A stretch of 62,640 nt of DNA. Origin: an uncultured Asticcacaulis sp. (GTDB lineage: Bacteria > Pseudomonadota > Alphaproteobacteria > Caulobacterales > Caulobacteraceae). Below, one piece after another: positions 1 through 62,640 of this stretch (its first letter is position 1; each line of letters opens with the position of its first letter). The notes under the pieces are model-generated. The model searched no databases and had not been told where the DNA came from. It worked only from the letters and a program-made list of their open reading frames with translations. A program made the translations under genes and the position numbers. Location of the stretch: contig CAKZJB010000004.1 in NCBI GenBank assembly GCA_936940865.1, positions 1 through 62,640 on the forward strand, given 5' to 3'.

Positions 1-1394
1 GTTTCGGGCTTGGGCGAGTAGATCACGCTGACCGGGAGGGAGACGATGAAGGTCGTTCCCTGGTTCAGGCCACGGCTGCGGACGCGGACTTTGCCGCCGT
101 GCAATTCGGTCAATTGCTTGACGATCGCCAGCCCCAGGCCCACGCCCTTGATGTTCTGATTGCGGGCTTCATCGAGCCGCGAAAACGGCTTGAAGGCTTC
201 CTCGCGCTTTTCCGGCGCGATGCCCGGGCCATCGTCATCGATATGCAGATGGACTTCGCGGCCCTCGACCGCCGCGCCCAGCCGGACGGTCTTGCCATAA
301 TGGAAGCCGTTCATGATCAGGTTGGTCATGGCGCGCTCGATCGACAGCCGGCGGATACGGACGCTGATGGTCTCGGTAGGCTGTTCGACCGCAAGGGCGT
401 GGCCGGTCCGGGCCGTGTTTTCCCGCAGGCCTTCCATCAGGTCGCCGACGAACACCGTGTCCGTATCCTCTCCGGCTTCGCCGCGCGCAAAGGCCAGGTA
501 TTCGTCGATCATGTACGCCATCTCCGACACGTCCTGCTTCATACGCTCGGTGGCGGTGTCCTGGGTGGCCATGGCCAGCTCCAGTTTCAGGCGCGTCAGG
601 GGCGTGCGCAGGTCATGGCTGACGCTGGCGAGCAGGGTGGTCCTCTGCTCGATCTGGCGCTGGATGCGCGATTTCATCTCGAGAAAGGCGCGGGCGGCGG
701 CGCGGACTTCGGTGGCGCCATAGGGCTTGAAACTCGGATCGTCCTCGCCGCGGCCGAACTTTTCCGCGGCGTCGGCCAGCCGCTCGATGGCGCGGACCTG
801 GTTGCGGATGAACAGCGCGGCCACGGTTGTCAGCAGGCCGGTGGCGCCGATGATCCAGAAAAAGAAGATATGGCCCGTGGTGACGAAGGCCCGGTCCTTT
901 GGGACGAAGATGCGCAAGAGGCCCGTCTTCACCTTAACGCGGATGTCCAGGAAGCCGGGATATAGCGTCGTGTTGAACCAGTATGGCTGGTCCAAGGCGT
1001 TGCCGAGCGCACGATCGAGCGCTTGGTCGAGCGGGACGAACAGCGAAGGCTTAAGGTGGTCCGGGAGGTCGCCCCTCAGCACCGACAAGGTCAGGCCCAT
1101 GGGTTTGGCCTGTTCGCTGATACGTTTCAAATTGGCGTCGGTCGGATCGGCTTCGTAGGCGCTTACCGCCCAGGCCACATCGCCCGCCATGCCTTCGGAC
1201 AGCTTGGCGGTCACCGCTTCCCAGTGCATGTCGAAGAACACCCAGGTGACGATCAGCTGCATGATCAGGATGGGCGCGACGATGATCAGCAGGACGCGGC
1301 CCATCAGCGAGCGCGGCAGGCGGCGCTGAATGATCGCCGGCCAGAATTTCAGCCGGGGCAGTTTGAAACGCGGTTTTTCGGCAGCCGATGCCAT
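1..1394 (-). CDS. EnvZ-like sensor histidine kinase (partial, C-terminus outside window)
   Basis: Membrane histidine kinase that would sense an envelope signal and phosphorylate the regulator encoded just upstream. Reading from ATG at 1394 gives about 464 residues without a stop. An N-terminal membrane segment (VLLIIVAPILIMQLIV), a periplasmic loop of about 100 residues, a second membrane segment and a HAMP region are followed by the H-box SHDLRTPLTRLKLE (phospho-histidine), the N/G1 motif DDDGPGIAP and the G2 motif GVGLGLAIVKQ. The ATG shares one base with the regulator's TGA stop, so the two are translationally coupled. The frame continues past position 1, so only a few terminal residues should be missing. 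Known for the family: EnvZ/PetP-type kinases pair with OmpR/PetR regulators. The actual signal cannot be told from sequence. Confidence 0.9.
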   Translation of the reverse strand, partial: MASAAEKPRFKLPRLKFWPAIIQRRLPRSLMGRVLLIIVAPILIMQLIVTWVFFDMHWEAVTAKLSEGMAGDVAWAVSAYEADPTDANLKRISEQAKPMGLTLSVLRGDLPDHLKPSLFVPLDQALDRALGNALDQPYWFNTTLYPGFLDIRVKVKTGLLRIFVPKDRAFVTTGHIFFFWIIGATGLLTTVAALFIRNQVRAIERLADAAEKFGRGEDDPSFKPYGATEVRAAARAFLEMKSRIQRQIEQRTTLLASVSHDLRTPLTRLKLELAMATQDTATERMKQDVSEMAYMIDEYLAFARGEAGEDTDTVFVGDLMEGLRENTARTGHALAVEQPTETISVRIRRLSIERAMTNLIMNGFHYGKTVRLGAAVEGREVHLHIDDDGPGIAPEKREEAFKPFSRLDEARNQNIKGVGLGLAIVKQLTELHGGKVRVRSRGLNQGTTFIVSLPVSVIYSPKPE

Positions 1395-2086
1395 CAATCG
1401 GGCGCCAGCATATAGCCCTTGCCGCGTACGGTCTGGAGGTAACGCGGGTTCTTCGGGTCCGTCTCGATCTTGCGGCGCAGGCGCGTGACCTGAACATCGA
1501 CGGCGCGGCCGGTGGTGTCGACGCTGTCCTTGGCCAGGTCCATGCGGTCGACCGGGATGTTGGCCCGCTCGGCCAGGTATTTCAGCAATTGCGCCTCGGC
1601 CTCTGTCAACCGCACCGGCGCGCCTGATTTCGTCAGTTCGCCCCGTTCCAGGTCGAAGCTGAAGCTGCCCATGGCGATGGTCTTGGGCAGGGCGGGCTTG
1701 GTGCCGGTGCGCCTGAGAATCGCCTCGATGCGCAGCAGCAGTTCCTGCGGTTCGAAGGGCTTGGACAGGTAGTCGTCGGCGCCGATGGTCAGGCCCATGA
1801 TGCGGTCGTCGGCAAGGCCGCGCGCCGTCAGGATCATGATCGGCACGTTCGAATTGCTGCGCACCCATTTCGACAGGGAAAATCCGTCCTCGCCCGGCAT
1901 CATGACATCGACGATCAGGAGGTCGAAATCGAGCAGTTGCAGCATGCGCTTGGCGGCGTCGGCATGGGCGACAGCCGTGACGCGGAAGCCCTGCCGCGCC
2001 AGGAATTCCTTGAGCAGGGTGCGGATGCGGTCGTCGTCGTCGACGACGAGCAGGTGCCGGGCGGTGACATCTGTGGCGGGTGTCAT
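1394..2086 (-). CDS. OmpR/PetR-family DNA-binding response regulator
   Basis: Two-component response regulator of 230 residues. The receiver domain (about residues 10-125) has the acidic cluster VVDDDD, phospho-acceptor D60 in LLIVDVMMPGEDG, the switch threonine in MILTARG and the lysine in SKPFEPQEL. The C-terminal winged helix (about 140-228) carries LTEAEAQLLKYLAE and the recognition-helix/wing signature VDVQVTRLRRKIE with YLQTVRGKGYML. It lies upstream of and overlaps the histidine kinase by one base, forming an operon. The N-terminal sequence resembles alphaproteobacterial PetR as I remember it, so an OmpR/PetR orthologue is likely, but the target genes are unknown. Confidence 0.93.
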   Translation of the reverse strand: MTPATDVTARHLLVVDDDDRIRTLLKEFLARQGFRVTAVAHADAAKRMLQLLDFDLLIVDVMMPGEDGFSLSKWVRSNSNVPIMILTARGLADDRIMGLTIGADDYLSKPFEPQELLLRIEAILRRTGTKPALPKTIAMGSFSFDLERGELTKSGAPVRLTEAEAQLLKYLAERANIPVDRMDLAKDSVDTTGRAVDVQVTRLRRKIETDPKNPRYLQTVRGKGYMLAPD

Positions 2087-2326
2087 GGGGTCTCTTTTAG
2101 GGGCCGGCGCGAGCGGACTCGCAATAGACTCAAGTTGATACTGTAGTTCGGGACGCGTTGCTTGTCACAACCAATCTCCGGCTGTCCGACATGGCGCGCA
2201 AATCGGGCACGGATGAGGCGAAACGCGTCACTCCCCGTTTCCTTTTGCACAGGCCGGTAAATTAAGCCTTGCATTGGTTTCAGGCGCTACGGATAGTGCG
2301 CCGTCAATTCCAATCGGGGCGCGTAC

Positions 2327-3610
2327 ATGAACTTCCACTATGGTCCGGAAAACCTGCAAAGCCTGCTGGGCATCGCCGTCATCCTCGCGGCGTGCTGGCT
2401 CCTGTCCGAGAACAAGAAGCGCTTTCCCGTCCTCCTGGCCGCGGGCGCCATCGCCGTCCAGGTGATCCTGATCCTGATCCTGTTCGCCTTTCCGCAGTCG
2501 CATATGGTGCTGAACGGCATCGGCAACGGCATGCAGGCCCTGTCGGACGCCACCAGCCACGGCATGCAGTTCGTGTTCGGCTACATGGGCGGCGGCGACC
2601 AGCCCTATGCGGTGGTCAACCAGGGGGCGCTGTTCGTCTTCGCGCTGCGCGTCCTGCCGCTGATCCTGGTCATCGCCGCCCTGTCGGCGCTGTTGTGGCA
2701 CGTGGGCATTCTCAAGATAATCATCCGCTTCTTCGGCGCCATCTTCGAGCGCGCCATCGGACTCGGCGGCGCATCCGCGCTGGGCGTGGCGTCGAATATC
2801 TTCGTCGGCAATGTCGAAAGCCTGATCATCATCCGCGCCTATCTCGACAAGCTGACGCGGTCGGAACTGTTCATCATGATGGTGGTCGGCATGGCCAATG
2901 TCGCCGGCTCGACCATGGTCGCCTATGTGCTGATCCTGCACGACGTGCTGCCCAATGCGGCGGGACACATCCTGGCCGCGGCCATCGTGTCGGCGCCGGC
3001 CGGCGTGCTGCTGGCGCGGATCATGGTGCCGGAAGCGGCCGGCCGCAAGCATGAGAAGGTCGATTATTCGAGCTCGCTCAAGTACGACAGCGTCATCGAT
3101 GCCATCTCCAAGGGCACGGCCGACGGCATGATGGTCGTCATGAACATCGCAGCCATCCTGGTGGTGATGGTGGCGCTGGTCGCCCTGGTCAATATGTGCA
3201 TCGGCGGCATTGTCGTGGGTGGACAGCCGCTGACCATCGAGCGCATCCTGGGCTTCGTCTTCACGCCGCTGGCCTGGCTGATCGGCATTCCCTGGAAGGA
3301 AGCGCAGACCGGCGGCTGGATCCTGGGCGTCAAGATGGTGCTGACCGAGTTCGTGGCCTTCCTCAAGCTGGCGGCCATTCCGGTCGCCGACATGACGCCG
3401 CGCACGCGCATCATCCTGACCTATGCGACGTGCGGCTTCGCCAATATCGGCTCGGTCGGCATTTCGGTGGCGGGGTTCAGCGCGCTGATGCCGGCGCGCC
3501 GGCCCGAGATTCTGAGCCTGATCTGGAAGGCGCTGTTCGCGGGCTTCCTGGCGACCTGCCTGTCGGCGGCCGTGGTCGGCGCGCTGCCGAATTCGGTTTA
3601 TGGCCTCTGA
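2327..3610 (+). CDS. NupC-family (CNT) nucleoside transporter
   Basis: Concentrative nucleoside transporter of 427 residues in the inner membrane, importing nucleosides with protons or sodium. The protein is almost entirely hydrophobic helices. It shows the CNT signatures GVASNIFVGNVESLIIIRAY and LTEFVAFLKLA, and the late motif TYATCGFANIGSVGI typical of the NupC nucleoside-binding core. The length matches the family (about 400-430). ATG at 2327 follows a 240-bp gap after the divergent response regulator, in which I see no other gene. It is a single-gene unit: the next feature downstream is a foldback repeat starting 22 bp after the stop. Confidence 0.93.
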   Translation: MNFHYGPENLQSLLGIAVILAACWLLSENKKRFPVLLAAGAIAVQVILILILFAFPQSHMVLNGIGNGMQALSDATSHGMQFVFGYMGGGDQPYAVVNQGALFVFALRVLPLILVIAALSALLWHVGILKIIIRFFGAIFERAIGLGGASALGVASNIFVGNVESLIIIRAYLDKLTRSELFIMMVVGMANVAGSTMVAYVLILHDVLPNAAGHILAAAIVSAPAGVLLARIMVPEAAGRKHEKVDYSSSLKYDSVIDAISKGTADGMMVVMNIAAILVVMVALVALVNMCIGGIVVGGQPLTIERILGFVFTPLAWLIGIPWKEAQTGGWILGVKMVLTEFVAFLKLAAIPVADMTPRTRIILTYATCGFANIGSVGISVAGFSALMPARRPEILSLIWKALFAGFLATCLSAAVVGALPNSVYGL

Positions 3611-3631
3611 TCGAGCGTGTTGATCGCAAAG

Positions 3632-3832
3632 GATTTTTGCCACGGATAGCACGGATGGGCGCTTGCGCGCCCGACACGGATAGCCATACCGACTACGGTC
3701 AATTTGTCAGAGGACGACAGGCGCGCTTTGCGCGAAGCGCATTTCCAGATCTTCGTGCTGGGTGGCTATTATGGCTATGGATATCCGTGCCGCCGCGAAG
3801 CGGCGATCCGCGCTATCCGTGGCTAAAAAATC
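3632..3832. repeat. 201-bp foldback element with long terminal inverted repeats
   Basis: The left end (3632-3656) begins GATTTTTGCCACGGATAGC. The right end (3806-3832) is its near-perfect reverse complement, ending GCTATCCGTGGCTAAAAAAT. Shorter inverted copies of the ACGGATAGCCAT motif lie inside (around 3675 and 3770). No coding frame is supported within it. The element fills the gap between the stop of the nucleoside transporter and the stop of the convergent thioesterase and ends at the thioesterase TAG. It resembles a MITE or foldback element. Confidence 0.7.
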
Positions 3833-4287
3833 TACCCGTCGCGGCTGCCCTGGGGCGACTTGCGCGCCAGGATGCCGGTAAAGCTCATCAGCAGGCGGTC
3901 CTTGCACTTCAGCTCGCCGCGGCCGAAGACCAGGGTCTTGCCGGCGCGGGTGATTTCGCCGGTGGCGATAATGATGTCGTCCAGGCGCCCGGGCTGCTGG
4001 AACTGCGAGTCGAGCTGGACCGTCACCGCGCCGCCGCCGTCGAGGTGGGGCAGGGCAAAGATGAACAAGGATGTGTCCGCCAGGGTCAGCAGACACCCGC
4101 CATGGACCGTGCCGCCGCCGTTGAGATGGCGTTTTTCGGCCTTGAACGCCACTTCGACCTTTCCAGCCGCATCCTGACGGTAGTAGTAGGGGCCGACAAG
4201 GCCGTTGAAGTTTTCGGCAGGCTCGGCCATGACCCAGCCGGCGAAATCGCCTTCGCTGACCAGCTGGCGCTTCGATTCATCGGCCAT
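3832..4287 (-). CDS. PaaI-family hotdog thioesterase
   Basis: Predicted acyl-CoA thioesterase of 151 residues with a single hotdog fold. The signature NGGGTVHGGCLLTLADTSLF matches the HGG..f.laD motif of the PaaI/YbgC-like clan, where the backbone around HGG binds the thioester and the aspartate or its neighbour acts in hydrolysis. ATG at 4287 is preferred to the longer frame from 4311 because CGGAG stands at normal distance before it. The gene is divergent from the DUF3253 gene, with only 23 bp between starts. Substrate is unknown: phenylacetate-type and fatty acyl-CoAs are both plausible, and no catabolic cluster is adjacent. Confidence 0.82.
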   Translation of the reverse strand: MADESKRQLVSEGDFAGWVMAEPAENFNGLVGPYYYRQDAAGKVEVAFKAEKRHLNGGGTVHGGCLLTLADTSLFIFALPHLDGGGAVTVQLDSQFQQPGRLDDIIIATGEITRAGKTLVFGRGELKCKDRLLMSFTGILARKSPQGSRDG

Positions 4288-4310
4288 CACGTTACTCCGG
4301 AGGAAATACA
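4288..4310. promoter_or_regulatory. Shared palindromic Shine-Dalgarno between divergent starts
   Basis: The 23 bp between ATG 4287 (minus) and ATG 4311 (plus) contain the palindrome CTCCGGAG. Read on plus it gives CGGAGG before ATG 4311. Read on minus it gives CGGAG before ATG 4287. Both genes thus appear to use opposite strands of the same few bases as ribosome-binding site. There is no room for two ordinary promoters here, so each promoter must lie inside the other gene. Confidence 0.6.
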
Positions 4311-4583
4311 ATGTCTTCGCAGGTCGAGGAGACCCTGTTGGCGCTCTTATCGCAGGTGCGAGAGACAGAGTCCATAAGCCCCAACGACGTCGCCAAGGCG
4401 CTGGACGCCGAGAACTGGCAGCGCGAACTGCCCAAGGTCCGCGGCGTCATCATCGGCCTGGCGCGTCAGGGCCGGGTGGACGTCCTGCGCAAGGGCAAGC
4501 CCGTTTCGCCGGAAGGGCTGAAGGGCGTTTATCGGGTGCGGTTGGCGCAGGTGGATGTGCCGGCGGCGGATGACGCGGACTGA
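4311..4583 (+). CDS. DUF3253 family protein
   Basis: Small protein of 90 residues with the features of DUF3253: an N-terminal helical half (SISPNDVAKALDAENWQREL), then VRGVIIGLARQGRVDVLRKG and KPVSPEGLKGVYRVRL. The fold resembles a winged helix, with a basic RKGK turn as a possible wing, so nucleic-acid binding is possible but unproven. ATG 4311 has a good GGAGG ribosome site within the palindrome shared with the divergent thioesterase. It ends 76 bp before the convergent receiver gene. Family function is unknown. Confidence 0.8.
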   Translation: MSSQVEETLLALLSQVRETESISPNDVAKALDAENWQRELPKVRGVIIGLARQGRVDVLRKGKPVSPEGLKGVYRVRLAQVDVPAADDAD

Positions 4584-4658
4584 TCCGCATATCGGGTTGG
4601 CCGGTCCTGCCAATCCGAGCGGCCTGAACGGAAGCGGCCGGCGCCCCAGGATGAAATG

Positions 4659-5072
4659 TCAGTTTCCGCGTGACGCCTTGCGTTCGACGGCCTGCGCAAG
4701 CATGGCTTCGAGATCGTCCGCTTCGAACGGTTTCAGCAGGAAATGCGCAAAGCCGACCTCGGCCGCCTGGGTCCGGTATCGCTTGTCGCCGTATCCGGAG
4801 TGGGCGATAAAGACAGTGTCCGCCATGTCCGGCAGGGCCTTCATGCCGAGGCAGATTTCGAAGCCGTTGGTGCCGGGCAATCCGATATCGAGCATGACCA
4901 CGTCCGGCGTCGTTTTCGCCGCGCTGGCCATCGCCGCGCCCGCGCCGTCGGCCAGGGCATATGTATGTCCCATCAGTTCGACCATCCACCCCGTCGTCTG
5001 CGCGGAGGCGGCATTGTCGTCCACGATAAGGACGTGAAGCGACACGGGTGAAGTGTCGGTCGGGCGTGTCAT
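4659..5072 (-). CDS. Single-domain response regulator (CheY-like)
   Basis: Stand-alone receiver of 137 residues with no output domain. The acidic pair is in VLIVDDN (D18, D19), phospho-acceptor D62 is in VVMLDIGLPGTNGF, a serine replaces the usual switch threonine in FIAHSGYG, and the conserved lysine is in LLKPFEADDLEAML. All chemistry residues are present, so it should be phosphorylatable. It would act by protein contact or as a phosphorelay shuttle. No kinase is adjacent: the nearest neighbours are the DUF3253 gene and the divergent Crp/Fnr regulator, 195 bp away. Partner unknown. Confidence 0.9.
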   Translation of the reverse strand: MTRPTDTSPVSLHVLIVDDNAASAQTTGWMVELMGHTYALADGAGAAMASAAKTTPDVVMLDIGLPGTNGFEICLGMKALPDMADTVFIAHSGYGDKRYRTQAAEVGFAHFLLKPFEADDLEAMLAQAVERKASRGN

Positions 5073-5267
5073 GGCAAGCCTTGTGAGATAGAGTCTTTTC
5101 CCGGCTAAATACCAGGAAACATTGCCGCTTTATGCGTCGTGGCGCGACAAAGGCCGCGTCGCGCCTTTTGCGAATGCGAAGGCGTTATGTTCGCCAGTAA
5201 CATTTTCCGCGAAACCGTGTCTGTTCACTAGTGCACAGAGGGGGCGTTTTTTTTGGGAACTGCGCCA

Positions 5268-6002
5268 ATGACTTCTCCCACCCCGAAGCAGATGATGCAA
5301 AACGCGCTTCTTTCCGTCCTCCGCGACGAAGACAGGCGGCGCCTGCAACCGCACATGCTGGCTCTGAACCTGCCGGCGCATTCGGTCCTGGTCCATGCCG
5401 GCCAGGACGTCACCGATACCTGGTTTCCATGCGGCGGGGCCCTGGCGGCTTTCTGTATTGCCGGGCCGGAAGGGCAAAACGTCGACGTCGCCTTCGTCGG
5501 CCGCGAAGGCGCCGTCGGCGGCATCGTGTCCAACGGCGACGTGCCGGCCTATGCCACGGCCATGGTCCGGATCGGCGGTCCATTCCTGCGCATCAAGACC
5601 TCGGCGCTGGAGCAGACAAAACTCGAGTCGATCGGCTTGCGGCACTGGTTTTCGCGCTATGCCGACTGCCTCCTGGCCCAGGTGTTCCAGACCTCGGCGT
5701 GCAACGCCATGCATACGATCCGTCAGCGCGTGGCCAAGATGATCCTGGCCGGCCTTGCCCGCAACAGCGACACCGAGTTCCGGATGACGCAGGACCAGTT
5801 GGCGGACATGCTGGGCGTCGGGCGGACCTTCGTCAGCCGCGTGCTGAGTTCATTGCGCCATGAGGGCATCATCGAAACAGGGCGCGGCGTGCTGATTATC
5901 AAGGACCTGCAGGCCCTGCGCGCCCTGTCGTGCAACTGTACCCTGGCCATCGAAGACCATTTCGACAAGGTTCTGCACGGCATCTATCCGCCGCCGGCGT
6001 GA
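5268..6002 (+). CDS. Crp/Fnr-family transcription regulator
   Basis: Regulator of 244 residues. The N-terminal cyclic-nucleotide-binding-like beta barrel (about 20-140) is followed by a dimer helix and a winged helix-turn-helix (about 175-235) with MTQDQLADMLGVGRTFVSRV. The N-terminal cysteine cluster of FNR is absent, as are the classic cAMP-contact residues, so the ligand is unclear. ATG 5268 is chosen over the TTG at 5253 because it is a standard start with GGGAA eight bases upstream. It is divergent from the single-domain receiver and convergent with the LysR gene, 47 bp downstream. Confidence 0.88.
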   Translation: MTSPTPKQMMQNALLSVLRDEDRRRLQPHMLALNLPAHSVLVHAGQDVTDTWFPCGGALAAFCIAGPEGQNVDVAFVGREGAVGGIVSNGDVPAYATAMVRIGGPFLRIKTSALEQTKLESIGLRHWFSRYADCLLAQVFQTSACNAMHTIRQRVAKMILAGLARNSDTEFRMTQDQLADMLGVGRTFVSRVLSSLRHEGIIETGRGVLIIKDLQALRALSCNCTLAIEDHFDKVLHGIYPPPA

Positions 6003-6049
6003 GGACGGTTGCGGGGCCGCTGCTTAACCGCCGGGCCGCCGCCGCGTCG

Positions 6050-6913
6050 TCACAGCAGCGTGCCGAGCAGGGGATTCGGAAAGCGCCGGTCCAGCGTCAC
6101 GGCGAAAAAGGTCTCGCGCAACTCGGGCAGGGCTGCAAACTCGGTCAGGATGCCCGTGTGCAATTCGTCCGTCACGACGATGGGCGGAACGACGGCCAGT
6201 CCCAGGCCTTCGCGCGCCAGAAGGCGGATCATCGCCATATCGTCGATCTCGGCCGCGATGATCGGCCGGATCCCAAGCCGGCTGACCATGGCATCGAAGC
6301 CGGTGCGGATGCTGCTCGAATGACCGGGCAGGATCAGCGGCTGGTCGACCAGATAGTCGGCGAGCGCGGCGTCGCGGCGCAACCGCCCCGGCGGCCCGAC
6401 CAGGCTGACCGTCTGGTCGGCGATCGGGTGGGAAATGAAGGGGCTCAGGCGGTCGCGCGCGGGGGCGATATTGGCCAGGACGACGTCGAGCTCAAGCGCC
6501 TGCAAGGCTTCCAGCAGGTCGTTGAACGCACCGGAGCGCAGGACGATATCGACGTCGTCGCGCGGCATCAGCGGCTTCAGGAACTGCATCTGAAAGTTTC
6601 GGGACAAGGTCGCCAGGGCGCCGATACGCAGGACCTGCCGTGCCCGGCTGCGGTTTTCCAGCGTGCCGATCAACTCGTCTCCCGCAGCGAAGATGGTGTC
6701 GGCATAGCCCAGGACGATACGTCCGGCTTCGGTCAGGACCATCTGGCGTCCGCGCCGTTCGAACAGGGCGTGGCCCAGTTGCGCCTCCAGGGTCTGGATC
6801 TGTACCGACAGGGCCGATTGCGAGACGTTGCAGGCTTCGGCGGCGCGCGTCAGGTGGCCTTCGTGGGCGACGGCCCAGAAATAGCGCAGGTGCTTGAAGT
6901 TCAGCGTCGCCAT
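6050..6913 (-). CDS. LysR-family regulator, probably of the dab operon
   Basis: LysR-type regulator of 287 residues. The N-terminal winged helix-turn-helix includes LTRAAEACNVSQSALSVQIQ and the linker signature LGHALFERRGRQMVLTEAGR. The remainder is a two-lobed effector-binding domain. It is divergent from dabB, with 97 bp between starts, and that gap holds two clean dyads, so control of dabBA and autoregulation are the natural inference. In bacteria known to carry DAB transporters a LysR (CbbR-like) gene is a common neighbour. The effector cannot be read from sequence. Confidence 0.9.
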   Translation of the reverse strand: MATLNFKHLRYFWAVAHEGHLTRAAEACNVSQSALSVQIQTLEAQLGHALFERRGRQMVLTEAGRIVLGYADTIFAAGDELIGTLENRSRARQVLRIGALATLSRNFQMQFLKPLMPRDDVDIVLRSGAFNDLLEALQALELDVVLANIAPARDRLSPFISHPIADQTVSLVGPPGRLRRDAALADYLVDQPLILPGHSSSIRTGFDAMVSRLGIRPIIAAEIDDMAMIRLLAREGLGLAVVPPIVVTDELHTGILTEFAALPELRETFFAVTLDRRFPNPLLGTLL

Positions 6914-6921
6914 GGGGAATG

Positions 6922-6948
6922 TTCTAATTTATAGAATGAAATATTTCA
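6922..6948. promoter_or_regulatory. LysR operator-like palindromes between lysR and dabB
   Basis: TTCTAATTTATAGAA (6922-6936) is a perfect dyad with five-base arms and contains the T-N11-A pattern of LysR boxes. TGAAATATTTCA (6937-6948) is a perfect 12-bp palindrome directly next to it. The 97-bp gap is AT-rich against a GC-rich background, as expected of a divergent promoter region. Binding is inferred. Confidence 0.55.
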
Positions 6949-7010
6949 ATCTTTGAATTTTTTATATTGTATCCGTGACGGTAACAGCAGGGCGAACAGG
7001 AGATTTCGCC

Positions 7011-8459
7011 ATGCCCTTACCCGATCCGGCCGAGATTTGTCTTGGCCTGGCCGCCTTCCAGGCCGTTGCGCACCTCGCAGCCGGCATCACCGGCCAGTAC
7101 CGCCCGGACCATGCGGTCATGCGGCGATTATCGGCCGGGCTCGCCTTGTCGGGCTTCGGTGTCGCAACCGGCGCCGTCATCGCCGCCGCCCTTGGCGCCG
7201 ATGTCCACGCCCTTGGTTTCCGGCTTGACGGCATGGGCGCCGCGCTGCTGGCGCTGGTCATGATCGTCGGGGGGGCTGTGTTGCGCTTTTCCGTCAACTA
7301 TCTCGAAGGCGATCCCCGCCATGCGGCCTTTCTGGCGGGGTTGCACCTGACCCTGGTCACCGTCGTCGCCTTTGTGCTGTCGGCCACCTTGTGGACCTTC
7401 GCCCTGGCCTGGGTGGCCATGTCGCTGGCGCTGCACCGCCTTCTGGTCTTTTACCCGGACCGTCCGGGCGCCCGGCTGGCCGCTGCCAAGAAGTTCGGTC
7501 TGGCGCGTCTCAGCGACGCTGCCTTGCTTTCGGCCTTCGGGCTGCTCTACCACGCGACCGGTACGGACGACATCGCCGGTATCGTCGCTCGCACCCATGG
7601 CGCGGGCGCCGATGTCTCCGTCGCCGCCGCCGCCGTCCTGCTGGTGGTCGCGGCGCTTCTCAAATCGGCCCAGTTCCCGGCGCACGGCTGGCTGGTCGAG
7701 GTCATGGAGACGCCGACGCCGGTGTCCGCCCTGCTGCACGCCGGCGTCGTCAATGCCGGCGGCGTCCTTCTGCTGCGCTTTGCCGGTGTTCTGACATCGA
7801 ACTCGGCGGCGCCGTGGCTGCTGGCGGCGGTTGCCCTCGTTTCGGTGGCCGTCGGATCGCTGGCCATGATGACCCAGACCAGTGTCAAGGCGGCGCTGGC
7901 CTGGTCGACCGTGGCGCAGATGGGTTTCATGCTGCTGCAGTGCGCGCTGGGCGCGTTCGGGGCGGCGCTGTTCCACATCCTGGCCCATGCCGCCTACAAG
8001 GCCAATGCCTTCCTGAGCGCCGGCACGGTTCGCGACGCGACCGGAACCGGCCTTGGCCGGGCGGCTCCCTGGCGGGCTCTGGCCGCGGCGGCGGTCGTCG
8101 CCCTTGGGCTGGCGGGGGGCGGATATCTGCCGGCGGGCGGCCTGGTGACCTTTCTGGCCGGAATGGGGGTGTTGGTCCAGCTCGATCTGCGACGCCCCGC
8201 GACCGCGATCGCCGCCCTTGCGATCGTGGGCGGCCTGGCCTTCTGCGGCCACTTCGCCGCCGCGGGCCTGTTGAGCGAGGGGGCGGCGGCCGCTTCCCCG
8301 GCTCTGGCCGTCCTGGCCATCGGGAGCATGACATTGCTGTGCGGGCTTCAGGTGCTGGCCCGCGCCATGCCGCAGTCGCCGCCCGTCGCCGCGCTGCAGG
8401 TTCATCTCAGGAACGGCTTTTATATCAACACCTGGCTTAACCGGAGCGCCCGGCCATGA
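7011..8459 (+). CDS. dabB: DabB-type proton-channel subunit of inorganic carbon transporter
   Basis: Membrane protein of 482 residues from the NADH-quinone oxidoreductase subunit 5 / antiporter family. About a dozen hydrophobic helices are present, with the family's proton-path motifs KSAQFPAHGWL and METPTPVSALLHAG and a lysine-bearing helix (LAHAAYKANAFL). Its last codon overlaps dabA (ATGA), and with DabA this identifies the two-gene DAB system: DabB is thought to pass cations and drive DabA to take up or hydrate CO2. ATG 7011 is chosen over GTG 6975 because AGGAG stands seven bases upstream. No other respiratory complex I gene is nearby, which argues against a Nuo or Mrp operon. Confidence 0.87.
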   Translation: MPLPDPAEICLGLAAFQAVAHLAAGITGQYRPDHAVMRRLSAGLALSGFGVATGAVIAAALGADVHALGFRLDGMGAALLALVMIVGGAVLRFSVNYLEGDPRHAAFLAGLHLTLVTVVAFVLSATLWTFALAWVAMSLALHRLLVFYPDRPGARLAAAKKFGLARLSDAALLSAFGLLYHATGTDDIAGIVARTHGAGADVSVAAAAVLLVVAALLKSAQFPAHGWLVEVMETPTPVSALLHAGVVNAGGVLLLRFAGVLTSNSAAPWLLAAVALVSVAVGSLAMMTQTSVKAALAWSTVAQMGFMLLQCALGAFGAALFHILAHAAYKANAFLSAGTVRDATGTGLGRAAPWRALAAAAVVALGLAGGGYLPAGGLVTFLAGMGVLVQLDLRRPATAIAALAIVGGLAFCGHFAAAGLLSEGAAAASPALAVLAIGSMTLLCGLQVLARAMPQSPPVAALQVHLRNGFYINTWLNRSARP

Positions 8460-10678
8460 ACGCCCTGACATCGCTTTTTTTCCCCGCCGAAGACGACCTG
8501 GACACGCGGCTGAGGACCGTCGTCCGCAATACCGCGCCGCAATGGCCCCTGAAAAGCTTCATTGCCGTCAACCCGTTCATGGCGATGGGCGGCAAGGACT
8601 TTGCCGAGGCTGCCGTGGAGATCGCCAGGACGCGCGGCGCGCGGCTGGTGCCCGATGTATCGCTGCCCGAGGCCTTGCCGACCCTGGCGGACGCCGCCGG
8701 GCAGGCGGGCGGAAGGCCGGTGGCCGCCTTCGTCACCGAAAGGATTTCCCAATGGGCCGCGGGCTATTACGATCAGGGCCAGGCCGTGTGGGGCAATCCC
8801 TGGCGCGACCTGCCGCCGTTTGCCGCCTGGCGGGCGGAAGCCCGGATCGACCGGGCGCCGGAGCTGTGGGGCATGCCGGGCTTCCGGGCGATGGTCGCGG
8901 GCCTGCCGGGCGACCCGGTCGCGGCCGCGGAGGACTTGCTGCGCACGCTGAACCTGCCGGAGGCGGTCGAAGCCCTCTATCTCCAGCGCCTGTTCGGTAC
9001 TGTCGGCGGATGGGCGGCCCTGCTGCGGCACCGCGACTGGAGCGCCATGTTGGCCGGCGGCAGCGATGACGGTCCGCGTGACCTGCTGGTCATCCGGCTG
9101 GCCTGGGACGTGCTGGTGGCCAGGGCCCTGACGGATGAAGCGACGATCAACCGGTGGCGGGCGGCGATATGTGCCGCGCCACCGGCCGTCACGCCCGACC
9201 TGTCGGGCCTGGAGGCGCGGGAAGGGCGGTGGCGCGACGCCTTGTTGCGGACGTTGGCGCAGCCGGCGCCGGACATGCCGGCGCCGGCCGTCCAGGCCGT
9301 GTTTTGCATCGACGTGCGCTCCGAGCCGTTCCGTCACGCCCTGGAACAGGCCTGGCCCGCCATCGAGACGTCCGGCTTCGCCGGCTTCTTCGGGCTTCCT
9401 GTCACCGTGCTGGGCGTCAGCGGCGTCCGTCAGCCCGCCTGTCCGCCACTGGTGCGGCCGCACGCCCTGGTGTGCGAAGCGCTTCCCGGGACACGCGATT
9501 CCCTGCAGCCCCTTCGCGCCGCGATCGACGGGCTGAAGCGCACCGGCGCTTCCGCTCTCGGCTATGTCGAAAGCTTCGGCCTCGGGGCCGCCGGATCCCT
9601 GATCGCCAGCGGCCTGGGGGTGAAATCCGCACGGAGGGCGCCCGACGCAGCCCTGTCGATCGCGGCGGCCTCCGCCGGTCCCGAAGCGCAGGCCCGGGCC
9701 AGCCTGGCGGCCGGCCTGCTGAAGGGAGCTGGTCTACGCCAGCCCCGCGCGGCGCTGGTCGTGCTGGTCGGTCACGAAGGTCAGTCGCGGAACAATCCTC
9801 ACGCCGCCGGGCTGCACTGCGGCGCGTGCGGCGGGCGCAGCGGCGCCGTCAATGCCCGGGCCGCCGCCATGATCCTGAACGATCCCGAGGTGCGCGCCAT
9901 CCTCAAAGCGCAAGAGGGCATCGACATACCCGGCAAGACCTGGTTCGCCGCCGCCGTGCACAATACGACGACCGATGAGCTGAGGCTGCTGGACGCCGAA
10001 CACATCCCCGGCCATCTGAACGGCGAAAAAGCCGCTTTCGAAAAGGCCGCCGCAACCGCGGGCGCCTCGGTCCGGCGGCTCCGGTCGCCAGCACTCGGCG
10101 AAGCGCCCACGCTCAAGGCTTTCCGCGGGCGGGCGGCCGATCCGTCACAGGTCCGGCCGGAGTGGGGCCTGGCCGGGTGCGCCGGCTTCATCGCCGCGCC
10201 GCGGCGGCTGACGCGCGGCAAGACGCTGGGCGGGCGCATATTCCTCCACTCGTACGAATGGGGTGCGGATGACGGCTTCGCCGTGCTGGAGCAGATTCTC
10301 ACGGCGCCCGTCATCGTCGCAAGCTGGATCAATCTTCAGTATTTCGCCTCGGCGGCCGCGCCGGACGTTTTCGGCGCAGGCAACAAGGTGCTGCACAACG
10401 TGGTCGGCGGCAATCTGGGCGTGTTGGAGGGAAATGGCGGGGACCTGCGCCTGGGGCTGCCGATGCAATCGATATCGGACGGACAAACCCTGCGGCATGA
10501 GGCCCTGCGGCTGTCCGTCATCGTCGCCGCGCCGACCTCGGCGATCGACGGCGTGTTGAGCCGCCACCGATCCGTGCGCGACCTGGTCGAAAACCGCTGG
10601 ATCCACCTGTTCGCCATGGACGACGACGGCCGTGTGACCGCACGGCGCACGGCGGCCGGCTGGCAGGCCGTGGCTTGA
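8456..10678 (+). CDS. dabA: DabA (DUF2309), carbonic-anhydrase-like subunit of inorganic carbon transporter
   Basis: Cytoplasmic or peripheral protein of 740 residues of the DUF2309/UPF0753 family. The four residues that bind zinc in characterised DabA can be placed: C284 and D286 in CIDVRSE, then H440 and C455 in HEGQSRNNPHAAGLHCG. The 15-residue spacing between the last His and Cys agrees with the family as I know it. DabA resembles a beta-carbonic anhydrase and converts CO2 to bicarbonate unidirectionally when energised by DabB. The start overlaps the dabB stop (ATGA), giving strict coupling. All ligands are intact, so the protein should be active. Confidence 0.92.
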   Translation: MNALTSLFFPAEDDLDTRLRTVVRNTAPQWPLKSFIAVNPFMAMGGKDFAEAAVEIARTRGARLVPDVSLPEALPTLADAAGQAGGRPVAAFVTERISQWAAGYYDQGQAVWGNPWRDLPPFAAWRAEARIDRAPELWGMPGFRAMVAGLPGDPVAAAEDLLRTLNLPEAVEALYLQRLFGTVGGWAALLRHRDWSAMLAGGSDDGPRDLLVIRLAWDVLVARALTDEATINRWRAAICAAPPAVTPDLSGLEAREGRWRDALLRTLAQPAPDMPAPAVQAVFCIDVRSEPFRHALEQAWPAIETSGFAGFFGLPVTVLGVSGVRQPACPPLVRPHALVCEALPGTRDSLQPLRAAIDGLKRTGASALGYVESFGLGAAGSLIASGLGVKSARRAPDAALSIAAASAGPEAQARASLAAGLLKGAGLRQPRAALVVLVGHEGQSRNNPHAAGLHCGACGGRSGAVNARAAAMILNDPEVRAILKAQEGIDIPGKTWFAAAVHNTTTDELRLLDAEHIPGHLNGEKAAFEKAAATAGASVRRLRSPALGEAPTLKAFRGRAADPSQVRPEWGLAGCAGFIAAPRRLTRGKTLGGRIFLHSYEWGADDGFAVLEQILTAPVIVASWINLQYFASAAAPDVFGAGNKVLHNVVGGNLGVLEGNGGDLRLGLPMQSISDGQTLRHEALRLSVIVAAPTSAIDGVLSRHRSVRDLVENRWIHLFAMDDDGRVTARRTAAGWQAVA

Positions 10679-10784
10679 AACCGCGGCCGGGCAGAGCGGT
10701 CCGGATTTCTTGTTGCCCGCGGGCTTCAGGCCAAAACCGTCGGCACTTTCGGCACACCGCTTTCGAAGCGGACCCTCACGCCGG

Positions 10785-12269
10785 TCAGGCCACCAGGCGT
10801 TCGACGTTTGCCTTGACGCCGTCCGACGACTGCACGACGGCCCGGAAGGCCCCGGTAATGCGCGTCAGGCTTTCTTCGATATCATGCACTGCCGCGACGG
10901 CCGCCTGCATGTTGCCGGAAATCTCGCCGGTGACTGCATGCTGCTCCTCGATAGCGCTGGCGACGTTGCTGACGCTGTCCAGCACGTGGGTCATCGAGCC
11001 GGAGATGAGGCTGAGCGCGTTGGCCACTTCGGTGCTGACCGACTGGATCTTGGCGATTTCGGTGCCGATGGTCTTGGTCGAGGCCGACGCCTGGTTGGCC
11101 AGCGTCTTGACCTCCGACGCCACGACGGCGAAGCCCTTGCCCGCTTCGCCCGCGCGGGCGGACTCGATGGTGGCGTTCAGCGCCAGCAGGTTGATCTGCG
11201 ACGCGATGCCCTGGATGAAGGCGACCACGTTGTTCATGGATTCGGCCGATTCCGAGAGGCGGGCCGCCGAGGTGTTGGCGACTTCGGCATTGCGGAAGAC
11301 GCCTTCGACGCTGGAGCGCGCCGCCGACATGCTGGAAGCGATCTCGCGCACGCTGGCGCTCAGTTCCTCGGCCGCGGCCGCCACGGAATTAACCATGGAG
11401 CTGGTTTCCGTCGAGGCGCTGGAGGCGCCCGACGCCATCTCGTTGGCGCCTTCCATCTGCACCAGCACGTCGCCGAGTTGTCCATCGATCTCGCGGCCGA
11501 TTTCGTCGTTGCGCAGACGGCGCCGCACCGCTTCGGTCACGTCCGTGGCGAATTTCACCACCTTTATTACCCTGCCGGCATCGTCGAACACGGGATTGTA
11601 GGAAGCCTGGATATAGACCTCCCTGTCGTTCTTGCCGATGCGGCGAAACTCGTCGGCGATCAGTTCGCCCGCGGCCAGGCGCTGCCAGAACCGGTCGTAA
11701 TCCTGCGACGCGACGTAGTCCGGATCGCAGAACATGCGGTGGTGCTGTCCCTTGATCTCGGCCAGGGTATAGCCCATGGCCTTCAGAAAGTTGTCGTTGG
11801 CGGTGATGACGGTGCCGTCCGTCGCAAATTCGATGATCGCCTGGGCGCGGTCGATTGCCGCGATCTTGCCGGCATAATCCATAGCCTGCTGCTTGGCCTC
11901 GGTTATGTCGGCCGCCAGCTTGATGACTTTGGTCACACGGCCCTTGCCGTCAAAGACGGGATTGTAGGTCGCCTGCAGCCAGACATCACGGCCGTCCCGC
12001 GCAATGCGCTTGAATGCGCCGGACTGGAATTTGCCAGAGGCGAGCTCCCGCCAGAAGACGCGATAGGCGTCGCTGGCGACGAAGGCCGGATCGCAGAACA
12101 TCTGGTGATGCTTGCCCGCCACCTCGTCGGCGCGATAGCCCATGACCTTGAGGAAATTTTCGTTGGCGTTCAGGACCCGTCCGTCGGGCGTAAATTCGAT
12201 GACCGCCTGCGAGGCGTTGAGCGCGGCCACGACGGAGGCCAGATTGTCGGTGGAACGGCGATGGAACAT
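10785..12269 (-). CDS. Soluble methyl-accepting chemotaxis protein with two PAS domains (BdlA-like)
   Basis: Cytoplasmic chemoreceptor of 494 residues with no membrane segment. Two tandem PAS domains (about 15-130 and 135-250) are clear repeats of each other: [20 protein letters not shown] versus [20 protein letters not shown], each ending in a PAC motif (YNPVFD...ITEA / VTEA). The rest is the helical signalling domain with the CheA/CheW-contacting tip [23 protein letters not shown] 12269 has GGGAG upstream and is preferred to the GTG at 12305. The layout matches BdlA of Pseudomonas and Aer-2-like receptors, which sense redox or energy state through PAS ligands. Ligand here is unknown. Confidence 0.92.
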
Positions 12270-12425
12270 GGTAGTCTCCCGGGGGCGTTGCATTTGCCGA
12301 CTCACAGTCGCGCCTAGCCGAATAGATGCTCCTGCGTGCTTTACACCGGGTTAATTTCGGTGTTACCGCCGTGCAAGAAAGCCGCGTCCGGCCACGCATG
12401 ACGCGCAGCCGGACGCTGTCGGGAG

Positions 12426-15212
12426 TTAAAGTTTCCAGCGCAGGGCGACGCCGTAATAGCGGCCTTCGTCGCGGATATCGCGCGGGAACTGATGGCCCGG
12501 CGAATAGTAGCTGAAGTTATGGTACGGGGTCGCCAGGATATTGCTGACGTCGAAGTTCAGAGTCAGGTGGGGGTTGAGCGTATAGTTCAGCGAATAGTCG
12601 AGACGCTCGACCGGGTCGGTGCCTTCGCCGGTAAAGCCGCCGTTCGCGCTTGACTGATAGTATGAGTTGATCCAGCCCGAGCGGCCGTTGAACGACAGGC
12701 GTGTCGAGATATTGTTCTTCTCGTAGAAGACTGCCAGGTTATAGCTCCATTTGGAGACGCCGGTGATCTGGACGTAGTCGGGGAAGACGCCGAGGTCGCT
12801 GGGCATCCGGTTCCTGGCGTCGAGATAGGTGACGTTGGCCTGCACGCCCAGGCCGCTCCATTTGCCGGGCAGGAAGTCGAAGAAGGTCTGGCCGCCGACC
12901 TCTATGCCCTTGATGCGGCCCTGGCCTGCGTTTTCCGGCCGTGAAACCTGGATCAGGCCATAGGTCGGATCCTGGACGCGGCGGGTGTAGTTCGAAATGA
13001 AGCCGAACAGGTCGCGATAGAAGACCGATGCTGTCAGCGAGCCGGTGCGCGAGAAATAGTATTCCGCCGTCGCGTCGTAGTTGGTCGAGGTCAGCGGTTT
13101 CAGGTCCGGATTGCCGGATGAACCATACGCGTCGGGCGCGTCCGCCGGGGTGCTGGAGGTCTTCACGTTCTGCGAGATGGTCAGGGCCGGGTTCAGCGCG
13201 CCGAAATCGGGCCGCGTCCGCGTCTTGGTGACGGCGAAGCGGAACTGGAGCTGTTCATTGGGCCGCAGACGCAGGCTGATATTGGGCAGCACGTCGATAT
13301 AGTTCTGGTACGAGGTGCGCGGCACGGACTGGGTGGCGCCGTTCCACGTCACGCTCGAAATTCCGCTGTAGTCGCCGATCGTATTGACGGCGCGCAGCCC
13401 GATGTCGCCGTCGGCATCGATGCCGAACAGCCTGGTTTCATAGCGGGTCTGGACATAGGCCGTGCGTGTCGATTCGCGGGCGTGGAACCCCCAGAGCGGA
13501 TTGTAGTCCAGCGGCTTTTGCCAGTTGGCCAGGGTGTCCTTCCAGCCCTGGTCGTTCGGATTGAGGGCGACAAGCTGCTGCAGCGCCTGAACCGTATAGG
13601 CTTCCAATGCCTTGGTGTGGCTTTGCACGCCGTCGACGGTCGGCTCCAGCCACTGGCGGAAGCCCTGCACGCTGCCGCGGAAGGTATCCTCGGTCAGGGT
13701 CAGATCACCGAACGGCGTGTCGGCGAAGGGCAGGGCCAGCGGCAGCGTCCAGGCGTAGCGGTTGCCGTTACGCAGGTAGGCGCTGCGATTGGTATAGCGC
13801 AGGCCGGCCTTGATGTTTTTGAAAATGCCCCAGTCGGTCTGGTAGACGATGTCGCCGCGCCACTGGATGCCGTTGCCTTCGGTCTTGTATTTCGACTGGT
13901 AGTAGCCGCGCCAGATGTAGCTGTTGGGATCGGACAGGTTGATGTTGGTGACGTTGAACGCGGCGCCGCCGTTCGGATCGTCGGCGCGGAAGGTCACGTC
14001 GACGGTCGGCGCATCCTTGAATTCCGAATCGATGCTCCAGGATTCCGAGGCGTAGATGCTGTCCGTGTAAGCGAAGTCTGTGGACGCCTTAAGGCGGCCA
14101 TTGTTGTAGATGGCGCCGAACGCGATCTGCGACGTGTCGGTACGGCCCTTGCCGGTCGAACGGTAAAAGTCCCCGACGCCGCCGCCCGACTTGGTGAAGC
14201 TGAGCGCCTGGTTGGAATAGAGCGGATCGAGGACGACATTGCTCAGGGTTTGGGCATCGTTCAGCGACATCCGCGTCCAGTCGGCCGCGCCCTTTGCGCG
14301 ATAGGCCTGCCACAGCAGCTCGGCATAGAGTTCCAGATTGTCCGACACCTTCCACTGGAAGGCGGCGTTGGCCGAGGGCCGCCAGCGCAGGCCGCTGTCC
14401 ATATAGGTGCCGACGCCCGAGGAATAGTTGAACGTATTGCCGGCCGAGGCTGGCGTGATCGTCTGGTTTGAATTGGCCGTGACGATCCAGCCGTCGGCCC
14501 AGCGCACGGCGTTGCGATAGTTCTGCTCCGTATAGGACAGGTTGAGCAGGGCGCCCATTTCGCCGACGGGCGTGTTCCAGCGGTCGCTGATCAGCACGTT
14601 GCCGTTGACGTCCATCTTGCCGTTCTGGTCGTTATAGGTTTCGCGGAAGGCTCCGTCCATTTCGAAGCCCTTGAAATCGAAGGGGCGGCGGGTACGCACA
14701 TTGATCAGGCCGGCCAGGCCGGGCTCAAGCAGGTCGGCCGTCGCCGACTTGTAGACCTCGAGCGAGGCCAGCGCGCCGGACGGGAAGTCCTGCATCTGCA
14801 CGCGGCGCAGTTCCGCCGTCGAGATGTCGCGCCCGTTCACCGTCGTGGCGACATCCGGCAGGCCGCGGACCAGCACGCCAGAGCCTTCGTCGCTGTAGTG
14901 GGTGATCTGCACGCCGGGCAGGCGCGCCAGCGATTCTGCGGCATTGTTGTCCGGAAGCTTGCCGATGTCTTCGGCGACGATGGCGTCCAGGATCGAGTCG
15001 GACTGCTTCTTGATCTGCTGGGCCGACCGCATGCTGGCGCGATAGCCTTTCACGACGACCGTGGAGTCGGCGTCCTTGCCGGCCTTGTCCTTTTGGGCCG
15101 TATCCGAGGCCGTGGGCGCAGGGGCCGTATCGGCCGACTGGGCGTGCGCGGTTCCCCAGGCCGCAATGAGAAGCAGGGACGCCGACGCCAGAAGGTGCGG
15201 TTTCAAATTCAT
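12426..15212 (-). CDS. TonB-dependent outer-membrane receptor
   Basis: Outer-membrane beta barrel of 928 residues for active uptake of a large substrate. A signal peptide (about 1-24, ending AHA) is followed by a short linker and a plug domain (about 60-190) with the features of the Caulobacter/Xanthomonas-type receptor family (DNNAAESLARLPGVQI, VLVRGLPD, TVNGRDIS). The remainder is barrel strands ending GVALRWKL. ATG 15212 has GGAGGAAA upstream. This family is often used for oligosaccharides. The secreted alginate-lyase-like protein at 18808 is the nearest polysaccharide gene, but they are not in one operon, so the substrate is open. Confidence 0.93.
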   Translation of the reverse strand: MNLKPHLLASASLLLIAAWGTAHAQSADTAPAPTASDTAQKDKAGKDADSTVVVKGYRASMRSAQQIKKQSDSILDAIVAEDIGKLPDNNAAESLARLPGVQITHYSDEGSGVLVRGLPDVATTVNGRDISTAELRRVQMQDFPSGALASLEVYKSATADLLEPGLAGLINVRTRRPFDFKGFEMDGAFRETYNDQNGKMDVNGNVLISDRWNTPVGEMGALLNLSYTEQNYRNAVRWADGWIVTANSNQTITPASAGNTFNYSSGVGTYMDSGLRWRPSANAAFQWKVSDNLELYAELLWQAYRAKGAADWTRMSLNDAQTLSNVVLDPLYSNQALSFTKSGGGVGDFYRSTGKGRTDTSQIAFGAIYNNGRLKASTDFAYTDSIYASESWSIDSEFKDAPTVDVTFRADDPNGGAAFNVTNINLSDPNSYIWRGYYQSKYKTEGNGIQWRGDIVYQTDWGIFKNIKAGLRYTNRSAYLRNGNRYAWTLPLALPFADTPFGDLTLTEDTFRGSVQGFRQWLEPTVDGVQSHTKALEAYTVQALQQLVALNPNDQGWKDTLANWQKPLDYNPLWGFHARESTRTAYVQTRYETRLFGIDADGDIGLRAVNTIGDYSGISSVTWNGATQSVPRTSYQNYIDVLPNISLRLRPNEQLQFRFAVTKTRTRPDFGALNPALTISQNVKTSSTPADAPDAYGSSGNPDLKPLTSTNYDATAEYYFSRTGSLTASVFYRDLFGFISNYTRRVQDPTYGLIQVSRPENAGQGRIKGIEVGGQTFFDFLPGKWSGLGVQANVTYLDARNRMPSDLGVFPDYVQITGVSKWSYNLAVFYEKNNISTRLSFNGRSGWINSYYQSSANGGFTGEGTDPVERLDYSLNYTLNPHLTLNFDVSNILATPYHNFSYYSPGHQFPRDIRDEGRYYGVALRWKL

Positions 15213-16124
15213 GGGTTTTCCTCCGAAATCATTGAGCCTTGTCGCCCTTGGGGCGATTTGTAGGACCAATATATTTAGTCAGGCAATTCGCTTTTTAAAA
15301 ATCGCATTTAATTTTGGGAATTTTATGCCAAAAATGTCACAGGTTCTCGCCGGCCATCCCGCTGTGCGGGGTGATGGAATTTGGACTCGCGAGGCGGTGT
15401 TTTCGTGTGATGCGCCAATTTGTCTTTGAATTTAAAGGATTCTGTGGGCAAAATTGTTCGTGCCGGTGGGCGGCTGTTGCGGTTGGTGGCGGAGAGGGTG
15501 GGGTGTGCGGGCGTGCTGAGCTTGCCGCGTGTGCGGCGGACCGGCGCCAAAGGAAGGGGTGGTGAGGGGCGATAAGTTGTATGAGTTTTGTTTTCCAGAT
15601 TTTATTTTATATGTTATTTATTTTTCCGAATGGCCGCGATCCTGACCAGGATGCGGGGGCGACGCACGGCCGATCCTGACGATCGATGATCCGGCGGCAT
15701 TCCGGCTTTGTATGGAAAATGCCCCCGACAAAAGCACCCAAAATGAGAAGGGGCCGTATCCTTGTTCCCCTGGCCGTGGCGGGCGGCGCGCTGATCAGGC
15801 CGCCCCGGCGCCGAGCCTCGGGCAGGGGGTGACCTGTGGCGCGGATGCCACGCTTTGCGGCATATCTGCCAGTCCTATTGCCTGTAGTTGCGAAATTAAC
15901 TATAGCGCTGGCCGGGCCGCATGGGGCGGCCGGCATGGAGACATGAATTGTTGGGATCGAACACAAGTCGGGGCCTGAAGCCCGCCGCGATCCTGCCTTT
16001 CGTCTAGGCGCCGTTTGGCGTCGCGGCGGGGCAGGGCGCCCGGGCCGCTTGGTTCCTCAAAAAATAGACAATGGACCATCGCGAGATGCGCGCGGCTGCG
16101 CGCGTCCGCCGAAAGCATAAGACA
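15213..16124. other. Long intergenic region, no gene supported
   Basis: About 900 bp between the TonB receptor start and the AAA ATPase. The first 130 bp are AT-rich and should hold the receptor promoter. A second AT-rich stretch lies at about 15590-15625. Reading frames here (for example minus 15607-15966) have no recognisable domain and odd composition, so none is annotated. I see no strong hairpin or repeat. Confidence 0.5.
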
Positions 16125-18188
16125 ATGACCGAACATGAGATCGTCCGGAGCGTGCTGCTCCGGATCGCGCGGGGTGTTGCGCCGACGGCGCCGCTTGCGC
16201 ATACACTGACGGCCTGGGGCCAGGCCCATGCGGCGTGGTTGCTGGGCGAGACGCCTGCCGCGCCTGAAACGCCCGGAAAGCCCGTCAAGGCGGGAAAGAA
16301 GAGCGCGCGCAAGCTGGCAAGGCGATTGGCCAGGAGCCTCACGGCGGCGCGCAGCGCGGCGGCCGACGGTTCCGCCTGGCTGTCGTTCCTGGCCCGTCTC
16401 GAGGCCGCGCCGGCGCCGGACGAGCCGCGTCCGGCCGTGCTCGACCTGGGCGAAGAACTGGGACGGCTGCTGAACCTGCAGCCTTTCGACGCCCGGCTCC
16501 TGACGCTGATGATCGCGTGCGACCGCCTGCCGCGCCTGTCCAGCCTGCTGAACAGCGTGAACTCGGAGGTGCGCGACCTGCCCGCCGTTCTGGGCGAGTT
16601 GGCTGGTGCACCGCCGCTTGAGGCCGATCCGCGGGTCCGCTCAAGCGAGGTGCTGAAACTGGGCCTGGTCGCCTTCGGCCTGAGGATACGCCACGACAAT
16701 CCCGTGGAGATCCGCTGGCCGCTGGCGCGCGTGCTCGACCGCAACCCGACGCCTCAGGAACTGGGCGACGCTCTGGCCGGTCCGCGTCAGGCGGCCGGTC
16801 TCGACATGGCCGACTTCGCCCACGTCGCCGACGCGGACTTTTTGGTGCGCCTGCTTCAGGGGGCGGCGCGGGAGCGGGCGCGCGGCGTCAACATCCTGAT
16901 CCACGGGCCGCCGGGCACGGGCAAGACCGAGCTGGCGCGCACGCTGGCGGCGGCGGCGGGCTGTCCGCTGCATAGCGTCGCCGAAGCCGACGAAGACGGC
17001 GAAGAACCGTCGCGTTACGATCGCGTCCTGGCCTTGCAACTGGCGCAGCGCGTGCTTGGCGACCGTGCGGGGGCGGTGCTCTTGTTCGACGAGATGGAGG
17101 ACCTGATCGGCCGGACGCAGCGCAGCCAGGGCGACTGGTTCTCACAGCGCGAAGGCAGCAAGGTCTTCGTCAACCGTCTGCTGGAAACCAACGCCACCCC
17201 GGTCATCTGGGTGACCAACGCCGTCGGCAATGTCGACGACGCCATCCTGCGCCGGATGAGCTTTATCCTTAAGCTCGACCTGGCGCCGCGCCGGGCGGCG
17301 CACCGCATCCTCGACCGCGTATTGAAGGACGAGGGCGGGCAGCCGGCGGAGGCCATCGGCCGGCTGATCGACGCGGTGCCGCAGACCTCGAGCGTCCTGC
17401 GCGTGGCGGTGCGGGCAGCGAAGCTGGCCGGAGAGGCGGACGTCGGCGCCAGGGCGGCGACCTCGCTGGTGCGCGCCCTGCGCGGCGGCGAACTGCCCAT
17501 GCCGGGGCCGGGGATTGTCGATTTCGCGCTCTATGAGGCCGACCGGCCGCTGGACGCATTGTTCGACAGCATCCGCGAGGTGGGGGCTCTCGATGTCTCG
17601 TTGCTGCTGGCCGGGCCGCCGGGCACCGGCAAGACGGCGCTGGCGCACCACCTGGCGCGCGTGCTTGACCGGCCCCTGCTGGTCAGGCGGGCGTCGGACC
17701 TGCTGTCGAAGTGGGTCGGCGATACCGAAAAGAATATCGCCGAAGCCTTCGAAGAGGCGCGCCGCCAGGAGGGCGTGCTTCTGTTCGACGAGGCGGATTC
17801 GCTTCTGTTTGACCGCACGAAGGCCCGCACCTCGTGGGAGGTCGGCCAGGTCAACGAGATGCTGACCTGGCTGGACCGCCACCCCCTGCCGGTGGTGGCC
17901 GCGACCAACCATCCGGGCCAGCTCGATCCGGCGACGCTCCGGCGGTTCGTGTTCAAGCTGGACCTGCGTCCGCTGGGGCCGGAGCGGTTGAGGAGGGCGT
18001 TCGAGCACTTCTTCGCTGTCGAGCCCCCGGCGGGGCTGACGGCGTTGACCAACCTGACGCCGGGGGACTTCGCCGTGGTGGCGCGGCAATTGCGCCACGC
18101 CCCGGCGAAAGACGCGCGGACGATCCTGGATCGCCTGCGCGATGAGAGCCGCGTCAAACCCGAGGCGGGGGCGAAGATCGGGTTCTGA
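16125..18188 (+). CDS. Double AAA+ ATPase (Cdc48-like arrangement)
   Basis: Protein of about 687 residues with two complete AAA modules after a roughly 250-residue N-terminal region. Module 1 has Walker A HGPPGTGKTELA, Walker B AVLLFDEMEDLIG and VIWVTNAV as sensor 1. Module 2 has AGPPGTGKTALA, GVLLFDEADSLLF and VVAATNHPG. LRRM and LRRF after each are likely arginine-finger segments. Both sites look active. The order resembles Cdc48/FtsH-type unfoldases but there is no protease domain. The start is uncertain: ATG 16125 (MTEHEI) or ATG 16071; neither has a strong ribosome site. It stands alone and is followed by a strong hairpin. Substrate unknown. Confidence 0.85.
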   Translation: MTEHEIVRSVLLRIARGVAPTAPLAHTLTAWGQAHAAWLLGETPAAPETPGKPVKAGKKSARKLARRLARSLTAARSAAADGSAWLSFLARLEAAPAPDEPRPAVLDLGEELGRLLNLQPFDARLLTLMIACDRLPRLSSLLNSVNSEVRDLPAVLGELAGAPPLEADPRVRSSEVLKLGLVAFGLRIRHDNPVEIRWPLARVLDRNPTPQELGDALAGPRQAAGLDMADFAHVADADFLVRLLQGAARERARGVNILIHGPPGTGKTELARTLAAAAGCPLHSVAEADEDGEEPSRYDRVLALQLAQRVLGDRAGAVLLFDEMEDLIGRTQRSQGDWFSQREGSKVFVNRLLETNATPVIWVTNAVGNVDDAILRRMSFILKLDLAPRRAAHRILDRVLKDEGGQPAEAIGRLIDAVPQTSSVLRVAVRAAKLAGEADVGARAATSLVRALRGGELPMPGPGIVDFALYEADRPLDALFDSIREVGALDVSLLLAGPPGTGKTALAHHLARVLDRPLLVRRASDLLSKWVGDTEKNIAEAFEEARRQEGVLLFDEADSLLFDRTKARTSWEVGQVNEMLTWLDRHPLPVVAATNHPGQLDPATLRRFVFKLDLRPLGPERLRRAFEHFFAVEPPAGLTALTNLTPGDFAVVARQLRHAPAKDARTILDRLRDESRVKPEAGAKIGF

Positions 18189-18193
18189 CCGGC

Positions 18194-18240
18194 TCGCGCA
18201 ATCCGAAAAGTGGACACCACTTTTCGGCTAAATTGCGCGA
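18194..18240. repeat. Long perfect hairpin, GAAAAGTGG type
   Basis: CCGAAAAGTGG (18203-18213), a three-base loop and CCACTTTTCGG form a perfect inner stem. TCGCGCAAT (18194-18202) and ATTGCGCGA (18232-18240) form an outer stem. It starts six bases after the AAA ATPase stop and may act as its terminator, although no T-run follows. Similar imperfect palindromes are widespread in Alphaproteobacteria, and a relative occurs at 43077. Confidence 0.7.
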
Positions 18241-18366
18241 CCAGGAGTGGCGGCGCCGCTTTCGAGGGGAAGCGGCGCCGCTCACGTGTTGTCTAACGCA
18301 ACCGGCTATGCGCGAATTGACGGGCGGTCGCATATGGCTAGCAAGCTTACAGGTAAAAGAGATTTT

Positions 18367-18566
18367 CGGCCCTCCGCATTTATGGGGAAGGGGGGGGACC
18401 GCCGAAGGCGGTGGGTGGGGCTTTTATGTAGGTATGGCTGGCTAATAACCAATTGTTTATTGAATTCATTAGATAAAATATTTGGGATCCCGTTCCGGCG
18501 GCAGGAGAAGCCCCGCCCACCACGCTCCGCGTGGTCCCCCCTCCCCGTAAACGGGGAGGGCCGAGC
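18367..18566. repeat. Paired inverted palindromic repeats (REPIN-like)
   Basis: The left copy, about 18367-18425, holds GGGGGGGACCGCCGAAGGCG followed by GTGGGTGGGGCTTTT. The right copy, about 18507-18566, is its inverted counterpart (AAGCCCCGCCCACCACG, then CCCCTCCCCGTAAACGGGGA). Each copy is itself palindromic. About 80 bp of AT-rich DNA lies between them. The pair belongs to the same family as the pairs at 27479, 29466, 31352 and 45827. The rest of the 18241-18807 gap shows no gene. An AT-rich stretch at 18700-18780 probably holds the promoter of the next gene. Confidence 0.75.
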
Positions 18567-18807
18567 TGCGTACGCAAATTCATGTGCGATTGCTCCACCG
18601 CAGGCGGGGAGAAAAGCGCTAATTCGGCCTTATTCCGTATACGATGGCGCTGGCCGTTGAGGGCAAGCGGCCCGGTCCCAAAGGCTTCAGGTACAGTGAA
18701 ATCAAAATTGAAATAAGAAATTTATTTTTATTAGTGATAGCTTCATCATGACAAGGTCATAGTCCGCCGTCGGTTCCGATGCAGTATCTTATGGTGAGAA
18801 AAAAAAG

Positions 18808-21105
18808 ATGGTGGTGTCCAAGCGTTTTGCCGGTGGCCTGAGCCCGGAGAATGAATTGCCGGATCCCGCCCGGCGGGCTGTCGCGCTGGGTCTGGGGCTG
18901 CTTCCCATGATGCCGATGCTGAGCGCTTGCGGCGGAGGCGGCGGATCGGGCAGCGCTCCGGCCGGAGCCGCCCCAAGTACGCCAAGCGGGGCAGCGGCGG
19001 CTTCGTCAAGCGCGCCGGTCGCGCCCGCCCCCGTCCCGGCCTCTGTAAGCGGCGTCTTCCAGCACCCGGGACTTCTGGTGACCGAGGACAGCTTCACGCG
19101 CATCCGGGCCGCCATCAAGGCCGGCCAGCAGCCGTGGACCAACTGGTGGAACACGCTGTGCACCGACCATTACGATACGCTCGACACCAAGCCTTTCCCG
19201 CTGGAGGGCGTTTACCGGGCGGACAACAGCCACAACAATCTGTACGTCGATATCTGGCGCGCCTGGTCGATGACGCTGCGCTGGAAGCTGTCGGACCCGC
19301 AGGACAACCGCTATGCCGACAAGGCGGTCGAGTTCCTGGACGCCTGGGCCAGCACGCTTAAGGTCGTGGGCACCGTGCCGCCGGGCTCGACGGCCCCTGA
19401 CGATCATACCTTCATCATCCTGGCCGGCATCCAGGGCCACCAGCTGGCGCAGATCGGCGAGGTCCTGCGCACCTATCCCGGCTGGCCGGCGGACAGCCTG
19501 AAACGCTTCCAGGACATGCTGAAGACGGTGTTCGCGTCGGTCTCGTCGTGGTTCCTCAGCGACGGCCGCATCGGATCGCACGCCAACTGGGACATGGCGT
19601 CCATGGTCGGCGCCATGGCCATCGGCATCTTCTGCGACGACGCCGACCTCTACCGGCTGGCCTGCGACTGCTACGCCGCCAATAACCGCGGCACGCTCAG
19701 GAATTTCGGCAACGGATCGGCCCTGCACGGCGTCTATTACCTGCATCCCGGCCATTTCGGGCAGTGGGAGGAAAGCGGCCGCGACCAGGGGCATTCGACG
19801 CTGGGCATGTCGCTGGGCGGCGACGTGATGGAGATGGCGTGGAACCAGGGCGACGACCTGTACGGCCTCTATAACAACCGCTTCCTTTCGGCGGCGGAAT
19901 ATGTGGCGCGGTCGAACCTGCTGGACGATGCGGGCAAGACCTATCCCATGCCCTATGTGCCGGAGCAGGACCCGACGCAGCCGCATACCTCGCGGTGGAC
20001 CGAGGTGAACCAGTCGTTCCAGCACGGCCGCAATGCCTGGGAGCCGATCTACAACCACTATGTCAACCGCATGGGGCTGGCGGCGCCCAACGTTGCGCGC
20101 ATCGTGAAACTGGTCGAGCCAAAGTACGGCGGCAGCAGCGACGACGTCTGGTGGCCGACTCTGATCCACCGGCTGCCGGACTATGCCGGACCGATGAAGC
20201 CGGCCTCCGGCCTCACGGGCTACCTGCACGGCGGAAATATCCTGCTGTCCTGGTGGGGCAGCGTGGGCGCGACATCCTATGCGGTCAATCGCGGCACGTC
20301 GGCGCGCGGTCCCTTTACGCGCGTGGCGACGGTCACGTCCGATCAGGTGCTGACCTGGACCGACGCGCCGGGTAACGGCGTCTGGTATTATCAGGTCGTC
20401 GCGCAAGGCGCCAACGGCGCATCGGCGGCCGGGTCCAATTTGGTCCGGGTCGCGGCGTCGGGCGAGGCGCGCCTGTCTCTGCCGCTGAACGATCCGAACA
20501 CGACGGGCACGTCCGGGCCCCTGTTCGCCGCCGACGGCACGTCAAAGACCATCCTGGGGAAGCTGCTGGACAATGCCGTCTGGGGCGATGGCCGGACCGC
20601 CACCAGCAAGGCCGTCGCCTTCGACGGCAAGGCGTCGGGCCTGCAACTGCCGCAAGGCATCTTCGGCGACCTCGACGATTTCAGCCTGTCCATGTGGGTC
20701 TATGCCAACGGTCTGCACTGGGACAGCTGTATCTTTTTCGCCGGCACCGATGTGAATTCCGCCATGCTGATCGCGCCGCAGGCCGGGGCCAAGGGCGTCC
20801 TGCGGTTCGCGATCTACGGCGCGACCTTCAACGACAGCCACGCCCTCGAAGCGCCCACGGCGCTGGCGACAAGGCGCTGGGTCCATGTGGCCGTGACGCT
20901 CAGGGGCACGACGGGAAAGCTCTATGTCGACGGCGCCGAGGCAGCGACCTCCGACGACATCCTGCTGACCCCGCGCCAGGTCGGCGACCAGGTCACCTTC
21001 CTCGGCCGCAACTGGGCGCACCCGCCGTTCAACGGCCGCATCCAGGACTTCCGCGTCTACGCCGGCGCGCTGAGCGCTACAGAGGTCGCCGCGCTGGCGC
21101 AGTAG
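18808..21105 (+). CDS. Secreted alginate-lyase-like lipoprotein with C-terminal LamG-like domain
   Basis: Surface or periplasmic protein of 765 residues. The N-terminus has a hydrophobic segment ending in a lipobox (LSAC, about residue 41) followed by a Gly/Ser/Ala/Pro-rich linker. Residues about 85-440 look like the alpha/alpha-barrel of alginate-lyase-like (PL5-type) enzymes: WWNTLCTDHY, a Trp/Tyr-rich middle, ILAGIQGHQLAQIGEVL and GSHANWDMASMVGAMAIGIF with its N/H pair. A fibronectin-like segment (about 465-550) precedes a concanavalin-type LamG domain (about 555-760: FDGKASGLQLP, FSLSMWVYANG, KLYVDGAEA, GRIQDFRVYAGAL). It probably degrades a uronate polysaccharide. Substrate is inferred, not shown. 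A run of eight A precedes the ATG. Confidence 0.8.
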   Translation: MVVSKRFAGGLSPENELPDPARRAVALGLGLLPMMPMLSACGGGGGSGSAPAGAAPSTPSGAAAASSSAPVAPAPVPASVSGVFQHPGLLVTEDSFTRIRAAIKAGQQPWTNWWNTLCTDHYDTLDTKPFPLEGVYRADNSHNNLYVDIWRAWSMTLRWKLSDPQDNRYADKAVEFLDAWASTLKVVGTVPPGSTAPDDHTFIILAGIQGHQLAQIGEVLRTYPGWPADSLKRFQDMLKTVFASVSSWFLSDGRIGSHANWDMASMVGAMAIGIFCDDADLYRLACDCYAANNRGTLRNFGNGSALHGVYYLHPGHFGQWEESGRDQGHSTLGMSLGGDVMEMAWNQGDDLYGLYNNRFLSAAEYVARSNLLDDAGKTYPMPYVPEQDPTQPHTSRWTEVNQSFQHGRNAWEPIYNHYVNRMGLAAPNVARIVKLVEPKYGGSSDDVWWPTLIHRLPDYAGPMKPASGLTGYLHGGNILLSWWGSVGATSYAVNRGTSARGPFTRVATVTSDQVLTWTDAPGNGVWYYQVVAQGANGASAAGSNLVRVAASGEARLSLPLNDPNTTGTSGPLFAADGTSKTILGKLLDNAVWGDGRTATSKAVAFDGKASGLQLPQGIFGDLDDFSLSMWVYANGLHWDSCIFFAGTDVNSAMLIAPQAGAKGVLRFAIYGATFNDSHALEAPTALATRRWVHVAVTLRGTTGKLYVDGAEAATSDDILLTPRQVGDQVTFLGRNWAHPPFNGRIQDFRVYAGALSATEVAALAQ

Positions 21106-21218
21106 GGGCGGGAAACGGAGCTAGGGCAGGGCCGAGACCGAGTTCTGACGGTTAAGTGGCGCCGCTTCCGAGGGGAAGAGGCGCCGCCCAATTTTTATCG
21201 TCCCGAAGGGCCGATAGT

Positions 21219-23225
21219 TCAACTCGCAAATTCGAGCAGGCCGAGTTGTCGGAGCATCGCGTTGAGGACCTCTTGATTGCATTTGGTAAGGACTACTCGA
21301 GCAAGTCGAGCAGCCCCACGCGAGCCATCTGAGGCGACGTGGGCCAGAAGCGCCAACGCCAGTTTCATCGGCGGCAGGCCCAGGGCCTTAGCCTTGTCGC
21401 CCAGTTCGTCCGCAAGCACCCTGATCTCTTCGGCAACATTGTCCGGCAGGCCGCCCAGGTCGAGCGCCAGCAGGCGCGAGGCTCCGGCATCCCAGCCGAT
21501 CAGACAGGCAATGTCCTCGAGTCGCAGCAGGAAGTCGCTGGCGGGAACTCCGGAAATGCCGCGTGTTTTCGACAGTCTCTTCGACCTTATGGCGCTGCCG
21601 GCGAAGGCTCCCCCGGCCATGGCCGGCGCGGCCGCAGCGACGGCCGCGCCTCCGCCCATAAATGCCAGCGATTCCAGCGGCACCTTGCGCAGATTGGGCA
21701 GGCCTTCGATGCCATCTACGGCCTCATCGACCAGGACAAGGCTGGTCAAGTGCGTAACCAGGCCTTCGGCTTCTGCCAGTTGTCCGGCACGCGTTTCGTC
21801 GAGGGCGGGGATGGCCAGCGACGCTGCGAAAGCTGCCACACCGCGGTTGAACGGCGTGGCCGTTTCCGCTTCGGTGGCCGCAGTCCAATGCGCAGACAGG
21901 TCCATTCCGTTCCGCCGCGCCGATAGCGCGTCGAGTGGCCCGACAATAGGCACGACCGGGAACGACGGGCTTCGAACTAGCGCCAGAACGGCGTCGGTCA
22001 CAGTGGCCAGATTTGACGGCGTGGCGATGAATAGCGCTCCGCCGGTCAACGCGGCGAGATGGCCCACACGCGCCTCCAAGCTGCCGCCTCCAATCAACAG
22101 GACGCTGATCCGTCGTCCCAACGCCGCCAGCGCCTGTACGTCAAGCGCGTAGCTCTGCCCGTCGGTTATCAGCAGGAAGTCGCCGAGTTCGGACTTGGCG
22201 GCGACCGTGGTCACGGCGTTGCCGATTTCCGTCCCGCCGCGCGGCGCCTTCATTTGCGAGATGGCCTGGTCGATCACCGTCGAGTCGAACTTCGTCAACA
22301 TGGCCACATGTTCCGCCACATTGTCGAATTGCCAGATGTCCAGAATATCGCCCGAACTGAGCGTCCCCGCGATGGTCTTTATGAGGCCGAGCGCCGCCGT
22401 GTGATTGGACTGGCCGGGCCCGAAAAGGTCGCGCATCGAGCCCGAGAAGTCGGACAGGATGGCTAAGCGGCAGGTCTCTTGACCGCGGGGACTGGTGGCG
22501 ATCGTCAGGCTCACGGCCCGGCCGTCTGCGGCAGTTCCGTGCAGCGGCTTATTGGCAGGAACGGGCGCGGTAAGGTCGATAGGTCGGTTGAGCGGGACGG
22601 TCCAAAGTCCATCTTCGCTGGCGGTCGTGTTGGCAACCATAACCGGGCCATCGGCGCAGTTGATACGCAGTTTCGCGAATTGTTGTGGACGGGCGGCATG
22701 AGTCAGTTCGTCGGCGTCGGGCAGGCCCGAGCAGCCGTAGATATCGCCCACTGTCAGGGGAATGCGCAGAGCGCCTTGGCCGGCAACGGCGCTAAGCGAC
22801 GCCACCCAGCGCAGGGTCACCTCGATCTCGCCGCCCGGGCGGATATTCGCTGCCGACAGGGTATGGATGCCGCGCAGGACTTCTTCGTGCAGGACGGCGG
22901 CCTTGCCGGTCTCGACGGCTGTCTCATAGATTTCGCGCGCTTGTTCGCGGCGCTGGGCCCTGCCGACGACGTGACGTCCATCGATCCGTGCTTCCAACGC
23001 AAACACCACGGCTTGTACGGGCACGGGGAAGGTCATCACTGCTTCGATTGGCGCATCTTCAACATTGAGAAACGTGCGGCGCGTCTCGACGACAGCCAAA
23101 CCGGAACCAATCTCCACGTCGATCGCCGTAGAGATCAACGGCACAGGATGGACCGCTCGCCTTTCAACCCAGCCGGCCATGAAGGCGCCCAGCGGATCAA
23201 TCAGGGGTGTTGGAATCTTGGGCAT
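21219..23225 (-). CDS. VIT and von Willebrand A domain protein
   Basis: Protein of about 668 residues resembling the heavy chain of inter-alpha-trypsin inhibitor. The N-terminal VIT domain (about 25-150) shows VVETRRTFLNVEDAPIEAVM, FALEARIDGRHVVGRAQRR and HTLSAANIRPGGEIEVTL. The VWA domain (about 265-430) has the MIDAS motif SDFSGSM and a GGTEIGNA segment. The C-terminal part is helical with an Ala/Gly-rich stretch. No signal peptide is evident, so a cytoplasmic role is likely. ATG 23225 has GGAGG nine bases upstream; the ATG at 23234 abuts that site and is less likely. It overlaps the end of the MerR-like gene by 29 bp, forming a two-gene operon. Function unknown. Confidence 0.85.
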   Translation of the reverse strand: MPKIPTPLIDPLGAFMAGWVERRAVHPVPLISTAIDVEIGSGLAVVETRRTFLNVEDAPIEAVMTFPVPVQAVVFALEARIDGRHVVGRAQRREQAREIYETAVETGKAAVLHEEVLRGIHTLSAANIRPGGEIEVTLRWVASLSAVAGQGALRIPLTVGDIYGCSGLPDADELTHAARPQQFAKLRINCADGPVMVANTTASEDGLWTVPLNRPIDLTAPVPANKPLHGTAADGRAVSLTIATSPRGQETCRLAILSDFSGSMRDLFGPGQSNHTAALGLIKTIAGTLSSGDILDIWQFDNVAEHVAMLTKFDSTVIDQAISQMKAPRGGTEIGNAVTTVAAKSELGDFLLITDGQSYALDVQALAALGRRISVLLIGGGSLEARVGHLAALTGGALFIATPSNLATVTDAVLALVRSPSFPVVPIVGPLDALSARRNGMDLSAHWTAATEAETATPFNRGVAAFAASLAIPALDETRAGQLAEAEGLVTHLTSLVLVDEAVDGIEGLPNLRKVPLESLAFMGGGAAVAAAAPAMAGGAFAGSAIRSKRLSKTRGISGVPASDFLLRLEDIACLIGWDAGASRLLALDLGGLPDNVAEEIRVLADELGDKAKALGLPPMKLALALLAHVASDGSRGAARLARVVLTKCNQEVLNAMLRQLGLLEFAS

Positions 23226-23571
23226 CGGACACATCCTCCTTCAGGATCGCAGTCAAAAGTTCTTCAATTTTGGCCAGGGCGGGGCCGACAGGTTGACCGC
23301 TGGCGATAATGTCCGGGCTAACCAACAGTGTGATGCCTGGTATGACGGGAAACGGCGTCCCGTCGCGCGCCGACAAAAGCAGGCGGATCGCCGCTGGTGG
23401 AAAGCCAAGTTCGCGCAGCCGCATATAGCGGCGAGCGCCATGAACATGGGCCTCTCCATACTGGGCATTGGCCCTTCCGCCGGTGGGGGCGGGGATGAAA
23501 CCCTCGGCGATCAGGTAGCGAACCTGCCGCTCCGAAATTCCAGCCCGTTCCATCAATTCGTGGATACGCAC
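23197..23571 (-). CDS. MerR-like helix-turn-helix regulator
   Basis: Small DNA-binding protein of 124 residues. The N-terminal half is a MerR-type winged helix: MERAGISERQVRYLIAEGFI, then a Gly-rich turn, QYGEAHVHGARRYMRLRELG and FPPAAIRLLLSA. The C-terminal helix (ALAKIEELLTAILKED) probably dimerises. GTG 23571 is chosen because AGGA stands six bases upstream. The longer TTG reading begins inside an operator-like dyad. It is the first gene of an operon with the VIT-VWA protein. Two dyads of the form GACAA-N5-TTGTC sit just upstream, so autoregulation is likely. No effector-binding cysteines are seen. Confidence 0.83.
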   Translation of the reverse strand: MRIHELMERAGISERQVRYLIAEGFIPAPTGGRANAQYGEAHVHGARRYMRLRELGFPPAAIRLLLSARDGTPFPVIPGITLLVSPDIIASGQPVGPALAKIEELLTAILKEDVSDAQDSNTPD

Positions 23572-23582
23572 GGCATTTCCTT

Positions 23583-23646
23583 TCGACAATAAATTTGTCA
23601 AAACAAATGACGCACGTCAAGCTATATTTGACAAGAACCTTGTCGA
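23583..23646. promoter_or_regulatory. Two matching operator-like dyads upstream of the MerR-like gene
   Basis: Dyad 1 is TCGACAATAAATTTGTCAA (23583-23601) and dyad 2 is TTGACAAGAACCTTGTCGA (23628-23646). Both fit TYGACAA-N5-TTGTCRA and their centres are 45 bp apart. They lie 12 and 57 bp upstream of the GTG start. A minus-strand TTGACG at about 23614-23619 could be a -35 element between them. Repression by the MerR-like protein is inferred. The remaining gap to 23916 is AT-rich and should carry the mla promoter; it includes the palindrome AACCGTACGGTT. Confidence 0.6.
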
Positions 23647-23916
23647 AAGAATTTTTGTTTTTATTATCAGATGGTTTTGGCTTCTATAGCCGCGTTTCGA
23701 TTTCGGCTTTTCATCACGCGGTGCCTCGCGTTCAACTCCCTTGCCGCGCGAATCCTGCTGAATTTTTATCCCACCCGTGAAAACCGTACGGTTCGGTTCA
23801 AATTTTTGCGGCTTGGCTATTGCCAATTTATCAATTTCCTTCATGTATAAGGGCTCTGAAACGCCGGGTTTCGTTCTGCGAGTCGATTTCGCTCATGCCT
23901 CACTCTTTCGGGCTTC

Positions 23917-25059
23917 ATGTCGAAGGCTGACTATTCCATCGAAACCCTGGCGGAGGGCCGGGCGCGGCTGATCCTTAAGGGTGCGTGGCTCATCACTGAG
24001 CTGCATGGCTTTGCCGTGCGCCTGCGCGCCCAGCTCGACAAAATCCAGCATATCGAAATCGACGCCACGCAACTCGAGACGCTCGACACGGCCGGGGCGC
24101 TGCTGCTGCGCTCGACCATCGGCGACCGCATTGATGGCGATCCCTTTCCCGGCAACGAAAAGTTCAGCAATATCTATGCGCTGACCGAAGCGACCTCGGC
24201 CGAGGGGGTGGCGCTCGACCGGTCGTCCGAGCCGAAGCGTACCCTGTGGCAAAATCCCGTTGCCGGCCTGATGGTGCGCATCGGCCGCGCCATGGAGACC
24301 TTCTGGGAGCATTTCATCGCCTCGGCGGTGTTTATCGGCCACGTCACCACTCTGTTTTTGCTGTCGATCGTCAATCCGAAGCGCATCCGCTGGCCGGCCC
24401 TGGTCAACATCATGCAGCGGGCAGGCCTTGAGGCCATTCCGATCGTGACGCTCACCAACTTCTTCGTCGGCGCGGTGCTGGCGTTTTTGATGGTGCTGTC
24501 GCTCAGGCAATATGGCGGGGCGGTCTTCGCCATCGACTTCGTGTCGATCGGCGTGTTGCGTGAATTCGCTCCCGTCATCGCCGCCGTGCTGATCGCCGGC
24601 CGGTCGGCGTCCAGCTTCGCCGCCGAAATCGGCGCTATGAAGATGAACCAGGAAATCGACGCCATGTGCGTCATGGGCATCGATCCGTATGAGGCGCTGG
24701 TGCTGCCGCGCGTCCTGGCCCTGTGCATCATGACGCCGCTGGTCACCTTCCTGGGCTCGATCGCCGGGATGGCGGGGGGCGCGGCCGTCATCTGGGCGGT
24801 GCTGCAACTGGCGCCGGGCTACTTCCTGCAACGTTTGTACGACTACGTGCCGTTCGAGAACTTCTTCGTCGGCATCGTCCGCACGCCGGTCTTTGCCGCC
24901 ACCATCGCCATCGTCGGCTGCCGCATGGGCATGACGGTCAAGGAAGACGTGATTTCGCTGGGCCGCAAGGTCACGACCGCCGTGGTGCAGTCGATCTTCC
25001 TGATCTTCATGATCGACGCCATGTTCGCCATCCTGTTCAACGGGTTTACCTTCCAATGA
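23917..25059 (+). CDS. mlaE: MlaE-family lipid ABC transporter permease with N-terminal STAS-like domain
   Basis: Inner-membrane permease of 380 residues for phospholipid transport between the two membranes. The first about 110 residues look like a STAS domain (ELHGFAVRLRAQLDKIQHIE, ATQLETLDTAGALLLRSTI), so MlaB-like and MlaE-like parts are fused. The rest is the MlaE permease with GRSASSFAAEIGAMKMNQEI and the motif VMGIDPYEALVLPRVLA, followed by C-terminal helices. The stop overlaps the mlaF start (ATGA). The operon order mlaE-mlaF-mlaD-lipoprotein is the common alphaproteobacterial arrangement, without mlaC. Confidence 0.92.
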   Translation: MSKADYSIETLAEGRARLILKGAWLITELHGFAVRLRAQLDKIQHIEIDATQLETLDTAGALLLRSTIGDRIDGDPFPGNEKFSNIYALTEATSAEGVALDRSSEPKRTLWQNPVAGLMVRIGRAMETFWEHFIASAVFIGHVTTLFLLSIVNPKRIRWPALVNIMQRAGLEAIPIVTLTNFFVGAVLAFLMVLSLRQYGGAVFAIDFVSIGVLREFAPVIAAVLIAGRSASSFAAEIGAMKMNQEIDAMCVMGIDPYEALVLPRVLALCIMTPLVTFLGSIAGMAGGAAVIWAVLQLAPGYFLQRLYDYVPFENFFVGIVRTPVFAATIAIVGCRMGMTVKEDVISLGRKVTTAVVQSIFLIFMIDAMFAILFNGFTFQ

Positions 25060-25853
25060 AGCGCAAACCCTTGCCCCCGATGGAGCTGCATGAGGACGAG
25101 GCGAATGCCGCCATCGTCATCAAGGGGCTGCGCAACCAGTTCGGCCAGCACGTCGTCCACGACAATCTGGACCTGGTGGTCAGGCGCGGTGAAATCCTGG
25201 GCGTGGTCGGCGGTTCCGGCTCGGGCAAGACCGTGCTGCTGCGCTCGATCCTGGGGCTGCAGAAACCGGCCGCCGGCGATATCCTGCTGCTGGGCCACCG
25301 TCTCAACAGCGAAAACGCCGAGGAGCGCCGCCGCATCCAGGCGCGCACGGGCGTGCTGTTCCAGAGCGGGGCGCTGTATTCGACCCTGTCGGTCGCCGAA
25401 AACATCATGGCGCCGATGGCTGAATTCACCAACCTCAATCCGCGTGAGATGCGCGCGGTCGCCATGCTGAAGCTGCAACTGGTCGGCCTGCCGGCGCGCG
25501 CCGCAGAGCTGATGCCGTCGGAGCTGTCGGGCGGCATGATCAAGCGCGCGGCCCTGGCCCGCGCCCTGGCGCTGGACGCCGAACTGCTGTTTCTCGACGA
25601 GCCGACGGCGGGGCTGGACCCGATCAGTGCCGCGGCTTTCGACACCCTTATCAAGGACCTGGCTTCGAGCCTTAACCTTACCGTGTTTATGATTACCCAC
25701 GATCTTGATAGTCTCTACGCCATCTGTAGCGAAATCGCCGTGCTGGCCGACAAGCGTGTCGTCGAAAAGGCGCCGGTTTCGCAGCTCGAAAAATCAACCC
25801 ACCCGTGGATCCATGAGTACTTCAATGGACCGCGCGGCCGAGTAAAGGCTTGA
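25056..25853 (+). CDS. mlaF: MlaF-family lipid ABC transporter ATP-binding protein
   Basis: Cytoplasmic ATPase of 265 residues that energises the MlaE permease. Walker A is GGSGSGKTVLLRS, the Q-loop is VLFQSGALYSTLSV, the ABC signature is ELSGGMIKRAALARALA, Walker B is ELLFLDEPTAGLDP and the switch histidine is in FMITHDLDS. The FQSGAL Q-loop and GGM signature are typical of the Mla/Ttg2A branch. Start ATG 25056 overlaps the mlaE stop by four bases. The next gene begins two bases after its stop, so the operon is tightly coupled. Confidence 0.94.
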   Translation: MKRKPLPPMELHEDEANAAIVIKGLRNQFGQHVVHDNLDLVVRRGEILGVVGGSGSGKTVLLRSILGLQKPAAGDILLLGHRLNSENAEERRRIQARTGVLFQSGALYSTLSVAENIMAPMAEFTNLNPREMRAVAMLKLQLVGLPARAAELMPSELSGGMIKRAALARALALDAELLFLDEPTAGLDPISAAAFDTLIKDLASSLNLTVFMITHDLDSLYAICSEIAVLADKRVVEKAPVSQLEKSTHPWIHEYFNGPRGRVKA

Positions 25854-25855
25854 AC

Positions 25856-26791
25856 ATGGAACGCCAGGCCCATTACGCCGTCGTCGGACTGATTACCTTT
25901 GCCCTGGCTTTGGCGCTTGTCGCCTTTGCCTTCTGGTTCATCAAGTTCGACTTCAACCAGAGCTATGCCATCTACGATGTCGAGTTCAACACGCCGGTCG
26001 ACGGCCTGACCAAGGGGGCGGAAGTCCACTTCAACGGCATCAAGGTCGGCGAAGTGACGGATCTCAGGCTCGGCCAGGCCAATACGCACCAGGTCATCGC
26101 GCGCGTGCAGCTCGACGCCGGCACGCCCGTGCGCACCGACTCGGTCGCCTCGCTGGAGCCGCAGGGCGTGACGGGCCTGTTCTACATGCAGGTCTCGCCG
26201 GGTTCGGCGCGCGCCCCGCTGTTGAAGCATACGCCCGACGGGCCGCCGCCGATCATCCATTCCGAGGAAAGCGCGCTGTCCAAGCTGTTGCAGGGCTCGG
26301 GCTCGGTGATCGAGAATACCTATGAAAGCCTGAACCGCGTCAACCGGCTGCTGTCGGACCAGAACATCAAGACGTTTTCGCAGAGCCTGGACAACCTCCA
26401 GCAACTGACGGCCGACTTGAAGAGCCGCGAGCAGATCCTGGACGACGCGCACGAAGCCATCGTCAGCGCCGGGCAGGCGGCCGACGCCGTCACCGAACTG
26501 GCGCACACGACCAATGGCGTGGCGGGGACCCAGGTGCCGGAGACCATGGCCAGGATCAATGCCGCCACCGACAAGCTGGCGGCCGCCGCCGACAATTTCA
26601 GCAAGACGACGGCGTCGATCCAGAAGCCGTTCGACACGGTGCAGACCACGACCCTGCCGGAGCTTCAGGAGTCGCTGGAGAACCTCAACGAGGCGTCGCG
26701 CTCGCTCAAACAGCTGGTCGACGACGTGCATAACGATCCCAAGGGCTTTGTCATCAAGCCGGAAGCGAAGGAAAGAAAGGTCAATCCATGA
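25856..26791 (+). CDS. mlaD: MCE/MlaD substrate-binding protein
   Basis: Periplasmic MCE-domain protein of 311 residues anchored by one N-terminal helix (about 7-30). The MCE domain (about 37-115) shows NTPVDGLTKGAEVHFNGIKV and GVTGLFYMQVS. It should form a hexameric ring that carries lipid. The C-terminal half is a long helical region (NRLLSDQNIKTFSQSLDNLQ and heptad-like repeats), typical of MlaD relatives that extend toward the outer membrane. ATG 25856 lies two bases after the mlaF stop. The end overlaps the lipoprotein gene by four bases (ATGA). Confidence 0.92.
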   Translation: MERQAHYAVVGLITFALALALVAFAFWFIKFDFNQSYAIYDVEFNTPVDGLTKGAEVHFNGIKVGEVTDLRLGQANTHQVIARVQLDAGTPVRTDSVASLEPQGVTGLFYMQVSPGSARAPLLKHTPDGPPPIIHSEESALSKLLQGSGSVIENTYESLNRVNRLLSDQNIKTFSQSLDNLQQLTADLKSREQILDDAHEAIVSAGQAADAVTELAHTTNGVAGTQVPETMARINAATDKLAAAADNFSKTTASIQKPFDTVQTTTLPELQESLENLNEASRSLKQLVDDVHNDPKGFVIKPEAKERKVNP

Positions 26792-27456
26792 TGCGGACCG
26801 GAATGAAGGCCTTCGTGGCGCTGGCTGTGGCGGGGATCGCGCTGTCGGGCTGCGTCAATGTGCTGCCCAAGACCAAGCCGATCCAGCTCTATCGCTTCGG
26901 CTACGAACCCCAGGCGAAGACGGGCGAAAAAGACGAGGCGCCGGTGGCGCTGCCGGTCAACGGCGCGGCTATTCCCGTGCAGCTTGGCCAGGTCGACTTC
27001 CCGCAGGAAGCCGGGGGCGACCGCGTGCTGACGACCGAGGGCAACGAAGTCGCCTATGCCGGCGGGGCGCGCTGGGCGGCGCCGGCGTCGGACCTGTTCC
27101 AGGATGCGGTCAAGGAGGGCTTTTCGCGATCGGCGACGACGGTCAGGCTCGATCGCCGGGGCGGATCGACCACCAGCTATCGCCTGGAGATGGTCGTTCA
27201 TCATTTCGAAAGCGCCTACAAGCATGGCCACCCGACCGTATCGATCGCGCTCGATGCGCGGCTGGTGCGGCTGTCGGACCGCATCGTGGTGGGACAGCGT
27301 TACATCACGGCCGATGTCGGCGTGCGCCGCAACGACATGTCGATGATGGCCGATGCGTATAACGAGGCGACGACCGAGGTCGTCCAGGCCCTGATCGGCT
27401 TTACGCAGGAAACCGTGGCGGCCAATCCGCTGCCGGATACGCAGGTGAAGCCGTAA
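26788..27456 (+). CDS. PqiC-like auxiliary lipoprotein of the Mla/MCE transporter
   Basis: Outer-membrane lipoprotein of 222 residues of the ABC-type transport auxiliary family. A signal peptide with lipobox LSGC (Cys at about 22) is followed by a domain with YRFGYEPQ, GNEVAYAGGARWAAPASDLF (the conserved W..p...l segment), YRLEMVVHHFES and a C-terminal helix (YNEATTEVVQALIGFTQETV). Relatives such as PqiC connect the MCE tunnel to the outer membrane. It is the last gene of the mla operon. The stop lies 22 bp before the inverted repeat that flanks the DUF559 gene. Confidence 0.87.
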   Translation: MMRTGMKAFVALAVAGIALSGCVNVLPKTKPIQLYRFGYEPQAKTGEKDEAPVALPVNGAAIPVQLGQVDFPQEAGGDRVLTTEGNEVAYAGGARWAAPASDLFQDAVKEGFSRSATTVRLDRRGGSTTSYRLEMVVHHFESAYKHGHPTVSIALDARLVRLSDRIVVGQRYITADVGVRRNDMSMMADAYNEATTEVVQALIGFTQETVAANPLPDTQVKP

Positions 27457-27478
27457 GCTGGAGAGAGACCAGAAAATT

Positions 27479-27528
27479 CTCCTCCCTATGCGAAGCATGG
27501 GGAGGGGACCGCGAAGCGGTGGAGGGGT
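27479..27528. repeat. Left inverted repeat flanking DUF559 gene
   Basis: CTCCTCCCTATGCGAAGCAT is followed by GGGGAGGGGACCGCGAAGCG and GTGGAGGGGT. The reverse complement of the right copy (27896-27949) matches it nearly base for base over about 50 bp. It contains two small palindromes (GCGAAGC-type stems). The repeat ends on the first base of the DUF559 stop codon. It is the same repeat family as the pairs at 18367, 29466, 31352 and 45827. Confidence 0.8.
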
Positions 27529-27878
27529 CACTTCACGCGCGCCTGAGCCGTCATAATAACGCTTAAAGCCGCATCATCGGGATTGCTCATAACCTCAGCA
27601 CCTGAGACGCGATAAACGGTCAGACCTTGTGCTTCCAGATATGCCGTGCGCCGTTCGTCGCGTTCAGCCACGCCGTCGTTATTGTGAACCTGACCATCGA
27701 TCTCGACAATCAGTCGGGCTGCGGCACAATAGAAATCTGCAATGTAGGGGCCGACCGGATGCTGGCGGCGGAAATGCAGGCCTTCGGGCTTACCTTTCAA
27801 ACGCCACCATAGCCGCGCTTCCGCATCGGTCAGATTGCGCCGGAAATGCCTGGCCAGCGCGTATTTGCGCTTTTCCAT
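27528..27878 (-). CDS. DUF559 (PD-(D/E)XK-like nuclease fold) protein
   Basis: Small protein of 116 residues of the DUF559 family, related to Vsr-type and restriction-endonuclease folds. Typical motifs are LTDAEARLWWRLKG, FRRQHPVGPYIADFYCAAAR and LIVEIDGQVHNN. D48, E59, D61 and H65 are the probable metal-binding and catalytic residues. All are present, so activity is plausible. ATG 27878 follows a G-rich stretch inside the repeat junction. The gene is bracketed on both sides by the inverted repeats, as if it were the cargo of a small mobile unit of about 471 bp. No partner protein is encoded. In vivo function of the family is unknown. Confidence 0.88.
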   Translation of the reverse strand: MEKRKYALARHFRRNLTDAEARLWWRLKGKPEGLHFRRQHPVGPYIADFYCAAARLIVEIDGQVHNNDGVAERDERRTAYLEAQGLTVYRVSGAEVMSNPDDAALSVIMTAQARVK

Positions 27879-27895
27879 CGTGTGCCCCCAAAGAT

Positions 27896-27949
27896 ACCCC
27901 TCCACCGCCTTCGGCGGTCCCCCTCCCCACGCTTCGCGTAGGGAGGAGA
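27896..27949. repeat. Right inverted repeat flanking DUF559 gene
   Basis: ACCCCTCCACCGCCTTCGGC leads into GGTCCCCCTCCCCACGCTTC and GCGTAGGGAGGAG. This is the inverted counterpart of 27479-27528, with differences mainly in compensating stem positions (for example CCGAAGG versus CGAAG), which suggests that stem pairing is conserved. It ends about 20 bp before the stop of the CoA-transferase B subunit. Confidence 0.8.
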
Positions 27950-27968
27950 GCTTGCGTGAAACGGCACC

Positions 27969-28613
27969 TTACTTCAACCGAACCTCATACGTCGCCTGGG
28001 TCAGCTGCGCGATGTCGTCGAGTGTCACGTCGGGCGCCAGTTCGGTAAGGATCAGCCCCGAACCGTCCGGCTTGACCTCGAACACGCCCAGCGTCGAGAT
28101 GATCAGGTTGACGACGCGCGTGCCCGTCAGGGGCAGGGTACAGGCCTTCAGGACCTTGGACTCGCCGTGCTTGTTGGCATGCTCCATGACGACGACGACG
28201 CGCCTGACGCCCGCCACCAGGTCCATGGCGCCGCCCATCCCTTTGACCAGCTTGCCCGGGATCATCCAGTTGGCGATATCGCCGTTTTCCGCGACCTCCA
28301 TCGCGCCCAGGATGGTCAGGTCGATATGGCCGCCACGGATCATGGCGAAGCTGTCCGACGACGAGAAAAAGGATGTTTCCGGCAGGGCGGTGACGGTCTG
28401 CTTGCCGGCATTGATCAGGTCGGGATCGACCTCGTCGTCATAGGGGAAGGGGCCCATGCCCAGCATGCCGTTTTCCGACTGGAAGGTGACGGTCATGCCT
28501 TCGGGGATGTAGTTGGCCACCAGCGTCGGGATGCCGATGCCGAGATTGACGTAGAAGCCGTCCTGCAGTTCCTTCGCCGCGCGCTCGGCCAGTTGTTCGC
28601 GTGTCCAGGCCAT
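27969..28613 (-). CDS. 3-oxoacid CoA-transferase subunit B
   Basis: Beta subunit (214 residues) of a succinyl-CoA:3-ketoacid (SCOT/AtoA-type) CoA-transferase, which moves CoA between succinyl-CoA and acetoacetate in ketone-body or short-chain acid use. The catalytic glutamate is in FQSENGMLGMGPFP. GIGIPTLVANYIPEG and KGMGGAMDLVAGVRRVVVVM are family signatures. ATG 28613 (MAWTREQLAERAA) is chosen, one base after the stop of subunit A, so the two are an operon. The size is usual for separate B subunits. The DUF559 unit lies directly downstream. Confidence 0.93.
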   Translation of the reverse strand: MAWTREQLAERAAKELQDGFYVNLGIGIPTLVANYIPEGMTVTFQSENGMLGMGPFPYDDEVDPDLINAGKQTVTALPETSFFSSSDSFAMIRGGHIDLTILGAMEVAENGDIANWMIPGKLVKGMGGAMDLVAGVRRVVVVMEHANKHGESKVLKACTLPLTGTRVVNLIISTLGVFEVKPDGSGLILTELAPDVTLDDIAQLTQATYEVRLK

Positions 28614-28614
28614 C

Positions 28615-29334
28615 TTAATTCTCCGTTTCGCGTTGGCGGACCGTGCGCTGTTCGATACGCTTTTCGAACGTGCCGAGCACCAGGCGGTCGACATAGATGC
28701 CGGGCGTGTGGATGGTGTCGGGATCGAGGCTGCCCACCGGCACGATCTCCTCGACCTCGGCGACGCAGACCTTGCCGGCGGTCGCCATCATCGGGTTGAA
28801 GTTGCGCGCCGTCTTGCGGAAGATCAGGTTGCCGCGTTCGTCGCCCTTCCAGGCCTTGACGATCGAAAGGTCCGCCACCAGGCCCGTTTCCAGCACATAG
28901 TCGCGGTCGCCGAAGCGCTTGATTTCCTTGCCCTCGGCCACCACCGTGCCGACGCCCGTGGCGGTGTAGAAGCCGGGGATGCCCGCGCCGCCGGCACGGA
29001 TTCGCTCCGCCAGCGTACCTTGCGGATTGAATTCGAGTTCGAGTTCGCCAGCCAGGAACTGGCGTTCGAATTCCTTGTTTTCACCGACATAGGAGCTGAT
29101 CATCTTCCTGATCTGCCGCGTGGTCAAAAGCTGGCCGAGGCCGAACCCGTCGACGCCGGCATTGTTGGAGATGACCGTCAGGCCCTTCACGCCCGAATCG
29201 CGCAAGGCGGCGATCAGGTTTTCGGGAATGCCGCACAGGCCGAAGCCGCCCGACATGATCGTCATGTTGTCGAAGAGCAGGCCGTCCAGCGCCGTCTTGA
29301 TATCGGGCCAGACCTTGGAACCGCCATTAGCCAT
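28615..29334 (-). CDS. 3-oxoacid CoA-transferase subunit A
   Basis: Alpha subunit (239 residues) of the CoA-transferase. It shows the CoA-binding [13 protein letters not shown] motif (GGF.l.G.p), then [17 protein letters not shown], the segment [20 protein letters not shown] and [16 protein letters not shown], all typical of SCOT/ScoA A subunits. ATG 29334 has GGAGGA just upstream. It is the first gene of the pair. The upstream gap (29335-29640) is about 300 bp; it holds a pair of palindromic repeats and no gene. Substrate assignment to acetoacetate is by family only. Confidence 0.93.
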
Positions 29335-29465
29335 GGTGTCCTCCAGAACGTGTTTTGTCAGGCACCTAAGCCGAATTGCATACGCCTGTCACGCGATAAT
29401 TGTGCGTTGCAAACGAGATGTGAAGAAGCGTGAGGAAGGAGCTTTTGCGTTGCCGGCAGTCCCCC

Positions 29466-29595
29466 CTTCCGTCTCGCCCTTCGCTGCGCTTCAGGCGAGC
29501 CACCTTCCCCGTAAACGGGGAAGGAATTAGTTGATTAAGCGCTTTTTCTTCCCTGCGAAGCGGGGAGGTGGCGCGAGCGAAGCGAGTGACGGAAG
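29466..29595. repeat. Paired inverted palindromic repeats
   Basis: The left copy (29466-29524) has CTTCCGTCTCGCCCTTCGC and CACCTTCCCCGTAAACGGGG. The right copy (29549-29595) has TTCCCTGCGAAGCGGGGAGG and ends GCGAGTGACGGAAG, the inverse of the left start. The 24-bp middle is AT-rich. The pair lies between the divergently oriented CoA-transferase and dehydrogenase genes. Confidence 0.7.
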
Positions 29596-29640
29596 CGGCA
29601 TTACCGACCGTTCAACACGACAACGACTTGGGGTTTGGAC

Positions 29641-30525
29641 ATGAATATCGGCTTCATCGGACTGGGCAGCATGGGCGCGGCGATCGTGCCGAACCTGCTG
29701 ATCGCGGGGCACGCGGTGTCGGTGTGGAACCGTACGGCCGCCAAGGCGAAACCTTTGATCGAAAAGGGTGCGACGCTCGCCGCCACGCCGGGCGAGGCCG
29801 CAAAGGACGCCGACGTCGTCTTCACCATGGTGGCCGATGACAAGGCGCTGGAAAGCGTCACGTTCGGGGCGGACGGTATCCTGGCCAACCTGAAAAAAGG
29901 CGGCGTCCACGTTTCGATGAGCACGGTATCGGTGGCGCTGGTCGAACGCCTGACCATTCAGCACGGCGCCGCGCATCAGGGCTTTGTCGCGGCACCGGTG
30001 TTCGGCCGTCCAGCGGCGGCCGCAGCGGGGCAGTTGTTCATCGCCGCCGCCGGGGCGCCGGACGCCCTGGAAAAGGTGCAGCCGCTGTTCAGCCTGATCA
30101 GCCAGAAGGTCTATCCGTTCGGCGACATTCCGGCCTCGGCCGCCCTGGTCAAGCTGGCCGGCAACTTCATGATCGTGTCGGTGACCGAACAACTGGGCGA
30201 GGCCATGGCGCTGCTTGGCCAGGGCGGCGTCGACAAGGCGGCCTTCCTCGACTTCATGACCTCGACCCTGTTCAACAGCCTGATCTATAAAAACTACGGC
30301 GCCTTGATCGCGTCGCAGACCTTCGAGCCCGTGGGTTTCGCAGCGGTGCTGGGCGCCAAGGATATAGGCCTGGTCAAGACCGCGGCCGACGGGCTGGACG
30401 TGCGCCTGCCGCTGGCGGACCTGCTGAGCGAACGTCTTGGCCGGCTGATCGCCGAGGGCAGCGGACATCTCGACCTTACGGCGCTGTCGAAACTGTCGGT
30501 CGACGATGCAGGGCAGACCGGATGA
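29641..30525 (+). CDS. 3-hydroxyisobutyrate dehydrogenase-family oxidoreductase
   Basis: NAD(P)-dependent beta-hydroxyacid dehydrogenase relative of 294 residues. The Rossmann fold starts at once with IGFIGLGSMGAAIVPNLL. The VFTMVADDKALESVTFG segment, the substrate-loop region (MSTVSVALVE), GFVAAPVFGRPAAAAAGQL and the catalytic lysine region (ALVKLAGNFMIVSVTEQLGE, in which K is the conserved general acid) are in family order. It is closer to the GLYR1/SSA reductase-like branch than to MmsB. ATG 29641 is taken rather than the TTG six bases earlier. The stop overlaps folP (ATGA). The exact substrate is unknown. Confidence 0.88.
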   Translation: MNIGFIGLGSMGAAIVPNLLIAGHAVSVWNRTAAKAKPLIEKGATLAATPGEAAKDADVVFTMVADDKALESVTFGADGILANLKKGGVHVSMSTVSVALVERLTIQHGAAHQGFVAAPVFGRPAAAAAGQLFIAAAGAPDALEKVQPLFSLISQKVYPFGDIPASAALVKLAGNFMIVSVTEQLGEAMALLGQGGVDKAAFLDFMTSTLFNSLIYKNYGALIASQTFEPVGFAAVLGAKDIGLVKTAADGLDVRLPLADLLSERLGRLIAEGSGHLDLTALSKLSVDDAGQTG

Positions 30526-31394
30526 GCCTCTACCGCCTCCACGCCGAAAAAGGGCCGTTGATCATGGGGGTGGTGAACGTCACCCCGGACAGTTTTTCCG
30601 ACGGCGGGCGGTTTTTCGATGTCGCGGACGCCGTGCGCCACGCGCGTGAGCTGATCGCGGCGGGCGCCGACGTGCTCGATGTCGGTGGGGAATCGACCCG
30701 GCCGGGCGCTCAGCCGGTGACGCTGGGCGAGGAGATAGACCGCGTCGTGCCGGTCATCCAGGCCATCACCGCCGAATGGGACGGGCCGGTCAGCATCGAC
30801 ACGCTGAAGCCCGAGGTCGCCGAGGAAGCCTTCAAGGCTGGGGCCGCGGTGTGGAACGACGTCACTGCGCTGGGGCATGAGGTCTGGTCTCTGGAGGTGG
30901 CCTCCCGTTTGGGCGGCGATATCATCCTGATGCACATGCAGGGCGAGCCGCGCACCATGCAGTCCAATCCCTATTACGAGGACGTGGTCGCCGAGGTCGA
31001 ATCGTACCTGGTCGACCGCGCCGAATTGGCGGTGCGCGCCGGTGTGCCGCGCGATCGCATCTGGATCGATCCCGGCATCGGCTTCGGCAAGACGCTGGAC
31101 CATAACCTGGCGTTGCTCCGGGCGACCGAAAGGCTGGCGGCGCATGGCTTTCCGCTTCTGATGGCGGCGTCGCGCAAGCGCTTCATCGCGGCGCTTGAGG
31201 AACGCGAAGGCGCGGACGTATCGGACGCCGAGCATCGCCTGGGGGCCAGCATTGCCGTGCACCTCCATGCCGTGGCGCATGGCGCGAAAATGGTCCGGGT
31301 CCACGATGTCGCCGAGATGAAGCAGGCGCTCAGGGTGTGGAAAGCCCTTTCTTGCACCTCCCCGTCGCTTAGCGATGGGGGACCGCACGCCTAA
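30522..31394 (+). CDS. folP: Dihydropteroate synthase
   Basis: Folate biosynthesis enzyme of 290 residues joining p-aminobenzoate to hydroxymethyl-dihydropterin diphosphate; target of sulfonamides. A TIM barrel is evident, with MGVVNVTPDSFSDGG (pterin/metal loop), DVGGESTRPGAQPV (loop 2, with the TRPGA sulfa-resistance-linked residues), SIDTLKPEVAE, IWIDPGIGFGKTLDHN and LMAASRKRFI. The first codon overlaps the preceding dehydrogenase. The last 13 or so residues (after VWKAL) and the stop are encoded by a palindromic intergenic repeat, so the natural C-terminus has probably been replaced. The catalytic core is intact. Confidence 0.95.
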   Translation: MSLYRLHAEKGPLIMGVVNVTPDSFSDGGRFFDVADAVRHARELIAAGADVLDVGGESTRPGAQPVTLGEEIDRVVPVIQAITAEWDGPVSIDTLKPEVAEEAFKAGAAVWNDVTALGHEVWSLEVASRLGGDIILMHMQGEPRTMQSNPYYEDVVAEVESYLVDRAELAVRAGVPRDRIWIDPGIGFGKTLDHNLALLRATERLAAHGFPLLMAASRKRFIAALEEREGADVSDAEHRLGASIAVHLHAVAHGAKMVRVHDVAEMKQALRVWKALSCTSPSLSDGGPHA

Positions 31395-31445
31395 CGGCGC
31401 CTCGTGCGGTCCCCCCATTTTTCTACGAAAAACGGGGCGGTGCAA
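31352..31445. repeat. Nested inverted repeat overlapping the folP 3' end
   Basis: Left arm 31352-31389 (TTGCACCTCCCCGTCGC, GGGGGACCGCACG) pairs with right arm 31403-31445 (CGTGCGGTCCCCCCA, ACGGGGCGGTGCAA). The outer and inner segments match and each arm has a small hairpin of its own. The folP stop TAA (31392-31394) lies in the loop. It may serve as terminator for the convergent genes: the right end continues AAAAAAG on plus, which gives a T-run for minus transcription into folP. Confidence 0.75.
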
Positions 31446-31451
31446 AAAAGA

Positions 31452-32201
31452 TCAAATCTCGAACCCGATCGCCTTGGGATCGATCTTGGCCATGGCGACC
31501 GCCGATTCCATGACGATCTGCCCGGCCAGGGTCGGGTCGATGATGGTCTTGCCCTTGATGATCAGCAATTGCGCCGACAGGGCGAAATACCAGCCCATGA
31601 AGAAGGGATCGGCATCCAGGGATTTCAGGACCTCATAGCAGCCGGCCCATTGCTTTTTCAGGGTCTCGATGGGCTGTTCGAGGGGCTGGTGATCGTCGGG
31701 CACGCTCAACCTGCCGAAGTCGGCGCTGCCGATCGCGGACACGGTGCGGCGGATGATGTCGTTGATGTCCGGCAGCGGTGCGCCCACATGATGTACGGCG
31801 CCGGCCACCAGGCTCCAGACCGAAACGCGGGCCATCAGCAGCGGCTGGTTGAGCTGGTCGCCCATGAAGTAGCGCGCGCCGTTCACGATGACGAAGGCCG
31901 ATTCGAGCGGCATGCGGCCGGTCTTGACCAGGACTTTGCGCACTGCGACCTGGCAGCCGAACCCGGCCATGGCGCCGAGCGCGCTCAGCAGGGTTTCGAT
32001 GTGAATCCCCGGCCGCCCGTCGGACATCTTGTGGGTATAGGCGCTTTCGAAGGCCGACAGCATGCCGCGCGCGACGAGGTCGGGCGGGAGCGGCTTGTCG
32101 CCGACCGCGCGGGTGGCGGGCAGGTGGGCGGAAAAGTCGATGGGACCGCGCGGCTTCGGCGCGGGTTTCGTCTTGCCGAAAAGGTCTTCGAACAGCCCCA
32201 T
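31452..32201 (-). CDS. Conserved hypothetical protein
   Basis: Soluble protein of 249 residues that I do not recognise. The N-terminus is basic and Pro-rich (GLFEDLFGKTKPAPKPRGP). The body has helical segments with Gly-Ala motifs (LLSALGAMAGFGCQVAVRK) and an ARYFMGDQLNQPLL segment. There is no signal peptide, membrane helix or catalytic motif I can name. Codon use is normal for the neighbourhood. It is the most downstream of three minus-strand genes (with the 121-residue and DUF1653 genes), 38 bp after the previous stop, so possibly one operon. Confidence 0.75.
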   Translation of the reverse strand: MGLFEDLFGKTKPAPKPRGPIDFSAHLPATRAVGDKPLPPDLVARGMLSAFESAYTHKMSDGRPGIHIETLLSALGAMAGFGCQVAVRKVLVKTGRMPLESAFVIVNGARYFMGDQLNQPLLMARVSVWSLVAGAVHHVGAPLPDINDIIRRTVSAIGSADFGRLSVPDDHQPLEQPIETLKKQWAGCYEVLKSLDADPFFMGWYFALSAQLLIIKGKTIIDPTLAGQIVMESAVAMAKIDPKAIGFEI

Positions 32202-32239
32202 GGTGCCCCCCCCGAGAGCGCGGAATGTGCGTAACGACC

Positions 32240-32605
32240 TTAATTCAAGGGACGGTAAATATCAAACGCGCCCAGGAACTGCGGATTATGGATGACGGTG
32301 CCGCAGCTCAGCTGATAGCGGCCGCGCTCCATCATGGCGAAGGCGGCGGGCACCAGCGGCAGGAACAGCTCCTCGCCCGACTTCTTGCCGACCAGCGACA
32401 GCACGAAGCCTTCCGAGCGGTTGGCGCGGATCAGGCGCCCGGCCAGGATTTCGAACGACAACAGCGCGTCGTCCGGTCCGATCTGGTTGAGCCTGACCAG
32501 GATCAGCGTCCCGCGCATGGCTTTCAGGATCGGATGGTCGCGGTCGGCGAAGGCTTCGGGGACGAGTTCGTTCCAGCGGCTGTGCGGGTCGCTCTTCTTC
32601 GTCAC
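32240..32605 (-). CDS. Conserved hypothetical protein
   Basis: Small soluble protein of 121 residues, family not recognised. The sequence looks alpha/beta (GTLILVRLNQIGPDDALLSF, EGFVLSLVGKKSGEELFLP) and ends in FDIYRPLN. It overlaps the upstream DUF1653 gene by four bases (ATGA), so the two are co-translated, and it precedes the 249-residue hypothetical by 38 bp. No signal peptide. Coding is supported by length, GC-rich third positions and the coupled start. Confidence 0.72.
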   Translation of the reverse strand: MTKKSDPHSRWNELVPEAFADRDHPILKAMRGTLILVRLNQIGPDDALLSFEILAGRLIRANRSEGFVLSLVGKKSGEELFLPLVPAAFAMMERGRYQLSCGTVIHNPQFLGAFDIYRPLN

Positions 32606-32868
32606 GACACGCCTTCCAGCACGTCGCGCACGATGGCAAAACGCGGCACGGTCTGGCCGTCGACCTCGACCGATTCGACGAACATGCCTAGCGGCCTGAC
32701 CCAGATCTGCGCCTGGCCGGCCTCCTGGCCCAGCGGCGCGTAGACCACCAGCACCTCTTCGGTTTCGGAATGCTTCGCCGTGCCCAGCACGCGGTAATGC
32801 TTACCCTTGTAGTGCCTGTAGACGCCGCGTTCGATCTCGCTTTTGTAAAATGCAGTTGCCAGCGGCAT
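32602..32868 (-). CDS. DUF1653 family protein
   Basis: Protein of 88 residues of the DUF1653 family: ERGVYRHYKGKHYRVLGTA, then EVLVVYAPLGQEAGQAQIWV and RPLGMFVESVEVDG, a single small beta-rich domain with the family's Tyr-Lys-Gly-x-x-Tyr core. Function of the family is unknown. ATG 32868 begins the gene. Its stop overlaps the next gene by four bases. The divergent thiD starts 105 bp away, so the gap between them should hold both promoters. Confidence 0.85.
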   Translation of the reverse strand: MPLATAFYKSEIERGVYRHYKGKHYRVLGTAKHSETEEVLVVYAPLGQEAGQAQIWVRPLGMFVESVEVDGQTVPRFAIVRDVLEGVS

Positions 32869-32973
32869 GTCGGCCTCCTACATCGGGGCGCAAAGGGGAA
32901 GGGGGCGGTATTCGCCGATGCGGATATTATGCGCCGATTTGCCGACTGAACACAATTCCCTCAAGGTTCCTTC

Positions 32974-33753
32974 ATGCACAGAGTTCTGATTATCGCCGGT
33001 TCCGATTCCGGCGGCGGCGCCGGCATCCAGGCGGACATCAAGACCGTGACCTGCCTCGGCGGCTATGCCATGACGGCGATCACGGCCCTGACCGTGCAGA
33101 ATACGCTGGGCGTCAGCGACGTCATGGGCGTGCCGCCGGACTTCATCATCGCCCAGGCGCGAGCCTGCCTCGACGATATCGGCGCCGACGCCGTCAAGAC
33201 CGGCATGCTGGCCGATATCGCCACCATGGAGGCGGTGGCCGAGGTGCTGCTGGCCAGTTCGGCCTTCAAGGTCGTCGACCCGGTCATGGTGGCCAAGGGC
33301 GGCCATGCCCTGATGCGCGAAGGGGCGATCGATGCGCTGAAGGCGCTCATGCTGCCGCATGCCGATCTTCTGACGCCCAATGCGCCGGAGGCCGCGACCC
33401 TGACCGGCGTCGAGGTGACCGGTGAGGACGAGATGCGCCGGGCCGGCCAGATGCTGCTGCGCATGGGGGCGAAAAACGTGCTGCTGAAAGGCGGGCATAT
33501 ACGGGGACCCGAGGTCGTCGATATCCTGTTCACCCCCGATGGCGAACACCGCTTTACGTCCAGGCGCATCGAGACCGCGCATACCCACGGCACGGGTTGC
33601 ACCCTGGCCAGCGCCTGCGCCACGCTCAACCAGCAGGGCCGGACTCTGAAGGAGACGATCGAGATGGCGCGCGACTATCTTTACGGCGCGATCCTGATGG
33701 CGCCGCAACTCGGCCAGGGGCACGGGCCGCTCAGGCATAACTGGTTGCTGTAG
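32974..33753 (+). CDS. thiD: Hydroxymethylpyrimidine/phosphomethylpyrimidine kinase
   Basis: Ribokinase-family enzyme of 259 residues that phosphorylates HMP and HMP-P in thiamine synthesis. Motifs in order: LIIAGSDSGGGAGIQADIKT at the N-terminus (HMP site), AMTAITALTVQNTLGV, VDPVMVAKGGHALM, LLTPNAPEAATLTG, VLLKGGH and the anion-hole/catalytic HTHGTGCTLASACA. All are intact and the length is typical. It is a single gene without other thi genes. No TPP riboswitch is evident in the 105-bp leader, which has no room for one. Confidence 0.95.
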   Translation: MHRVLIIAGSDSGGGAGIQADIKTVTCLGGYAMTAITALTVQNTLGVSDVMGVPPDFIIAQARACLDDIGADAVKTGMLADIATMEAVAEVLLASSAFKVVDPVMVAKGGHALMREGAIDALKALMLPHADLLTPNAPEAATLTGVEVTGEDEMRRAGQMLLRMGAKNVLLKGGHIRGPEVVDILFTPDGEHRFTSRRIETAHTHGTGCTLASACATLNQQGRTLKETIEMARDYLYGAILMAPQLGQGHGPLRHNWLL

Positions 33754-33833
33754 ACACCAGAGCGGGCAGAAAATTCGGGCCTCCCCGTTCATGGAGCCGG
33801 CCGGGTTGATCATATCATCCTGGCAGAACAAGA

Positions 33834-33866
33834 AAAAGGCGCGGACCTTGCGGTGCGCGCCCTTTC
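33834..33866 (-). terminator. Rho-independent terminator for the 33888 gene
   Basis: Read on minus, GGGCGCGCACC, a GCAA loop and GGTCCGCGCC form a stem followed by TTTTTCTT. One mismatch. It lies 22 bp after the stop of the secreted-protein gene. Confidence 0.8.
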
Positions 33867-33887
33867 TTTGCACTGCATATTCAAGCC

Positions 33888-34241
33888 TTAACGGCGGTTG
33901 CCGTCGTGGCCCTGGTAGCGGATGTCGGCCGACAGCTGGTCGAGCTTCATGTTCAGCGTCGCCGTTTCGCGGGCGTCGAGGCCGCGGCTGCGTTCGAACC
34001 GGCGTTCCAGCGACTTGATGGCGTTGAGGCGCGAAGTCAGGCGGGCGGCTTCGCGGCCGCTGAGGGCATGGAAGCGGCGGCCTTCGCTGATGCGCGAACG
34101 CAGATTGTCGATACGGAAGTCGATACGGTCGTCGCGCATTTCGCGGACGACGGGGCGCGACTGGGCGTCGGCGGCAACGGCCGAAACTGTGCCGGTCAGG
34201 GCGGCGGCGGCGATCAGGGCCTTGAAGATGGTCGCTTTCAT
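33888..34241 (-). CDS. Small secreted Arg-rich protein, paralogue 1
   Basis: Exported protein of 117 residues. The signal peptide ends about ADA (residue 26) and is followed by a charged, helical mature part rich in Arg, Asp and Leu (IDNLRSRISEGRRFHALS, REAARLTSRLNAIKSLE). The end, LNMKLDQLSADIRYQGHDGN, closely matches the neighbour at 34663 (LNDRLDDLSADVRVEGHDGN), so the two are paralogues from a tandem duplication. ATG 34241 has GAGAG upstream. It has its own promoter region and terminator. I do not recognise the family; a periplasmic structural or metal-binding role is guesswork. Confidence 0.82.
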   Translation of the reverse strand: MKATIFKALIAAAALTGTVSAVAADAQSRPVVREMRDDRIDFRIDNLRSRISEGRRFHALSGREAARLTSRLNAIKSLERRFERSRGLDARETATLNMKLDQLSADIRYQGHDGNRR

Positions 34242-34404
34242 GATGGTCTCTCCATTGGTGATGTCTCGCTGCTCTCCAGCGATGGTGACAGTTAAACACA
34301 TCCCGGCTGAGCCAATTCTGAGGCTGTGGTTCATGTCCGCTTCAGTGTCATGGCCAATTTGCGGCGTGTTATTACGGTTGTGAAACGCGTAAATTTTCAA
34401 TGCA

Positions 34405-34530
34405 TTAGGTCTGGCCAAACCATTGGGCCAGCGTTTCGGCCAGATCCGGAGCACCGGAATTCCCCGCCCAGGCGACATATCCGTCCGGCGGGACCCGCAC
34501 GATCTCGCTATCGACACCGGGGGCCGGCAT
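34405..34530 (-). pseudogene. Remnant of FAD-dependent monooxygenase C-terminus
   Basis: A minus-strand frame ending at 34405 reads VRVPPDGYVAWAGNSGAPDL then AETLAQWFGQT. The DGYVAW...L...WFG pattern is the usual end of PheA/TfdB-type FAD monooxygenases. Upstream of about 34530 the frame turns into composition-biased sequence with no homologous domain, so only about 40 residues of the roughly 500-residue enzyme remain. It lies between the two secreted-protein paralogues. Gene loss by deletion is inferred. Confidence 0.55.
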
Positions 34531-34601
34531 GCGGCGGGCCTTGCGGCAAGAGGCTGGCGCGCCATATGGAAGAATGGGAGATGATCGATGCCGCGCGCAT
34601 G

Positions 34602-34636
34602 AAAAGAGCGCGGCGCCTGGATGGGCACCGCGCTCT
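34602..34636 (-). terminator. Rho-independent terminator for the 34663 gene
   Basis: On minus, AGAGCGCGGTGCC, a short loop and GGCGCCGCGCTCT form a stem with one mismatch, followed by TTTTC. It lies 26 bp after the stop. Confidence 0.78.
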
Positions 34637-34662
34637 CCGCTCACGCCGGTATTGGGGGCTAT

Positions 34663-35097
34663 TTACCAGCGGTTGCCATCGTGGCCTTCGACACGGACGT
34701 CGGCCGAGAGATCATCGAGACGATCGTTCAGCATCGCCACTTCGCGGCCGTCGAGCCCGCGGCCCGACCGTTCGCAGTTGCGCTTCATTTCGACGATGCG
34801 GCGCAGACGCCATTCCATGCGGTCGGCTTCGCGATGGCTCAGCCGGCCGCTGTCTTCCGCGCGGTCGATCCAGTCGCGCAGTCGATCGATACGGGCGTCG
34901 ATCTGATAGGAGCCGCCACGGTCGTAGCCGCCGCGGCGGTCCCAGCCGCCATCGCGGTCGCGCCAGCCGCCATCGCGCCAGCCGGCGTCGACGTCGGTCC
35001 GGACCACGACCTGGGCGTCGGCAATGGCCGGCAGGGCCAGGGCGCCGGCGACGGAAGCCACGGCGGTCAGGGCGATCAGGGTGCTCTTGATGGACAT
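34663..35097 (-). CDS. Small secreted Arg/Asp-rich protein, paralogue 2
   Basis: Exported protein of 144 residues. The signal peptide ends about ADAQ (residue 30). The mature protein begins with a Gly/Trp/Arg/Asp-rich low-complexity stretch (WRDGGWRDRDGGWDRRGGYD) that paralogue 1 lacks. It is followed by the shared helical domain (IDARIDRLRDWIDRAEDSGR, LSHREADRMEWRLRRIVEMK) and the shared tail LSADVRVEGHDGN. ATG 35097 has GGAGAAACG upstream. It has its own terminator, so it is a separate unit from paralogue 1. Family and role are not recognised. Confidence 0.82.
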   Translation of the reverse strand: MSIKSTLIALTAVASVAGALALPAIADAQVVVRTDVDAGWRDGGWRDRDGGWDRRGGYDRGGSYQIDARIDRLRDWIDRAEDSGRLSHREADRMEWRLRRIVEMKRNCERSGRGLDGREVAMLNDRLDDLSADVRVEGHDGNRW

Positions 35098-35294
35098 CTT
35101 CGTTTCTCCTCGGCTTTTTCCTCCCGGTCGGGAGGGAATGGTCAACCGCTGTGCTTCAGCGTTGACACCACTTAACCACGCCGCGTCTGAGCCGAACCTG
35201 AACGGTGCGGTTCATCTCCGGTTCAGGAAAAAAGCCCTTGCCCAGGCCGCGTGGCTGTCGCATTAGACCCGCGAGTTTTCCTGAGGAGGTCCCC

Positions 35295-36485
35295 ATGCCC
35301 TTGCCCGCCAATGCGCCGCAGAAGCCGCCCAGAGCGCCGGAGCGCCCGTGGTTCTCGTCGGGGCCGACCTCAAAGCGCCCAGGCTGGAGCGTCGAGGCGC
35401 TGAGGGACGCGCCGGTCGGCCGCTCGAACCGCTCGAAGGCCACGGTCGGCCGCCTCAACCAGGCCTTGGACCTGACGCGGTCGATCCTGCAGATCCCCGA
35501 GGATTACCGCGTGCTGATGATGCCGGGCTCCGACACCGGCGCGTTCGAGGCCGCCATGTGGAACCTCCTGGGCCCGCGCAAGGTCCAGCTGCTGGCCTTC
35601 GAAAGCTTCGGCCAGCTGTGGGCCGATGACGCGGTCAAGCACCTGAAACTGGACGCCGAGGTGCTGGATGCCCCCTATGGGCAACTGCCCGACCTCAGCC
35701 GCATCGATCCGAAGGCCGACCTGGTCTTCCCGTGGAACGGCACCACGTCCGGCGTGCGCGTGCCGGACGGCGATTTCCTCAAGGGCCACGACGGCCTGGT
35801 GCTGTGCGACGCCACCTCGGCGGCCTTTTGCATGGAACTGCCCTGGGCCTCGCTCGACGTGGCGACCTTTTCCTTCCAGAAAGCGCTGGGCGGCGAAGCC
35901 GGCATCGGGGTGCTGGTCCTGTCGCCGCGCGCGGTCGAACGGCTCAACACCTTCGATTCGGGCCGGCCGATGCCCAAGGTCCTGCGCCTCAAGGCCAAGG
36001 GCCACGCCGATGAGAAGATCCTGGGTGGGGACGCCATCAACACCTTCTCCTTCCTGGTCATCGAGGACTATCTCGACGCCTTGCGCTGGGCGATCCGCGA
36101 AGGCGGGCTGGAGGCGCTGATGGCGCGCTGCGACCGCGCCTTCGCCGAGATCGAGGAATGGGTCGGGCGCACCGCCTGGGTCGATTTCGTCGCCGAGCGC
36201 CCGGAATGGCGGTCGAACACGTCCGTGTGCCTGAAGTTCATCGATCCCGCCGTCACCGCCCTGCCGCCCGAACTCCAGGCGAAGCTGGCGTCGAAGGTCG
36301 GGGCGATCCTGGAAGCCGAAGGCGTGGCCTATGACGTCGTCGGCTACCGCAATGCGCCTCCGGGCCTGCGCGTATGGTGCGGCTGCACGGTCGATCCCGA
36401 CGATGTGGCGGCGCTGACCGGCTGGCTCGACTGGGCCTATGCCGAGGCGCTGGCGGCGCTGCAGGCGGACGGCGTGGGGGTGTGA
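35295..36485 (+). CDS. serC: Phosphoserine aminotransferase
   Basis: PLP enzyme of 396 residues converting 3-phosphohydroxypyruvate and glutamate to phosphoserine in serine synthesis. It belongs to the longer alphaproteobacterial SerC branch: FSSGPTSKRPGWSVEALRDA at the N-terminus, MMPGSDTGAFEAAMWNLLG, VFPWNGTTSGVRVPDGDFL, DATSAAFCMELPW and the PLP lysine in ATFSFQKALGGEAG. ATG 35295 is chosen for its GAGGAGG ribosome site. The in-frame start at 35205 has none. serA, often next to serC in this class, is absent here; a PAS protein follows instead. Confidence 0.94.
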   Translation: MPLPANAPQKPPRAPERPWFSSGPTSKRPGWSVEALRDAPVGRSNRSKATVGRLNQALDLTRSILQIPEDYRVLMMPGSDTGAFEAAMWNLLGPRKVQLLAFESFGQLWADDAVKHLKLDAEVLDAPYGQLPDLSRIDPKADLVFPWNGTTSGVRVPDGDFLKGHDGLVLCDATSAAFCMELPWASLDVATFSFQKALGGEAGIGVLVLSPRAVERLNTFDSGRPMPKVLRLKAKGHADEKILGGDAINTFSFLVIEDYLDALRWAIREGGLEALMARCDRAFAEIEEWVGRTAWVDFVAERPEWRSNTSVCLKFIDPAVTALPPELQAKLASKVGAILEAEGVAYDVVGYRNAPPGLRVWCGCTVDPDDVAALTGWLDWAYAEALAALQADGVGV

Positions 36486-36625
36486 CGCTTACAGGTCCCA
36501 TTCCGCTCGCGCGACAATTTCGCCGGATTTGATTTCGGTCAATTTTTGCCCACCGCTCGACCCTATGCTTTTGGGCGGCCGGCCTTGATCAGGCCAGTTC
36601 CTGGGGGAACGGGGCGGAGGCGGTC

Positions 36626-37486
36626 ATGAAGCGGTTTATCCTGCAGGAAAATCTGGCGCGCTTCCGCAAGCTGCTCGACGAAGAAGCCGACGCCAACCGG
36701 CGCCGGACCCTGCAGGTGCTTATCTCCGAAGCCCGCCGCGAACTGGCCGCGTTCAATGCCGAGGCCTTCGGCGCACGCCTTTCGGACGGGCCTTTCCGGT
36801 TCGTGCCGCAGGCCGCGATCGGCGTGCCCGCCGACATGCCGGACCTCAGCCGCTTCCGCCAGGAGTTCGAAACGGCGTCCCGCCTGTTTCTCCTTGTCGA
36901 TCCCAGGGCCGGGCTGCACATCGTCGACGCCAACACTGCCTATGCCGAGGCGACCTTGATAGACCGCGGCCGGGCGGCCGGAGAGCGCATGTTCGACGTC
37001 TTTCCCGACAATCCCGAAGACCCGCTGGCCGACGGCGTCAGCAACCTGTTCAACTCGCTGCAGGCGGCGGCGGAGACCGGCCGGACCCATGTCATGCGGC
37101 CGCAACGCTACGATATCCGCGACGCCGAAGGCCGCTTCGTCGAGCGCTACTGGCGCCCGGTCAACCGGCCGATCTTCGACGACGATGGCCGGCTGGTCTA
37201 TCTGCTGCACGAGGTCGAGGACGTGACGGCGCAGATGCTGGCCGGGGCAAAGCCGGACGGAGATGAGGACGCGGCCGAGCGGGAGGCCTTCGTCGATCTC
37301 GCCTTCGAAAAGGCCCTGCCGTTCGTCGAGCGCAATCCGGTCCTGCGCAGCATCCCGTCATCCCGGATCCGTGCCCGCCTGCGCCGTCATATTGAGACCC
37401 TGGCCGAGGCGGGGGAACGCGATCTGCTGGCGGTGATCGACCAGGTCATCCGGGACCTGTACGGCGAACTGGCCCGGTCGCGCTGA
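36626..37486 (+). CDS. PAS-domain protein
   Basis: Cytoplasmic protein of 286 residues with one PAS domain (about 80-205; LVDPRAGLHIVDANTAYAEA is the PAS core, VNRPIFDDDGRLVYLLHEVE the last strands) between two helical regions. The N-terminus MKRFILQENLARFRKLLDEE and the C-terminal EAFVDLAFEKALPFVERNP are helical. There is no kinase, HTH or GGDEF output domain, so it would signal through protein contact. ATG 36626 has GGGGCGGAGG upstream. It stands 140 bp after serC and is convergent with the AraC gene across a long hairpin. Ligand unknown. Confidence 0.8.
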   Translation: MKRFILQENLARFRKLLDEEADANRRRTLQVLISEARRELAAFNAEAFGARLSDGPFRFVPQAAIGVPADMPDLSRFRQEFETASRLFLLVDPRAGLHIVDANTAYAEATLIDRGRAAGERMFDVFPDNPEDPLADGVSNLFNSLQAAAETGRTHVMRPQRYDIRDAEGRFVERYWRPVNRPIFDDDGRLVYLLHEVEDVTAQMLAGAKPDGDEDAAEREAFVDLAFEKALPFVERNPVLRSIPSSRIRARLRRHIETLAEAGERDLLAVIDQVIRDLYGELARSR

Positions 37487-37487
37487 A

Positions 37488-37540
37488 TTAGGGGCCGTAC
37501 TCAATTAGGGTTTCAAAGCCTAATTGAGTACGGCCCCTAA
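37488..37540. repeat. Perfect 22-bp-arm inverted repeat between convergent genes
   Basis: The left arm (37488-37509) begins TTAGGGGCCGTACTCAATTA. The right arm (37519-37540) is its exact reverse complement. The loop is nine bases. The arm includes the AraC gene stop codon (37537-37539) and begins two bases after the PAS gene stop. No T-run follows on either strand, so it is not a textbook terminator. Confidence 0.85.
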
Positions 37541-38316
37541 GCCGGCCTCTCGGCATAGCGGCTGGGCGGCACGCCCAGAAGGCGGCGGAACATCGTCGAA
37601 AACGCCGCCGGGCTGTCATAGCCCAGATCCATGGCGATGGCCGTGACGCTTTCGCCGCCGGCCAGGCGCGGCAGGGCGGTCAGCAGACAGGCCTGCTGCC
37701 GCCACGCGCCGAAGCTCAGGCCCGTCTGGCGGCGGAAGGTGCGGGTGAAGGTCCGCCGGTCGAGGCCCAGCGCGTCGGCCCAGTCGTTTATGGCGTCGTG
37801 GATATTGGGCGCCTCGAGAAAGGCCTGGCAGCGCGCCAGAAGCTTTTCCGAGGCGGGCAGGGGCACCGACAGGGCGACGCGCGGCGCTCGCCCCAGCTCC
37901 GCCACCAGCAGGTCCATGACCAGCCCGTCGCGCCCGTCCATATCGTAGTCGACGGGCACGCCGGAGGCGGAAATCAACAGCTGACGCAAGAGCGGCGAAA
38001 CGGAAATCACGGTCGATACGTCGCCCAGCGCCCTGGCCGCGTCCGCGTCGAGCAGCAGCGAGCGCGTCGTCACCGCCCCCACCGTGCGCAGCGAATGCAG
38101 GGTATGGGCTGGCGTCCACACGGCGCGCTCCGGCGGCGCCACCCAGGTGCCGTAGGTGTTCTTAAGCACCAGCACGCCGGTTTCCGCATAGACCAGTTGC
38201 CCGCGCCCGTGGCTGTGCCAGTCGACCTCGAAGGACGGCGGATAGGTGTTGGCGTTGCCGACCACCGGGCGCGGCACGTCGTCATACTGGTGCGGGTTCT
38301 TCCACGACTCGGCCAT
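37537..38316 (-). CDS. AraC-family regulator with cupin N-terminus
   Basis: Regulator of 259 residues. The N-terminal cupin-type ligand domain (VDWHSHGRGQLVYAETGVLV and WVAPPERAVWTPAHTLHSL) is followed by two AraC helix-turn-helix motifs (IHDAINDWADALGLDRRTFT and ESVTAIAMDLGYDSPAAFST) and the end signature FRRLLGVPPSRY. ATG 38316 is chosen because the coding signal and domain start there and the divergent gene's leader lies just beyond. It is divergent from the Fsr-like transporter, 91 bp between starts, so it is probably that gene's regulator. AraC genes beside drug-efflux MFS genes commonly respond to the exported compound. Confidence 0.9.
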   Translation of the reverse strand: MAESWKNPHQYDDVPRPVVGNANTYPPSFEVDWHSHGRGQLVYAETGVLVLKNTYGTWVAPPERAVWTPAHTLHSLRTVGAVTTRSLLLDADAARALGDVSTVISVSPLLRQLLISASGVPVDYDMDGRDGLVMDLLVAELGRAPRVALSVPLPASEKLLARCQAFLEAPNIHDAINDWADALGLDRRTFTRTFRRQTGLSFGAWRQQACLLTALPRLAGGESVTAIAMDLGYDSPAAFSTMFRRLLGVPPSRYAERPA

Positions 38317-38407
38317 GTCCCAGTCTCGAAATATATCGTCCCGACATGGAATGCGGGACAGTTCCGGTTGTCGTATCACGCGGCCGGTTTCGAAGAAAGG
38401 AGACAGG

Positions 38408-39610
38408 ATGGACAGCTCACCTGCCGCAACCTCTGTACGGCACGCGACGGACACGGTCATGCCGGTCATTGTGGCGGTCGCCGTCTGCCACTGCCTCAAC
38501 GACATGATGCAGGCCCTTCTTCCGGCCATCTATCCCACGCTCAAGGCGCAGTTGGGCCTGAACTTCACCCAGATCGGCCTGGTCACCCTGACCTACCAGA
38601 TTACCGGCTCGATCCTGCAGCCGCTGGTCGGCCTCTATGCCGACCGCCGGCCGACGCCTCTGGCCCTGCCGGGCGGGACCCTGTTCACCCTGTCGGGGCT
38701 GGTGGTGCTGTCGATGGCGCATCACTATGCGCTGCTGCTGGTGGGGGCCAGCCTGCTGGGCATGGGCTCCTCGGTCTTCCATCCGGAATCCTCGCGCGTC
38801 GTGCGCATGGCGGCCGGAGCGCGCGCGGGGCTGGGGCAATCGCTGTTCCAGGTCGGCGGCAATGCCGGGTCGGCCCTGGGGCCGCTGATCGCCGCCATCG
38901 TCGTCGTGCGCTGGGGCCAGGGGAGCCTGGCCATGCTGTCGCTGCTGGCCCTGCTGTCGTGCGCCATCCTGTGGAATGTCGGCCAATGGTATCGCCACCA
39001 CGGCATCACGCGCCTGAACACGGTGCGCAAGGCCCAGGCCGAACAGGCCCTGCCCAGGGGCGAAGCGCGCAAGGGCATCTTCATCCTGCTGGCCATGGTG
39101 TTTTCGAAATACGTCTACCTGGCCAGCATCACCAGCTACCTGACCTTCTACCTGATCCACCATTTCGGCGTCGGCGTGGGCACCGCGCAACTCCACCTGT
39201 TCGCCTTCCTGGCCGCCGTGGCGGTGGGCACCTTCGCCGGCGGGCCGGTCGGCGACCGCATCGGCCGCAAATACGTCATCTGGGCGTCGATCCTGGGCAT
39301 ATTGCCGTTCACCCTGCTCTTGCCGCACGTTTCGCTGATGTGGGGCGGCGTGCTGAGCGTGGTGATCGGCTTCCTGCTGGCCTCGGCCTTTCCGGCGATC
39401 GTCGTCTATGCCCAGGAACTGATGCCGGGCAAGGTCGGCATGGTTTCGGGCCTGTTCTTCGGCTTTGCCTTCGGCGTGGGCGGCATCGGCGCCGGCGTGC
39501 TGGGGTGGATCGCCGACGCCTTCGGGATCGATGCCGTGTTCGGCCTGTGCAGCGTGCTGCCGGCGATCGGCCTTTTGGCGGCGTGGCTGCCCAAAAAATC
39601 GGACAATTAA
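38408..39610 (+). CDS. MFS transporter, fosmidomycin-resistance (Fsr)-like
   Basis: Inner-membrane major-facilitator transporter of 400 residues with about 12 helices. The start resembles Fsr: CHCLNDMMQALLPAIYPTLK, TQIGLVTLTYQITGSILQPL and the loop 2-3 motif GLYADRRPTP. GSSVFHPESSRVVRMA and GQSLFQVGGNAGSALGPLIA are characteristic of the Fsr branch, and GPVGDRIGRKYVIW is the second-half loop motif. ATG 38408 has AAGGAGA upstream. Efflux of a toxic phosphonate-like or other small molecule is inferred from family only. Divergent AraC regulator upstream. Confidence 0.9.
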   Translation: MDSSPAATSVRHATDTVMPVIVAVAVCHCLNDMMQALLPAIYPTLKAQLGLNFTQIGLVTLTYQITGSILQPLVGLYADRRPTPLALPGGTLFTLSGLVVLSMAHHYALLLVGASLLGMGSSVFHPESSRVVRMAAGARAGLGQSLFQVGGNAGSALGPLIAAIVVVRWGQGSLAMLSLLALLSCAILWNVGQWYRHHGITRLNTVRKAQAEQALPRGEARKGIFILLAMVFSKYVYLASITSYLTFYLIHHFGVGVGTAQLHLFAFLAAVAVGTFAGGPVGDRIGRKYVIWASILGILPFTLLLPHVSLMWGGVLSVVIGFLLASAFPAIVVYAQELMPGKVGMVSGLFFGFAFGVGGIGAGVLGWIADAFGIDAVFGLCSVLPAIGLLAAWLPKKSDN

Positions 39611-39766
39611 CAGCGAGGCGCCGGATGATGCAACCGGGCTTACGTCTTGGCGCAACCCTCTGTAAATAAAGAAAATTTTCTTTATGAATTAACGAATCTT
39701 TTACGCCGTTTCGACGCTTAATACCCTGACAAAACCGATGGGTTTGATGAGGGAGCGGCTTTTACC

Positions 39767-41122
39767 ATGGTGAATTCAACGGGCTCGGGGATCGAGGAGC
39801 GCCTGGCATTTCATGGCATCGACACCAACACACGGGCGGCGCTCAGGGACAACAAGGTCCTGATCCTGTCCATCCTGCCGGAAGCACTCGATGCCTTCTA
39901 CAGGCATGTCGCGCGGTTTCCGGAGACCGCGCAATTCTTTAAAAGCCCCGAGCATATGCGCCACGCCAAGGCCATGCAGATAAAGCACTGGGAGGTCATT
40001 ACCGACGGCCGCTTCGATGAAGCCTATTTCGCTTCGGTCACGCGGATCGGCGAAACCCACAACCGGATCGGCCTTGAGCCCAAATGGTATATCGGCGCTT
40101 ATAACTACCTGCTGGTCAACGTGCTGGAGCGCGTGAATTCCGATCTCAGGGACATGCCCTTCGCGCCGAAACGCGGCGACCAGCGCGGCCGGCTGCGCGC
40201 CGCCATCATTCGCGCGCTGATGCTCGATATGGACCTGGCCATCGCCGTCTATATCGATGCCGGCCGCCGCGATCGCATCCAGTTGCGCCAGACCCTGGCC
40301 GACGCCTTCGAATCCTCGGTCGCCGGCATCGTCGACAAGACGCACAAGGCCGCTGCCGAGGTCACGCAATCGGCCCAGGACCTGTCGAGCCAGGCGACCC
40401 AGACCGAGTCCCAAAGCCGGATCGTCGACCAGGCCTCGGAAGAGACCGCGGTCAACGTCAAGCAGGTCTCCGCCGCCGCCGAGGAGATGTCGCATTCCGT
40501 GTCCGAAATCGCGCGGCAGGTCAACGACGCTGCCGAAGCGGCCCGCCGGGCGACGGAAAGCACCCGCAGGACCGCGGGCCAGATCGAGACCCTGTCGCAG
40601 GATGCCCAAAAGATCGGCGAGGTCGTCAACCTGATCGACAATATCGCGTCGCAGACCAACCTGCTGGCGCTGAACGCCACGATAGAGGCGGCGCGCGCCG
40701 GGGACGCCGGCCGAGGCTTCGCCGTCGTCGCCACCGAGGTCAAGCAACTGGCCGACGAGACCAGCAAGGCGACGTCGAGCATCGCGGCCCAGGTCAACTC
40801 GATCCAGGCCTCCACCCAGCAGGCGGTCGCCGCCATCCGCGACATCAGTACCGTCATCGCCAGCCTCGATACGATCGCCGCCTCGATCGCGGCGGCGGTC
40901 GAGCAACAGGAGGCTGTCACGCAGGAAATCGCCCGCAGCATCAGCAATGCCCACGAAGGCACGCGGCGGGTGTCGAGCAACGTCACCCAGATTTCCGAAG
41001 CGGCCGCGCACACCAGCCGGATTTCGGCGGGCATGGTGGCCGATGCCGACCAGATGATGGAGCAGTGCGAGGCCTTGACCGGCGAGGTCAGGGGATTCCT
41101 CGACCGGTTGAAGAGCGCATAG
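39767..41122 (+). CDS. Globin-coupled methyl-accepting chemotaxis protein
   Basis: Soluble chemoreceptor of 451 residues. Residues about 10-170 are a protoglobin-type globin domain with proximal heme histidine H98 in [20 protein letters not shown], so it should bind oxygen or another gas as HemAT does. A helical linker leads to the signalling domain (about 190-445) with tip [20 protein letters not shown] and methylation-type helices. No membrane segment. ATG 39767 follows a short AT-rich promoter region. A second chemoreceptor follows 242 bp downstream, but a 13-bp-arm hairpin between them suggests separate transcription. Aerotaxis is the likely role. Confidence 0.93.
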
Positions 41123-41215
41123 GCGCCGCTCTGCGCCGAATTCTGTTTTGGACAGATTGCGCCACCACGCAAAGGCTTGGGGCGGGCTTGTGTTTCCGCG
41201 GTACGCTCTGGACGT

Positions 41216-41250
41216 CGCGCCGGCAAGGATTTCGCCCCCTTGCCGGCGCG
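41216..41250. terminator. Perfect 13-bp-arm hairpin, possible terminator
   Basis: CGCGCCGGCAAGG (41216-41228) and CCTTGCCGGCGCG (41238-41250) with a nine-base loop lie 93 bp after the globin chemoreceptor stop. No T-run follows. The sequence may be a terminator or a small palindromic repeat. Confidence 0.5.
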
Positions 41251-41364
41251 GTTGCAGGGGGAGGGTGCGCGTAAGAATGGAAGTTTTCAATTAAAACGCA
41301 TTATTAACCATATCAATCATAAGGTTTTGGCGGAGCGCGAGTCTTGGTCAAGGGAGAGAAGACT

Positions 41365-43074
41365 ATGGCGTATAAGCACTGGCCCATACTGGTGAAATTT
41401 CTGTCGTTGCTGCTGGCGCTGGGCGCGTTCTGCCTCTTCGCCTCCCTGTTCGCCACATCCAAGATGCGCGCCATAGGTCAGGACTACGACGCCCTGATCA
41501 ACGGCCCCGCCAGGGCCAGTGTAAGCCTGGCGCGGGCCAACCGCAGCCTGTCGGCCTACGAGGCCGGACTACACTATTCGCTGACGACTTTGACCGACGC
41601 GGAAAATGCGGACGCGCGCACGAAGATCGCCTCTGCCGAGGCCGATTTCCGCAAGTTCATCGATCAGTCGATCGCGGCCGATCCGGCCCATGCCACCACC
41701 TACAGGGGTCTGCAAAGGCGATTCGACGGTCTTGCGACGGACGCCGGCGTGTGCGGTGCCACGCGGACCCTGGCCTTGGCGTCCACGTCGACCGAAGGCA
41801 ATATCGAAATCGCCAGAAACCACATGCATCCGGTATGCATGCCGGCCATCGGAAGCCTGCGTAAGGCGATCGCCGGGGTGGTCGACGCCACCATCAAGGC
41901 CAACAGCGATGCCGCCGAGCGCAATCGCGCCCTGACGGCCCAGGCGGTCTTCGTCACCAACAGTACGATCATCGGCGGCGTGGCCGTCATGCTGGTCGTG
42001 GCCGTCTGGCTGACACTGATCGGCGTGATACGGCCGTTGCAGGCTCTGACAGAGGTGACGGCCGAGATGTCCCACGGGCGGCTGGATGTTACCGTGCCGT
42101 CGCAGGACCGCCATGACGAGCTTGGCAAGGTCGCCCGCACGGTCGAGGTTTTCCGCAAGGGCCTTGAGGAAACCGAAATCCTGCGCCGCGACGCCGAGAC
42201 CCAGAAGCAGGCGGCCGAAGCCGAGCGCCGGGCCGGCATGCTGCGCCTGGCGGAGGCCTTCGAACGCTCGGTCGGCGGCATCGTCGACAGCGTCGCCGCC
42301 GCGGCCACGGAAATGCAGGCTTCGGCCGGGCAATTGGCGGCCACGGCCAATGAGACCTCGGTTCAGTCCGCCGCCGTGTCCGCTGCGGCTGAAGAGGCGG
42401 GCGCCAACGTAACGTCGGTTGCCGCCTCGACCGAGGAACTGGGGGCGGCGGTCGGCGAGATCGGCCGCCAGGTGGAAACCTCCGCATCCGTATCGGAAGA
42501 GGCGGTGAAGGAAGCCGGCAACGCCGCCCGCGTGGTGCGCCAACTCAACGCCATGGCCGACGGCATTTCCAGCGTCGTCGACCTGATTTCAGGCCTGGCC
42601 AGCCAGACCAACCTGCTGGCGCTCAACGCCACCATCGAATCGGCCCGGGCCGGCGAGGCGGGCAAGGGCTTTGCCGTCGTGGCGGCCGAGGTCAAGACCC
42701 TGGCGTCGCAGACCGCCCGCGCGACCGGAGAGATATCGGCCAAGATCGCCGACATTCAGAACGCCACCGAGCAAGCATCCAAGGCGATCGAAGCGATCAC
42801 CCGCACGATTTCCGTCATAAACGACAACAATTCGGCCGTAGCGTCGGCCGTCAGCCAGCAGGACATGGCGACGCACGAGATCATCCAGGCGGTCAGCCAG
42901 GCATCGGTCGGCACGCGCGAAGTGACCGCCAACATTACCGGCGTCGCCCGCGCCGCCGAAGAGACGGGTCAGGCGGCGGCCCTGGTGCTCAATGCCTCGG
43001 GCGAACTGGCCAGCCAGGCCGAACGGCTGAGCCGCGAGGTCGACAGCTTCCTGGAAGGTGTGCGGGTGGCTTAG
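41365..43074 (+). CDS. Membrane methyl-accepting chemotaxis protein
   Basis: Transmembrane chemoreceptor of 569 residues. The first helix (about 8-30: [20 protein letters not shown]) and second helix (about 190-212: [20 protein letters not shown]) bracket a periplasmic helical sensor of about 160 residues that contains Cys and His residues (GVCGAT, NHMHPVC). A HAMP domain ([20 protein letters not shown]) and the signalling domain with tip [20 protein letters not shown] follow. ATG 41365 has GGGAGAG upstream. The periplasmic domain is a four-helix-bundle type; the ligand is unknown. The stop is followed directly by a palindromic repeat. Confidence 0.92.
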
Positions 43075-43076
43075 AG

Positions 43077-43119
43077 CATGCTGCGAAAGAGTGGAACCCG
43101 GTTTTTCGCGTAAAGCATG
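43077..43119. repeat. Imperfect GCGAAA-GTGG palindrome after chemoreceptor gene
   Basis: The outer stem is CATGC/GCATG (43077-43081 and 43115-43119) and the inner stem is GCGAAA/TTTCGC, with GTGG and CCGG in the loop region. It starts three bases after the stop codon. Architecture and core match the hairpin at 18194. Confidence 0.6.
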
Positions 43120-43130
43120 AGACCACCAAG

Positions 43131-43229
43131 GACACTGGCAACTTCTTGATTCCAGTGTCGTTCTCGATTTCGAAGTTCGTTTCGGAGCCTGATATCAAAA
43201 TCGTACGAACTTCGAAATCGCGACACTGG
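43131..43229. repeat. Competing inverted repeats between mcp and csbD
   Basis: GACACTGG (43131-43138) can pair with CCAGTGTC (43152-43159). The same CCAGTGTC can also pair with GACACTGG at 43222-43229, closing a larger stem whose inner arms are CGATTTCGAAGTTCG (43165-43179) and CGAACTTCGAAATCG (43206-43220), a perfect 15-bp match. The two folds exclude each other. The region separates the chemoreceptor from the convergent csbD-like gene. Confidence 0.65.
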
Positions 43230-43248
43230 GCGCCGGAACGAGCGGACT

Positions 43249-43488
43249 TCAGCGCACCATCGGGGGCTCGGCCGGATCGATGACGCTTTCGTCGACGCCT
43301 TCGTTCCACCGACGGATCTGTTCGTCGATCTTGTCCTGGGCGTAGCCGTAGCGTTCCTGAAGCTTGCCGGCCAGTTGCTTGCGGTCGCCCTCGATGACGT
43401 CGAGGTCGTCATGGGTCAGCTTGCCCCAGGCCTTCTGGATGCTGCCCTTGACCTGTTCCCAGGTGCCGTCGATACGATTGCTGTTCAT
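43249..43488 (-). CDS. CsbD-family stress protein
   Basis: Small hydrophilic protein of 79 residues of the CsbD family: MNSNRIDGTWEQVKGSIQKA, WGKLTHDDLDVIEGDRKQLA, GKLQERYGYAQDKIDEQIRR. This matches the family consensus (W.Q.kGk.k..wGkLtddDl...G...l.g.lqe.yG). Relatives are induced in general stress, and their biochemical role is unknown. ATG 43488 has AAGGAGGCG upstream. The C-terminal tail after about residue 66 is acidic/Pro-rich. Single-gene unit. Confidence 0.9.
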   Translation of the reverse strand: MNSNRIDGTWEQVKGSIQKAWGKLTHDDLDVIEGDRKQLAGKLQERYGYAQDKIDEQIRRWNEGVDESVIDPAEPPMVR

Positions 43489-43604
43489 CTTCGCCTCCTT
43501 AAAGCGGTGGGAGGCCAAGGCTAGGCCGTGCCCGCTAAGGGATCAAAGCGGCGTGGGCCAGGGAATATAAGGACGCGGCGCCTAAGGCGTTCAACAGTGC
43601 CCGG

Positions 43605-43892
43605 CTAAGGGTGGGCTCCATGACCGCCACCTCCATGACCGCTGCCGCCGTGATCGCTGCCGCCGTGATCGCTGCCGCCGTGATCGCCGCCGCCGTGGCC
43701 ACTGCCATGCCCGGCCTGGTCATCGTCAATTATGATGGACAGCAAGGCGTCACAGGCACTGTCGGCCGCCTCCCCCCGGGCGTTCTTTCCCTTGCGGCCG
43801 GGTTTTCCCGTCGCCTGCAATCCCCAAAGGATAGCGCCGAAGACGAGCAGGAAGCCGGCCCCCAATCCCAGGGCTGGTAACAGTCCGATCAT
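43605..43892 (-). CDS. Small membrane protein with Gly/His-rich repeat tail
   Basis: Protein of 95 residues. One membrane helix (about 3-27, LLPALGLGAGFLLVFGAILW) is followed by a basic stretch, then a C-terminal tail in which Gly, His, Ser and Asp alternate (HGGSDHGGSDHGGSGHGG), encoded by 15-bp tandem DNA repeats at about 43633-43700. ATG 43892 has GAGG six bases upstream. Nine or so histidines in the tail would bind Ni, Zn or Cu ions; that is inference. The repeats would let tail length vary by replication slippage. No family recognised. Confidence 0.6.
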   Translation of the reverse strand: MIGLLPALGLGAGFLLVFGAILWGLQATGKPGRKGKNARGEAADSACDALLSIIIDDDQAGHGSGHGGGDHGGSDHGGSDHGGSGHGGGGHGAHP

Positions 43893-43944
43893 ATGGGCCT
43901 CGCACAGCGGTGTCGTTCATCGTGGGGCAATTGGGCAGCGACCG

Positions 43945-44469
43945 TCATTGTCCCGCCGACTCCGCCGCGTCTTCCCAATAGCGCTCGGTATCGAATTCGC
44001 ACAGCAGCACCGGCGGGGTCTGTTGGGCGGCGCGGATGGCTCCGATATAGTCGTGGCACTTGATCGGGTTGTCGGGGTCGCCTTCCGCCGTCTCGACCGA
44101 CAGCAGGACCAGGGGCTGGCCGTCGCGAACCTGCGCAAGCCCGGCCAGCTCGATGGGCTCCCCCTTCAGGTGCATCTTGCGGGCATTGCTGGAAAACGAC
44201 CAGTTCTCGTCGCCCAGGAAGATGCGTCCCAGGCTGTCGGCCTTGTCGCGATACCGGGGCGCCGCGTCGCCATAGTACCAGGCGTCGACGACCAGTCCGG
44301 TTTTGCTCTGTTTCAGCGCGGCCTCGGCCCTGGGCGACATCTTCACCGTGATGTCGAAGGCATAGGTGCCGGGCTTTGCCAGCTTCGGCTGGTCGGCCTG
44401 GTCGCAGTGCGTCAGCGCGACGGCCAGCGGCAGCACGGCCAGGGTCTTCGCGATGGCGTGAAATTTCAT
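43945..44469 (-). CDS. Putative lipoprotein, unknown function
   Basis: Exported protein of 174 residues. The signal segment (AKTLAVLPLAVALTHC) ends in a lipobox-like LTHC with Cys at about 22, so it is probably a lipoprotein. The mature part looks beta-rich (GTYAFDITVKMSPRAEAALK, TGLVVDAWYYGDAAPRYRD, LGRIFLGDENWSFSSNARKM) with a Cys pair near the end (KCHDYIG, LLCEFD) that could form a disulfide. ATG 44469 has GAGGGAGGGG upstream. No recognised family. It lies 52 bp downstream of the Gly/His-rich gene's start, in the same orientation. Confidence 0.75.
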   Translation of the reverse strand: MKFHAIAKTLAVLPLAVALTHCDQADQPKLAKPGTYAFDITVKMSPRAEAALKQSKTGLVVDAWYYGDAAPRYRDKADSLGRIFLGDENWSFSSNARKMHLKGEPIELAGLAQVRDGQPLVLLSVETAEGDPDNPIKCHDYIGAIRAAQQTPPVLLCEFDTERYWEDAAESAGQ

Positions 44470-44537
44470 GGTCCCCTCCCTCGAAGGTATATTTGATGCC
44501 ATGAAAACGGGTCCGTGGCTACCGGGAGTCTGGGGGG

Positions 44538-44687
44538 ATGCGAACCTTTCCGGATTCTCTCATGCCGGTGATCGCGCGCCGGAAAGGGTTTCTGGACAAC
44601 GGCAACCGGACATCCGACCGGATCGTGTTGCCGCCAGCCGGGATCAACGACCAGAAGCCGGCGCCGAAGAAGCGGAAATCGGCCTGA
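44538..44687 (+). CDS. Candidate 49-residue basic small protein
   Basis: A short frame starting ATG 44538 after a GGGGGG stretch reads MRTFPDSLMPVIARRKGFLD and ends KPAPKKRKSA. Almost every codon ends in G or C, as in neighbouring genes, and the C-terminus is strongly basic, as in some small nucleic-acid-binding proteins. It lies in the gap between the divergent lipoprotein gene and the 76-residue acidic protein. Coding status is plausible, not proven. Confidence 0.45.
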   Translation: MRTFPDSLMPVIARRKGFLDNGNRTSDRIVLPPAGINDQKPAPKKRKSA

Positions 44688-44763
44688 GGCGCCGTCTTCC
44701 ACATCGATTCTCTATTTCGCTTGTGGTGTCTGGCCCTGACGAACAGCAGCCGGGAGCAAAGCC

Positions 44764-44994
44764 GTGAACGAAGAGATTACCCAGGAAGAGGCGGACTATC
44801 TGCGCGTGCGCGGAGCCATAGACGAGGCGCTGAGTGGAGATCTGGGCGAGATCGACGCGGGCATCATCCTCGGTGCACTGGTCGACGTGTCGCTGGAGCT
44901 GATCATGGCCGGCGACAACCTCTCCGAAAAGGAAGCGATCGAAAGCCTGGTCGCGACGCTGCAGGAACTGGCGGCGGATACGGGCGACGATTAG
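44764..44994 (+). CDS. Small acidic hypothetical protein
   Basis: Protein of 76 residues, strongly acidic and helical: ITQEEADYLRVRGAIDEALS, LGEIDAGIILGALVDVSLEL, EAIESLVATLQELAADTGDD. GTG start 44764 with GGGAG nine bases before it. No signal peptide or metal motif. Composition and codon use support a real gene. The family is not recognised, although short acidic helical proteins of this kind can be anti-sigma-like or adaptor proteins. It lies convergent to the DUF1223 gene. Confidence 0.7.
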   Translation: MNEEITQEEADYLRVRGAIDEALSGDLGEIDAGIILGALVDVSLELIMAGDNLSEKEAIESLVATLQELAADTGDD

Positions 44995-45046
44995 AGCGGC
45001 TATGGCCATATGAGGTGCCCGCTCCTTCTCGCATAGCGCAGGGTTG

Positions 45047-45724
45047 TTAAAGTCCGGCCGCCGCCACGATCGGGCCGCCCTTGCCGTCCTGCACCAGGAT
45101 CGCCTCGGCCAGGCCTTGGGCGGTCGCGGGACGGGGAAACGAAATGGCTGCGCCCTTCCAGTCGCCGAGGCGCGTCAGTTCCTTCACGATATGCCGGTGG
45201 GGCAGGGTGCGGCCGGCATTTTCCCCGGCCGCGATGGGCACTTCCAGCGTGCCGGGATCATAACGGACCAGCCAGACCGTGCCGTGGCCGTCCCCTTTGC
45301 CGACCGTGATGGCTGCGGCCGTGGCGGCGATATCGGGCTCGGGAGCGTTGCGGGCATAGCGCTTGAGCGCTGCGCTAACTTCGGCCTCGGTCACGCCGTT
45401 GATGAAGCCCCGGCCGTTGACGACCATCTGCGGGGTCTGGACGCCGGAGCGGTGCGCGCCGGCCGCATAGTCGTACTGCCTCTGCGTGAAGGCCGGCGTG
45501 GCGAAGCGGTCCTTCCAGCCGAGATAATCCCAGTAGGTGACGGAAAAGCTGAGCGTCAGCAGGTCCTTGCGGTCGGCCAGTCCGTTCAGAACGGCATTGG
45601 CGGGCGGACAGGAGGAACAGCCCTGGCTTTGATAGAGCTCGATCACCTGCTGATGCCGCGGCGGCGCGGAACAGGCCGCCGTAGGCAAAAGCGCCGCCAG
45701 GGTCAGGATCGTCCGTTTTGGCAT
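45047..45724 (-). CDS. DUF1223 secreted thioredoxin-like protein
   Basis: Exported protein of 225 residues of the DUF1223 family. The signal peptide has a lipobox-like TAAC (Cys about 18). The thioredoxin-like core begins VIELYQSQGCSSCPPANAVL with a CxxC redox motif, followed by LTLSFSVTYWDYLGWKDRFA, the TPQMVVNGRGFINGV cis-Pro segment and a beta-rich second half (GTVWLVRYDPG). The family is widespread in Proteobacteria and poorly characterised; a periplasmic disulfide or redox role is inferred. ATG 45724 is the first codon. The 457-bp gap upstream holds a repeat pair and the purA leader. Confidence 0.88.
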   Translation of the reverse strand: MPKRTILTLAALLPTAACSAPPRHQQVIELYQSQGCSSCPPANAVLNGLADRKDLLTLSFSVTYWDYLGWKDRFATPAFTQRQYDYAAGAHRSGVQTPQMVVNGRGFINGVTEAEVSAALKRYARNAPEPDIAATAAAITVGKGDGHGTVWLVRYDPGTLEVPIAAGENAGRTLPHRHIVKELTRLGDWKGAAISFPRPATAQGLAEAILVQDGKGGPIVAAAGL

Positions 45725-45826
45725 GGTGGGCTCCTTTGCGTGCCGTCACCAGGACAATACGCCGAAACGCGCATTGCGGTTACAGTTTCGGATATGAAGC
45801 ATGGTTGGAGTCAGTGACGTCACACC

Positions 45827-46034
45827 TTCGGCCCTCCCTGCGGAGCGGAGAGGGGGGACCACGCGAAGCGTGGTGGGCGGGGGCTCTTCTTTCCCAACAG
45901 GCAATATATTGTTTTTTAATAGAAAATTACGTGGTGGCGGCCCGGCGTTGTGGTCTGCGCTTGTAAATTCGACCGCAAGAGCCCCGCCCACCGCCTGACG
46001 GCGTTCCCCCCGCCCCGCAAGCAGGGAGGGCCAA
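45827..46034. repeat. Paired inverted palindromic repeats (REPIN-like) upstream of purA
   Basis: The left copy (45827-45888) carries CGGCCCTCCCTGCGGAGCGG, then CACGCGAAGCGTGGTGGGCG and GGGGCTCTT. The right copy (45977-46034) inverts it (AAGAGCCCCGCCCACCGCC ... AGCAGGGAGGGCC). The 88-bp middle is AT-rich. The pair lies 148 bp before the purA start. The stretch 46035-46181 should hold the purA promoter; I see no gene in it. Confidence 0.75.
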
Positions 46035-46181
46035 GTGTCTTTCTCTGTAACCTTCGTCCGTTCCCGGACCACTTTGCAAACGGCGAACTTTAAGGGGTTA
46101 CAAGCTGCGATTCCTGCTCTATAGGGTGCCACCGTTTGTGGCCGGCCTCCCCCTCATGCCGGCGGGTAACGGAGAATTCTC

Positions 46182-47471
<1,290 letters not shown>

Positions 47472-47476
47472 TCTCT

Positions 47477-47513
47477 TGCATCTCCCCGTTCGTTCCGGAC
47501 GGGGAGATGCAAA
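47477..47513 (+). terminator. purA terminator hairpin
   Basis: TTGCATCTCCCCGT (47477-47490) and ACGGGGAGATGCAA (47500-47513), nine-base loop, starting five bases after the purA stop. The outer A/T pairs give a short U-like tail on each strand. Confidence 0.65.
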
Positions 47514-47582
47514 AGCGTTCACCAGCCTGCCGGAATGCTCTAACCTCCTCCCGAAAAACGGGAGCGGACGTCATGATGAAAC

Positions 47583-47623
47583 CGGCCATGCCCGGTGCCG
47601 GTGACGAGGGCCGGGCATGGCCG
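47583..47623 (-). terminator. Probable terminator of the metallothionein gene
   Basis: CGGCCATGCCCGG (47583-47595) and CCGGGCATGGCCG (47611-47623) form a perfect 13-bp stem. On minus it lies 10 bp after the metallothionein stop and is followed by GTTTCAT. Confidence 0.6.
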
Positions 47624-47633
47624 TCCGGACGGC

Positions 47634-47804
47634 TTAACCCTTGCGGCAGCCGCAGTCCGGGCAGGTGCAGCCTTCGCCGCAGGCGCAGTCCTTGCGGGCG
47701 CTGGCCTCGGTGCTGCCGCACTTGCAGCCCGGGCTGCAGTTGCACGCCGCGCCGCACTGGCAGTTCGGGCCGCATTGACAGGTCTTTTTGGCTTGGGTCG
47801 TCAT
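47634..47804 (-). CDS. Bacterial metallothionein-like protein
   Basis: Protein of 56 residues with 14 cysteines, nearly all in seven Cys-x-Cys pairs: KTCQCGPNCQCGAACNCSPG, CKCG, then CACGEGCTCPDCGCRKG. This is a dense soft-metal (Zn, Cd, Cu) chelating protein. Two clusters of eight and six Cys are split by a short linker (STEASARKD), suggesting two metal centres. It lacks the His and aromatic residues of cyanobacterial SmtA and looks more eukaryote- or pseudomonad-like. ATG 47804 has AGGAGAC upstream. An AraC gene lies upstream in the same direction, but 105 bp separates them. Confidence 0.9.
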   Translation of the reverse strand: MTTQAKKTCQCGPNCQCGAACNCSPGCKCGSTEASARKDCACGEGCTCPDCGCRKG

Positions 47805-47909
47805 GGTAGTCTCCTTTGTCTCGGTTGAATTTCCTTCGCTCGCGCAATGCTTCGAAGGACGCGGCACGACAAATAGCCTGGCCGGACGCGGAGGAATTGA
47901 ACGAAACGG

Positions 47910-48695
47910 CTAATCTTGCGCCGTCCGCAAGGCAGCGGCCGAGCCCGGCGACAGGGCCGATGGCACCAGTCCGAACATGCGGCGGCAGGTCCGCGTCAGG
48001 TGGGCCTGGTCGGCGAAGTTGGCGCCCATGGCGGCTTCCGTCCACGAAACCCCGCCGAAGCCGATCTCGACGGCGCGCTTGGCCCGGGCCCACAATACGA
48101 ACGGGCGGAAGGCCACGCCCGTTTCCGCGACGAAAAGGTGGCGCAGCCGGCTTTCGCTCAGACAGGCCAGGCCGGCGGCGGCCCCGAGCGTCAGGGGTTC
48201 GTCGATATGGGCGTAAATCCAGTCGATGATGCGCAGGATGCGGGGATCGGTGGGGCGGCTGGGCGGCGCCAGCCCGGCCAGGTCCCCGAAAATTTGCATC
48301 GTCTCCTGCATAAGCGCCTCGTCGCCGGCATCTTCCGCAAACAGGCGGACAAGCGGCGCCAGCATCGACCGGGCGGATTGCGGATCCAGCGGCGACACGG
48401 CGCCGCCGAAACGGTCGAGCAGCCGCCGTCCCAGCCGGGATTCGGGTTCCAGGAACAGATTGGCCACCAGGCCCCCGGCGGCCCGGTATTCATGGGCGAC
48501 ATCCGGGCCGATGATCACGCCGAAATAGTCCGTCCAGCCGCCCGGCGCCTCCGTGCGCAGGCAGATCGGCGTCTCGATCCCGAAGGCGATCTGAATGGCG
48601 TGGTGGGCGTGCAGCTCCGAACCGCCCTGGGCCGTTCCCATCCACAGGCTGCCGCCGGGCCAAAAGATGATGCGTCCGGTCCCCTTGAGCTTCAT
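47910..48695 (-). CDS. AraC-family transcription regulator
   Basis: Regulator of 261 residues. The N-terminal half is a small cupin-like domain (GRIIFWPGGSLWMGTAQGGS, HAHHAIQIAFGIETPIC with a His pair). The C-terminal half has two AraC helix-turn-helix motifs (LTLGAAAGLACLSESRLRHL and VSWTEAAMGANFADQAHLTR) and ends RRMFGLVPSALSPG. ATG 48695 (MKLKGTGR) is chosen; the longer frame runs into the receptor terminator. It is separated from the TonB receptor by a terminator and from the metallothionein gene by 105 bp. The target is unknown; metallothionein control is possible. Confidence 0.88.
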   Translation of the reverse strand: MKLKGTGRIIFWPGGSLWMGTAQGGSELHAHHAIQIAFGIETPICLRTEAPGGWTDYFGVIIGPDVAHEYRAAGGLVANLFLEPESRLGRRLLDRFGGAVSPLDPQSARSMLAPLVRLFAEDAGDEALMQETMQIFGDLAGLAPPSRPTDPRILRIIDWIYAHIDEPLTLGAAAGLACLSESRLRHLFVAETGVAFRPFVLWARAKRAVEIGFGGVSWTEAAMGANFADQAHLTRTCRRMFGLVPSALSPGSAAALRTAQD

Positions 48696-48754
48696 GGCCG
48701 CACGGTGGACCCGGCGCGGTGATTTGGCAAGACGACCCGTAGCCGGGCCGGGCA

Positions 48755-48781
48755 CAAAAAAAGGCCCGCCGGAGCGGGCCT
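48755..48781 (-). terminator. Rho-independent terminator of the TonB receptor gene
   Basis: On minus, AGGCCCGC, a TCCG loop and GCGGGCCT form a perfect stem followed by a run of seven T. It lies 23 bp after the receptor stop. Confidence 0.9.
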
Positions 48782-48804
48782 CAAGTCGGGAGAAGCGTCG
48801 AAAC

Positions 48805-51800
48805 TCAGAACACGTACGACGCACCCAGGAAGAACTGACGGCCGGTGGTGGAATAGACGCGCTGGGCGCGGCGGGTCTTGCCGCTCCACTGGTCGGCCTT
48901 CTGGTCGGTGAGGTTCAGCCCGTCGAACTTGATCGTCAGCTTCGGCGTCAGCTTGTAAGAGGCCGACAGGTCGACATTGGTCGTGGCGTACGATCCGAAG
49001 GCGTCGTTGACGCCCGCCTTGAACGGGAAGCTGACGATATATTCGTCGCGATAGGCCACCGACACGCGCGCCGAGAAGCGGTTGTCGTCGTAATAGAGGG
49101 TGGCGTTGACCGAATTGGGCGACACGTTCTGGAACTGGTCGTGGGCGACGACCGGCGTGGTGCCGGACGTCAGGTAATAGGTCTGCTCGGACTTGACGTA
49201 GGTGTAGTTGAAGAGGGTCCCGAAGTTCTTCCACAGGCCCGGCAGGAAGGTGAAGGGCTGCTGCCAGTTCAGTTCCAGGCCTTCGATATAGCCGCCCGGC
49301 GTATTGAGCTGCGTCGTCACGGTGAAGGTGTCGTTGACCGTGACGGGCGCGGTCAGCAGGCTGGCCGGCAGGCCCGTCTGGCTGTAGGGCTCGACGACCG
49401 TATAGGTCTGGATGTTGGTGCCGACGTCCTTGTAGAACAGGGCTGCCGACAGCACGGCGCCCGATTCCGGATACCATTCCAGGCTGAGGTCATAGTTCTT
49501 GGCGCGGAACGGATTGAGGTTCGGATTGCCGATGGTCGCCGTCTGGGCGCCGAAGGTCGAGTTGACGGAACCGCCCGGCGTCAGGTTCAAGAGGTACGGC
49601 CTGGCCATGACCTTGGCGAAGGCAAAGCGCGCCACCAGCTTGTCCGTGATGTCGAGCGAGGCGTTGAGCGATGGCAACAGGTCGTTGTAGCGGTGTTCGG
49701 CACCGACATAGGAAGTCGCGGAGGTGTAGCCCCCGGCCTTCATGTCGGTTTCGACGTAGCGCACGCCGATATTGCCGCGCAGCCGGCGGCCGCCCAGGAC
49801 GGTCGTGTCGAAATCGGCCTGGACATAGGCCGCGCTGTCGTCTTCCTCGACGGCGCGGTTGTTGCCGAGCGCGGTCTTGTAGCTGAGCGTGAAGTCGCCG
49901 TATGTGTTGGCGCAGTTGCAGAGGATGCCGACCTTGTCGATATAGGCCTGGACGTCGGGCACGACCCACGACGTGACCGAGCCCGACGGCATGCCCAGCC
50001 CCTTGCCGAAGCCGTTGACCGTTTCGCTGAGCGGCGCCGTGCCCGGGAAGTCGGCGGCGAACCGGGTGAAGTTGAAGGTCGAATAGCCGCCGGGCGTACA
50101 GGCCGCATTCGACGCGCTGTAGGCCGCATTGTTGGTGGCGGAACAGGCCAGCGGCGGACCATTGTTGGCGAAGAAGCGCTGGGTCTGGACCGACTTGGTC
50201 GAATAGGACTTGATCATGAAGCCCGACTTCAGCGTCCAGGCGCTGTTCAGCTGGTACTTCAGATTGCCCTCCAGCGAGCCGACATTGTTCGACAGGCGCA
50301 CCTGGGTGATGCGGATGTCGGGCGTCAGGCCGGTGCCGGCATTGGTGAAGGTGACATTGGCCGGGTTCGTCACGTCATAACCGTAGTTGATGAAGGGCGT
50401 CCGCACGCTGTCGCGCGAGTCCCAGATATAGCCGTCCTTGTTGAAGGCGTCATAGGACATCAGCACGTCCCATGGCTGGTTGAAGTCCGAGCCCGAATGG
50501 CCGAGCTTGATGGTGTAGCTCAGGCGGTCGTTGACCGTCTGGTCCAGCGTCAGGGCGATCGAGTGCGTCCTGGTCGAGGTGTGGCTCTTCTCCTCGATAT
50601 GCTTGATATCGACGGTGTTGAGCTTCATGTAGTTGACCTGGCCGTTGCCGTCGACATTGACGTCCATGATCTGGCTGTCGACGCGGCCGGCGAACAGCGG
50701 GAAGGCCGCCGACGCGCCGTTGACGTTGCGGTTCAGGCTGGCATTGGACAGGGCGTAGTCGAGGCGGTCCTGGTCGAACTGCGAATAGACGATGTCGAGC
50801 CCGACCCGGGTATTGTCGTCCGGCCGCCACTGGTACGAGTTGGTGACGCCCAGCCGCTTCTGGTTCAGCGTGAAGCGGCCAAGGCCCGGATTGCGCGGCA
50901 GGAAGACATTGGGCTGGTTGATCTTGGCGTAGGCTGTCGGGTCCGACGGCTTGCCGGAAAAGCACTGGTTGGCCGGGCGGTTGCCCGTGCCCGACAGCGG
51001 GTTGACGTACGGAATCGGCGTGTTGATGACCTGGCTGCCCGGCTCGTTCGGATCGTCGGCCGCCAGGCCGCAGAAGCCGTTATTGGCGTCCGAAAAGTCG
51101 GACTGGGACGTGTCGCTGTAGCCGTCTTCCTGTTCGAGCCGCGTCGAATAGGCCAGGGAGAACAGGGCGCCGACCTTGCCGAGCCTGGTGTCCCAGGTGT
51201 CGCTGATCAGGCCGGCGATGCGGGGAGAGGTCGAGCCGTTGTTGTCGTAATAGGCCGCCTGGGCGGACAAGGCGCCGCGCAGGCCCGGCTTGTCGAACGG
51301 CTTGCCCGTCTGCAGGTCGACCGATGCGGCCAGCGAGCCTTCCTCCATCTCGGCCGACTGCGACTTGGCGACCGTGACGCTGTTGAACAGTTCGGACGCG
51401 AAGGTCGAGAAGTCGAAGCCGCGCGAGCGGTTGATGCCGGCGACCACGCCGAGCGTCGAGCCCGTGGTGGCGGAATAGGCCTCGATGCCGTTCAGCGTGG
51501 TGCGCACGAAGTCGCCGCCCAGGCCCCGGACCGTGATGGCGCGGCCTTCGCCGCCGTCGCGCGTGATCGACACGCCCGGCACGCGCTGGATCGATTCGGC
51601 CAGGTTGGCGTCGGGGAAGCTGGCCATGTCGTCGCCCTTGATGACGTCGACGATCAGGTCGCTCTTGCGCTTGGTCTGGATGGCGCTCTGCACCGCCTTG
51701 CGGTAGCCGCGCACGACGACCACATCGGAACCGCCTTTGTCGGCGGTCGCCTGCGCGTCCTGGGCCAACGCGGCGCCGGGCAGGGCGGCCAGGCCGGCCG

Positions 51801-51864
51801 CCAGGGCCAGGATCAGCAAAGAGGCCTGACCTCTTTGGATGGATTTCGGGATGTTCCGGGGCAT
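48805..51864 (-). CDS. TonB-dependent outer-membrane receptor (large, 1019 aa)
   Basis: Outer-membrane active-uptake receptor of 1019 residues. Signal peptide (about 1-35, LAALPGAALAQ) and linker are followed by the plug domain (VVVVRGYRKAVQSAIQTKRK, the Caulobacter-type start; SFPDANLAESIQRVPGVSIT; ITVRGLGGDFVRTTLNGIEA) and a long barrel ending FFLGASYVF with the terminal Phe needed for outer-membrane assembly. ATG 51864 has GGAGGA upstream. It belongs to the same TonB-receptor subfamily as the receptor at 12426 but shares little barrel sequence. No transporter or enzyme genes accompany it, so the substrate cannot be named. Confidence 0.94.
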   Translation of the reverse strand: MPRNIPKSIQRGQASLLILALAAGLAALPGAALAQDAQATADKGGSDVVVVRGYRKAVQSAIQTKRKSDLIVDVIKGDDMASFPDANLAESIQRVPGVSITRDGGEGRAITVRGLGGDFVRTTLNGIEAYSATTGSTLGVVAGINRSRGFDFSTFASELFNSVTVAKSQSAEMEEGSLAASVDLQTGKPFDKPGLRGALSAQAAYYDNNGSTSPRIAGLISDTWDTRLGKVGALFSLAYSTRLEQEDGYSDTSQSDFSDANNGFCGLAADDPNEPGSQVINTPIPYVNPLSGTGNRPANQCFSGKPSDPTAYAKINQPNVFLPRNPGLGRFTLNQKRLGVTNSYQWRPDDNTRVGLDIVYSQFDQDRLDYALSNASLNRNVNGASAAFPLFAGRVDSQIMDVNVDGNGQVNYMKLNTVDIKHIEEKSHTSTRTHSIALTLDQTVNDRLSYTIKLGHSGSDFNQPWDVLMSYDAFNKDGYIWDSRDSVRTPFINYGYDVTNPANVTFTNAGTGLTPDIRITQVRLSNNVGSLEGNLKYQLNSAWTLKSGFMIKSYSTKSVQTQRFFANNGPPLACSATNNAAYSASNAACTPGGYSTFNFTRFAADFPGTAPLSETVNGFGKGLGMPSGSVTSWVVPDVQAYIDKVGILCNCANTYGDFTLSYKTALGNNRAVEEDDSAAYVQADFDTTVLGGRRLRGNIGVRYVETDMKAGGYTSATSYVGAEHRYNDLLPSLNASLDITDKLVARFAFAKVMARPYLLNLTPGGSVNSTFGAQTATIGNPNLNPFRAKNYDLSLEWYPESGAVLSAALFYKDVGTNIQTYTVVEPYSQTGLPASLLTAPVTVNDTFTVTTQLNTPGGYIEGLELNWQQPFTFLPGLWKNFGTLFNYTYVKSEQTYYLTSGTTPVVAHDQFQNVSPNSVNATLYYDDNRFSARVSVAYRDEYIVSFPFKAGVNDAFGSYATTNVDLSASYKLTPKLTIKFDGLNLTDQKADQWSGKTRRAQRVYSTTGRQFFLGASYVF

Positions 51865-52283
51865 GGATAGGGTCCTCCGCGGCGCGGCATGCACGCCATC
51901 ATTTTGTTTTTTGCAATTTTGTTGGGTATGCGAACGCTTACGCGACCAGGCGCCGGCCAGGGCCGGCTTTACGCATGCGGCGGATATCGGTCATGACGAA
52001 AGCGCCACATTCGATCATAAATAATCAAATTTGCCGCGAAATTGCAAAGAAAAATGCACAAACGTGATCAAATGTAACCGAGATACGAACAGAAGCGGTT
52101 CGACTTGTGCGTGAATGTGATCGACAACCCTTTGTTAACCTTAGGTAAAGTCCGGGCGGCAATCCCTTGGTCTTTCAGGGGCGCCGCGGCTCTTAAGGCA
52201 GGGTTAACCACTTCGTCTCACCGAATATTTATCAAACTCGTCTAGGGTGGCGGCCGACGGTTTAAGATTGCGTACGGGTAAAC
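51865..52283. other. AT-rich divergent promoter region
   Basis: 419 bp between the TonB receptor and the divergent receiver-like gene. Much of it is AT-rich (about 51900-52110). A weak LacI-operator-like sequence TGCGAACGCTTACG is at 51929-51942. TTGTTAACC near 52130 and GGGTTAACC at 52201-52209 are AT-rich promoter-like stretches. No gene is supported. Confidence 0.4.
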
Positions 52284-53090
52284 ATGTTCGATCTCGACCC
52301 CAAGATACAGGCAAGGCTGCGTCAGTCGCTGAAACGCGTGCTGATCGTCGAAGAGAATCAGGCCTATGCCCGGATGCTGGCCGACATGCTGCGCGTGCTG
52401 GGCGCCGACACCATCGTCGTCGAAAACGACGACCGCCGCGCCCTGGCCCTGTGCGGCAACCTCGACCCGCAGCTGATCCTTTCCGAATTCCGCACGCCGC
52501 ACATCGACGGCATCGCCTTCGTCAAGGCGCTGCGGCATTCCGACCTGGCGTGCAAGGCCGTGCCGCTGATCATGCTCAAGGCCAATATCACGCCGGAAGA
52601 GCTGGGCCAGGCCAAGAACATCGGCGTCCATGACATGCTGGCCAAGCCGTTCGCCTGGCAGGACCTGATCAAGCGCCTGCAGAACGTTTTGTTCAAGCCG
52701 CGCGAATGGATTTCGGTCGCGACCTATACCGGTCCGGATCGCCGCCGCTTCAACACCGGCGAATACAAGGGCAAGAAGAAGCGCCGCAACGAGACCGACA
52801 GCCGCGTTGCGCTGGAAGAGGCCGTGCGCCTGTTGCATGCGGCGCTCGACGGCTTCGAAAGCGATCCGCAGGGCACCATGCAGACCATCATGGCGCAGAT
52901 GGCGGTCATCGTGCCGGCGTGCAAGGCGATGAAGGACGGCCGTTTCCTCAATGCGGTGTCGGCCACCATCCAGGACATCCGCGCCAAGGCGGTGTCCCGC
53001 GAATCCCTGGGCCCGCGCGTGGCCGAAATGATGGCGTGCCTGGGGCTGGACCGCCAGACGGCGATGGGCGGCGAAGTGCTGGTGGCTTGA
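52284..53090 (+). CDS. Receiver-domain protein lacking the phospho-acceptor aspartate
   Basis: Protein of 268 residues. Residues about 17-135 fold as a CheY-like receiver (VLIVEENQAYARMLADMLRV, LILSEFRTPHIDGIAFVKAL, MLAKPFAWQDLIKRLQNVLF). The phospho-acceptor is glutamate (E68) instead of Asp, the acidic pair is E23/E24, and the switch Thr is Lys (K99). The conserved Lys (K121) remains. It is therefore a pseudo-receiver, possibly locked in an active-like state. Residues about 150-165 hold YTGPDRRRFN, a motif seen in some alphaproteobacterial receiver proteins, followed by a basic stretch (KGKKKRRNE) and a helical C-terminus. No kinase adjacent. Shares a terminator with rpoH. Confidence 0.82.
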   Translation: MFDLDPKIQARLRQSLKRVLIVEENQAYARMLADMLRVLGADTIVVENDDRRALALCGNLDPQLILSEFRTPHIDGIAFVKALRHSDLACKAVPLIMLKANITPEELGQAKNIGVHDMLAKPFAWQDLIKRLQNVLFKPREWISVATYTGPDRRRFNTGEYKGKKKRRNETDSRVALEEAVRLLHAALDGFESDPQGTMQTIMAQMAVIVPACKAMKDGRFLNAVSATIQDIRAKAVSRESLGPRVAEMMACLGLDRQTAMGGEVLVA

Positions 53091-53117
53091 TGCCGGGTGC
53101 TCACGCGGCTTGAAAAC

Positions 53118-53146
53118 AAAAAAGCCGGCGTCACCGCCGGCTTTTT
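53118..53146. terminator. Bidirectional Rho-independent terminator
   Basis: AAAAAGCCGGCG, a TCAC loop and CGCCGGCTTTTT form a perfect stem with A and T runs on both sides. It lies between the convergent pseudo-receiver and rpoH genes and should stop both transcripts. Confidence 0.93.
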
Positions 53147-53168
53147 GCATTCGGGGGAGGGAGGGGCG

Positions 53169-54161
53169 TTACGCCGGCGTGGCGGCCTGAGACGCACTGA
53201 CCATGGCCTTTTGCAGCTTCTCGAAAGCCCGGACCTCGATCTGGCGGACGCGTTCGCGCGACACGCCGAAACGCTCGGCCAGGTCTTCCAGCGTCGTCGG
53301 ATTGTCCTTCAGACGGCGCTCGGTCAGGATCTCGCGCTCACGGGCATTCAGCTCGCCCATGGCGGTTTCGAGCAGGCCCATACGGATGTCGTACTCTTCC
53401 GAGTCCGCCAGCACGGTTTCCTGGCTCTGCTGCTTGTCGTCGACCAGCCAGTCCTGCCATTCGCTGTCGCCTTCCGAGGCGCGCAACGGCGCGTTCAGCG
53501 ACGAATCCGGCGACGACATGCGGCGGTTCATATTGATGACGTCGGTTTCCGACACGCCCAGCTTGGTGGCGATCTGCTCGACCTGGTCGTGGCGCAAATC
53601 GCCTTCCTCCAGCGCCGAGATTTCGGACTTCACCTTGCGCAGGTTGAAGAACAGCTTCTTCTGCGCGGCGGTCGTGCCCATCTTGACCAGCGACCACGAG
53701 CGCAGCACGTATTCCTGGATGGCCGCCTTGATCCACCACATGGCATAGGTCGCCAGGCGGAAACCGCGGTCCGGATCGAACTTCTTGACCGCCTGCATCA
53801 GCCCGACATTGCCTTCGCTGATCACTTCGCCGACCGGCAGGCCATAGCCGCGATAGCCCATCGCGATCTTGGCCACCAGGCGCAGGTGAGAGGTCACCAG
53901 CCGGTGCGCGGCCTTGGGGTCCTGATGCTCGGCCCAGCGCTTGGCCAGCATGAACTCTTCGTCCTTGGCCAGCATGGGGAATTTTCGGATTTCGGCCAGG
54001 TAACGGTTGAGGCCGCCGTCCGGAGACAGCGAGGGGAGGCTCATCGTGGCATTGCCACCGGTGACGGCGAGAGAGGTGCTCATCGGCAGTTCACTTTCGG
54101 AACGTTCGTCTTTTGATTCGGAGGTTTCTGAGGACTCAGAAAAAGGAGACGTGTCGGTCAT
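53169..54161 (-). CDS. rpoH: RNA polymerase sigma-32 factor
   Basis: Heat-shock sigma factor of about 330 residues from ATG 54161. Region 2 includes EVISEGNVGLMQAVKKFDPD and FRLATYAMWWIKAAIQEYVL. The RpoH-specific box is WSLVKMGTTAAQKKLFFNLR. Region 4.2 has LEDLAERFGVSRERVRQIEV. The start is uncertain: ATG 54083 (MSTSLAVTGG) gives the usual RpoH length, whereas 54161 adds a 26-residue Ser/Glu-rich leader (SPFSESSETSESKDERSESE) in frame. Neither has a strong ribosome site. Convergent with the pseudo-receiver gene. It should direct chaperone and protease genes. Confidence 0.95.
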   Translation of the reverse strand: MTDTSPFSESSETSESKDERSESELPMSTSLAVTGGNATMSLPSLSPDGGLNRYLAEIRKFPMLAKDEEFMLAKRWAEHQDPKAAHRLVTSHLRLVAKIAMGYRGYGLPVGEVISEGNVGLMQAVKKFDPDRGFRLATYAMWWIKAAIQEYVLRSWSLVKMGTTAAQKKLFFNLRKVKSEISALEEGDLRHDQVEQIATKLGVSETDVINMNRRMSSPDSSLNAPLRASEGDSEWQDWLVDDKQQSQETVLADSEEYDIRMGLLETAMGELNAREREILTERRLKDNPTTLEDLAERFGVSRERVRQIEVRAFEKLQKAMVSASQAATPA

Positions 54162-54409
54162 GAGGCCTGCACCTTCGTCCGCGAGGGGGATAACGCAAGG
54201 CAAGGTACTGACCCATGGCCGGCAACCCTGCTGATATATGTACGAACCCGCAGAAAAAAAGATGCGTGTTTAGCAAATTTTTATCGTCGCTGGTCGCGCA
54301 CGGCATACTGCGGTTCGCGGGTGCAAAAAGGCAATGAGGGCGGGATCACAATGTGGTGCGTGGGAACTGCAAAAGACTGAAAGGCGAATCAAGGACGCGC
54401 TTAGCGTCT

Positions 54410-55513
54410 TCAATCGCACTCTAGTAGACCGGCCAGAACCTTTTTTGGCATGTATTGGTTGAGAAAATCGGCAAGGTGCGCCCTCGTGAGATAGGGAGCG
54501 CCCGTGCCATTGTATAAGGTGGTAAATTTGCCGAACTTCTGAATCAGGCGCTTCAGTATGTCGTTGGCAGTGATGTCGTCCTTACAGCGAATCGCGAACA
54601 AGCAATCCGACAAGATTACGGGTCTTTCTGTATGGATTACACAGAGGTTGTCTGGTCGCACCTTTCCGACGCGAGGCAGCAGAACATAGTGTCCGGTATT
54701 GAGCTTTCGACCACGTGCTTCTTGTTCCGGTGTGAGACCGTAAATTTCTGCGACCTTTCCTTGCTTGATCGACGTCGTATGAATCATTCCAATTGCGCTA
54801 GAGGTTGCGATACGCTCCGACTTCTTCGTCGAAAGGTTGCCTCGCAGGATAGAACTTAGAGTACGGTATTCTGAATTGTGCGTATTTTCCTCTTTGCCAA
54901 GAATTGCCGGAGATTTGTAGGGTCGAATATTTGAAATTCGAGCAATATAAGTTGTCGCTGAAATTTTCGGGAAAACGCCAAGCTCCGGCTTTGTTAAGAA
55001 TTCAAAGTTGCATATATCTTTCAATATCAATCGAGCTTCGTTATCGAGATCGCTGTGGAGTGTAGAAGCCGGAAGTATCGCTAGTATTTCGCCGTTTTCT
55101 TCAAGATGGGTTGTTGCTGTCAGTAGAAAAGCCATAGCTCTGCTACAATCGACGCGATCGAAAAGGCCCCTGGGTTGCCATCGCTTTGCTCCTCTATTTG
55201 CGAATGGAGGATTCAAGACAATTGTACTAAACCGATCAAAGCCTAGGAGCGACAGCTTCTCTGGCAGTTCCGCACTAAGGAAGTCCACTGAGCTGGCCAA
55301 GGCAGATGGTACCTTTTTACTTGCCGATCCTAATGCATCTTTGTCTACATCATTAATAAAGAGCCGAGCTGTAGGCCACTTCGCAGCAGCGGCCCTAATT
55401 AGGCTCCCATCCCCAACGCAAAAATCGGCTACCGCGTGTGACTCCGTCAACAAAGAACTACCTACCAAGTAATTGGCAGTCTTCTCCGGCGTATAATGAA
55501 GTATATCTTTCAT
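54410..55513 (-). CDS. N6-adenine DNA methyltransferase-like protein of conflict operon
   Basis: Rossmann-fold methyltransferase of 367 residues. The SAM motif I is VADFCVGDGSLIRAAAAKWP (about 29-47) and the catalytic motif IV is VLNPPFANRG (NPPF at 101-104), typical of N6-adenine (gamma/beta-class) methyltransferases. The N-terminus YTPEKTANYLV resembles HsdM/Eco57I-type enzymes that start before motif I. The C-terminal half may be a recognition region (GRKLNTGHYVLLPRVGK). ATG 55513 overlaps the preceding stop by one base (TAATG). It is the last gene of the four-gene AT-rich operon, with no nuclease of a classical restriction system beside it. Activity on DNA is inferred from motifs. Confidence 0.8.
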   Translation of the reverse strand: MKDILHYTPEKTANYLVGSSLLTESHAVADFCVGDGSLIRAAAAKWPTARLFINDVDKDALGSASKKVPSALASSVDFLSAELPEKLSLLGFDRFSTIVLNPPFANRGAKRWQPRGLFDRVDCSRAMAFLLTATTHLEENGEILAILPASTLHSDLDNEARLILKDICNFEFLTKPELGVFPKISATTYIARISNIRPYKSPAILGKEENTHNSEYRTLSSILRGNLSTKKSERIATSSAIGMIHTTSIKQGKVAEIYGLTPEQEARGRKLNTGHYVLLPRVGKVRPDNLCVIHTERPVILSDCLFAIRCKDDITANDILKRLIQKFGKFTTLYNGTGAPYLTRAHLADFLNQYMPKKVLAGLLECD

Positions 55514-56463
55514 TATTGGCCTAGGCTTTGGAAGGAGGAAATGTCATATAAATGGCATTTGCCGCTACCTCGCGTTCGTCCTGGCTTGCGAACGGGATGG
55601 TCGTATAAAATGTCGCAGGAGCTATCTCGCAATGCATATAGCATTGCCCCAAGGGCGTGTGGCTTGGTTCCAATTGTAGCGACTTGAATTCCTCTTCCTG
55701 GCCATTCACCTCTAAGGCGTTCGATGTGGCCATAAACCGAGAAGGGACATGCCGCATCAACATAGTCAACACGTTGCCATGCACGCGTCGAGCTCAATGC
55801 GCCCGCATTTCCTTCAAACGTGTGAAACGGATAATCTATCTCGAATCCCGGCACTCCAACAATTGGGAATATATCCGCATCGCTTGGCTCAACGGTTTCA
55901 ATTAGGTGCTTGAATCGGGCGCCCTCGTAACCAAGCAAGGGAATTAAAAGGCTGGGGGTATTTGCCCGGCGTGGTATCCGAGCAAAGGTAGGCACAGGTT
56001 TAAAACCGGTCGTCCTTTCGCTCAAATCAAAAAAGTCCCCTGGTTTGGGATTAGGACTGGGCGTATAGACGTCCGGCTCCGTGTATAAGCATTGGACCTT
56101 CTTACCTGATTCCACAATCATCCGTAGCAGTGGCATCCAAACCTGGTGTCCGAGGCCGGTTATATCTAGGTAAATAAGCGATTCCTTACAATCGTTTATC
56201 CATTGTCGTAAATCGGCATTGTCGCGCAGAGAAAAAGATTTTCCAGGCAAATGGTCGATTAACACCTGCCCATCGTCCGTGCCCTCCGTAATTTGGAAGA
56301 CTTTCTGTGCCGAAAATTGCGTCAACCATGAGTGAGGCAGTTCACTTCTAGTCTCGGAGTGACCAAACATTAAGATGGCGTTTGTATCAAATGCTACATC
56401 TTCGCGGGTTGAGTGAACTTTATGAGGGGGCGAATAAATCCCGGAGTCAGCGAAAGTATTCAT
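55513..56463 (-). CDS. Unknown protein of conflict operon
   Basis: Protein of 316 residues with no motif I recognise. It is rich in aromatic and charged residues and looks alpha/beta (LIYLDITGLGHQVWMPLLRM, VQCLYTEPDVYTPSPNPKPG, SLLIPLLGYEGARFKHLIET, IFPIVGVPGFEIDYPFHTFE). The IGTKPHALGAMLYAL segment near the end recalls small-molecule-binding folds, but this is weak. No signal peptide or membrane helix. ATG 56463 lies 17 bases inside the end of the ATPase gene, so it is translationally coupled, and its stop overlaps the methyltransferase start. Composition is AT-rich like its partners. It is the most novel member of the module. Confidence 0.78.
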   Translation of the reverse strand: MNTFADSGIYSPPHKVHSTREDVAFDTNAILMFGHSETRSELPHSWLTQFSAQKVFQITEGTDDGQVLIDHLPGKSFSLRDNADLRQWINDCKESLIYLDITGLGHQVWMPLLRMIVESGKKVQCLYTEPDVYTPSPNPKPGDFFDLSERTTGFKPVPTFARIPRRANTPSLLIPLLGYEGARFKHLIETVEPSDADIFPIVGVPGFEIDYPFHTFEGNAGALSSTRAWQRVDYVDAACPFSVYGHIERLRGEWPGRGIQVATIGTKPHALGAMLYALRDSSCDILYDHPVRKPGRTRGSGKCHLYDISSFQSLGQ

Positions 56464-58300
56464 CGAACATACTCATCTGAACTGGCAACGCCTCATCGGC
56501 CAATTCTGCGCGTTGGCCAAGTAGCTTTCTTACTGTTTCCTGCGGTTTGTGCGTAAGTGCAATTAACTCATTTTCAGCCACTTTCATTTTTCGCTTCCGT
56601 CGATGGCTAAAGCCAAAATACGGAGCGAAGATAGGGTGAGGAGCATAGTCCCATGAGCGAATATCGGAATCGGTAGTCAACTTTGTCCCAGGGGTGCGCA
56701 CTAGCGCCAAATGCATGACTGCCTCAGTTAGCAAGGTTTTCACTTCAGCATGTTCCTTCGGGGAGACTTGTTCCTCAGAGAGTTCGAATTGATTGCATTC
56801 GGGTTTCCCGCCTATTGGGTTGGACGCCATCAACTGGAACACGCGACCGAGACCCAGAAGCAGTTTGGCTAATGAGCCGCCCTGTGTCGAAACGCCTTCG
56901 AGCTCTCGTAAATAACTTAATCCAACCTTTCGCGCAGCTATGGTTTGTTGCTGCGGATCAATAGGTTGCGATGTGCTCTTCTCGACCCCGATTTGTTCCC
57001 GGATACATTCGTTTACAAGCTGCATGTAAAACCGAATATTCTGATGTGTCAGTTTTGATAAAACTGAATGCCCACAGTAATATTTGGTAATTTTTGCGCC
57101 TTTCCCGGAGATGGAAAACAGCATGGAGTAGGCGTAATTTTCATACTTATTGACTGCCGGCTTAACGCCAAGGTAATAGTCGTCCAGATCTTCTATTGCT
57201 TTATTAAAATTCCTCCGAGATAACTCTTGGAATACAAAAAGTTCGTGGTCGTGCAACTCCAGTAATCTAACGGTTTTTGAGCTCTTTTTTAGGTGGGATT
57301 TAAACTCTTCTACGTGTCGATCTACTCCTAAAGCGATTGCTTCGTCCTTCACTGTCATTCCCGGAAGAAGGGTTTCGACATCAATAGGAGGCCCAAAATC
57401 TTCAAGGTCCGCAGCTTTCAGCCGGGCTTCACATACGCGTTTAGCGAAGCTGGAAAAATCCTTTTCAAGCTTTTCTTCAATCCGAATCCGTTCGTAGTCA
57501 GCGGGGCTAATTAAAACTTCGGAATGGTTCAGGGTAGTTCTCTCCCTCCACCCAAGCTCGCGCACACCTATTTTGAAGTAGTAATTTTTACCTGCGTGTT
57601 TAATTAACGTATTAACTAAACGTTGTTGATAATCCAAAAAATTTTCATATTCATCAAGTATTATAAAAAAAATTGCATTGCTATGACCGTCAATTTTTCC
57701 CAATTCCTCCATAATAATATCAATCGGAGTTTGGAGGGGCGAGACGGTTGGCTTTGTGTTGCCAAAATTATTAATGAATACCTCTAAATTTACACGCGCA
57801 TTTTCAACTTCATCTGCAAATTCGTCTAGCGTTTCACATTTATTTAGGCCTAGAACTCTTCCCACTCGTTGATAGCTAACATTTTTATCGACTTGAGATT
57901 CTTTGCGTTGTTCTTTGAGCCATCTTATGTAGCTGACGGCTTCCTCGCAGAGCATAAGGTTTAAGAAGTGGCCAAAAAACCGCTGCCAAGCGTCTTGCGT
58001 AAGTTCTGCTCCTTTAAATGACGCGACCGTATTAGTGTTTATTTTTGTATAGAGCCCGACATACTTGGGCTGTAACAAGTCTATTTTTCCAAGAGCGGCT
58101 TGCCCTTCATAAGACATGCAGCGTAGAACCGTCGTTTTTCCAGAGCCGCGTCCACCAATTAAGACGCAGGATTTTGGCGCCTCTAGATAGTAAAAATATT
58201 CCGGCTCATTAAAAAGACTATATATATTGTCCCTAAGTGACTCAGCCCTAAAGCTTCCAAATAACTGCTCCAATTTTTCCGCTGTGCTATTTGGTGACAT
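56447..58300 (-). CDS. ORC/AAA-type P-loop ATPase of conflict operon
   Basis: ATPase of 617 residues. Walker A is CVLIGGRGSGKTTVLRC (K55), Walker B is AIFFIILDEYENFLDYQQRL (D216, E217), and the following IGVRELGWRERTTLNHSEVL segment is in the position of sensor 1/arginine finger. The GGRGSGKT/ILDEYEN pattern resembles STAND- and ORC/Cdc6-like ATPases of prokaryotic conflict systems. The long C-terminal half (after about 330) is helical with no recognised domain. ATG 58300 has AGGAG upstream and shares one base with the PRTase-like stop (TGATG). An earlier in-frame ATG (58327) lies inside the previous gene and is not needed. It should power assembly or signal sensing for the module. Confidence 0.85.
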   Translation of the reverse strand: MSPNSTAEKLEQLFGSFRAESLRDNIYSLFNEPEYFYYLEAPKSCVLIGGRGSGKTTVLRCMSYEGQAALGKIDLLQPKYVGLYTKINTNTVASFKGAELTQDAWQRFFGHFLNLMLCEEAVSYIRWLKEQRKESQVDKNVSYQRVGRVLGLNKCETLDEFADEVENARVNLEVFINNFGNTKPTVSPLQTPIDIIMEELGKIDGHSNAIFFIILDEYENFLDYQQRLVNTLIKHAGKNYYFKIGVRELGWRERTTLNHSEVLISPADYERIRIEEKLEKDFSSFAKRVCEARLKAADLEDFGPPIDVETLLPGMTVKDEAIALGVDRHVEEFKSHLKKSSKTVRLLELHDHELFVFQELSRRNFNKAIEDLDDYYLGVKPAVNKYENYAYSMLFSISGKGAKITKYYCGHSVLSKLTHQNIRFYMQLVNECIREQIGVEKSTSQPIDPQQQTIAARKVGLSYLRELEGVSTQGGSLAKLLLGLGRVFQLMASNPIGGKPECNQFELSEEQVSPKEHAEVKTLLTEAVMHLALVRTPGTKLTTDSDIRSWDYAPHPIFAPYFGFSHRRKRKMKVAENELIALTHKPQETVRKLLGQRAELADEALPVQMSMFDEYFR

Positions 58301-59196
58301 CACGATCTCCTCATGAGGGGTTTCCAACCGTTTCTTTCGGAGAAGAATATTGGAAGGCTAGCATCCGGTATGCCATGTTCAAATGCGACGGTAAGTCCTA
58401 GCCCATGAAAACCGTGCCAAGCGTCTTCGCTTTTATCGTCTAGCGGGTACCCCGCTCGCGCGGAAATAAGCTTAAGAGCAGAAACCGCGTCAGTAGCTTG
58501 TGTTGGGCTGAGGCCGTCCCAAATACGTGAATTCGATAATGTCGCATTATGCTTTTCACTTAAAATATGCGCGGGATAGAGCGATATTTCTGGATAATAC
58601 GGCAATATACGGTCGTATATTGAATACGATGTCATCACGCAGGGGCAATACGACACGGAATAGGTTCTATCTTTTACCAGTGTTTTGAATGATTGGTGTG
58701 GTCCGGTAACGTTATGTTGTCGCTCGATCGTGTCGAGAAACTGGTTGCCGCTACCAGTAAAGTCGTCCACAAATATAAAATGTTTGACGGAAGCAGCGTC
58801 AAATAAAGCCTGCTGGGGTCTTAGTATTAAAGATTCTGGAATTCGAATGGCATCGCGGAGCTTTCGAGCGAATAAATTTCCACTGTCAGTTACATGTGGA
58901 TTTTCGCCTTCGACAATAACAAACCGAACTTTATCCATACGGATCGATGACGGAGGTTTGTTGAATGAAGAATCTTCCCATTTTCCAGTGAGAAACTTTT
59001 GAATAGCCTGCCGGAGCAGCGCATCAGTCATTGAGCGGTTGAAATATGTAAAACTTGATAGAAGCTTTTCTGCAATATATTTTTCTTCTTCAAAAAAATT
59101 TTCTAGCCAGCGTTCTACATTAAGATCCTGCTGACGCGGCCATACCCCGAAGTCTCGGAAATGTTCCGTTCGTTCGTTTATTAACGCTATAGACAT
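58300..59196 (-). CDS. Phosphoribosyltransferase-like protein of conflict operon
   Basis: Protein of 298 residues. The segment HFIFVDDFTGSGNQFLDTIE (D144, D145, S149, G150) is the PRPP-loop signature of type I phosphoribosyltransferases (hhhhDDxxxTG). Upstream, VRFVIVEGENPHVTDSGNLF could be the hood/strand region. Outside this there is little similarity to metabolic PRTases, and the N-terminal 80 residues are helical. From memory, PRTase-like proteins with a VDDFxGSG loop next to ORC-type ATPases are placed in predicted bacterial conflict systems. It is the first gene of the operon; ATG 59196 has AGGA seven bases upstream. Substrate unknown. Confidence 0.82.
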   Translation of the reverse strand: MSIALINERTEHFRDFGVWPRQQDLNVERWLENFFEEEKYIAEKLLSSFTYFNRSMTDALLRQAIQKFLTGKWEDSSFNKPPSSIRMDKVRFVIVEGENPHVTDSGNLFARKLRDAIRIPESLILRPQQALFDAASVKHFIFVDDFTGSGNQFLDTIERQHNVTGPHQSFKTLVKDRTYSVSYCPCVMTSYSIYDRILPYYPEISLYPAHILSEKHNATLSNSRIWDGLSPTQATDAVSALKLISARAGYPLDDKSEDAWHGFHGLGLTVAFEHGIPDASLPIFFSERNGWKPLMRRS

Positions 59197-59587
59197 ATCA
59201 TTTCCTAATCGGAGCGGGGTAAGCCGGCCAAAACGTAAGCATTTACTGTGTCAGGTTGCTTTATGTCTTTGGAGTAGGGGCTTCAGCATGTTTCATGACT
59301 AGGAAACTTTTTTCGGCTAGAGATTTCGTTGGACAAAGGAAAAGGCTTTGGCCGAAACGAATCAGCATGACGTATTAGCATGCCCGGCTTTTGAAATTCG
59401 AAAATTAAATTTCTTGAATGGCGATGCCAATCACTGAAAGCGCTTAAGCAATAAGAAGGTGACGTCATATCGGCTCTCGTCGGTCTGATTGGGAATCGTG
59501 GGAATTGGAATCGTGGGAATGGGAATCGGGGGACAGGGGCAATATTCCCTACGATTTTGCGGAGTGACGTCAACGCCACCTCCGCGC
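59197..59587. other. Promoter region of the conflict operon, and island edge
   Basis: 391 bp without a gene. The part near 59197-59470 is AT-rich, like the operon, and should hold its promoter. At about 59470 composition switches to GC-rich. The 15-bp tandem repeat at 59492 lies at that switch. Confidence 0.5.
59492..59528. repeat. 15-bp tandem repeat at island edge
   Basis: GGAATCGTGGGAATT, GGAATCGTGGGAATG and a partial GGAATCG stand head to tail. The location, where AT-rich DNA gives way to GC-rich core sequence, makes it a possible scar of island insertion. No matching copy was found at the other edge (54200-54409). Confidence 0.75.
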
Positions 59588-60703
59588 CTAGTGCGACACT
59601 TTCCAATTGACCGCCAAGGCCAATCTGCGATGCGCTGTCGGGCGGCCGAGGGCGTCCTGGTCCGCCACCGAGATATGGCCGTTGAATATTGCCTCCAGCG
59701 TCTGGCCGTAGCCTGCGCGTTGCGGATATTCGCGCTCCAGGATACAGGCGTCGAGCGTGTGGTCGGCGGCGACATGGCAGATGATCGTCGCACTGCCTTC
59801 GACGGTGACCTCGTTCACCCAGCTGGAGAAGGACTGGGTGAGCAGCGATACCAGACGCTTGTACCCCATGGATTCGGTGTGCGGGCCGGCCTTGTCGCTA
59901 TAGGTATGGGTCATGGCCATCTCGGTTCCGTTGTCGGACATGCAGATCGTCAACAGGGGGGCTGATTTCGGCTGGCCCTGGGCATGGACATTGCCCCGCC
60001 GCGCGGCGTTTTCATAAAGCCAGCCGGCTTCGTCGGCGTCGGCGGGGCCGCCCTGGCCAGCCGCGACCATCTGGGCCAGGTGATCCATGGCGTCGGGCGA
60101 TCCCAGATAGACGCCCCGGCGGAACCATGGCCGCGCCAGGTCTGGTTTGCCCTGGGCCAGCAGGTTCTGGCCCATGGCATCGGCGGCCTCTCCGCTGCCG
60201 CCCTTGGTCGCCAGGGCGTAGAGGCTGCGGGCCGTGTCCTCATCCTTCGGGCCGCTCAGACCCATTTGATAGTCATAGGCGCCGGCGAACATCAGGACGG
60301 CGTTGTTGCTGGCCAGCTTGCCGCAGAAGGCCATGCCCTTGGCCGGATCGCGCGGCCGGCCTTCGCCCAGCAGGTAGGCGACGCACATCTTTTCGCGGCC
60401 GATCTGATCGCCCTTATCCGCCGCCTTTTCGTAGAGGTCGAGCGCCGCCGCGCGGTCGGGTTCGGCGCTCGCGTCGCCCTGCTCGTAAAGGGTCGCCAGA
60501 TCGATCATGCTGTCGACAAGGCCATGGTCGGCCTGTCGGGTCAGGTCGGCGCGCAGGGCCTTGGCCTGGGCGATGGCCTCCGGCGGGGTCGGCGTTGTCG
60601 GGGCGTTGTCGGCGGGGCAATGGTAGGTATTGCGGTCGCCGGCGTGAACGTGAAACGGAATCATCAGCACAATGGTTGCCGTTGCGATCGCTTTTGCTGT
60701 CAT
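59588..60703 (-). CDS. Secreted Sel1-repeat protein
   Basis: Exported protein of 371 residues. Signal peptide ends about VHA (residue 21). The middle has Sel1/TPR-like repeats: DSMIDLATLYEQGDASAEPD, ALDLYEKAADKGDQIGREKM, CVAYLLGEGRPRDPAKGMAF and AMDHLAQMVAAGQGGPADAD with AGWLYENAARRG. Such alpha-solenoids bind other proteins. The C-terminal about 120 residues form a distinct domain without repeats (TICMSDNGTEMAMTHTYSDK). ATG 60703 follows a GGGGGG-rich leader. It is divergent from the DUF4031 gene by 104 bp. Partner and role unknown. Confidence 0.85.
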   Translation of the reverse strand: MTAKAIATATIVLMIPFHVHAGDRNTYHCPADNAPTTPTPPEAIAQAKALRADLTRQADHGLVDSMIDLATLYEQGDASAEPDRAAALDLYEKAADKGDQIGREKMCVAYLLGEGRPRDPAKGMAFCGKLASNNAVLMFAGAYDYQMGLSGPKDEDTARSLYALATKGGSGEAADAMGQNLLAQGKPDLARPWFRRGVYLGSPDAMDHLAQMVAAGQGGPADADEAGWLYENAARRGNVHAQGQPKSAPLLTICMSDNGTEMAMTHTYSDKAGPHTESMGYKRLVSLLTQSFSSWVNEVTVEGSATIICHVAADHTLDACILEREYPQRAGYGQTLEAIFNGHISVADQDALGRPTAHRRLALAVNWKVSH

Positions 60704-60807
60704 CGCTGTCCCCCCTGTTTTTCGGCAACCCTATCTCTAAACGCGAATTTGTCAAATTGCCCGGGTATGGGGCAGACTTGGTCCGCCGCACCACCTATCT
60801 TCCTCGC

Positions 60808-61146
60808 ATGACCGTCTATATCGATGACATGTACCGCTATTCTGTCGGTGAGTTTCGCGGCATGCGCATGTCGCATATGATCGCCGACAGCGACGACGAG
60901 CTGCACGCCGTGGCCGTGCTGATCGGCATGAAGGCCGAATGGTTCCAGGGCGATCATTATGACGTGCCGCTGACCCGCCGGGCGCTGGCGATCGAAGCCG
61001 GCGCGGTCGAAATCTCCTATCGCCAGGCCGGGGCCATGCGCCGCCGCCGCGCCGTCGAAGGCCATTGCGGCGAGCCGCATCTGGCGGTCGCCTGGTATGC
61101 CGCCTGGCGCAGGATTTCGGTAATGCGCTGTCGCCAGCCGGAATAA
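60808..61146 (+). CDS. DUF4031 family protein
   Basis: Small protein of 112 residues: MTVYIDDMYRYSVGEFRGMR, MSHMIADSDDELHAVAVLIG, AEWFQGDHYDVPLTRRALAI, EAGAVEISYRQAGAMRRRRA. This is the DUF4031 family, whose start M.VYVDd and middle H..Ad...ELhafA.riG are well conserved. Function unknown; Asp/His conservation suggests metal binding. ATG 60808 is set by this conserved N-terminus, although no clear Shine-Dalgarno precedes it, so it may be leaderless. A CGCATA/TATGCG hairpin at 61161-61176 with an AT-rich tail may terminate it. Confidence 0.88.
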   Translation: MTVYIDDMYRYSVGEFRGMRMSHMIADSDDELHAVAVLIGMKAEWFQGDHYDVPLTRRALAIEAGAVEISYRQAGAMRRRRAVEGHCGEPHLAVAWYAAWRRISVMRCRQPE

Positions 61147-61673
61147 CGCGGCGGGTACGTCGCATATATTTATGCGATTATATTTCCTGCTGACGTTCGG
61201 GTCTCAGGCGCGGGGTCGAGCGCTTTCGCAATCCATTCATGAATTTCACGCCAATTCCGCCGGAAATTTCCAAGGCGACTGAAAACACGCTAAAATTTTA
61301 TCGTACAATTTTTGCCTTGAAATCAAAAGTAATCCGATTTAATGTGGCTGAAATCCTCTCGATATGAAGAGAGCGGCCGTATCAACGAGGCCCATGGGAG
61401 AGGGCGCAAGGCCGCGAATGCCTGGAGATTCGGTTTCCGGGCGCAGTGCAACACTGTCGCGTTTTTAGTGCCGCGGCCGGAAGGTTCGCCTGAATCGCAT
61501 CCGCCGCCGTTACAGCCTCACGCTGAAAACAATTTTCAATCCCCGGAAAGGATTCGCGCCTGCACGAATCCCGGAACGGGCGCGTCGCGCCTCATGCGCG
61601 GCGCGCGGTCTTGATGCAGGGCCGGCACCGCCATGACAAGCGCGGGCGGCTTCATAAAGAGAGGAAGAGCAAA
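61147..61673. other. Intergenic region upstream of GH5 gene
   Basis: 527 bp with an AT-rich stretch at about 61160-61190 and another at 61280-61345, separated by mixed sequence. The hairpin CGCATATATTTATGCG is at 61161-61176. I see no supported gene. The GH5 promoter is probably within the last 300 bp. Confidence 0.45.
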
Positions 61674-62640
61674 ATGAAAACAGTCATCCGGCTTGCCATC
61701 GCCGCCGTGTCCGCAGCGTCTCTGGCGGGCCTTGCCGCCGTGCCGGCCCACGCGGGCACCGGGCAGTTCGATGGCGTCAACTGGGCCGATCCGCGTGACA
61801 ATTTCGCCGACGACGCCCTGGTGCTGTCGGGCCTGACGGCGGCCGACAGCTACGCCACCGTCAAGGCCAAGGCCCAGTCGATCGCGGCCGAATTCTATAC
61901 CAAGGTCGGCGCCAACACGATCCGCATCCCGATCAATCCGGCCACCGTGAACTCCAGCCGCTGGGCGGCGTACAAGGGGGTGATCGATGGCATCCGGGCG
62001 CAGGGGGCGCGGGTGATCATCGCCTATTGGGAAGGCACCAACCGCGATGGCGTGATCGACAACACGACGGCCTACAACACCATGTGGGATACGGTCGTGG
62101 CGGCCTATGGCTCGGACAGCTTCGTCTTCTTCGAGCCGATGAACGAGCCCCACGGCTATACGCTGTCGGCCTGGGGCGGCGTCGCCGCGGCCTGGCTGGC
62201 GCGTTATCCCAACATCTCGCGCGACCGCGTCGTCGTCGACGGCCAGGGCTATTCCGAAAACGTCACCGGGGTGTGCGCCGACAGCCGCCTGAACGGAACG
62301 CTTCTCGGCCTGCATAACTATGCCTACTGGGCCAACCGCACCTACAACCAGTGGCTTGCCGACTGGAGCAGCCGCATCGGCTCGTGCGCCAGCCGCACCG
62401 TCATCACCGAATTCGGCGCGACCATGAACACGGGCCTGAACTACAGCGCCCCGTCGTCCAACAACGAAGTCATGTACATGCAGGCCGCCACCAAGACCGC
62501 GCGCGACAATGCCATGGGGCTGGTCTACTGGCCGGGCCTGCGCGACGGCGACAGCTACAGCTTAACGACGCGCGGGGGGGCGGGCACGAACATCACGCTG
62601 ACCGTCGTCAACGCGTCGGGCAAGAACAACGTGCAGTATG
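61674..62640 (+). CDS. Secreted glycoside hydrolase family 5-like enzyme (partial)
   Basis: Secreted endoglycanase-like protein, at least 322 residues, truncated by the window end. A signal peptide (about 1-27, PAHA) precedes a TIM-barrel with the GH5 order: an early GANTIRIPINPATVN segment (conserved Arg), the acid/base FFEPMNEPHG (E158), then LLGLHNYAYW (conserved His/Tyr) and the nucleophile VITEFGATMN (E246), followed by MGLVYWPGLRDGDSYSL (substrate-platform Trp). After about residue 300 (GAGTNITLTVVNASG) a second, carbohydrate-binding-like domain seems to begin. ATG 61674 has GAGGAAG upstream. Cellulose or a related beta-glucan or mannan is the likely substrate. Confidence 0.9.
   Translation, partial: MKTVIRLAIAAVSAASLAGLAAVPAHAGTGQFDGVNWADPRDNFADDALVLSGLTAADSYATVKAKAQSIAAEFYTKVGANTIRIPINPATVNSSRWAAYKGVIDGIRAQGARVIIAYWEGTNRDGVIDNTTAYNTMWDTVVAAYGSDSFVFFEPMNEPHGYTLSAWGGVAAAWLARYPNISRDRVVVDGQGYSENVTGVCADSRLNGTLLGLHNYAYWANRTYNQWLADWSSRIGSCASRTVITEFGATMNTGLNYSAPSSNNEVMYMQAATKTARDNAMGLVYWPGLRDGDSYSLTTRGGAGTNITLTVVNASGKNNVQY

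What the first reader, a model, noticed from the sequence alone, without database searches (positions are those of the whole stretch)
54410..59196. Four-gene AT-rich module: PRTase-like, ORC-type ATPase, unknown protein, N6-methyltransferase
The sequence shows four minus-strand genes with overlaps of 1, 17 and 1 bases, in DNA visibly poorer in GC than both flanks (rpoH side and Sel1 side). Motifs are a PRPP-loop (VDDFTGSG), Walker A/B (GGRGSGKT, ILDEYEN) and NPPF. PRTase-like plus ORC/STAND-type ATPases are known from predicted bacterial conflict systems; adding a 316-residue protein with no recognised family and a methyltransferase would make a new variant. The PRTase could modify a nucleotide or nucleic acid on infection, the ATPase act as sensor, and the methyltransferase mark self.
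Basis: partly seen in the sequence, partly recalled or inferred. Interest (0 to 1): 0.88.

Follow-up and report, generated by a model that had tools for sequence, protein, structure and literature searches.

The report
CARF-sensor, PRTase, ATPase, methylase operon
A conserved four-gene bacterial operon, probably a phage-defence system, joins a CRISPR-style nucleotide sensor to a phosphoribosyltransferase, an ATPase and a DNA methylase, and in many relatives sits beside enzymes that handle uracil or thymine nucleotides; its defence role is predicted, not shown.

Summary
In detail: four overlapping minus-strand genes (59196-54410) in 45.7% GC DNA, the rest of the window being 64.4%. Three identifications hold: PRTase-CE, ORC-CDC6-like ATPase, N6-adenine DNA methyltransferase. 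The 'unknown' third protein matches PADLOC's CARF6 model (E 1e-104), and its predicted fold is closest to CARF/SAVED sensors. In 26 countable loci of 29 examined, PRTase-ORC-CARF6 keep their order, and 24 have the same methylase family beside them; 23 of the 26 were found through CARF6 itself. Neither Cas10 nor a SMODS cyclase was detected in the window's genome. Unexpectedly, 16 of 26 loci carry a dUTP/dTMP gene beside the operon (two unrelated dUTPase folds, ThyX, one dCTP-deaminase-like protein); the window's copy does not. Best reading: a methylation-guarded, nucleotide-gated defence system with the PRTase as effector. The parts were already filed as conflict or defence families, so it is a new variant of a known kind. 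Defence activity, the CARF ligand and the PRTase substrate are untested.

The parts
58300..59196 (-). PRTase-CE protein, 298 aa; probable effector (or signal-making enzyme)
   Evidence: PF24390 E 1.1e-49, 170.1 bits against cut-off 27; PADLOC PRTase_III-A E 4.6e-20; PRTase fold, best solved matches uracil PRTases at E 1.5e-3, TM to query about 0.3; D144 22/23, D145, G148, G150 23/23
56447..58327 (-). ORC-CDC6-like ATPase, 626 aa from TTG 58327 (617 aa from ATG 58300)
   Evidence: PF24389 E 1.1e-127; G58, G61, G63, K64, T65 and D225, E226 23/23
55513..56463 (-). CARF6 protein, 316 aa; two CARF-like lobes in one chain (inferred); no fused effector domain found
   Evidence: PADLOC PDLC01913 E 1e-104; AlphaFold pLDDT 84.1, pTM 0.85; Foldseek matches to Cam1, Can2, Cap4 SAVED, Card1, Csm6; D100 24/24, T102 24/24, G103 24/25, T266, K267, P268 24/24
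54410..55513 (-). N6-adenine DNA methyltransferase, 367 aa, with a conserved C-terminal region that may recognise the target (inferred)
   Evidence: Profile of 13 family members matches HsdM of EcoR124II E 5e-15 and BseCI E 2.4e-14; window protein alone: MTS PF05175 7.5e-8, PADLOC mad2 6.3e-13, MTase_II 1.6e-10; N101, P102, P103 23/23, F104 22/23

Best explanation
A nucleotide-gated phage-defence operon. The methyltransferase marks the cell's own DNA at an adenine site. The ORC/CDC6-like ATPase binds or scans DNA and is held inactive on marked DNA. The CARF6 protein, two CARF-like lobes forming an internal pseudo-dimer, binds a nucleotide whose level changes on infection and licenses the ATPase. 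The activated complex releases the PRTase, which damages the nucleotide economy of the infected cell, most likely at the pyrimidine or PRPP level, and stops phage replication. In many relatives a dUTPase or ThyX keeps dUTP low, protecting the host from a side effect of the PRTase or setting the sensor's resting state. Shown here: families, motif conservation, predicted folds of CARF6 and PRTase, conserved gene order, adjacent dUTP/dTMP genes. Inferred: every functional step, the sensor and effector roles, the self-marking and the ligand.
For: Conserved unit: 26 of 26 countable loci keep PRT-ORC-CARF6 in order on one strand; the window's methylase family is fourth on that strand in 20, first in 3, on the other strand in 1; L010 has another DNA methylase family, and L013 a similar-looking one not tested. 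Distances of the four proteins correlate over 19 of these loci (Spearman 0.70-0.89, 0 of 999 permutations as high). Upstream of ORC-CARF6 the enzyme is swapped elsewhere: HD-CE (L066, L068) or a calcineurin-like phosphoesterase (L067), with C5-cytosine methylases in L066 and L068; a constant sensor with an exchangeable enzyme is a usual pattern of defence systems (recalled). PRTases are called typical effectors of type III-A retrons and probable effectors, mode unknown, in a DprA-PRTase system that protects against T7 and lambda (PMC12548924 and PMC9122126, passages). CARF6 by family and fold. Horizontally moving context: AT-rich DNA, plasmid copies, sparse occurrence. Of nine hand-picked neighbours in six loci, six match PADLOC models, one of them weakly.
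Against: No phenotype data. The window copy has no dUTP/dTMP gene, so that link is accessory. Sequence profiles find no solved relative of CARF6 (best E 0.25) or of the PRTase (0.85). The PRTase fold match is weak (no E below 0.001); the CARF6 match has one below 0.001, with KaiC chains at rank 3 and lower. The window's CARF motif has H106 where the published [DN]X[ST]XXX[RK] has K/R. Of 11 loci fetched through the ORC family, only 1 (L065) has all four genes, 3 have a PRTase with a diverged CARF-like gene, 3 lack a PRTase, 4 show neither by my profiles. In the Ter system PRTases are read as signal makers (PMC7824862, passage). Defence islands were not tested systematically.
Confidence: 0.5

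Rival explanations
1. The PRTase is the signal maker, not the effector: on infection it joins a base to PRPP and the product is the CARF6 ligand; CARF6 then switches the ORC ATPase, which acts on DNA itself.
For: PRTases are read as signal-biosynthesis enzymes in the Ter system (PMC7824862, passage); a PRTase lies beside the CARF protein in 26 of 26 countable loci, while neither Cas10 nor a SMODS cyclase was detected in the window's genome; related loci add HAD-type, PfkB and NADAR genes that look like nucleoside chemistry.
Against: HD-CE and calcineurin-like proteins, whose kin usually hydrolyse phosphoesters (recalled), take the PRTase's place; no nuclease domain was found in the ATPase; PRTases are called effectors in retrons and DprA-PRTase.
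Confidence: 0.25
2. A DNA-modification and nucleotide-supply cassette: methylase, PRTase and dUTPase/ThyX serve DNA metabolism or replication of a mobile element, and the ORC-like ATPase is a replication or partition factor.
For: dUTPase, ThyX and deaminase genes are common phage replication helpers (recalled) and sit beside 16 of 26 loci; ORC/CDC6 relatives include replication initiators (recalled).
Against: The window's operon lies beside rpoH, so most likely on the chromosome, and the copy L113 lies on a plasmid with its own RepA; the third protein is a CARF; 10 of 26 loci have no dUTP/dTMP gene.
Confidence: 0.12
3. An orphan epigenetic or stress module with no phage role: CARF6 senses a normal metabolite and the operon tunes growth or element transfer.
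For: The RtcR kind of CARF-like domain belongs to a regulator of RNA repair (PMC4012209, passage).
Against: Sparse distribution (5 of 299 genomes of the family; 1 of 385 of the class) and enzyme swapping fit defence better.
Confidence: 0.1

Closest known systems
Pfam 'CE' conflict families: ORC-CDC6-like (PF24389), PRTase-CE (PF24390), HD-CE (PF24391)
   Same: Two window proteins match far over the cut-off; relatives carry HD-CE in the PRTase's place.
   Different: Pfam names the domains only and has no model for the CARF6 protein. The four-gene order with methylase and dUTP genes was not seen in the listings and passages of my ten paper searches. The source papers (recalled as Burroughs and Aravind 2020; Makarova et al. 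2020 for CARF) are not held and were not read.
CARF6 family (PADLOC models)
   Same: Window protein E 1e-104; five further CARF-type partners tested (L010, L066, L067, L068, L069) all match CARF6 models.
   Different: In the 2014 census CARF genes occur in 145 of 659 genomes, only 9 of which lack both cas1 and cas10, and most fused domains are nucleases or other enzymes acting on nucleic acids (PMC4012209, passages); here there is no fusion and no Cas10 or SMODS cyclase was detected in the genome.
DprA-PRTase defence system of P2-like prophages
   Same: A DNA-binding partner with a PRTase thought to be the effector (PMC9122126, passage).
   Different: No DprA family in the operon; ORC ATPase, CARF6 and methylase instead.
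Retron type III-A
   Same: The PRTase matches PADLOC PRTase_III-A, E 4.6e-20.
   Different: No reverse transcriptase among the operon's four proteins.
BREX / DISARM / MADS
   Same: Methylation-linked defence logic (recalled); the methylase domain matches mad2 at 6.3e-13.
   Different: None of their other hallmark proteins was matched by the four proteins; the mad8 match of the ATPase is weak (5.8e-4).

Membership tests
PRTase-CE (PF24390) | Score over the curated cut-off | tested here: met
   170.1 bits, cut-off 27
PRTase-CE (PF24390) | Intact PRPP-loop residues | tested here: met
   D144 22/23; D145, G148, G150 23/23
PRTase-CE (PF24390) | Phosphoribosyl transfer activity | not testable with these tools
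   Needs an enzyme assay
ORC-CDC6-like (PF24389) | Score over the curated cut-off; Walker A and B intact | tested here: met
   427.6 bits, cut-off 27; K64, D225, E226 23/23
CARF6 / CARF superfamily | Match to family models | tested here: met
   PDLC01913 E 1e-104; seven further CARF6 models, five of them below 1e-5
CARF superfamily | CARF-type Rossmann fold | tested here: met
   Ranks 1, 2, 4, 5 are Cam1, Cam1, Can2, Cap4 SAVED, prob 0.96-1.00; rank 3 is KaiC (prob 0.38); only rank 1 is below E 0.001
CARF superfamily | [DN]X[ST]XXX[RK] after strand 4 | tested here: inconclusive
   N lobe DITGLGH ends in H, not K/R; L010 has DVTGFMR, a full match; the C lobe has GTK, invariant over 18 sequences
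Type III CRISPR ancillary CARF | Cas10 in the genome | tested here: not met
   PF22335: no match in G000
CBASS | CD-NTase (SMODS) in the genome | tested here: not met
   PF18144: no match in G000; over the cut-off in 3 of the 18 genomes searched
DNA N6-adenine methyltransferase | Closest solved relatives are DNA adenine methylases; NPPF kept | tested here: met
   EcoR124II HsdM 5e-15, BseCI 2.4e-14; NPP 23/23, F 22/23
Restriction-modification | Nuclease partner | tested here: not met
   No nuclease family over a cut-off in any of the four proteins
Retron III-A | Reverse transcriptase and msr/msd RNA | tested here: not met
   No RT family in the four proteins; the RNA was not searched
MADS | mad1-mad8 gene set (number recalled) | tested here: not met
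   Only mad2 (methylase domain) and a weak mad8 match among the four proteins
Any anti-phage system | Protection against phage | not testable with these tools
   Needs plaque assays

The most novel reading that the evidence does not exclude
An immune system gated by uracil-nucleotide (dUTP/dUMP) balance: a CARF sensor with no known cyclase at hand reads a pyrimidine nucleotide itself, the uracil-PRTase-like enzyme acts on the same pool, and the system has repeatedly recruited unrelated enzymes (all-alpha dUTPase, trimeric dUTPase, ThyX, perhaps a dCTP deaminase) that remove dUTP or make dTMP. This would be a CARF pathway that senses a metabolic imbalance, not a dedicated cyclic oligonucleotide.
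Probability: 0.15. Interest if true: 0.88.

Novelty: new variant of a known kind. Interest (0 to 1): 0.62.

Why it matters
What CARF domains sense where no Cas10 or CD-NTase is found is open, and the mode of action of PRTase effectors was stated as unknown (PMC9122126, passage). This operon puts both questions into one cloneable 4.8 kb unit with clear active sites. The recurring dUTPase/ThyX neighbours give a concrete, testable guess at the chemistry. A distant but complete set lies on Klebsiella plasmid pKPHS2, and the window's ATPase matches 129 Klebsiella plasmid records, the listed ones at about 23% identity (two Klebsiella loci inspected), so the kind may bear on which phages work on such strains.

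Tried and rejected
Third protein as unknown: rejected. Type III CRISPR or CBASS as source of the ligand: neither Cas10 nor SMODS found in the window's genome. Cas10 'palm' matches occur in 6 of 18 genomes, over the cut-off in 3; of the 14 matches 11 lie in frames of 307-434 aa and 3 in frames of 745-995 aa, and E. coli rings over the cut-off too, so I read them as diguanylate cyclases (inference; that E. coli lacks Cas10 is recalled). A clean insertion between rluD and rpoH: not shown. In none of 24 relatives did the Sel1 protein match within the fetched flanks of rpoH (up to 1.5 kb), and 8 of 8 that I listed have an rluD-like gene there (named by eye); but in the window's genome the rluD-like gene lies on another contig beside OmpA-like and receptor-like genes (by eye), so the region is rearranged. 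Viral contigs: none in two scans. NUDIX-like gene in L023: seen by eye, no Pfam match, not counted. dGTPase-like genes in L065 (610 bases off) and L007 (5.2 kb off) were not counted. The dCTP-deaminase-like gene in L022 is weak support: its near twin L019 lacks it. Promoter and terminator scan: no more sites than in shuffles. Solved relatives of CARF6 and PRTase by sequence: none. VIA-align library: not available. Rfam was not searched.
Full report
Observation. If the second gene starts at the ATG at 58300, overlaps are 1, 17 and 1 bases. GC of the operon is 0.457, of the rest of the window 0.644. The quoted motifs are present. The window's genome has one PRTase-CE match, this one.

What the proteins are. 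Gene 1 is PRTase-CE (PF24390, E 1.1e-49) and gene 2 ORC-CDC6-like (PF24389, E 1.1e-127). Gene 3 has no Pfam or NCBIfam family but matches PADLOC's CARF6 model PDLC01913 at E 1e-104, with seven other CARF6 models below it, two of them only at 0.001 and 0.015. Its predicted model (18 sequences, pLDDT 84.1, pTM 0.85) was compared with solved structures: ranks 1, 2, 4 and 5 are Cam1 bound to cA6 (twice), Can2 and the Cap4 SAVED domain, with Card1 and Csm6 lower. Only rank 1 is below E 0.001 and KaiC chains mix in at low probability, so the fold evidence is supporting, not decisive alone. The strand order and the two conserved sites (D100-x-T-G after one strand, G265-T-K-P after another) suggest two CARF-like lobes in one chain; that is inference. 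The published CARF signature is [DN]X[ST]XXX[RK] after strand 4 (PMC4012209, passages); the window has H at the last place, the Sinorhizobium protein L010 has R. Gene 4: a profile of 13 family members matches HsdM of EcoR124II (5e-15), BseCI (2.4e-14) and further DNA adenine methylases, ahead of METTL5 and HemK.

Active sites. In 23 aligned sequences, window included, the PRPP-loop aspartates are kept in 22 and 23, the Walker A lysine and Walker B acids in 23, NPP of the methylase in 23; in CARF6, D100, T102, T266, K267 and P268 are kept in 24 of 24. So all four look competent (inference).

Co-occurrence. Relatives were sought with the CARF6 protein or alignments of it: 5 plasmid records; 2 records filed as phage, near copies of each other, whose flank includes host-type genes; 5 of 299 genomes of the family, own genome included; 17 loci out of 30 stretches in the genome collection; 1 of 385 genomes of the class, the window's own; 4 of 369 of the class of the Ralstonia locus at E 0.001, two of them strong, one of these the starting genome. 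Two viral-contig scans found none. A PRTase search of the plasmids matched 145 records (two loci new by that route were fetched, L012 and L013) and an ATPase search 151 (one fetched, L113). The ATPase family matched 83 of 398 genomes of the phylum at E 0.001, 14 over its cut-off; 11 places in 11 of those genomes were fetched. Of these 11, only L065 has all four genes; L069, L070 and L072 have a PRTase and a diverged CARF-like gene; L066, L067 and L068 have no PRTase; L071, L073, L074 and L075 show neither PRTase nor CARF6 by my profiles.

I then examined 29 loci and set aside three incomplete ones (L016, L017, L027). Near copies (L014, L015, a second Moraxella plasmid, a second phage-filed record) and the IS26-cut L012 were not counted. 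Of the remaining 26, 23 came through CARF6 (or are the window) and three (L013, L065, L113) through the PRTase or ATPase, so the presence of CARF6 is given by the search in most, but that of the other genes is not. In all 26 PRT-ORC-CARF6 stand in that order on one strand (in L022 the PRT gene is cut by the contig end; in L013 the ORC gene is split). The window's methylase family is next to them in 24: fourth on the same strand in 20 (in L030 as two pieces), first in 3 (L024, L112, L113), on the other strand in 1 (L009). L010 has a different DNA methylase (N6_N4) before the PRTase; the matching piece of L013 looks alike but was not tested. Pairwise distances of the four proteins correlate over 19 loci (rho 0.70-0.89, 0 of 999 permutations as high); five diverged loci and two with a shortened ORF were left out of that test. 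By their titles the loci come from Alpha-, Beta- and Gammaproteobacteria, Nitrospiria, Corallococcus and an actinomycetote MAG.

Swapping. In more distant ORC loci the enzyme before the ATPase is HD-CE (L066, L068) or a calcineurin-like phosphoesterase (L067), while a CARF6 protein follows; L066 and L068 carry C5-cytosine methylases. Around L069, L070 and L072 lie HAD-type, PfkB and NADAR genes (each tested in one locus: L069, L070, L072; the rest by likeness); in L072 the ATPase did not score with my own ORC profile, though Pfam's does. So ORC plus CARF6 looks like the constant core, with an exchangeable enzyme and often a DNA methylase.

dUTP and dTMP genes. Beside the core, 16 of 26 loci carry at least one: all-alpha dUTPase (PF08761) directly upstream in 9; trimeric dUTPase (PF00692) in L020, L021, L032 and L065; ThyX in L010, L013 and L020; a dCTP-deaminase-like gene in L022. 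Of the nine all-alpha genes two were checked with Pfam, the rest with my own profile; the ThyX of L013 rests on phmmer alone. Fifteen of the 17 genes are on the operon's strand; the trimeric dUTPases of L020 and L065 face the other way. In L010 and L013 a methylase gene lies between ThyX and the PRTase. Seven overlap the operon by 4-11 bases as the ORFs are called. By nearest edge all 17 lie within 1.5 kb of the core, a zone that makes up 27% of the flanks searched; taking them as 8 separate lineages, chance is about 3e-5. Caveats: the search seeds were noticed in these very flanks; the nine all-alpha dUTPases are one clade (99/98 support); the tree has long branches and does not fully force the other gains to be separate; the deaminase-like gene may be an island neighbour. 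The ten loci without such a gene include the window. The best fold matches of the PRTase model are uracil PRTases (E 1.5e-3, TM to query about 0.3), which fits but does not prove a pyrimidine theme; orotate, adenine and guanine PRTases follow.

Signal source. The window's genome shows neither Cas10 (PF22335) nor a SMODS cyclase (PF18144). Among the 18 genomes searched SMODS passes the cut-off in 3. A ligand made by those routes is therefore unlikely in the window's host; other cyclases were not tested.

How it most likely works. Methylase marks self DNA; ORC-like ATPase checks DNA; CARF6 gates it by a nucleotide; PRTase is the effector. PRTases are described as effectors in type III-A retrons (PMC12548924, passages) and as a probable effector, mode unknown, in a DprA-PRTase system active against T7 and lambda (PMC9122126, passages). 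Against this, the Ter literature reads PRTases as signal makers (PMC7824862, passage). I put 0.5 on the first, 0.25 on the second.

Known or new. Consecutive Pfam accessions PF24389-24391 and the PADLOC CARF6 models show that the parts are already filed as conflict or defence families. The likely source papers (recalled) are not held. Ten paper searches listed no paper that I could recognise, from listing or passages, as describing this four-gene set or its link to dUTP genes; the library lacks most subscription papers. DefensePredictor names a dUTPase among predicted, unvalidated nucleotide-modifying defence domains and a thymidylate synthase among validated ones (PMC13092281, section 8 and passages); whether either is this system I could not tell. 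Verdict: new variant of a known kind.

Noticed in passing
L066, L067, L068: ORC-CARF6 pairs in which HD-CE or a calcineurin-like phosphoesterase stands in the PRTase's place, with C5-cytosine methylases in L066 and L068.
   Followed up: partly
L069, L070, L072: PRTase and CARF-like proteins clustered with HAD-type, PfkB and NADAR genes, as if making or repairing a nucleoside; each of the three families was tested in one locus only.
   Followed up: partly
L113:3801-8907 and L012: Methylase-PRTase-ORC-CARF6 set on Klebsiella plasmid pKPHS2; the window's ATPase matches 129 Klebsiella plasmid records. In L012 the ATPase gene is cut short beside IS26.
   Followed up: partly
L029 and L031: A contig binned as Akkermansia muciniphila carries a locus very close to that of a Burkholderiales MAG; probably a mis-binned contig.
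   Followed up: no
L030:8954-10002; L013:3667-9856: Decayed copies: the Tatumella methylase is in two ORFs, and in Rhizobium L013 ThyX and ATPase (apparently the methylase too) are split.
   Followed up: no
window 53169-60703; L115: Upstream of rpoH lie the operon and a Sel1 gene where 8 of 8 listed relatives have an rluD-like gene; that gene lies on another contig here, so the region is rearranged.
   Followed up: partly
L007:14652-16722; L008:3774-4931 and 12260-13843; L013:10313-11884: Neighbours that match PADLOC models: QueC and dGTPase, PDC-S02 and PDC-M55C proteins, a SIR2 protein with a Dsr1 match (nine hand-picked proteins tested).
   Followed up: no
L071 and L022: A dCTP-deaminase-like gene (Pfam DCD in both) with a flavin-oxidoreductase-like gene (Pfam in L022, by likeness in L071) recurs near two different ORC loci.
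   Followed up: no
window 61611-62639: A family 5 glycosyl hydrolase (cellulase) gene runs off the end of the contig.
   Followed up: no
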